Source: a virus
Virus record (IMG/VR): IMGVR_UViG_3300035698_006726
Coordinates: 1 to 25,728 of that record
Length of the DNA stretch: 25,728 nt
Strand: one strand, 5' to 3'
Shown: in pieces, positions 1 through 25,728 of the stretch
Position numbering within the stretch: position 1 is the stretch's first letter
How the letters are laid out: the number at the start of each line of letters is the position of its first letter
Made by a program: the position numbers and the translations under genes
The notes under the pieces: model-generated
Databases searched by the model: none
Told to the model about the DNA's origin: nothing
Seen by the model: only the letters and a program-made list of their open reading frames with translations

Positions 1-8
1 GTACCCAT
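1..8 (-). CDS. Start of a further leftward gene, cut by the window edge
   Basis: Only the first codons (ATG GGT AC) lie inside the window. The start is proposed because a strong Shine-Dalgarno sequence (GAGGAGGG) sits just upstream, inside a 19-base repeat that places the same signal before the neighbouring gene. Nothing can be said of the product. It would continue the leftward early operon. Confidence 0.35.
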
Positions 9-10
9 AA

Positions 11-29
11 ATTAACCCTCCTCTGTGGC
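11..29. repeat. 19-bp direct repeat, copy 1 (stop codon plus RBS module)
   Basis: The bases ATTAACCCTCCTCTGTGGC are identical to those at 345-363. Read leftward, the repeat encodes the last residues of the upstream gene (ATEEG and a TAA stop) and contains GGAGGG, a strong Shine-Dalgarno sequence for the gene starting a few bases further on. Confidence 0.85.
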
Positions 30-341
30 ATCAATATACTTATAAACTATACACCTACCTGAAAATAAAACACATGTAGGCTGAAACTTAATATGTTTAG
101 TGTCAGTAATATATTGAGCTTGGGTATAAGACTTTGCTATTTTCTGTATATTTTTAGTATTCCAAGTTAAACCATCATCAGATGATAAAAACCTTCTAAT
201 ATCAGCACCATCACAAATCTTAAGGTAGGTAAAGATGATTTTTGAAACACCTTTTAAATTATCAAGCTCAACACTAACAACATCTTTAAACTCAAAATCT
301 TGTTTAACTTGCCAACAACCGTTATCACTATGTTTTGTCAT
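12..341 (-). CDS. Hypothetical phage protein, 109 aa
   Basis: I do not recognise this gene. It encodes a soluble protein of mixed charge with scattered cysteines and no evident membrane segment or catalytic motif. The ATG at 341 has a good ribosome-binding site (GAGGAGGG, 352-358), which lies in the last codons of the 23-aa minigene upstream. The C-terminus ends ATEEG, exactly like that minigene, and the bases encoding this tail form the 19-base repeat at 11-29. That repeat appears to supply the ribosome-binding site for the next gene at the window edge. Expression is therefore probably coupled to its neighbours. Confidence 0.6.
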   Translation of the reverse strand: MTKHSDNGCWQVKQDFEFKDVVSVELDNLKGVSKIIFTYLKICDGADIRRFLSSDDGLTWNTKNIQKIAKSYTQAQYITDTKHIKFQPTCVLFSGRCIVYKYIDATEEG

Positions 342-344
342 ATC

Positions 345-363
345 ATTAACCCTCCTCTGTGGC
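345..363. repeat. 19-bp direct repeat, copy 2 (stop codon plus RBS module)
   Basis: This is an exact copy of the sequence at 11-29. It forms the 3' end of the 23-codon minigene and the ribosome-binding site for the 109-aa gene that starts at 341. Confidence 0.85.
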
Positions 364-417
364 TTTGATTGCTCGTAGAACAGCTAGTTTAAGTTGTTCT
401 TGTGTAAACTCACTCAT
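346..417 (-). CDS. 23-codon minigene between two early genes
   Basis: A 23-residue reading frame starts with MSEFTQEQLKLAVLRAIKA and ends ATEEG. Its ATG overlaps the end of the preceding gene (the stop TGA at 410-412 lies inside ATGAGTGA), so translation could be coupled. Its last codons contain the strong ribosome-binding site of the following gene. It may encode a short amphipathic helical peptide, or it may simply be a leader that keeps ribosomes moving into the next gene. The shared ATEEG tail and 19-base repeat suggest it is the remnant of a duplicated gene end. No function is known to me. Confidence 0.5.
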   Translation of the reverse strand: MSEFTQEQLKLAVLRAIKATEEG

Positions 418-739
418 ATTTTTTATAGTCCTTTTGTTCAAATTCAGAGAAAAAATCATTCTGCTTAACAGGTAAAAATTCATCCTGAAGATCTCGTTCT
501 TTTTTTATCTGTTGGATTGTCGGCACTAACAACGCTGGTAAATAGTTATTGTTATATGCAAGATGAACCTGTTTCGAAAAATCTTGAAACTTTGCAACAA
601 CAGGCAATTCAAACATGGCTTTTTCAAGTATTCTTTGTAGTGCTAAAACCTTAATATGGTAAAGGCAATGTTTGCGATATGTACCGCCAAGAAAGTCTCT
701 AATATACCACCTTACGCAGTCACTTTGTTCTGGTATCAT
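410..739 (-). CDS. Hypothetical protein of the early/replication operon, 109 aa
   Basis: I do not recognise this family. The protein is probably soluble and mostly helical, with an aromatic and cysteine-containing N-terminal half (two Cys near residues 6 and 25) and a charged acidic/lysine C-terminus. I chose the ATG at 739 because it overlaps the stop of the upstream gene as ATGA (stop 736-738), the usual arrangement in this operon. An AAGGA lies about 12 bases before it. A longer frame beginning with TTG at 763 is less likely. Its position directly after the replication initiator and helicase-loader-like genes suggests a role in DNA metabolism, but that is inference only. Confidence 0.6.
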   Translation of the reverse strand: MIPEQSDCVRWYIRDFLGGTYRKHCLYHIKVLALQRILEKAMFELPVVAKFQDFSKQVHLAYNNNYLPALLVPTIQQIKKERDLQDEFLPVKQNDFFSEFEQKDYKKYE

Positions 740-1161
740 TTTATACACCATTCCTTTTTGCAAAATTCGATTAAATCAACACGATCTTTTATTTCTTCTT
801 TTATCGGCTTCTCAAGTTCAATAAGTGCTGGAAACCATTCAAAATCTTTCATTAAAACTTTTCTTACTGCATCTACTGGATATTGTTTAAGAGCTTCAGC
901 ATAAAATCTAAGCTTGTTTTTTTCAGCACCACCGCCCTTTGTTACACAATCAAGTCTTGTTAATAACCCAAGAAGCTCTTGAAGCTGTATCGGTTGCGTA
1001 AAAGCATTAAATATCTTTACACACTCAAAAGCTTGATCGCTTGTAACTTTTGGAATATTAAAACCGATTGTTTTAAATTCAGTTCCGAAACCCTGACAAT
1101 ACGGCTTTGTTATCGGCTTGAATAGATTCTTCTGACATTTCTCGGTAGACTTCACGAGCAT
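736..1161 (-). CDS. Putative helicase-loader/G39P-like replication accessory protein
   Basis: The conserved-looking part (the last 100 or so residues) has the helical pattern of small phage replication partners such as G39P and the N-terminal domains of DnaC-type loaders. It shows a repeated 'L..L' helix followed by RFYAEALKQYP and then a WFPALIELEKPI segment that matches the typical 'FPt..El' motif. These proteins bind the replicative helicase and deliver it to the initiator. It directly follows the DUF1376-type initiator. The start is unclear: no ATG, GTG or TTG lies between the initiator's stop at 1079 and the conserved region. ATG at 1161 (141 aa) would overlap the upstream gene by 83 bases and has no good ribosome-binding site. 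A rarer start codon near 1040-1070 is possible. The family assignment is inference. Confidence 0.5.
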   Translation of the reverse strand: MLVKSTEKCQKNLFKPITKPYCQGFGTEFKTIGFNIPKVTSDQAFECVKIFNAFTQPIQLQELLGLLTRLDCVTKGGGAEKNKLRFYAEALKQYPVDAVRKVLMKDFEWFPALIELEKPIKEEIKDRVDLIEFCKKEWCIK

Positions 1162-1807
1162 TTTCAGCAGTTCGATCATACTTTGATTGTTTTCGGTTGG
1201 TGTTTTTTGCTTCTGCAATGATGTATTCTTCTCCGTTGTAATCGGTATTATATCCCTCCTGATTGAGCCATGATGTTGCGTGTTGTGTTGGTTGGTCGAT
1301 TTTTTGCTTATATTTAAGATATTCGTTAAGCTTTTTGATAATTTCTTCATGTGTTAACCCTTTTTTTATAGTTTTCAAATAAGATTGTTGTGCTGGTTTT
1401 TTATGACCCTTTCCAGTAAATCTTCCATCCCTTGTTTTGTAAGGAATAAATTTTGACCAAAAATCATCAAAATCAACAAGAAGATCTTTCTTTATTCTTT
1501 CTGGTTCTGGTTCTGGTTCTGGTTGGGTATGCGTAGCCGATGCATCACTATTCCACCGTGCATTGCTAGCCCTTTGATTTTTAAGACAAATGTTGTTATA
1601 AAAATTTAAGTCTTTTTCAACAGATTCCTCAAAAATTTCAAAAATATTATAATTTTTTAGCTTTTTTTTCTCTTTTTCTATGTCGAAACCGATTGATTTA
1701 CGACATAAAAGACGCATCATTTTTCCTAATTCAGCATTACTTAAACCATAAGTCATTGCTAAAAAGTCTTTTCCGAATATTTTAAAATATGGTATAGGTT
1801 TTTTCAT
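1079..1807 (-). CDS. Phage replication protein, DUF1376/YdaU-like N-terminus
   Basis: This is a likely replication-initiation or replisome-organiser protein of 242 aa. The N-terminus (about residues 1-45: PYFKIFGKDFLAMTYGLSNA followed by LGKMMRLLCR) resembles the DUF1376/YdaU domain of lambdoid phages. A low-complexity PE-repeat linker (about 96-103) follows. The C-terminal domain (about 112-190) has the DFWSKF, HEEIIKKLNEYLK and TSWLNQEGY features often seen at the end of phage replication proteins, where they are thought to contact the helicase or its loader. I chose ATG at 1807 because AAGGG lies 8 bases upstream; a GTG at 1816 is a weaker alternative. The gene after it looks like a helicase loader, which supports the call. 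The structured gap upstream (1817-1935) could be an origin or leader. Confidence 0.7.
   Translation of the reverse strand: MKKPIPYFKIFGKDFLAMTYGLSNAELGKMMRLLCRKSIGFDIEKEKKKLKNYNIFEIFEESVEKDLNFYNNICLKNQRASNARWNSDASATHTQPEPEPEPERIKKDLLVDFDDFWSKFIPYKTRDGRFTGKGHKKPAQQSYLKTIKKGLTHEEIIKKLNEYLKYKQKIDQPTQHATSWLNQEGYNTDYNGEEYIIAEAKNTNRKQSKYDRTAENAREVYREMSEESIQADNKAVLSGFRN
1499..1522. repeat. Four tandem copies of TTCTGG inside the replication gene
   Basis: Four exact hexanucleotide units encode the alternating Pro-Glu linker of the replication protein on the minus strand. Gain or loss of a unit would change linker length without shifting the frame. Confidence 0.8.
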
Positions 1808-1816
1808 AAAAAACAC

Positions 1817-1935
1817 CCTTGTTATAAACCCTTTAAAAAATTAGAGGCAACAGATAAAGGGTGGTAAATCTGTGGTAAGACCGACATTAAGAGCAACCAG
1901 AACATCTGCCTCTAATAACTATTATTAACCAATTA
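1817..1935 (-). other. Intergenic structured element ahead of the replication gene (possible leader RNA, attenuator or origin)
   Basis: This gap holds no gene. It contains a perfect 10-bp inverted repeat (arms 1840-1849 and 1907-1916, ATTAGAGGCA/TGCCTCTAAT) enclosing 57 bases. Inside is a second perfect 6-bp hairpin (ACAGAT 1850-1855 with ATCTGT 1868-1873), directly stacked on the outer stem, and a possible third short stem (1873-1876 with 1896-1899). Together these suggest a three-way junction. In leftward transcripts the outer stem is followed by a run of U (plus-strand A, 1835-1840), as in an intrinsic terminator. Two GTGGTAA heptamers (1861-1867 and 1872-1878) are 11 bases apart. An attenuator, a small RNA or part of a replication origin are all possible. 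Confidence 0.45.
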
Positions 1936-2121
1936 TTAAGAACCAGTCAATTTTTTTGTTTTAATATCTTCTTTTATTATTTTAATCTCATTACTTAATT
2001 TAAGCATGTTAGCTTCAATCTTTTTTCTTAAACCGCATCCAGTAGGGTAGCTTTTAGAAAATTCTGTTTCATATTTAAGATGATCTTGTGTGCTGTTAAG
2101 TTTAATTTTTAAGGCTTGCAT
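1936..2121 (-). CDS. Small coiled-coil-like hypothetical protein, 61 aa
   Basis: This is a lysine- and isoleucine-rich, probably all-helical protein. Residues about 25-58 show a heptad-like spacing of Leu and Ile that suggests a short coiled coil. The ATG at 2121 has GAAAGGA about 10 bases upstream. It sits between the methyltransferase fragment (one base apart from its stop) and the structured gap before the replication gene. I do not recognise the family. A DNA-binding or protein-adaptor role would be a guess. Confidence 0.6.
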   Translation of the reverse strand: MQALKIKLNSTQDHLKYETEFSKSYPTGCGLRKKIEANMLKLSNEIKIIKEDIKTKKLTGS

Positions 2122-2122
2122 T

Positions 2123-2620
2123 TTATTTTATTCCTTTCAAAATGTGGGCTATTACGTCAACAGTCCAGCCGTTACCAAGCATTTTATAGCGTTGTGAGTT
2201 GCTTACATGGTTTGTGTAATTATCAGGTACAGTTTGAAGTCTTCCGCATTCAATAGGGGTTAATTTTCTACAATGCAAATTATCTATACTATCCCACTCA
2301 TGGCGATCATAACTACCACGACCAGAAGATCTTACGCATTTTGATTTTTCTCTTATTTTTAAAACAATAACATTGTCTTTTTGTACTGTTGTTAGAGTGT
2401 TCGTTTTTTCGTCTTTTCTACATTCTAGCCTTTGAGTTGTAAGCCCGGCTGTTTTCATTTTACCATCTTGTCTCTTACCATCAACAATATATCGACCTCT
2501 AAAAGCCCCACATTTAACTTTTGCACCAGGACCATCTTCTAAAATATTCTTTAGAAAAATCTTTTTATCTTTTGGCTCGTGGCGTTGTTGCATAACTGCA
2601 CTTGATGTATTAGCCACCAT
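2123..2620 (-). CDS. C-terminal half of a C5 cytosine DNA methyltransferase (catalytic half absent)
   Basis: The C-terminal 50 residues are a clear match to motifs IX and X of C5 cytosine methyltransferases: RKLTPIECGRLQTVPDNY (about 118-135) and QRYKMLGNGWTVDVIAHIL (about 143-161). The part before (about 20-85, ending NTLTTVQKDNVIV) resembles the target-recognition region of phage Dcm-like enzymes. The motifs that bind AdoMet and the PC dipeptide catalytic loop are missing here and are not encoded in any frame immediately upstream. A full enzyme is usually 300-400 aa; this one is 165 aa. ATG 2620 has AAGGGG just upstream and an in-frame stop lies six codons before it. The gene overlaps its upstream neighbour by 70 bases. 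It is either a remnant or the second subunit of a split enzyme (as in AquI-type methyltransferases), with the catalytic subunit elsewhere. Confidence 0.8.
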   Translation of the reverse strand: MVANTSSAVMQQRHEPKDKKIFLKNILEDGPGAKVKCGAFRGRYIVDGKRQDGKMKTAGLTTQRLECRKDEKTNTLTTVQKDNVIVLKIREKSKCVRSSGRGSYDRHEWDSIDNLHCRKLTPIECGRLQTVPDNYTNHVSNSQRYKMLGNGWTVDVIAHILKGIK

Positions 2621-2877
2621 GAACCCCTTGAAATATTACTTTTAATGTGAATTTTATAATCGCCAATTAAAAAACTTGGAATAATTGTTACTTTTTTATT
2701 ATGTTTAAGTTTTTTGTTTACATACCCCAAAACATCATTTGATAATTTTTTATTATTATCAGGAGTTGTGACAGTTAAAAACATATTAATTTTTTTATTG
2801 CCGAGACTATCCCATTTTAACAAATCCAACTCTTTATTAATTTCGTCTTTTGTTGTTTGTGCAATGCTATTGAACAT
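2551..2877 (-). CDS. Hypothetical protein, 108 aa, overlapping the methyltransferase fragment
   Basis: I do not recognise this protein. The N-terminal part is charged and helical. The middle (about 30-80) is rich in beta-type residues, including INMFLTV and KKVTIIPSFLIGDYKIHI. The ATG at 2877 has a good AAGGG about 9 bases upstream and overlaps the end of the preceding 46-aa gene (ATGTTCAATAG). The last 23 codons overlap the start of the methyltransferase fragment in another frame, an unusually long overlap for this operon. The C-terminus may therefore be an accident of the rearrangement that truncated the methyltransferase. Function is unknown. Confidence 0.55.
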   Translation of the reverse strand: MFNSIAQTTKDEINKELDLLKWDSLGNKKINMFLTVTTPDNNKKLSNDVLGYVNKKLKHNKKVTIIPSFLIGDYKIHIKSNISRGSWWLIHQVQLCNNATSQKIKRFF

Positions 2878-3007
2878 CTTCTTTCCCTTCGATTGCTTCT
2901 CTAAGTCTTATAAACTCAGCTGTCATAAGCTTCATATTTTGATTGAGAATTACAATGTCATTTTTTGTTGCAAGCTCAATAACTTCTGGTTTTAAAAAAT
3001 CAAACAT
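2867..3007 (-). CDS. Small hypothetical protein, 46 aa
   Basis: This short gene begins MFDFLKPEVIELATKNDIVI and continues as a probable helix with alternating Leu/Met and charged residues. Its ATG at 3007 overlaps the stop of the RuvC-like gene (ATGTTTGA), and its own stop TAG overlaps the start of the next gene (ATGTTCAATAG), so it fits a chain of translationally coupled genes. Its length and helical character suggest a small accessory protein, but no family is recognised. Confidence 0.6.
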   Translation of the reverse strand: MFDFLKPEVIELATKNDIVILNQNMKLMTAEFIRLREAIEGKEDVQ

Positions 3008-3548
3008 TTCTTAATTGCCTTTCTTTATCTCGTTCATTCATTTGATGAAGGTGTAAGTCCATAAGCCATAAAGCATCCGCTTCGTTATCATCACACACGA
3101 ACCAGCCACGATTTACAGCCTCTTCAATCATATGTTCTTTTTTTGCGTTTCCTTTGCCTGTTGCATACATTTTTATATTAGAAACTTTATAAGAATAGAT
3201 AGGAATTGATTTTCTGCAACAATAAGCCTCAAGAAGTCCTGTCAATCCAATTAAAATTCTTGTTGCATATAAATTAGACATAAAAGGGATCGGGGCTTCA
3301 TAACATATTTTATCAAAACCATGAACTTGATTCATATCATCAAGCCAATCAAGAAATGAACAAAAGACAGCACCTCTTGAAGTTCCTAAATCATTAAAAA
3401 GTTTACTTCCACTTATAAGTCCTGAATGTCTATCTTGAGAACCCATGATTTGCTCATGTTGCACCCACTGATTAACATAATCAGCAGATGCAACAGCAAA
3501 CCCAGTAGTTGTCGCAAGATCCAAAGCTAGCATACTACTGTTTTGCAT
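3000..3548 (-). CDS. RuvC-like Holliday junction resolvase
   Basis: The 182-aa protein shows the RNase H-fold resolvase signature: LALDLATTTGFAVA with the first catalytic Asp at about residue 10, CYEAP with Glu at about 84, and a C-terminal KKEHMIEEAVNRGW then DDNEADALWL with the last acidic residues at about 154-158. Length is close to that of phage RuvC proteins. It would cut branched DNA intermediates formed during replication or recombination and so help resolve concatemers before packaging. The start overlaps the end of the upstream gene by one base (TAATG type), and the stop overlaps the start of a 46-aa gene. It should act downstream of the RecT/exonuclease set in the opposite operon. 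Confidence 0.85.
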   Translation of the reverse strand: MQNSSMLALDLATTTGFAVASADYVNQWVQHEQIMGSQDRHSGLISGSKLFNDLGTSRGAVFCSFLDWLDDMNQVHGFDKICYEAPIPFMSNLYATRILIGLTGLLEAYCCRKSIPIYSYKVSNIKMYATGKGNAKKEHMIEEAVNRGWFVCDDNEADALWLMDLHLHQMNERDKERQLRNV

Positions 3549-3919
3549 TAGATAAGACCTCCTTTTTTTACAGCCTTAATTTCGTTATCAAGAAAGTCGT
3601 CGTATAAATCAGGCTGATCCGAATCAAGATCAGCATAATCACGATATATGTCAAAATGTCGCAATTCAACTTCCCTAGCTTCAGGCGACATCTTTTGAAG
3701 TTTTAAACAATACTTTAAAGCCCCACCATGAAGCTTTGCGTTCTTTGCTGTTTGATATGCTTGTGCGACTTTCATTGAGCTTTCAGACTGGACTTTTGCT
3801 GAAACCTTAATTCCTTTCACAAACTCTTCAAACACTTTTAAAGTAGGGATTATTATTGTTTGCTTTGCTTTCCCTTTTTTATCTTTTAGATCGACAATAT
3901 TGTCATCTTTTTTAGCCAT
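3548..3919 (-). CDS. GapR/DUF2312-like DNA-binding protein (tentative)
   Basis: The 123-aa protein has a basic N-terminus (residues 1-20) and a helical central part. The segment about 60-95 (AKNAKLHGGALKYCLKLQKM, then SPEAREVE and a HFDIYRDY segment) has the layout of DUF2312/GapR proteins: a helix, 'G.....L+..+.L+KM.p.er.e', then a terminal 'ld.Y'. GapR is an alphaproteobacterial nucleoid protein that binds AT-rich, overtwisted DNA. If correct, the phage copy may organise phage DNA or support replication, and it hints at an alphaproteobacterial host. The acidic C-terminal tail (SDQPDLYDDFLDNE) is not typical. The gene lies between the Cro-like gene (2 bases apart) and the resolvase. The call is by pattern and could be wrong. 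Confidence 0.45.
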   Translation of the reverse strand: MAKKDDNIVDLKDKKGKAKQTIIIPTLKVFEEFVKGIKVSAKVQSESSMKVAQAYQTAKNAKLHGGALKYCLKLQKMSPEAREVELRHFDIYRDYADLDSDQPDLYDDFLDNEIKAVKKGGLI

Positions 3920-3921
3920 GG

Positions 3922-4128
3922 TTATTTTCCCTTCTTGGCGTTAATGTTATAGAAATCGTTCGGTGTAACTTTACCGCCCGTTACTTCGATTATCCGCTCC
4001 AAAACTTCTTTGGATGGGATTCTTTTGCCGTTGGTGTAATTAGATATAGACACCTCAGACACCTCTATCAAAGAAGCAAAAGCCACATTTGATAGGTTGT
4101 TCTTTTCTAAATATTCTTGTAGTTTCAT
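3922..4128 (-). CDS. Cro-like XRE-family transcriptional regulator
   Basis: A 68-aa single-domain helix-turn-helix protein. Helices 2-3 of the XRE fold are about residues 13-35 (NVAFASLIEVSEVSISNYTN, then GKRIPS), followed by EVLERIIEVTGG and the ending VTPNDFY, common in small Cro/CI-type regulators. There is no dimerisation or protease domain, so it resembles Cro rather than CI. ATG 4128 has a close AGAGGA. It is the first gene of the leftward operon and lies next to a control region with two identical-geometry palindromic operators, which it most likely binds. It would thereby repress its own promoter and the rightward early promoter. Confidence 0.85.
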   Translation of the reverse strand: MKLQEYLEKNNLSNVAFASLIEVSEVSISNYTNGKRIPSKEVLERIIEVTGGKVTPNDFYNINAKKGK

Positions 4129-4161
4129 TTTTTCCTCTTTTTGTAAAAATTAACACCCTTA

Positions 4162-4190
4162 TTATTAAACAAGTCGTTTAAGTAAGTCAA
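4162..4190 (-). promoter_or_regulatory. Leftward early promoter
   Basis: On the minus strand the -35 is TTGACT (4185-4190), the spacer is 17 bases, and the -10 is TAATAA (4162-4167). It would start transcription about 30 bases before the Cro-like gene and drive the whole leftward operon. The palindromic operator fills the spacer and the upstream half of the -10. Confidence 0.65.
4165..4181. promoter_or_regulatory. Operator 1 (TTAAAC-AAGTC-GTTTAA)
   Basis: This is a perfect 6+6 palindrome with a 5-base spacer. It lies three bases downstream of the leftward -35 and covers the first three bases of the -10. It shares both half-sites and the placement with operator 2. It is the presumed binding site of the adjacent Cro-like dimer, whose occupancy would block RNA polymerase. 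Confidence 0.75.
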
Positions 4191-4222
4191 CAAATTTAAT
4201 TAACAAAATCTTAACATTTTGT

Positions 4223-4251
4223 TTGACAATCTTAAACGTTGCGTTTAATCT
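4223..4251 (+). promoter_or_regulatory. Rightward early promoter
   Basis: A consensus -35 TTGACA (4223-4228), a 17-base spacer and TAATCT as -10 (4246-4251). The -10 is weak on its own, but the spacing equals that of the leftward promoter and the operator sits in the same place. It would drive the 33-aa membrane peptide and the recombination genes. Confidence 0.6.
4232..4248. promoter_or_regulatory. Operator 2 (TTAAAC-GTTGC-GTTTAA)
   Basis: A perfect palindrome with the same half-sites as operator 1 and a different 5-base centre. It begins three bases after the rightward -35 and covers the first three bases of its -10, the same geometry as operator 1. Confidence 0.75.
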
Positions 4252-4288
4252 ATTGATTATTGAATATCAAATTAAAAGGGTTAAAAAA

Positions 4289-4390
4289 ATGTCAGATTTA
4301 CTTTTATTTTTAGTTTTCGTTCTTGGTATTTTAATCGGCTGGAATATAGCAATATTTCAATTCAAAGCATCTTTGAAAGGAGATAAATAA
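4289..4390 (+). CDS. 33-aa single-span membrane peptide, first gene of the rightward operon
   Basis: The peptide starts MSDLLLFLVFVLGILIGWNI and ends with a short basic cytoplasmic-type tail (KASLKGDK). One hydrophobic segment (about residues 4-24) should cross the inner membrane. AAAAGGG precedes the ATG by 7-8 bases. The stop TAA overlaps the next gene's ATG (TAATG), so the exonuclease is coupled to it. Phages often encode small membrane peptides at this early position, for example superinfection-exclusion or protease-modulating peptides, but none is recognised here. Confidence 0.65.
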   Translation: MSDLLLFLVFVLGILIGWNIAIFQFKASLKGDK

Positions 4391-5025
4391 TGAACCGTAA
4401 AGAATGGCTAAAAGAACGCATGAAGGGGATCGGTGGTTCTGAAGCTTCTGCTGTTATCGGTCAAAACAACTTCATGTCTAACCAAGTTTTATGGATGTTG
4501 AAAACAGGTCGCATGGAAGCAAAAGATATTTCTAACCTTGATTTTGTAAAATATGGAATTGATGCAGAAGCACCGCACCGAGAATTGTTCGCTTTAGACT
4601 ATCCACAATATAAAGTTTCACATGATGAAAACTTGAGTGAACAACATCATAAATACCCATTTATAAGAGCCTCTCTTGACGGCAAATTGATAGAGAAGAA
4701 AACAGGTCGTAAAGGTATGCTTGAAATTAAGACAACAAACTTGATGAACGGTGGTCAATGGAGACAATGGGATAAAAAAATACCTCAAAATTATTTCTGT
4801 CAGGTTTTGCATTGCATGAACGTAACGCAATCAGAATTTGCAGTATTAAGAGCTTCTTTAAAATCAGTTTATGATGAAGAAGTTAAAATTGAAATCAAAC
4901 ACTACCACATTGAAAGGAGTGACGTACAAGATGATATAGACTTTCTTGAAAAAAAGGTAATACATTTTTGGAACGAGTATGTTTTAAAAGATATAGAACC
5001 ACCGTTAATTTTGCCACAAATTTAA
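4390..5025 (+). CDS. YqaJ-type (lambda exonuclease-like) viral recombinase
   Basis: The 211-aa protein belongs to the PD-(D/E)XK exonucleases paired with RecT-like annealing proteins. Visible features are GIGGSEA near the N-terminus (about 13-19), ASLDG with the metal-binding Asp at about 97, LEIKTT (Glu 112, Lys 114) and the following YFCQVLHCMNVT, in which the Gln fits the usual conserved position. It would degrade the 5' strand of duplex DNA ends, leaving 3' single strands for RecT. The start at 4390 overlaps the membrane-peptide stop. AAAGGAG sits upstream. DUF1351 and RecT genes follow directly, completing the usual set. Confidence 0.9.
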   Translation: MNRKEWLKERMKGIGGSEASAVIGQNNFMSNQVLWMLKTGRMEAKDISNLDFVKYGIDAEAPHRELFALDYPQYKVSHDENLSEQHHKYPFIRASLDGKLIEKKTGRKGMLEIKTTNLMNGGQWRQWDKKIPQNYFCQVLHCMNVTQSEFAVLRASLKSVYDEEVKIEIKHYHIERSDVQDDIDFLEKKVIHFWNEYVLKDIEPPLILPQI

Positions 5026-5051
5026 TTTAAAAACTCAAAAAGGAAAAAACC

Positions 5052-6056
5052 ATGAGTGAAGAACAAACAGCCGAAACAATCGAATCAGAAGAAAATTCTC
5101 TTGAATTAGTAATTTTTACATCAACAGAAGATATGTCTGTTGCACCGATTGTTTTCAACAAAGAACAGTTAAAAGGATCTCTTGAGGTCGCCCTTGTTGA
5201 ATATAAAGAATATGAAGTAACTGAAGATAATTTAATTGAAGCAAAAGCAAAAAGAGCAAAGCTTAACAAATTATCTAAAGCCATGAATGATAAAGGTCGC
5301 CATGTCCAGCAATCAACAACGCAACCTGTTAAGAAATTCAGAGACGAACTAAAAGATCTTATTAGCATGGTTGATAAGGCTTCAAAAATTATTGATGATC
5401 AAGTCAAGGTTTTTGAAGAAAAATCAGCTGAAGAAAAGCAAACTAAAATCAAAGTTTTCTGGAAACAAAACGCTGGCGATCTTTTTGACTTAATCAAGCT
5501 TAGTCAAATTTCAAAAGATACTTGGTCAACAAAAGGTCAAACCCTTAAAAAGATTGAAAAACAAATTATTGAAAGTATTACAAAGATCAATGAAGATCTT
5601 GAGCTTCTAGACAGTTTAGAATCTGAACATCTAAAAGAAATTAAACTTGTTTATGTTAAAGACTTAAACCTTGCTCAAGCTCTCAAAAAAGACAAAGAAT
5701 TGAAAGCTGAAAAACAAAGGCTTGAAGATTTTGAAGCAAAGAAAGCAGAAGCTAAAGCTCTTGCAGATGCTAAAGCAGAAGAAGAACGCATTGAGCAAGA
5801 AGCTAAAGAAAAGATTGTTGAAGATGCTCAAGCAGTCCATGAAGCAGAAATTGAAAGATTTAACGCTGTAGAAGGTTTTATTGATGAACCAGAGCCAGAA
5901 GCAGAACAACGTAGAATATTAAGATCTTCACTCAGATACAAAGAACCTTTGACAAAAAGAAAAGAATTTTGGTTCGATCTTACAAAAGAAAAACAACTTG
6001 CTTTGCAGAAATGTTGCAAAGAAAACGATATTGAATACGGCTTGGTTGAAAGATAA
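5052..6056 (+). CDS. DUF1351-family phage protein
   Basis: A 334-aa, highly charged helical protein with long coiled-coil regions. An N-terminal domain (about 40-150) carries the conserved-looking ...EEYKEY-type segment, KAKRAKLNKLSKAMNDKGR and the 'VKKFRDELKDLI...IDDQVKVFEEK' stretch of DUF1351. A middle coiled coil (about 205-275) is rich in Glu, Lys and Ala. The C-terminus ends near FWFDLTKEKQLALQKCCKEN, as family members do. These proteins lie between the exonuclease and RecT in many phages; a role in the recombination complex is inferred from position. The start ATG 5052 has AAAAAGGA about 8 bases upstream. Confidence 0.8.
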   Translation: MSEEQTAETIESEENSLELVIFTSTEDMSVAPIVFNKEQLKGSLEVALVEYKEYEVTEDNLIEAKAKRAKLNKLSKAMNDKGRHVQQSTTQPVKKFRDELKDLISMVDKASKIIDDQVKVFEEKSAEEKQTKIKVFWKQNAGDLFDLIKLSQISKDTWSTKGQTLKKIEKQIIESITKINEDLELLDSLESEHLKEIKLVYVKDLNLAQALKKDKELKAEKQRLEDFEAKKAEAKALADAKAEEERIEQEAKEKIVEDAQAVHEAEIERFNAVEGFIDEPEPEAEQRRILRSSLRYKEPLTKRKEFWFDLTKEKQLALQKCCKENDIEYGLVER

Positions 6057-6098
6057 ATTAAGCATTTCATTAACCTATTTTTAAAAGGATAAAATAAA

Positions 6099-6998
6099 AT
6101 GGCAAAACCTAATAATTCACTGGTTACAAAGAAACCTCAATTCAGTCAATTCTTGTGTCAAGACAGTATCAGAAAAAAAATAAATGATATTGTAGGAGGT
6201 TCGGGTGGTCAAAGATTTGTTACTGCAATAATTTCAGCTGTATCAACTAACATCAAACTTGCTGAATGCGATCATGGTACAATTCTTTCATCTGCTTTAC
6301 TTGGCGAGAGCTTAAACCTTTCGCCTAGCCCTCAGCTCGGTCAATATTACATAATTCCTTTTGGCAAAGTAAACCCTAAAGCAACCTTTGTTTTAGGCTA
6401 TAAAGGTTATATCCAACTTGCTATTAGATCAGGGTATTACAAGAAAATAAATGTGATTGCTTTGAAAAAAGGCGAACTTGTAAAATACGATCCACTCAAT
6501 GAAGAAATTAAGGTAAATCTTATAGAAAATGAAGATGAACGAGAACAAGCAGAAACAACAGGTTATTTTGCAATGTTCGAGTATCATAACGGCTTTCAAA
6601 AAACTTTATACTGGTCAAAAATCAAGATGGAAAACCACGCCGATAATTTTTCTAAAGCTTTTTATCTTGATGCATACAAATTGCTTTTAGCTGGAAAAAT
6701 CCCAGAAAGCGACCTTTGGAAGTATTCAAGTTTTTGGTATAAAGACTTTGATTCAATGGCATATAAAACCATGTTGCGCCAGATCATTAGTAAATGGGGA
6801 ATTATGTCGATTGAGCTTCAAACCGCAATCGTTAAAGATAACGCTGTTCTTGATGCAGATTTAAACCCGCACTTCTTACCAGATGTTCAAGAAGAGCCTC
6901 AACAGGTTTATGACGCTGAAACAGGAGAAGTTGAAAAAGAAGTTCTTGAAGAAAAAGAAGAAGTTCCTGTTGATGAAGATCCTATGAATAACTTTTAA
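6099..6998 (+). CDS. recT: RecT-family single-strand DNA annealing protein
   Basis: The 299-aa protein is a standard RecT: an N-terminal region with QRFVTAIISAVSTN, a core with ILSSALLGESLNLSPSPQLG and QYYIIPFG, then FVLGYKGYIQLAIRSGYY, and a C-terminal part with DFDSMAYKTMLRQIISKWG. It binds single-stranded DNA produced by the exonuclease two genes upstream and anneals it to homologous strands, giving recA-independent recombination and repair. The acidic Glu-rich tail (about 260-299) may be an interaction arm. The start at 6099 has AAAAGGA upstream. A weak hairpin follows the stop. Confidence 0.93.
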   Translation: MAKPNNSLVTKKPQFSQFLCQDSIRKKINDIVGGSGGQRFVTAIISAVSTNIKLAECDHGTILSSALLGESLNLSPSPQLGQYYIIPFGKVNPKATFVLGYKGYIQLAIRSGYYKKINVIALKKGELVKYDPLNEEIKVNLIENEDEREQAETTGYFAMFEYHNGFQKTLYWSKIKMENHADNFSKAFYLDAYKLLLAGKIPESDLWKYSSFWYKDFDSMAYKTMLRQIISKWGIMSIELQTAIVKDNAVLDADLNPHFLPDVQEEPQQVYDAETGEVEKEVLEEKEEVPVDEDPMNNF

Positions 6999-7011
6999 CA
7001 ATTAACAAAAC

Positions 7012-7037
7012 AAGTGGCGGTTTCAATATCGCCACTT
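7012..7037 (+). terminator. Hairpin after recT (weak terminator or attenuator)
   Basis: An 8-bp perfect stem (AAGTGGCG 7012-7019 and CGCCACTT 7030-7037) with a 10-base loop, followed by two more T. It is G+C-rich against an AT-rich background and lies just after recT and just before the ribosome-binding site of the next gene. The U-tract is short, so it may only reduce transcription of the small downstream genes or protect the recT message end. Confidence 0.5.
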
Positions 7038-7052
7038 TTGGAGAAAAACAAA

Positions 7053-7370
7053 ATGAAATTTATTGAATTAACAACACACTTCGAAGACGAGAAAGAATTT
7101 TATAATATAGAAATAGCTTTAAAAATTAAAAAAAAGGATAAATATACATTAATTGATTTTGGTAAATTTGGATTTGTTGAAGTAAGGGAAACACCGCAAC
7201 AAATCTTTGACCTTATTGACGGTAAAGAAATCACATTAAAAGAACCAGAAGAGCCAGTTGTTGGATGCTACGATTGTGTATATAGAAGATCTGATAAAAC
7301 TTGCTATAAAGATAAAAAGATGATTAACGGCAAGTGTGACGATTTTCTTGAAAAAGACATTCCTTTTTAG
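7053..7370 (+). CDS. Hypothetical protein with C-terminal four-cysteine motif, 105 aa
   Basis: I chose ATG 7053 because GGAG lies about 9 bases upstream. A GTG at 7014 would sit inside the hairpin that follows recT. The N-terminal half has alternating beta and charged residues (IELTTHFEDEKEFYNIEIAL). The C-terminal part has four cysteines in a C-x2-C-x9-C-x10-C arrangement (within GCYDCVYRRSDKTCYKDKK and NGKCDDF), typical of a small zinc-binding knuckle. It belongs to the rightward early operon. No specific function is recognised. Confidence 0.65.
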   Translation: MKFIELTTHFEDEKEFYNIEIALKIKKKDKYTLIDFGKFGFVEVRETPQQIFDLIDGKEITLKEPEEPVVGCYDCVYRRSDKTCYKDKKMINGKCDDFLEKDIPF

Positions 7371-7379
7371 AGGTTTAAA

Positions 7380-7568
7380 ATGCTGATTAAAATCCCAATT
7401 ATCACAATAGCCCCGTTATTCGTTTTAAAAGCTTCTCAGGCGTATCTTGCAAAAACATTAAAAGATATACCAAAAAAGCAAAGAGGCGATAGGTGCGCTA
7501 TATTATGGCTTAATAAACATATAAACATTGAGATAATAGAAAGAGAATTAAAAAAATACTTCAGATAA
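7380..7568 (+). CDS. Small hypothetical protein, 62 aa
   Basis: The protein has a hydrophobic N-terminal stretch (residues 1-24, IKIPIITIAPLFVLKASQAY), which could be a membrane segment or a buried helix, followed by a basic helical part. ATG 7380 has AGAGG about 7 bases upstream, nine bases after the previous stop. I do not recognise it. Confidence 0.55.
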   Translation: MLIKIPIITIAPLFVLKASQAYLAKTLKDIPKKQRGDRCAILWLNKHINIEIIERELKKYFR

Positions 7569-7580
7569 AGGTGTAAAGAT

Positions 7581-7745
7581 ATGAGGTTTTCAATAATAGA
7601 GTACGCCAGCGACCGAGAGCTTAAAGAGCAAAAGAAACAATGCAATGATCTAATTGATGGCGGTGTTGCAGATGATTCACTTATAGCTGTAAGTGAAGTT
7701 CTTAAACAGGTTCTAAACGAATTTAAAAATAGAGGGTTAAAATAA
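7581..7745 (+). CDS. Small hypothetical protein, 54 aa
   Basis: This short gene begins MRFSIIEYASDRELKEQKKQ and is probably helical and soluble. AAGGTG lies 8-10 bases upstream of the ATG. Its stop TAA overlaps the next gene's ATG (TAATG), which supports it as a real, coupled gene. No family is recognised. Confidence 0.55.
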   Translation: MRFSIIEYASDRELKEQKKQCNDLIDGGVADDSLIAVSEVLKQVLNEFKNRGLK

Positions 7746-8245
7746 TGTTTCATAAAGTTGGAATGATTTTGCACGATAGAGAAATACTTAAAATAGATAG
7801 AGATAGAGGCGATAGAAGAACATTATCTATTTTATTTGTTAAATGCTCAAACTGTAATTTTGAAAAATGGATCAGCATTAGTCAATTCGAAAAAGAAAAT
7901 ACTTGTCCATGCAAAAAACATGGTTATAAAAAAGGCGATATTGTCAACGGATTTGAAATTATGGGTTATGATTATTCTTTAAACTTCATGCGTTATATTG
8001 CTCAATGTTCTTGCGGTAATAATACGACAAAGACACACGCTCAACTGTTCGCTGGAAAAGCCTGTAAAAAATGCCGAGCTTTTTACAATACAAATATAGA
8101 TTTGAAGCCTAAAGACAGGCTTGTAAAATATGTTCCAAAGCCTAAAAAGAAAGTTTACGAACGTATCGTTGAAATTCGCTGGCCTAAAGATCGCAAAAAG
8201 GCTCGTAATCAGAATAAAATAATTAATGAATATTTAAACCCATAG
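7745..8245 (+). CDS. Protein with two tandem zinc-ribbon-like modules, 166 aa
   Basis: There are eight cysteines in two similar sets: C34-x2-C37...C54-x-C56 and C88-x-C90...C107-x2-C110. Between the pairs of each set lie 16 residues, including an ISQFEKEN or HAQLFAGK segment. This is the pattern of small zinc-binding modules found in phage proteins next to homing-endonuclease or transcription-related domains. The C-terminus (about 120-166) is strongly basic and proline-rich, suiting nucleic-acid binding. The start overlaps the previous stop. A DNA- or RNA-binding regulatory role is inferred from these features. Confidence 0.7.
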   Translation: MFHKVGMILHDREILKIDRDRGDRRTLSILFVKCSNCNFEKWISISQFEKENTCPCKKHGYKKGDIVNGFEIMGYDYSLNFMRYIAQCSCGNNTTKTHAQLFAGKACKKCRAFYNTNIDLKPKDRLVKYVPKPKKKVYERIVEIRWPKDRKKARNQNKIINEYLNP

Positions 8246-8256
8246 GAGAAAATACC

Positions 8257-8661
8257 ATGCAACATAGAGAAAAACTTGTTGAAGCACTCAAACAAGGTAA
8301 GAAGCTTATTCATAAATAACATGGAACACTAATTGATATTTTTTACATGCTTGGTCATGTTGATCATCATAAGTTTATTGTTTTAGAAGTAGACAAACCA
8401 GAAGAAAAACCTATTAAGCCTGTTGTTTGTGTTTGCGGTAATGAAGATATATCAATACAGCTAACAGATTATAAACACCTTTTTCAAAATACACCTTTAT
8501 ATAAGAAAAAGAAATATAAGAAAGTTGAATATCATCAAAGATGGAGATACGACTTAAAGGCTTTGCGTGAGCTTAGAAAAACAAAAGGTATAGGTCGCCC
8601 ACCCAGCAACATAGTTAAAGCCTTTAACAGATACGGCAATGAATACGGTACAGGTCGTTAA
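8257..8661 (+). pseudogene. Early gene interrupted by an in-frame TAA (20 codons + stop + 113 codons)
   Basis: An ATG at 8257 with a strong AGGAG begins MQHREKLVEALKQGKKLIHK, then meets TAA at 8317-8319. The same frame continues without another stop to 8661, first as HGTLIDIFYMLGHVDHHKFI. The text across the stop reads like one protein, and the ATG at 8347 has no ribosome-binding site, so the downstream part is probably not an independent gene. The rest has a CVCG pair and a basic C-terminus (DLKALRELRKTKGIGRPPS). A point mutation (for example CAA, AAA or GAA to TAA), recoding or an assembly error would explain it. It is the last gene of the rightward operon. Function is unknown. Confidence 0.65.
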
Positions 8662-8678
8662 TAAAACTATAAAACAAA

Positions 8679-8711
8679 AAAAACCCCCATGCGTTCAAAC
8701 TGGGGGTTTTT
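8679..8711. terminator. Bidirectional intrinsic terminator
   Basis: A perfect 11-bp stem, AAAAACCCCCA (8679-8689) with TGGGGGTTTTT (8701-8711), and an 11-base loop. T- and A-runs on both sides make it work on either strand. It sits between the converging early rightward operon and the leftward late operon and should end both. Confidence 0.93.
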
Positions 8712-8744
8712 CTATCAAAACAAATTATCCTTATAAAAAAACTA

Positions 8745-9143
8745 TTATACAGATTGTTTTTTCTTTTTCAAGGCTTTTCGGTATTTATTCCAAGGCTTTG
8801 AAGCAAACAACCTAACAGCTCTATAAAAGGCCCGTCGCTTGCTTGGTCTTACTTTTTCGTATCTCATACAAGCAAGAAAGATTTTATCCGTTCTGGCTCT
8901 CGTAAAAAAGCCGTTATAATAAAACCAGTCATGGATAACAGCCGAGTTTAAAACATCAGGATCAAAACGATTATATAACCAGATCAGCCACCATGGAATT
9001 GATGCGCCATCTGTCCTGAATCCTTTAGGAATTATATATGTTTTGCCATTGATGCTGAAGAAAAAATCTTTTGTGAGTGCTTTTTTAAATTCTTTGGTTA
9101 TATCGTCAGAAAGAACAACATCTTTTGGAATGTATATCTTCAC
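8745..9143 (-). CDS. DUF1353-family phage protein
   Basis: The 132-aa protein shows the family hallmarks: GFRTDGASIPWW (about 41-52) and AVIHDWFYY (about 68-76) with a later TDKIFL segment. DUF1353 proteins are common near lysis and tail genes of phages. Conserved Asp and His residues suggest metal binding or an enzymatic activity, but the function is not established to my knowledge. The start overlaps the lysozyme stop as ATGA. It is the last gene of the late operon before the terminator. The C-terminus is very basic. Confidence 0.85.
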   Translation of the reverse strand: MKIYIPKDVVLSDDITKEFKKALTKDFFFSINGKTYIIPKGFRTDGASIPWWLIWLYNRFDPDVLNSAVIHDWFYYNGFFTRARTDKIFLACMRYEKVRPSKRRAFYRAVRLFASKPWNKYRKALKKKKQSV

Positions 9144-9556
9144 TTAAATTTGCCTGATAAAAATATCTTTGCAACTCGTTTAGCTCTTCCAGGCGAATCT
9201 TCACGAAACCATTTTGAATCCAAAGCTTCTTTGTATGATTCTCTATAATTCCCAGCTTCAAGAGCTTTCAGCATTTTCTTAAAACCTCTTAAAGAATCAA
9301 TACCCATTTGGAAACACATAACGAATAAAGCCTTTTGTCTGCTTTCATCTAACCCACGCCACCAGCCTAGATAAAAATCTAAATATTCAATAGTTTTCTT
9401 TTCGTCATTTTCATATAAAGCCCAAACAATTTCTTTGCTTTGTTTAATCGCTATATTATGACCTATTCCTACCGTTGGAATACCTTTACTGTCAACATAA
9501 GGGATTTGATGAAAACCTTCTTCACGAATAAGATGTTTTTTTACTATATCATCCAT
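9140..9556 (-). CDS. T4-type lysozyme (GH24 endolysin)
   Basis: The 138-aa enzyme carries the GH24 catalytic triad in the usual spacing: Glu13 in REEGFHQIPYVD, Asp22, and Thr28 in PTVGIGHN. The C-terminal half has ALFVMCFQMG and SKWFREDSPGRAKRVAKIFL, the typical substrate-cleft helices. It cuts the glycan strands of peptidoglycan at the end of infection. There is no signal peptide, so it should need a holin. The small membrane protein encoded immediately upstream is the obvious candidate. Its stop overlaps the DUF1353 start. Confidence 0.93.
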   Translation of the reverse strand: MDDIVKKHLIREEGFHQIPYVDSKGIPTVGIGHNIAIKQSKEIVWALYENDEKKTIEYLDFYLGWWRGLDESRQKALFVMCFQMGIDSLRGFKKMLKALEAGNYRESYKEALDSKWFREDSPGRAKRVAKIFLSGKFK

Positions 9557-9769
9557 TTATTTCATACCCATTTTAAAAGCAATACTCAACATAAATAACC
9601 ATAAAGCCCCAGCCACCCGACCAGCATTTGTTTTATATTCTTCAAACTCTTTTTTCTTCACAACTACATCTATCATATAAGAGGTCATAATATATGTTTC
9701 AGTACATAATTCTTTTTCTGTAAGCTTTGACGCTCTTTCAGCATATAGATCACGTTGTGTTGTGTTCAT
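9557..9769 (-). CDS. Small membrane protein, candidate holin or lysis accessory, 70 aa
   Basis: A charged helical N-terminal part (about 1-48) is followed by one hydrophobic segment (VAGALWLFMLSIAFKMG, about 52-68) at the very C-terminus. It ends directly before the lysozyme start. The position next to an endolysin is typical for holins, and single-span holins exist, but a tail-anchored layout is unusual. A chaperone-like or antiholin role is possible. The start overlaps the upstream stop (TAATG). The call rests mainly on context. Confidence 0.5.
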   Translation of the reverse strand: MNTTQRDLYAERASKLTEKELCTETYIMTSYMIDVVVKKKEFEEYKTNAGRVAGALWLFMLSIAFKMGMK

Positions 9770-10161
9770 TATAATTCGCTTTCAATGGCTTGGATAAGTT
9801 CTTTCTCATCTTCTAGGGTTAAAAGACTAATATCTATTATAACAGGTTTTTCAGGATATGGATAAGTTGTTTTAACATTATTTACAGCGTTATCAAGTTC
9901 GTTGTTGTTAATTAAAGATAAACCTTTCCGTGTTAGTTTTGCAACAATAGGATCTACAGTCTTGACATATAAAGGTTTTCTGTTATTAATCTGCTCATAA
10001 AGTTCTAATCCATAGCGATATGTAAATCCGTAATTATCAAGGGCTTCTCTTGATTCTTTCAACTTAACAGCTTTATCAACTGCTAATTGTTCGGCAACAG
10101 TTCTCCCTCTTACTCCAACTTTACCAAGACCCGTACAAACTGCGATATGTTTTTCAACCAT
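9769..10161 (-). CDS. Hypothetical protein between the tail fibre and lysis genes, 130 aa
   Basis: I do not recognise this family. The protein is soluble with mixed alpha and beta character. A glycine-containing N-terminus (HIAVCTGLGKVGVRGRTVAE) is followed by helices and an acidic C-terminal helix (LTLEDEKELIQAIESEL). Its ATG overlaps the stop of the large fibre gene (TAATG). Position immediately after the main fibre is where fibre-assembly chaperones often lie, so that is a possibility, but no motif supports it. Confidence 0.55.
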   Translation of the reverse strand: MVEKHIAVCTGLGKVGVRGRTVAEQLAVDKAVKLKESREALDNYGFTYRYGLELYEQINNRKPLYVKTVDPIVAKLTRKGLSLINNNELDNAVNNVKTTYPYPEKPVIIDISLLTLEDEKELIQAIESEL

Positions 10162-12852
10162 TATTCTGTTCCTTTATAACCCCATGCTTCAATTCGTACA
10201 CCATCAGCAAAGTATTGACCTGCTCCATCAGGATAAAATTTAATTCCTGTTATAACTCTAGTAGAATAGTAATGTCCATGTGAATGTTCATGTATATTAT
10301 ATATATTATCAATATCCATTGTCCAAGATGTTCTATTTACAGTATCAGCATATCCAAATAATCTAAATTTTCCTGCTTTCATAGGTAAAATACTTGTGTA
10401 TTTTGACAACGGTATATAAGTTCCTGTTGAACTAGCTTCATATGAAGGAGCTGTATTTGTATCAGCGTCAGCAATCAGAGAGTATTTATAAGAATCTTCT
10501 CGATAACCATTAACATCTTTTAACAATGCTCGACACGTTGTATTAGAATCAAAACCTAAAAAAATCATTCTAAATTCTATATAATCATAATCAGCACTTA
10601 AAATGTCTGTACCTAAAAACTCAATGGTATCTGTAGTAGTTCCGACAACATCAACTGCACCAAGTAAAGTATAATTTGTGTAGCCACCACCGCCAGCCTG
10701 ATATGAAGCTAAACAATAATTTGCTGTATTCGCATAACTAACTTGGAATATAGCACTCTCACCCTCTTTAAGTGAGTCAACGCCTACAGCTAGAGTTATC
10801 GTTAAATCAGAAGCATTTTTGTTTACAACATAGAATAAAGAGCCATCAAGAGCCTCTGTTGGTGTTGGTAGTGTAATTGTACCACTTGCAATATTAACGA
10901 CCTGTAGAATGTTTCTATCGGCTATGGCAAGAGTTTTATTTGATGTTACTGCAACCTCTGCTTTAACACCCAAACTAGTAAATTCTAAAGCTGTTTCTCC
11001 TGAATTTACTTGAGCTATGTATCCAGCTTTATCTGTGTATGCTGACGGTGTATCATCTAAACCTGTAAATTCTGTAACACCACTAGAGCCAACACCAGAA
11101 CCAGCCGTTGTATTAGGAACAAAACCACGTAAATCAAGATAACCTGTTGTAGAATTATAATCCCAATCTGTACCGTTTTTCTTAACTGTGTAACGACCAA
11201 TTAAAAATCCAACACCTGTAAATGAGGAAGGTATTGTATAAACATCTCCTCCATCTTTATTCTTCAAAGCATCTTTTTCTTTACCATATGACTTTGACGG
11301 TAGATTCACCATTATTTGTGAAGCCGTACCTGTTTTATTAATCACACCCCAGACAACTAAATTAAACCAGTCTCCGTTTAGACTATCACCCAAAGATGTT
11401 TCTGTTATTGTGTTCAGGTTGGTAACAGGTTTATAAGCTGTAGTTGGGTCATTTACTATAAACGCACTCTTTCCAGTCGCCATATCATAAGCTGGAAAAG
11501 TTTGCTCGTGCATTTGCAAAAGTTTACCTTCATTATTAGAAAAATAAACATCACTAGGGTCTACTGAAACAGATAAAGAACCTGTTGCTCCACTTACCCA
11601 TGTTGCTGGCAGTGAGCGAATTTTTGTACCTATATGAACAACATGACCCGAGTCCGTATCAGCTAAATCATTATTTATATTTTGATTTTTCAAAGCTCCA
11701 TAGGTTTGCGTATATGTAGCTGTTTGTAATAGCACCTTTGCAACTTTTATATGTTCTACTGCTGGAAAACCGCCTGTACTAACAGTTAAAACTGAGGTTG
11801 AGCATAAAATGTAAATATAGTTTAATTGTGGCGTAGCATCTGTTCCAGCCGTTAAAGCAACCGTTACAGGAGTTGATACATCTAACAATTTAAAGCCTTC
11901 ACTACAAATCATTGTTAAATTATCAGAACCATCACCAGCAGACAAAGAACCTGTAATATCAGTCCCATCACTTGTAACTAAAAACTTTAAATTCTCTCTC
12001 ATTATTCCATTAAAGAAATTTTCGAATGTATCTTCTTTGCTACGTCTAACATTTACATTTATAATTCCATCTGTAGCATCAACTGTAATTGTGCCACCTA
12101 TAAATATTTCATATGCTGGAAACGGTGGAGAAGTGTTTGTTAATTCGCCAGCTGTTGTTGCACTTAGATATAAAGGTTTACCAGAGTCGTAACCGCTTGT
12201 GTCAATTCCTCTAAGCTTACCTGTTCGCATGACAATACCAACTGTATTTGTTGGAATTTCCATTGTTGTCATTAATACGCCATTGCCAAGACCAACGAAT
12301 GTATCTGCTTTTGCTAAAACAATTTGCTGATAACCACTAGACACGCCATCAACACGAACAGCTTTACCATCTGTAATAGTAGAACCTGTATCATTACGAA
12401 CAAGAATATACATTTCTTGACCGACTTGCATCACAGGACCAAGACCTGTTGGAATATCTAAAGTTAAATCTGTCGCATTCCATGTAATTTCTTGACCGTC
12501 TTTAAAAGTAATACCTTTCACATTAGTTAAATCAAAATTTGCAAAGTCAATATTTGCTTTAACAGGATTTAAAACGCCATTAACCCATGTTGTGTCGTAA
12601 TCATCAGCACTTGTTTTTTTTTAATATTTGATCTGTTGTGCCACCAAGAGGAACACCTTGCCCATCTGTTCCATCTGTTCCATCTGTTCCTTTTAAACCA
12701 CCATAAGGAAGGTCATTCCAATAAACAACACCATCGCCTATTTTAAAAAGATCTGTGTCAAGCTCAACACCCATTTCACCTTGTGCCAGTAAAGGATTAA
12801 CGCTTGTCCATTCATAAGCCAAATCTCGTCTTAACTGTATATTAACAACCAT
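10161..12852 (-). CDS. Large tail fibre, split by a +1 frameshift at an A9 tract
   Basis: The first frame (12852-12604) encodes the common fibre N-terminus VNIQLRRDLAYEWTSVNPLL, a KIGDGVVYWNDLPYGG segment, a collagen-like GTDGTDGTDG tract and GGTTDQILKK, then runs into TGA. The second frame is open from 12614 to 10161 and starts TSADDYDTTWVNGVLNPVKA, the normal continuation of the GGTT.Q.L.K motif. Joining them after codon 79 (skipping one A of nine, 12614-12622) gives 896 aa. The rest includes an attachment-like beta region, a LDDTPSAY...ETALEF module and a C-terminal receptor-binding part. The start ATG 12852 has GGAGGT 7 bases upstream. It could be phase variation, transcriptional slippage, mutation or a homopolymer error. 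Confidence 0.85.
12614..12622 (-). other. A9 homopolymer at the tail-fibre frameshift
   Basis: Nine A on the coding strand (T on the plus strand) lie exactly where the two fibre frames must be joined. Tracts of this length are prone to RNA polymerase slippage and to replication indels. Eight or eleven A would give one open frame. Confidence 0.85.
12662..12688. repeat. Three tandem copies of CCATCTGTT in the fibre gene
   Basis: Exact 9-bp units encode Gly-Thr-Asp repeats, a short collagen-like (Gly-x-y) stretch of the fibre shaft. Copy number could vary without a frameshift. Confidence 0.8.
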
Positions 12853-13177
12853 TGACATTACCTCCATCGATAGGATTTATTCCACCATAAAAAGAACCAG
12901 CAATACCGCCATCTAAATTTATTGCGTATTCTGTACGACCACCGCCACCACCTTGAATGATTGTTTTAGTTTTTGGTATTTCTTTGAAAATAAGACCTGT
13001 TTCTTTTCTGTCAACAACAAGCATTTTTCCTTTATTGCCTTTGAATTTTTCAGGTGTATCTTCTAGCGCAATAAAAGTTTGAGGTTCTTCAATAACTTCT
13101 TCAATGACTTCTTCAACAGGTTTTGAGTTTTCTAAAGCTTGGCGAGGCTTACCGATAATTTCAAAAGCATCAATCAT
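12842..13177 (-). CDS. Fibre-region structural protein, 111 aa
   Basis: The protein contains an acidic repeat (EEVIEEVIEE, about 22-32), a FIALEDTPEKF...ETGLIF module (about 35-66) and a glycine-rich end (IINGG-like, with GGIAGSFYGG, then NPIDGGN). The LxDTP...ETxLxF module is a widespread fibre motif and recurs inside the large fibre encoded next. The GGI...IDGG ending is common in phage structural proteins. The start overlaps the previous stop as ATGA. Its final codons contain GGAGGT, the ribosome-binding site of the large fibre. It probably belongs to the tail-tip or fibre complex. Confidence 0.65.
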   Translation of the reverse strand: MIDAFEIIGKPRQALENSKPVEEVIEEVIEEPQTFIALEDTPEKFKGNKGKMLVVDRKETGLIFKEIPKTKTIIQGGGGGRTEYAINLDGGIAGSFYGGINPIDGGNVNGC

Positions 13178-13419
13178 TTAATAAAACCCCTTGGCACTGT
13201 TACTGTAGGCTTTCCTTCTTCAATAACAAAAGATATAAATTCATATTTCTTTTTAAAAGTAAGACTAGTTCCAGCTTTTACCTTCATAGCTGGCAACATA
13301 TCGTCTTTTTCTTGTCCAATATCGAATATAACAGAGCCAACGCCCTCAACATCAATCGGGTATAAAGAAAGATCCTTGTCAATATCTACCTTATAAACTG
13401 TATCTTTTTTTAGCTTCAT
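13174..13419 (-). CDS. Hypothetical structural-region protein, 81 aa
   Basis: A small, mostly beta-strand protein (alternating hydrophobic and charged residues through DTVYKVDIDKDLSLYPIDVE and later EFISFVIEEGKPTVTVPRGF). It looks like a single beta-sandwich domain and lies among fibre genes, so a small decorative or adaptor role is plausible. AAGGTG lies before ATG 13419. The stop overlaps the next gene's ATG. The family is not recognised. Confidence 0.6.
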   Translation of the reverse strand: MKLKKDTVYKVDIDKDLSLYPIDVEGVGSVIFDIGQEKDDMLPAMKVKAGTSLTFKKKYEFISFVIEEGKPTVTVPRGFIK

Positions 13420-13529
13420 GGATCACCTTTAACTTTTAAACAATCAGTAATGTATTTTTGCTTTTGCACATCATCATTTTTAACTATAGCATCTAAATAA
13501 ATTGTGTCTGTTATTATATCAATTCCCAA
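13416..13529 (-). CDS. Possible 37-aa gene with TTG start
   Basis: This frame fills the otherwise empty 95-base gap between two fibre-region genes. It would read from TTG 13529 as GIDIITDTIYLDAIVKNDDV to a CLKVKGDP end. Its TGA overlaps the next ATG (ATGA), as at most junctions in this operon. No ATG start and no strong ribosome-binding site are present, so the call is weak. It may be coupled to the upstream gene, whose stop it overlaps. Confidence 0.3.
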   Translation of the reverse strand: MGIDIITDTIYLDAIVKNDDVQKQKYITDCLKVKGDP

Positions 13530-13837
13530 CTTAAAGTTTCTTCTTTCCAATCATACTGTTTTGCATCATCAGGATAATCAACAGGAGGTTGCCAATCATG
13601 TTCATCATCTAATGACCAAGAAGGAAAAGGTTGTGGTGAAATGAAGACATCATCTATAGAGTCATATATATCTCCAATCCCAGCAAACTTATTTCTTATT
13701 GTATTATTGTAAGAGGTTTGTTTCCAATTACCTCCAAAGAAATCTTTACACCATTTCTCTATAGTATCTTCATAGTCGTCATTTACAACAACAACTCTAA
13801 CCACTATTCCATCTACTATTTCTGCTGAATGAGCCAT
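13514..13837 (-). CDS. Conserved phage protein of the tail-fibre region (MAH.AEI type), 107 aa
   Basis: The protein begins MAHSAEIVDGIVVRVVVVND and continues with a conserved-looking core: a GGNWKQTSYN segment, an R.(K/N).FAGIGDIYDS segment, PQPFPSWSLDDEH, and PPVDYPDDAKQYDWKEETLSW. This layout is one I know from many marine and cyanobacterial phages, where it is a conserved protein of unknown function near structural genes. A strong AGGAGA lies 5 bases before the ATG. It is presumably a structural or assembly factor for the tail tip. Confidence 0.75.
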   Translation of the reverse strand: MAHSAEIVDGIVVRVVVVNDDYEDTIEKWCKDFFGGNWKQTSYNNTIRNKFAGIGDIYDSIDDVFISPQPFPSWSLDDEHDWQPPVDYPDDAKQYDWKEETLSWELI

Positions 13838-13846
13838 AACTATCTC

Positions 13847-14740
13847 CTATTGAAACTTATATTTAATTATAACAACACCTGAACCGCCATTGCGACCCTC
13901 ACCAACATCAGAAGGCCAACCGCCTCCGCCTCCACCTCCGCCACCTGAGTTTACAGTACCAGCAACAGCAGTCAAAGTTGAGCCATAGTTGTCGCCTTTA
14001 CCTCCGCCACCTGAGCCACCAGTACCACCTATACCTCCAATAGACAATCCAGCTCCACCTCCGCCTCCACCAGCTCTTGTAACACTAGATCCTGTAATAG
14101 ATGAAGCAATACCAGAACCACCAGTACCTCCGTTGGCAACAGAATAATTACCACCTGTTCCACCTTTACCTCCACCGCCTCCGCCAGCATAAGAACCTCC
14201 ACCATTAGCTCCGCTCCCACCAGAATTACCTTGTCCTGATGTGCCAGAACCTGGAGTTAAACTTCCGTACCCAGACTCACCACCACCAGAACCGCCTGTT
14301 ACTCCATTACCATCTGGGGAGTCATGAGCACCACCACCACCGCCACCAGCTGAAGAAATACCATTAAAACTTGAAGCACTACCTGAACCACCTGGAGCAC
14401 AAAGAGAAGTGTTACCTCCTGAGAAGTTAGTAGTTGAACCACCAGCTCCGACAGTCACACCATAGGATTGTTTTGCAACTGACATACCAGAAGCTGTTCT
14501 ATATCCTCCAGCTCCACCGCCTCCGCAACCATACTTATTACCTCCACCAGCCCCACCTGCGATAGTAAGATATTCAACAACAGCATCATCGCCTAGATTA
14601 ATAATTTCAAACGTACCAGATGAAGTAAAAGTGTGAACCTTATAATCGCCACTAGTTGTGATAGAACCACCTGTTGCTTCTGTGAAAGTTTCAAAAGTAT
14701 TAAAAGCATTAACACCAATTTTTGACAACATTAAACTCAT
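13847..14740 (-). CDS. Glycine-rich adhesin/receptor-binding protein, 297 aa
   Basis: An N-terminal segment with YKVHTFTSSGTFEI and VEYLTIAGGAGGG is followed by about 200 residues dominated by Gly, Ser and Asn in runs such as GGGGGG, ending with GSGVVIIKYKFQ. This is the standard layout of phage and bacterial glycine-rich domains that fold as packed polyglycine helices, as in the gp38-type adhesins of T-even phages. It probably contacts the host receptor or caps a fibre. I chose ATG 14740 (ATGA overlap with the previous stop) over an earlier ATG at 14797, which lies inside the upstream gene. The Gly-codon repeats make this region prone to recombination. Confidence 0.85.
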   Translation of the reverse strand: MSLMLSKIGVNAFNTFETFTEATGGSITTSGDYKVHTFTSSGTFEIINLGDDAVVEYLTIAGGAGGGNKYGCGGGGAGGYRTASGMSVAKQSYGVTVGAGGSTTNFSGGNTSLCAPGGSGSASSFNGISSAGGGGGGAHDSPDGNGVTGGSGGGESGYGSLTPGSGTSGQGNSGGSGANGGGSYAGGGGGGKGGTGGNYSVANGGTGGSGIASSITGSSVTRAGGGGGGAGLSIGGIGGTGGSGGGGKGDNYGSTLTAVAGTVNSGGGGGGGGGWPSDVGEGRNGGSGVVIIKYKFQ

Positions 14741-15843
14741 GTAGTTAAATCTCCACCAACAGCCCATGTATCGGTTGCTGTTTTTGTGATTGACCACATA
14801 GCTTTATTTCCACCAGAAACAAGACCGTTTCTATTGTTAAAAGTTACATCAGCCCCAGACATTGTAACTAATCCAACCCCTAATTGTTGAAACAGTATTG
14901 AAGTTCCAACTGGATAAGTGACACTTGCATTAGTGGGTATTGTTAAAGTAATTGCCGATCCATTGTTTAAAGTAACTAATTTATTACTATCTGTAAGGAT
15001 TGTTGTATAAGTTGTTCCTGTTTGTTCGTTTATTGTTATCTCTGTAGATGAAAAACCTAAATCATCAAGTCCAACTTTTCTTTCATCTGACTCACTATCA
15101 TCATAAATAACAAGCAAATCATTTGCACTGTCAACAGCAGATATAGTTGAGTATTCATTTATAAAACCATCTTTTAATTCATCTGCACCAATATTGCTTA
15201 TTGTGTTACTATCTGCATCTATAGTCTTGTTCGTTAATGTGTTTGTTGATGTTTCTGTTAGTCCGAAAGGTTGATTTCCGTCTGGTTGCCCATATTCAAC
15301 AGCACTCAAACCACTATCAACAGCAACGCCACCCTTGACAGTTACAGTTGTTTCTAGTGGGGATATAGAAGAAACAACGCTTTCAACATAAGCAACACCG
15401 CTTGAAGTTTGAGTTAAATAAACAGCCCTGTTGGCAATATATATAGCCGTTTTATCGCCATCAACAACAAAATCTGTGGCGTTTGAATAAACAACAGAAT
15501 CACCTTCAGTTGTCCACCAAGAAGAAGCTGGGGCTGTACTTTTTAAAGTTCCGTCAGTATTTAAAGCAACAGATAATCTTGCATTCAAATTTGATGCTGT
15601 TCCTCTTGCTGTTACAATTTCAGCTGTTATTGTTGTAGGATCTGAAACAGTCCAGCCAGCACTTTTATAAAGATACCAAGTATCTAAATCTGTTCTAAAA
15701 CAAGGTTGTCCGACAACTGGTGTTGCTGGAAAAGATGTTGCTGAAAAATTGCTTTTTAATGTAGCAAAATTTTCATTGAGCCAAGTATACAAACTACTAA
15801 AAGGAGTTGTTCCTGAAACCCATGTGTTAAAATCCGTAGCCAT
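14737..15843 (-). CDS. Tail fibre protein, 368 aa
   Basis: The N-terminus (MATDFNTWVSGTTPFSSLYT) leads into short phage-fibre motifs: QPCFRTDLDTWYLYKSAGW, then TLTNKTIDADSNTISNIG (a very common fibre segment about residues 203-220), and a C-terminal beta module with TLTIPTNASVTYPVGTSILF and MSGADVTFNNRNGL. Such proteins form trimeric fibres attached to the tail hub. AAAGGAG precedes the ATG by about 7 bases. It follows the J-like hub directly and precedes the glycine-rich adhesin, suggesting a two-part fibre with a separate tip. Confidence 0.85.
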   Translation of the reverse strand: MATDFNTWVSGTTPFSSLYTWLNENFATLKSNFSATSFPATPVVGQPCFRTDLDTWYLYKSAGWTVSDPTTITAEIVTARGTASNLNARLSVALNTDGTLKSTAPASSWWTTEGDSVVYSNATDFVVDGDKTAIYIANRAVYLTQTSSGVAYVESVVSSISPLETTVTVKGGVAVDSGLSAVEYGQPDGNQPFGLTETSTNTLTNKTIDADSNTISNIGADELKDGFINEYSTISAVDSANDLLVIYDDSESDERKVGLDDLGFSSTEITINEQTGTTYTTILTDSNKLVTLNNGSAITLTIPTNASVTYPVGTSILFQQLGVGLVTMSGADVTFNNRNGLVSGGNKAMWSITKTATDTWAVGGDLTT

Positions 15844-15844
15844 T

Positions 15845-18800
15845 CTAGACTCCTTTTACTTCTAAATTAACGGTTGCATTAACGCCTGTACCGCTTTCGT
15901 TGAAAACATAAACTATAAATTGTGTCGATTGTATACCTACTGTTGCATAATAAGAGTTATTCCCAAGCACTGTTGGAGAAACGCTATATTCAAGAATATA
16001 TGAAAAGTCGATTGCTGACAAGGTAAACGTCGTACCTGTATTTGCAATGGATTCATTATATAAAGTTTTTTCTTGCGCTTTTGTATCAATAGATAAAGGC
16101 AAACTTGAGAACTCAAATTGAGTAACAGGTATATCAATCAACGTTTCCCACTTAAAAGCAACATAACGAGCTGAAAAATCAGCAACACCAACCCATAACT
16201 GCCATGAACCAACAGGGCTTGGAATTTCTGAATGCCTGAAATATGGTCTGTAGGTTGATTCACTTGTAATTTTTAAATCAGTATCGTTCGGATATGTTAG
16301 ATCTGTTCTTGTTGCAATAGAAACATCCGTAATCATTGTTGTATCTATATTTGTTGAATAGGTCGCATCCATTCTTATTCCAAGAATATCAACAACACTT
16401 CCAAGGTCAAATTCTTCTGTTATATAACGACCTTCTTCACTATCGCCCTTATAGTCTGTTATATAATCATCTGTATCTGTAAGACTTCCAAGTTCTGTAT
16501 CTGTAAGGCTTGGAATCCATTTTAAAACAATAGGTGATCCTATAGGCAAAAGATTAAAGACTTCTTGAGCATCAATAATATAAGTAGGAATTTCATCACG
16601 ACTAACAACAAAATTTAAAAGACTTGTTATGTCAACAGTAATTGTTGAAACAGCTTCAGTTTCAGAATATTGAAGTTGATTATTAACGGCTTTAATCATA
16701 AAGCGATATGTTCCGTCAGCTGGTGGATTCCATGAAGCCTCGTTTTCTTGAACACGATTGACAACAATCTGTCCTGAATCCCATTCAACGCCCCTTCTTA
16801 TTTCATAACCACGCCCTTCGATGTTTCCGATATGATCCCATCTAAAAGCAATCTTTTCCCCTTGTTGCCATGCTTGGAAGTTTTCAATATCTGCTGGTAA
16901 AATATCACTACCTAGCAATGTAATGTTTTTGTTAACACCATCGTCAGGAGTTTCTCTAGAAACAACAGCAACAACATAAGTTTGATTTTTTGAAAAATCG
17001 CCAGAAATTAAAGTTTTTGGCTCATAAACACGACCGTTTTCAATCCATACGTCAGCATCTAATTTTTTATAGTAAACATCCCAGAATAAAGCTTGTCCAA
17101 GCCATGAACCAGAAATTAACGACGTTCCTGATCCGTCGGCTGATTTGTTCCAAACTTCTTTAAGTTGTAAATCTTTTACAGAAACAAGAGCTGATTCTGT
17201 ATAAATAGGAACTTGAGCTGTATCAAAATAAACTTCTGGTTGGTATTCAAGAGCGGTAACTTTTCTTAATTGATCAGATTGTCTTGTTATATTCGTTATG
17301 CGCATTGCTTTTGTCTCGCTATCAATAACACCGAATGAATACATATTGTATTTTTCCATGTCTTTTGTCAGAGCTGTAAGCAATGTTATAGTGTTCGTTG
17401 TATTTTCAGTATTAAGAGCTTCAACAGTTTCTCGTTCATCAAGATTGTTTTTAAATGTGAAGTGATAACGAACGCCAGCCGTCATTGTTACTTCACGATC
17501 TATTTCAATATGTGTCGTGTCAATAGCTTGAACGATACGACCACCAAAACCATATTGAGGAACGTCATGTTGAACATCTACAACGTCGCCTATAATACAA
17601 GCCAGACTATCTATATCAGCCATCCAAGAGCTTGTTAATGTTAGATAGCGATTATTATTCAAAAGTCTTTTACCATGCCGTATAGCGTTTGTACGACTAA
17701 CTTGACCAACAAGATTAACAGATATTTTTTTTACTTCTGTTTCTGTCGTATCAAAATTGTGTTGATAAACTTCAAGAGGTGTTCTTGCATAATCAAGCTC
17801 TTTGTCGTAATAAAACACTTCCGCAACATTCGCTCTCTGTGATTGCGGTAAGTATGATTCTTCATATGAATTATAAAGAATATTTCCAACAGTAAAGAGG
17901 AATCTTTGAACCGCTTCATCTGGTTTATCAACTATAGGTAAAAACTTATTACCAGCCTGAAGAACATTTGCAAAACCTAAAGCACCAACAGTGTTAAGAG
18001 CTTGTCTTATGTTGCTTGCGCTGTCAAAATATATATTACATTGATAACCTTCATCGTCGCAATAATCAGCCCATTCTTGGAAATAACTATCTACAAGACG
18101 ACCAGCACCGATTCCCCCAGCATATTGAGTATTACTTAATAAATCAGCTGAAACCCAGCTAGGATTGTTTGCAGAATTACCATCTAAAAAAGTGTTTCTA
18201 CTAGCCAAACAAGTAACTTTAGGTAAACCGCCAGAAAGTTGATTTGTTGCAAGAGCTTTAACAGCTAAAATTGCAGTGTTAGGATATGAGAAATTATCGC
18301 CAGTAACAATTTCTTGAAAATATTCAAAAAATGTTGTGTTATATTGACCGACAACAGGCAACTCAGAAAAAGAAACTTCTATTTCATATTGATCAGGAGG
18401 TAAACCGCTTGCAAGATTGATAACGTGTCTTTTTACAGACTTTGTTGAGTATGAAATTGTATGTATTTGCTCAGTCCATGTGCCACCAGAAGCAAGCCTA
18501 TAACGCACCTTAACATTGACAACAGATGCATCAATAGATCCGTTAAAGTTTGCTTGAAACATACCTATAGGAAATTGCAAGCCAACAACAAGACCTGAAA
18601 CAGAATTTCCTTCTGTCTGGCGTGTTATTGTTGCGCCAAAAATAATCTCAGCATTTACGCCAACGTCAGATCTAACATCTGCAAAACCACTAACAGCCGT
18701 TTGATCATTCGTTCCAAGTCTTGTTGAAAGCGTAACATCTTTGTATAACGCTGAATCTTGATTATTAATTTCTATATCAGAAACACTGTCAATTTCATGT

Positions 18801-19438
18801 CCAGCAATAGCATATAAAATATTAAGATATTGATTGTCGCCAGATAAAGAAATGAATTTTGATATTATAGGCGGTGTAATTCTTGTTGTTCCGTATAAAA
18901 CAGGTAATATGCCACCTTCAACGGTAGGGTTGCTTTGTGAATCCCAGCCGTAAGTTGGGCTGTCTTTGAAAGCATCCATGCCGAATTTTGGAAAATCAAA
19001 CTTTGGAAGGTTAGAAGGGAAAATTGCATTAACTAACATACCGCCAGCAACCATCAAGCCAGCTGATAGGAAAGCACCACCCATAGTCAAACCACCTGTT
19101 TCAGTAAGTAGACTTGGAAACATTGCACCGACGGCATAAGGCGCAAGAACTACAACGGCAATCATAGCAACCATTGATATAATGTTTTTACCACCATCAC
19201 CACCACCTCCATCATGAGGTGTTAGGCAAAATGAAACGCTATCAAAAACAGTTAAACTTCTGCTTAAATCTTTCGTTATGTTGCCATTTATAGCAACAGT
19301 TAGATCAAAGCCATGGTTTTCTTTTAGATGAAGATGTTCATTAATAGCATTCTGAATTGTTATAGATTTTGATACGTCAATAATTTCTCTTGAAGCTATA
19401 GGATCAAAAGGATTTTTTATAAATACTAACCTTGCCAT
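15845..19438 (-). CDS. Tail tip/central hub protein (gpJ-like) with fused gpI-like N-terminus
   Basis: This is the largest gene (1197 aa from ATG 19438; a longer frame from 19468 overlaps the upstream gene). Residues about 1-75 form a small beta-grasp-like domain ending in a Gly-rich linker. Two hydrophobic segments follow (about 87-103 and 118-140), as in lambda gpI-type tail assembly proteins. After that comes the J-like hub, beginning near NPTVEGGILPVLYGTTRITP, with the LNILYAIAGHEIDSVSDIEI region typical of gpJ. A fibronectin-III-like segment lies around 840-940. The C-terminal part should hold receptor-contacting or fibre-attachment domains. It closes the tail tube and triggers DNA release on contact. 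The order after K- and L-like genes supports the call. Confidence 0.88.
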   Translation of the reverse strand: MARLVFIKNPFDPIASREIIDVSKSITIQNAINEHLHLKENHGFDLTVAINGNITKDLSRSLTVFDSVSFCLTPHDGGGGDGGKNIISMVAMIAVVVLAPYAVGAMFPSLLTETGGLTMGGAFLSAGLMVAGGMLVNAIFPSNLPKFDFPKFGMDAFKDSPTYGWDSQSNPTVEGGILPVLYGTTRITPPIISKFISLSGDNQYLNILYAIAGHEIDSVSDIEINNQDSALYKDVTLSTRLGTNDQTAVSGFADVRSDVGVNAEIIFGATITRQTEGNSVSGLVVGLQFPIGMFQANFNGSIDASVVNVKVRYRLASGGTWTEQIHTISYSTKSVKRHVINLASGLPPDQYEIEVSFSELPVVGQYNTTFFEYFQEIVTGDNFSYPNTAILAVKALATNQLSGGLPKVTCLASRNTFLDGNSANNPSWVSADLLSNTQYAGGIGAGRLVDSYFQEWADYCDDEGYQCNIYFDSASNIRQALNTVGALGFANVLQAGNKFLPIVDKPDEAVQRFLFTVGNILYNSYEESYLPQSQRANVAEVFYYDKELDYARTPLEVYQHNFDTTETEVKKISVNLVGQVSRTNAIRHGKRLLNNNRYLTLTSSWMADIDSLACIIGDVVDVQHDVPQYGFGGRIVQAIDTTHIEIDREVTMTAGVRYHFTFKNNLDERETVEALNTENTTNTITLLTALTKDMEKYNMYSFGVIDSETKAMRITNITRQSDQLRKVTALEYQPEVYFDTAQVPIYTESALVSVKDLQLKEVWNKSADGSGTSLISGSWLGQALFWDVYYKKLDADVWIENGRVYEPKTLISGDFSKNQTYVVAVVSRETPDDGVNKNITLLGSDILPADIENFQAWQQGEKIAFRWDHIGNIEGRGYEIRRGVEWDSGQIVVNRVQENEASWNPPADGTYRFMIKAVNNQLQYSETEAVSTITVDITSLLNFVVSRDEIPTYIIDAQEVFNLLPIGSPIVLKWIPSLTDTELGSLTDTDDYITDYKGDSEEGRYITEEFDLGSVVDILGIRMDATYSTNIDTTMITDVSIATRTDLTYPNDTDLKITSESTYRPYFRHSEIPSPVGSWQLWVGVADFSARYVAFKWETLIDIPVTQFEFSSLPLSIDTKAQEKTLYNESIANTGTTFTLSAIDFSYILEYSVSPTVLGNNSYYATVGIQSTQFIVYVFNESGTGVNATVNLEVKGV

Positions 19439-19809
19439 TTCCAGAATCCACTTACTTTTTTTGACCAATAAGGACTATCAAGTCTTTCAATAATGCTACC
19501 TGTTTTTGTTCTAGTATGCAAGAACTTGTATTTGCTCAAGCATACGCCAAAATGTTGCGTAACCTTTGGAAACTTTGGGTTTATAGCAAAACTTACAGCA
19601 AGTCCTTCATCTGGTTTTTCGCATTTTTCCCATTGATTAATGACAGAATCAAAGTTGACAGCAATCTTTTCAATCTCAAAAGCAAGAATTTTATAATCAG
19701 GTATGTCATGCCCGAATTTCTTCATGGCAAGAACAAATAAACCCCAGCAATCAAGACCTTTCAAATCACGACCACCATTGACAAAAGGTATTCCTAGAAG
19801 GTTATTCAT
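19426..19809 (-). CDS. Tail-tip NlpC/P60-type peptidase (gpK-like)
   Basis: The 127-aa protein carries the NlpC/P60 catalytic Cys in GLDCWGLF (Cys 21) and His in TQHFGVCL (about 86), with a possible third residue at the later FLHTRT His. In lambda-type phages gpK combines a Mov34-like and an NlpC domain; here only the NlpC part is present. It would cleave peptide cross-links locally so the tail can pass the cell wall. I chose ATG 19809, since the codons before it lie in the L gene. Its end overlaps the J-like start. Confidence 0.85.
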   Translation of the reverse strand: MNNLLGIPFVNGGRDLKGLDCWGLFVLAMKKFGHDIPDYKILAFEIEKIAVNFDSVINQWEKCEKPDEGLAVSFAINPKFPKVTQHFGVCLSKYKFLHTRTKTGSIIERLDSPYWSKKVSGFWKWQG

Positions 19810-20440
19810 TTGCAAGGCGTAATCCCCCAGAACCAACACCAGCAAAGCCACCAAATCGGCTTGAATTGCTTAATTCTCGGCATCTTGTCAGAGTCTTATT
19901 ACAATTGGTCATGCTTCCCGTATAACCACATTGTGAAGATTTGAAGATAAAACGGCATTGGTTTTTTAATATCCTGTTTAGTGGAAAACGTCTTAAAAAT
20001 GGGTTACTTGCGCCTAATTGAAATATAGCCCATTCAGCGTTTGTTTTAGGTTGTTCAAGATTAAACTCGTACTCAGCTTCTGGCGTATCATCTGCAAGGT
20101 TCAAACTGTTTAATACATAAAGATTTATTGTTATAGCTTGATAACCGTTTGTTTTGCAGTACAGATCATAATCTTGAAGATATTTTTCAAAGACTCTGTT
20201 GACGTTTGAAACTTTTAAATTAAGCCTTGGCACTTCTCCAATTTTCTCGATAATCTCGTCAATTTGAACTGGGAAAGGTTGCCACGTTGAACCCTTCCAA
20301 GTGATATTCTCGTCAGCATCATGGATCTTAACAGTTTCAGTTAATGAAGGAATTGTTATTTCTATTGCTGTAAAGAAAACAGATGTTGTTGCAATCTTAT
20401 TTTTCTCTTGCATTGCGATTGTTGAAATTGTAGCTGGCAT
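19802..20440 (-). CDS. Minor tail protein L-like, four-cysteine C-terminal domain
   Basis: The 212-aa protein has a beta-rich N-terminal domain (about 20-150) and a C-terminal domain with Cys 162, 171, 180 and 187 (in KNQCRFIFKSSQCGYTG and NCNKTLTRCRELSNS), ending FGGFAGVG. Lambda gpL binds an iron-sulfur cluster through four C-terminal cysteines, with 9 and 7 residues within the pairs as here. The spacing between the pairs is shorter in this protein. Cluster binding is inference. It lies between M- and K-like genes, as in lambda. Its end overlaps the next start. Confidence 0.85.
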   Translation of the reverse strand: MPATISTIAMQEKNKIATTSVFFTAIEITIPSLTETVKIHDADENITWKGSTWQPFPVQIDEIIEKIGEVPRLNLKVSNVNRVFEKYLQDYDLYCKTNGYQAITINLYVLNSLNLADDTPEAEYEFNLEQPKTNAEWAIFQLGASNPFLRRFPLNRILKNQCRFIFKSSQCGYTGSMTNCNKTLTRCRELSNSSRFGGFAGVGSGGLRLANE

Positions 20441-20443
20441 TTT

Positions 20444-20782
20444 TTAAACCTCATCTATTGAAACTTGACAAGAACGCCCCTCAAAATGAGGGATGTTATC
20501 TGTTATTTCATCACCAATAAAACGAACATCATAAACAACAGATGTTACAGGATGAATCCAGTTAAAATTACTACCTTGATTAGCTTCAAAGAAGGTTATA
20601 AGCGTTTGATAATCTATTTCTGGTAAACTATCCCATTGAAGATTCCATGCACCCCGAGAGCGTAAAGATCGCCCTCTTGATATAACGTAATTTGCTTCTG
20701 TTTCATTACGGACTTGTTTTTTAATCACATGTCCTTCAAGACCGTTATATTTTGGTTTTTGAATTGTTGGAAAATCTGTCAT
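20444..20782 (-). CDS. Minor tail protein M-like
   Basis: The 112-aa protein fits the gpM-type minor tail family in length and position (just after the tape measure, before L). Visible features are the central LQWDSLPEIDYQTLITFFEA helix, the NFNWIHP turn and YDVRFIGDEI strand, and a beta-rich C-terminus. It is a tail-tip component needed to start tube assembly. The start overlaps the tape-measure stop (TAATG). Confidence 0.8.
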   Translation of the reverse strand: MTDFPTIQKPKYNGLEGHVIKKQVRNETEANYVISRGRSLRSRGAWNLQWDSLPEIDYQTLITFFEANQGSNFNWIHPVTSVVYDVRFIGDEITDNIPHFEGRSCQVSIDEV

Positions 20783-22536
20783 TATGCACCACCGATCACT
20801 TCACGCAATCCACCTTTATTATTTTGAATTGCATCTAAAACTATATTTATAACCATATCGCCAGCGCCAGAATTGCTTGCTGTTGAACTTGTTGCTTTAA
20901 CATCTTGACCGCTTTCGTTGCTGATATTTACTTGAACAGAACCACCACCACCGCCACCGCCTGAAACTGGCGATATTCTTTCAATTCCATTTTCAGCAAA
21001 GATATAAGGCGAACCAGATCTTGTTCCCCTACCCATGACAGGCTCAGTTATTAAACCACCATTTGCATGAGGTCTTACAGGAGGCAATGGAACACTAGCA
21101 CCGCTTGCAGTTGTTCCCATTGGTGTTGAAGATTGACCAGACATATTTTCAGGCATGAAGCTACCAGCAAAACCAGTTACAGCTTGCAAAATAGGTTGTG
21201 CTATAGTTGCTTGAATAATCATCTTAGTTAACATCTTGCCGAATGATTCAAGAACGTTTCCAAAGGATCGATCAGCGCTCCAAACCATATCGTTTAAAGT
21301 TCCTGAAAAAGAATCATCAAAATTCTGTATTCCTTCAAGAATTTTATTACTCATTGATTCAGAACCATCTTCAACATGATTAAAAAATTTATCTATATCT
21401 TCAGTTGCTTTTGCTGTTGGAAGTTCTATGTCACCAGTTTTCATATTTGTTTTTAATTTATTTGCATCTGCAACCATTTTTTCTGTTGTTGCGGTCCAGG
21501 TATCACTCACATCTTTATTGAGTTGTTCGTTTGTTTCTCCTATTTCAGCAAACTCTTCTTTTATTATATCAACAGCCATAGAAAACTCGCCACGACCAAT
21601 TGCAACCATAGCACCAGAAAAAGATTCAACAGAAGTTAAAGCCTCGTCAATAGTTGCTTTAACAGCATGAAAAACAGTTAATATTGAATTTAAAGCTATT
21701 CCAGCAACCTCACTAGCTGCTTTCATTCTTTCTAAAGAATCACCACCTTGAATCATACTCTCAGTAAAAACATTAATTGAAGGAACTAAATCATTTGCCA
21801 GAATGTTTTTAAATGCTGTTCCTGATTCAATCACTCTAAAAATATTATCGTTTAGAATTTCAGCACCTTTTGACAAATCAGTATCTAAAACAATCCCAAG
21901 ATTCTTTGCATCTTCTGCTGTAGCTTCAAGACCTTTACGCCCCTCATTAAGCATAGGAATCATTGTTGAACCACCACGACCAAATAAAACCATGGAAACG
22001 GCTGTTTTTCCAGCGCCATCTCTCATTTTAGAAAAAGCGTCAGCAATATCAAGCATGACCTCTTGGCTATTTCTTAAGCTTCCGTCTTGTTCTCTGACAG
22101 TAATACCCATAGATTCAAAAGCTCTTGATTGCTCACTAATTCCTTTTGATGCTTGGAACATACTTCTTGAAAGCATTTGAACCGCAAGTACTGAAGTTTC
22201 AAAGTTCGCACCAGCCAACTCGGCTTGATAAGACAAGACAGATAAATCTTCAGTTGTTATGCCTAGTTGTTGAGATTTTTTCGCAAGCATGTCATTAACT
22301 TGAGTAAGCCCTCTAACCATACCAACAAGAATTTTACCAGTGAAATAAACACCCATAACTTTGCCAACAGCAAGGTAAGCTGATTGAAGTCTATTCAATG
22401 AGTTTTCTTGTTTGTTAACAGCACCAGAGGCTTTTGTAAAAGACTTAGTGACCTTATCAGCTGATTGAGTTGCTTTGTTCGCACCAGATACGGCTTTGTT
22501 TGCGTTAATTCCTATTTGTAAATTATAGTCAGACAT
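20782..22536 (-). CDS. Tail tape measure protein, 584 aa
   Basis: The N-terminal part is helical and alanine-rich (INANKAVSGANKATQSADKV), followed by the conserved-looking LGITTEDLSVLSYQAELAGA and SMVLFGRGGSTMIPMLNEG stretch common in phage tape measures. The C-terminal section (about 420-584) has the IMIQATIAQPILQAV-type hydrophobic helix and a Gly-rich HANGGLI...PYIFAENGIE segment of lambda-H-like proteins. It sets tail length and is ejected on infection. At about 0.15 nm per residue it predicts a tail near 90 nm. The start overlaps the T-frame end (ATGTCTGA). Confidence 0.92.
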   Translation of the reverse strand: MSDYNLQIGINANKAVSGANKATQSADKVTKSFTKASGAVNKQENSLNRLQSAYLAVGKVMGVYFTGKILVGMVRGLTQVNDMLAKKSQQLGITTEDLSVLSYQAELAGANFETSVLAVQMLSRSMFQASKGISEQSRAFESMGITVREQDGSLRNSQEVMLDIADAFSKMRDGAGKTAVSMVLFGRGGSTMIPMLNEGRKGLEATAEDAKNLGIVLDTDLSKGAEILNDNIFRVIESGTAFKNILANDLVPSINVFTESMIQGGDSLERMKAASEVAGIALNSILTVFHAVKATIDEALTSVESFSGAMVAIGRGEFSMAVDIIKEEFAEIGETNEQLNKDVSDTWTATTEKMVADANKLKTNMKTGDIELPTAKATEDIDKFFNHVEDGSESMSNKILEGIQNFDDSFSGTLNDMVWSADRSFGNVLESFGKMLTKMIIQATIAQPILQAVTGFAGSFMPENMSGQSSTPMGTTASGASVPLPPVRPHANGGLITEPVMGRGTRSGSPYIFAENGIERISPVSGGGGGGGSVQVNISNESGQDVKATSSTASNSGAGDMVINIVLDAIQNNKGGLREVIGGA

Positions 22537-23199
22537 TTTTTAACCTCACCCATTCAAATTCTAAAGCTTTTATTACTGTTACAAAAAAGTCTTTGTCTTT
22601 AATATTAAAAAGCTCAATATATGCTTTCATGTCAGTAAAATTTATACCATTTTCTTTCACTAACTCATTAAATGCTTGCCAATAAAAAGCCAGATAGGGT
22701 TTTAATACTGGCTTTTCTCTATAAGGTTTTAGAATTGTTCCTTCTTGTGCCAAACCCTCAAGCCAGTCTATCTTGTCGCCCCACTTAGACGACCAGATCA
22801 AGAAGTCAATTAGTTTTTTATATCATCCTCAACTTGGAATGTTTTAAAGTTTTGAACATGATATTGAAGTTTAGTTGCAAAATCAGGCAAATCAAGAAGC
22901 AATTTTATACAGTTTGTTTTATTGTATTCGATTACTTCGCCAGCCTTGTTGGTTAGGTTATACCATCCGACAATGATTGTTTCAGCATAAACTTCAGCAA
23001 GCAGTTGGTCTGCATCTTCTGCGGTTATCTCTGTTTTAGTAGTATGCAACAATTTTGTTTTTTCAGCTAAACAACTTGCATATTCACGATTTGAACCGCC
23101 CGCACGTTTTGCATAAATAGTTACAGGACCATAAACAAGAGGCGTTCCGTTTTTCTCAGCTTCTTTATTTGTTGAATACATTTCATATAAATTTGTCAT
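22529..23199 (-). CDS. Tail assembly chaperone fusion (gpGT-like), made by -1 frameshift
   Basis: The second frame (90 codons after its first TTG at 22801, stop 22529) has no ribosome-binding site of its own. A -1 shift at AAAAAAC (22813-22819) joins it to the G-like gene: DDIKK then LIDFLIWSSKWGDKIDW, giving 223 aa. This is the lambda G/GT arrangement, in which the minor fusion recruits the tape measure and is absent from the finished tail. The T part is helical with LAFYWQAFNEL and ends at the tape-measure start. Position between the major tail protein and the tape measure matches fully. Confidence 0.85.
22810..23199 (-). CDS. Tail assembly chaperone (gpG-like), 129 aa
   Basis: ATG 23199 overlaps the stop of the major tail gene (TAATG). 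An earlier in-frame start lies within that gene. The protein (MTNLYEMYSTNKEAEKNGTP onward) has a beta-like N-terminal half and a helical C-terminal half, ending VEDDIKN at a TAA directly after the slippery heptamer. It is the abundant short form that, with the GT fusion, chaperones the tape measure during tail assembly. The identification rests on position and the frameshift signal more than on sequence. Confidence 0.82.
   Translation of the reverse strand: MTNLYEMYSTNKEAEKNGTPLVYGPVTIYAKRAGGSNREYASCLAEKTKLLHTTKTEITAEDADQLLAEVYAETIIVGWYNLTNKAGEVIEYNKTNCIKLLLDLPDFATKLQYHVQNFKTFQVEDDIKN
22813..22819 (-). promoter_or_regulatory. Slippery heptamer A-AAA-AAC for -1 ribosomal frameshifting
   Basis: The zero-frame codons AAA AAC are preceded by A and followed by TAA, a canonical X-XXY-YYZ site. 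A possible 6-bp stem (GUCGUC with GGCGAC) begins about 19 bases downstream, farther than usual, so the structure's role is doubtful. A -1 shift reads straight into the T frame. Confidence 0.88.
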
Positions 23200-24143
23200 T
23201 ATACAGTTACCAACCTTTCTATTTGTAAAGTGCAATCATAAGCTGGCGATCCATCTTCAGAAAATAAAGCTGTATAGTCAAGATTCAGCATAACATCTTG
23301 ATTGTTGCCAGCATTCTCAATCTTGTTACTAGATAGCTTGATTTTAGGAATAGTGAACCTGTAATATTTGCCGTTAGTGTCGCCAATAACAAACGCAAGA
23401 GCAATATCATCATGATCCAAGAAAGCATTATATAATGATAGATCTTCAAAGTATGCAGACATTGAGCCTGTAAGCTCAAAACGACCAACACCAATGCCAG
23501 CAAGATCAATCTCTCCGACTTCGGCTTGTTCTCGTAAATTATTTGTCATACTCATTGATAAAGACATGATTGTTGGACTTGGAGATACACCAGAAATTGT
23601 TAATGATGCAAAAGAAGAACCAGCATTCAAAACAGCTGTTGTTGTTGCATCAAGATAAGTAGCACCAGCAACCGCACTATCTGAAGCAGAACCGCCTTGA
23701 CCTAAGAAATCAAAGTTGCCTGTTACAATCTGTTGCGCTGTTATGTCAAGAGACATTGTATTTACAAGCATTCCTCTTTGACGAACATATTTATTCAAAG
23801 CACCAGCTAAGAATTTTTGTTCAATAGAAAAAGCGTGTCTGTCTGTTCCATTTTTTAAGGTATTTGTAGCCCATGTTCCACCTAAAGCAGATTGAAGCAA
23901 AGCATCAAAAGTTTCTTGAGAAAATTCAAAGTTAAAACCCCCGACACCTTTTCTTGCAACTTCGCTATTGTCAGCAATGTTTCTGTCTGGTCGTATTTCA
24001 TCACTTGTAATTGTTGTTTTTTCGTATTGAGGAAGATCGCCAGTATATCTTGTTTTTTGATAAACAGGGCTTGTTGGTGTAATTCCTTCTGTAGTTTCAG
24101 CAACTAAAGCAAGTTGAGTGGTACTAGCATCTATAAAAGACAT
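23199..24143 (-). CDS. Major tail tube protein
   Basis: The 314-aa protein matches the tail-tube family in position, size and pattern. It has an N-terminal AETTEGITPTSPVYQKTRYT segment with DEIRPDRNIADNSEVARKGV, a central Ig-like or tube domain (SLSMSMTNNLREQAEVGEID, LTGSMSAYFEDLSLYNAFL) and a YRFTIPKIKLSS strand near the end. It polymerises into hexameric rings around the tape measure. The strong AGGAGA 8 bases before ATG 24143, in a short 11-base gap, fits the need for high expression. Confidence 0.9.
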   Translation of the reverse strand: MSFIDASTTQLALVAETTEGITPTSPVYQKTRYTGDLPQYEKTTITSDEIRPDRNIADNSEVARKGVGGFNFEFSQETFDALLQSALGGTWATNTLKNGTDRHAFSIEQKFLAGALNKYVRQRGMLVNTMSLDITAQQIVTGNFDFLGQGGSASDSAVAGATYLDATTTAVLNAGSSFASLTISGVSPSPTIMSLSMSMTNNLREQAEVGEIDLAGIGVGRFELTGSMSAYFEDLSLYNAFLDHDDIALAFVIGDTNGKYYRFTIPKIKLSSNKIENAGNNQDVMLNLDYTALFSEDGSPAYDCTLQIERLVTV

Positions 24144-24154
24144 GATATTTTCTC

Positions 24155-24559
24155 CTAAAAATTATAGTCGACTGTATAGCCGACATCTATTATCATTTGT
24201 TCAAACTGTCCGACTGTTCCACCCGAACGAGGTTGAGCGTTTCTTGTTTTAACGTTACCTAAAACCACCCATGAAAGCAAATTAATTGCAAAATCAACCA
24301 ATTCATTAAGACGAGCAACGCCTGTTTTTTGCTTAACATAAACCTTTATTCTTATAACGCTTGTATGACGATTTGTATTATCTTCAGGCGCACCCATTGA
24401 GATTCGAATCATATCGCCTGTTATAAACTCAATACTTGACCATTCTTCTTTTTCGTCAATTTCAAAAGGAATATTAGGAAGTGCCAAATCTGTATATGTC
24501 CAGTTATCCTGAAAATATTTAATTATGTCGATTGTTTCTTGTTTGAAATCTGTACTCAT
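24155..24559 (-). CDS. Tail terminator-like protein
   Basis: The 134-aa protein lies where phages encode the tail terminator, between the gp10-like protein and the major tail protein. It begins with a helix (ETIDIIKYFQDNW), then beta strands with SIEFITGDMIRISMGAPE and SVIRIKVYVKQKTG, a long helix (LVDFAINLLSWVV), and a final GQFEQMIIDVGYTVDY strand. This fold order matches gpU-like and DUF4128 proteins that cap the growing tube and join it to the head. The start overlaps the gp10-like stop. Confidence 0.75.
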   Translation of the reverse strand: MSTDFKQETIDIIKYFQDNWTYTDLALPNIPFEIDEKEEWSSIEFITGDMIRISMGAPEDNTNRHTSVIRIKVYVKQKTGVARLNELVDFAINLLSWVVLGNVKTRNAQPRSGGTVGQFEQMIIDVGYTVDYNF

Positions 24560-24957
24560 AATTTTTTAGCCTCAAAAGAAGTTCTAACGTTTGTAAGAGT
24601 AATAGCAACCATTCCTTGAGGTGCTTGCCCAGAATAACCATCTTCTAAACGTCTTGCATACGGTAAATTGTTATTAATGAAGATTGCATCGCCAAGCGTT
24701 GAAGATGCTATTTCAGAAAAGCCTTTTGCTAATGTTGCGCCACCACTAGGATCTTTAATATTCAAACTGACTGATTCAGGTCTAATTATACCTACTTGCC
24801 AGTTTCCACGAAAACGACCAGTATCAACAGGAGACATTTTAACAACACTAGAAAAGATTGAAAAAGCAACTTTCTTAATGTCTCTTTCAGCTTGCTTGAT
24901 TGTTTGTTTCATTCCCTTTTTTAGAGAGATATTAAACTCGTCAATATTAGAAGTCAT
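24556..24957 (-). CDS. HK97 gp10-like neck/tail completion protein
   Basis: The 133-aa protein shows the family signature VKMSPVDTGRFRGNWQVG (about 39-56) and the later IFINNNLPYARRLEDGYSGQ (about 92-111) with APQGMV. These proteins sit at the neck and help connect or complete head and tail. The start overlaps the upstream stop and its own end overlaps the tail terminator start, forming a tightly coupled block. Confidence 0.88.
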   Translation of the reverse strand: MTSNIDEFNISLKKGMKQTIKQAERDIKKVAFSIFSSVVKMSPVDTGRFRGNWQVGIIRPESVSLNIKDPSGGATLAKGFSEIASSTLGDAIFINNNLPYARRLEDGYSGQAPQGMVAITLTNVRTSFEAKKL

Positions 24958-25316
24958 TTTGCCACCACAATATAAAAACCGTCAGCTTCAGCAACATTCA
25001 ATGTCTTTGTTATTTCAAGAGATAGATCCCCAGAAACAAGTTTATCTGCTTTCTTTGCTTGAACAGCTAAAGCTTGGATGTAAACAAGGCGATCACCTTC
25101 GCCAACTTCAGAGCTATCAAAGAAGTCTTTAATTGCTGACCTGTTGCCAAACACGACACGACATGAATAATCTATGCCAGTTGTTGTTGTTGCGCCTGTA
25201 GTCTCATTATATGAGGTTGTTTCTTTTGTTAATGTAGCATCTTTAACAACACCAGAAATTGCAGAATCAACATCATCAAAAGCTTGTTTTGCAATAAGAA
25301 CTACTGTTGTACTCAT
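24954..25316 (-). CDS. Head-tail connector/stopper-like protein, 120 aa
   Basis: The protein has a beta-rich core (TTTTGIDYSCRVVFGNRSA; GDRLVYIQALAVQAKKAD) and lies between the adaptor-like and gp10-like genes, the position of head-closure proteins. Length and strand-rich pattern agree with that family, but no signature is decisive. The start overlaps the upstream stop (ATGA) and the end overlaps the next start. Confidence 0.65.
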   Translation of the reverse strand: MSTTVVLIAKQAFDDVDSAISGVVKDATLTKETTSYNETTGATTTTGIDYSCRVVFGNRSAIKDFFDSSEVGEGDRLVYIQALAVQAKKADKLVSGDLSLEITKTLNVAEADGFYIVVAK

Positions 25317-25728
25317 GATCTAAAAGTCCTACCGCTATAAATTGAATCTGTCAGACCAGCAAGCAAGCCATTTATTATCGTTATGGTTTTTCTTGTTTCT
25401 GGCATATCTGAATAAGTCTTTGAAGATGAAACTGGACCAGCTGAAGCACTTTCAGAAGTAACACGTTGTCCACCATTTTGAACAGGCATTAATGAGTTTG
25501 GCGTTGTAAGCTCAAGCAATGAAGCTTCACAAGTTGCCTGAATAACTTCAACAGGTATTTCGTCAGATGTTATTGTGAAGTTATCTTCATCTTCAGCACC
25601 ATATCGGGGCCATTGTAAAGTTTGTGTTCTTTCAACTTTACGACCACCGAAACGACCTCTATAAAAATTATCAATATATTGAGTGCCCCGAATTATTGCA
25701 TCATCCATCAAATCAGCTGGAGAACTAC
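25313..25728 (-). CDS. Head-tail adaptor (DnaT-like/connector family), 5' end outside the window
   Basis: At least 137 codons are visible. The segment ADLMDDAIIRGTQYIDNFYR, with RFGGRKVERTQTLQWPR and IPVEVIQATCEASL, is the pattern of phage head-tail adaptors annotated as 'DnaT-like ssDNA-binding' or gp6-like connectors, which form a ring under the portal. An in-frame ATG at 25708 has no ribosome-binding site. The frame stays open to the window end with plausible residues (SSPADL), so the true start is probably outside. This would be the most upstream late gene seen. Confidence 0.75.
   Translation of the reverse strand, partial: SSPADLMDDAIIRGTQYIDNFYRGRFGGRKVERTQTLQWPRYGAEDEDNFTITSDEIPVEVIQATCEASLLELTTPNSLMPVQNGGQRVTSESASAGPVSSSKTYSDMPETRKTITIINGLLAGLTDSIYSGRTFRS

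Follow-up and report, generated by a model that had tools for sequence, protein, structure and literature searches.

Two reading frames on the minus strand of this viral DNA meet at a run of nine A residues, and the question is whether they represent one tail-fibre gene broken by a single nucleotide, a slippage switch of receptor binding, or two separate genes. The window, by which we mean the whole stretch of DNA analyzed, spans the entire 25,728-base record, possibly a genome fragment, and is AT-rich (35% GC). Its minus strand encodes a siphophage tail module comprising a head-tail adaptor, neck proteins, a tape measure, minor tail proteins and a J-type protein. The order on this strand runs from the J homologue through several small tail-associated ORFs to the broken fibre gene at approximately 12867-10161, and a lysozyme and a DUF1353 protein lie downstream of the latter. 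The main features are as follows:

15845..19468, minus strand: central tail fibre/tip attachment protein J homologue (profile matches), upstream of the broken fibre gene
12604..12867, minus strand: 5' part of the fibre gene (frame 1), with an Mtd_N domain (PF18454), a GTDGTDGTDG linker, GGTTDQILKK, and NKC followed by TGA TGA
12621..12623, minus strand: TAA in frame 2, directly upstream of the A9 tract, barring entry to frame 2 from further upstream
12614..12622, minus strand: A9 tract (T9 on the plus strand), the meeting point of the two frames and the longest homopolymer in the window
10161..12620, minus strand: 3' part of the fibre gene (frame 2), 817 aa from ACA 12614, open from 12620 with its stop at 10161
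9140-9556: lysozyme, downstream of the broken fibre gene

We consider it probable (about 0.83) that the two frames are one accessory (side) fibre gene, belonging to a siphophage that has a lambda-type J, and that the gene was broken when a homopolymer changed in length by one nucleotide. That this is an accessory rather than the main receptor-binding fibre we infer from its position downstream of J. A glycine-rich protein (PF21722, phrog_2295; 13847-14797, minus strand), possibly another adhesion component, is encoded between the J and fibre genes. Elsewhere in the window, the match to a C5 cytosine methylase at 2123-2620 (minus strand) covers the C-terminal half alone (PF00145 positions 175-322 of 324); the frames upstream, followed to 3020, showed no N-terminal catalytic part, and the product may be truncated or a real half-protein.

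Frame 1 encodes 87 aa from its first ATG at 12867 and 82 aa from ATG 12852, which is preceded by GGAGGT and is the likely start; the N-terminal product is thus one residue shorter than the 83 aa given in the first-pass annotation. The frame reads MVVNIQLRRDLAYEWTSVNPLLAQGEMGVELDTDLFKIGDGVVYWNDLPYGGLKGTDGTDGTDGQGVPLGGTTDQILKK-NKC, ending in ...GGTTDQILKKNKC and then TGA TGA. It matches the PF18454 (Mtd_N) profile at 44 bits against a curated gathering cut-off of 26.3, and many phage tail-fibre profiles match it as well. An N-terminal Mtd_N domain is shared with Bordetella phage Mtd and other PF18454 proteins, although with Mtd itself only this N-terminal domain of 37 residues is in common, and the profiled ORFs of the window gave no sign of a diversifying retroelement. 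The domain apparently need not be fused in frame to a fibre, as small Mtd_N ORFs of 64 to 84 aa, measured stop to stop, occur in three viral contigs (L004 4588-4770, L005 5001-5153 and L010 5001-5165). The tandem repeat coding for GTDGTDGTDG (12662-12690, minus strand) lies about 40 nt upstream of the A9 tract and is a second slippage-prone stretch, built of in-frame nine-base units.

Frame 2 opens inside the A9 tract and begins (T)SADDYDTTWVNG. It can be open only from 12620, because a TAA occupies 12623..12621, and the two frames can therefore meet only within approximately 17 nt containing the tract; the break falls in a homonucleotide run, either A9 itself or within a few bases of it. The geometry proposed from the letters alone, with two frames meeting exactly at nine A (12622..12614, minus strand), was thus borne out, as was the statement that a single-base change yields one protein of 896 aa, the joined length from ATG 12852 (901 aa from ATG 12867). 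It was also correct that a -1 ribosomal slip would not restore the frame, since the equivalent change, one A added to the tract, runs into a stop about 13 codons past it.

Within frame 2 no start codon occurs before GTG 12521, which lies 31 codons past the tract and has no Shine-Dalgarno sequence, and the conserved SADDYDTTWVNG motif lies upstream of every frame 2 start codon. An independent start for frame 2 was rejected on this basis, the only candidate coming after the conserved motif and lacking a ribosome-binding site; the second frame begins within a fibre motif with no credible start of its own. Residues 15 to 548 of frame 2 are related to a fibre in viral contig L003, and residues 22 to 227 to annotated phage tail-fibre proteins. 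An AlphaFold model of the 817-aa part had a mean pLDDT of 30 and was unusable. A 30-base segment of the tape-measure gene (21646-21675, minus strand) resembles the beginning of frame 2 at 87% identity, probably by chance.

In other phages SADDYDTTWVNG directly continues GGTTDQILKK. A six-frame protein search found the joined 48-aa junction to be continuous in 37 phage records, for example as GGTTGQVLAKNSNTDYDTEW in S-SRP02 and GGTTGQVLSKVDGTDYNTTWV in RDJL Phi 2, and likewise in Phosso; in viral contig L012, GGTTGQVLAKNSNTDYDTTWVNG lies within one ORF of 316 aa. The claim that GGTTDQILKK and the start of the second frame together form a standard, uninterrupted fibre motif is upheld by these records. 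The large domain is also found in single proteins. Its nearest relative, in L003 (43% identity over the alignment, with about 177 aa before the match), lies within one longer ORF whose N-terminal part is different, and Pseudomonas phage Rollin has the domain in a longer single ORF annotated as tail fiber protein. Both parts of the window gene are thus homologous to one continuous protein, at the junction in the 37 records and L012 and across the domain in L003 and Rollin. The L003 gene (4473-6692) joins its relative of the frame 2 domain to an N-terminal part that contains a collagen-like stretch, and the boundary of this mosaic lies not far from the position of the GGTT motif in the window gene.

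We examined 120 GGTT-x-Q-x-LKK junctions from viral contigs, and none is broken at an A-run or has an out-of-frame homopolymer. The longest run among them, an A8 in L087, is in frame; two junctions end soon after the motif, and their runs are of 2 and 4 A. A scan for a similar motif together with a long A-run returned 14 contigs, none of which is a fibre junction. No break at the A-run common to relatives was found in either set. No close relative of the phage could be confirmed through the J protein in viral contigs, and none was found through the fibre in reference genomes; the distant homologues are intact, and the presumed ancestral tract length of the window gene is judged from them. Because SADDYDTTWVNG precedes any frame 2 start and the junction is continuous in other phages, we regard the locus as one gene and not two, which agrees with the first-pass annotation in its central claim of a single tail-fibre gene split by a one-nucleotide change at A9.

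How much of this could be coincidence was assessed from the composition of the window and from control positions. Under a first-order Markov model of the window approximately 4.9 A/T runs of at least 9 are expected and one is observed, so the A9 tract by itself is expected by composition and needs no selection in a genome of 35% GC. Abutting ORFs are also common (581 of 14,331 control positions in long open frames lie at such a junction, about 4%), and against this background of ordinary gene junctions they prove little alone. A census of homopolymer frame junctions in 1.12 Mb of contigs gave only two runs of at least 9 inside long frames, too few to be informative. What chance does not account for is the exact coincidence of the break in a conserved motif with the window's longest homopolymer, which makes slippage the likely cause, be it natural or introduced in the data.

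A/T runs of 8 occur five times in the window and runs of 7 many times, and the large genes that contain them stay open; no other convincing case of a homopolymer frame break was seen in the window. The open frames at the five runs of 8 suggest that the consensus is generally sound, though it could well contain one error at the longest run.

In the reading that we favor, the Mtd_N domain with its short collagen-like linker and the large C-terminal part belong to one protein, separated by a single-nucleotide length change; the break and the common ancestry are visible in the sequence itself. The site of the break, exactly at the longest homopolymer, suggests that it arose by slippage, whether in phage replication or in amplification, sequencing or assembly. 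As written, the gene would yield mainly the 82-aa N-terminal fragment and no fibre, and some transcripts with an altered A-run could give the full-length fibre through ordinary RNA-polymerase slippage, with no sign of selection. A majority genome with a broken fibre that is needed for infection would be unexpected; the fibre must be dispensable, the break leaky, or the sequence in error. Between a real loss-of-function or polymorphic allele and a consensus error we divide the probability roughly in half; the first-pass annotation had itself named a homopolymer error as an option. Everything seen is explained by either a consensus error or a slippage mutation that occurred once.

We also considered two ways in which slippage at the tract could matter to the living phage. 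In the first, the A9 is real and polymorphic in the wild phage population, and both fibred and fibreless virions persist through transcriptional or replicative slippage, a natural bet-hedging counterpart of the loss of stf in laboratory lambda; we think this unlikely. A slightly less probable proposal is that the tract is kept by selection, with slippage of RNA polymerase or of replication producing a mixture of fibred and fibreless virions as a phase-variable or bet-hedging form of receptor binding. Poly-A recoding of this size is real: in Yersinia pseudotuberculosis a 9-A run in tssM3 gives 15 to 25% frameshifting, and in Citrobacter rodentium an 11-A run rescues tssM1 (PMC4256274), which makes leakage through transcriptional slippage plausible in principle. 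Moreover, fibre loss can benefit lambda in a biofilm-like setting (PMC2762979), and the A9 sits exactly at the break. However, neither a -1 ribosomal slip nor a single added A, which are the commonest slips, joins the two frames. The recoding event in the tssM genes is an added A (PMC4256274); transcription insertions in homopolymers are mostly of single nucleotides, homopolymer deletions being rare in E. coli (PMC5574713), and at runs of A7 to A11 insertion exceeds deletion at least twofold (PMC6260861). Nor is the tract or the split common to any relative found, and in a genome of this composition no selection is needed for an A9 to occur. RNA folding near the tract was no better than that of shuffled sequences (z = +0.70), which speaks against a stimulatory structure, and inspection found no Shine-Dalgarno-like hexamer close upstream of it. 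Among the papers examined for phase-variable homopolymers in phage-encoded fibres, only host-receptor cases and the lambda stf work came up. An evolved switch should exploit the favored direction of slippage and be retained among relatives; the A9 does neither, and such a switch is unsupported, as is the phase-variable or slippage-controlled device put forward in the first-pass annotation.

Least probable is that the locus comprises two genes, with frame 1 a small Mtd_N protein in its own right and the fibre initiated independently after it: stand-alone Mtd_N ORFs do occur in L004, L005 and L010, and phages commonly have ORFs that abut or overlap, but the GGTTDQILKK that closes frame 1 is one half of a motif found unbroken elsewhere, and the only route into frame 2 by its own initiation would begin at GTG 12521, beyond SADDYDTTWVNG.

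A single fibre gene broken at a homopolymer finds its nearest parallel in the stf gene of lambda. Laboratory lambda carries stf as orf401/orf314, frameshifted relative to the intact gene of Ur-lambda, and lacks side fibres (PMC3509688), a loss through which infection persists (PMC3509688, PMC2762979). In a biofilm-like setting, passage of side-fibred lambda left stf mutated in 19 of 21 isolates; 15 of these 19 were frameshifted, and homonucleotide runs were the site of every indel except one (PMC2762979). Like stf, the window gene lies downstream of a J gene and is split into two ORFs by a frameshift; unlike stf, its break is near the 5' end, at A9, and may be a sequence error. The comparison is offered as one of working alike, in the position and the manner of the break, and may be taken in that sense, with no claim of membership or of homology to Stf.

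In tssM1 (A11) and tssM3 (A9), as in the window gene, two parts of one gene lie in different frames on either side of an A-run of comparable length. In those genes, however, the added A is the favored event and the products have been measured, whereas in the window gene the favored direction fails to join the frames. With the 'GGTTGQVLAKNSNTDYDTTW' linker-motif fibres of many phages the window gene shares the same motif, ending a collagen-like linker at the same position in the protein, but those fibres are uninterrupted at the motif in all cases examined and the window gene is interrupted.

If the break is a consensus error, it means that split fibre genes in metagenomic phages need a homopolymer check before they are called two genes. 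If instead the allele is real, it would show side fibres being lost through homopolymer slippage in the wild, something so far known mainly from laboratory lambda.
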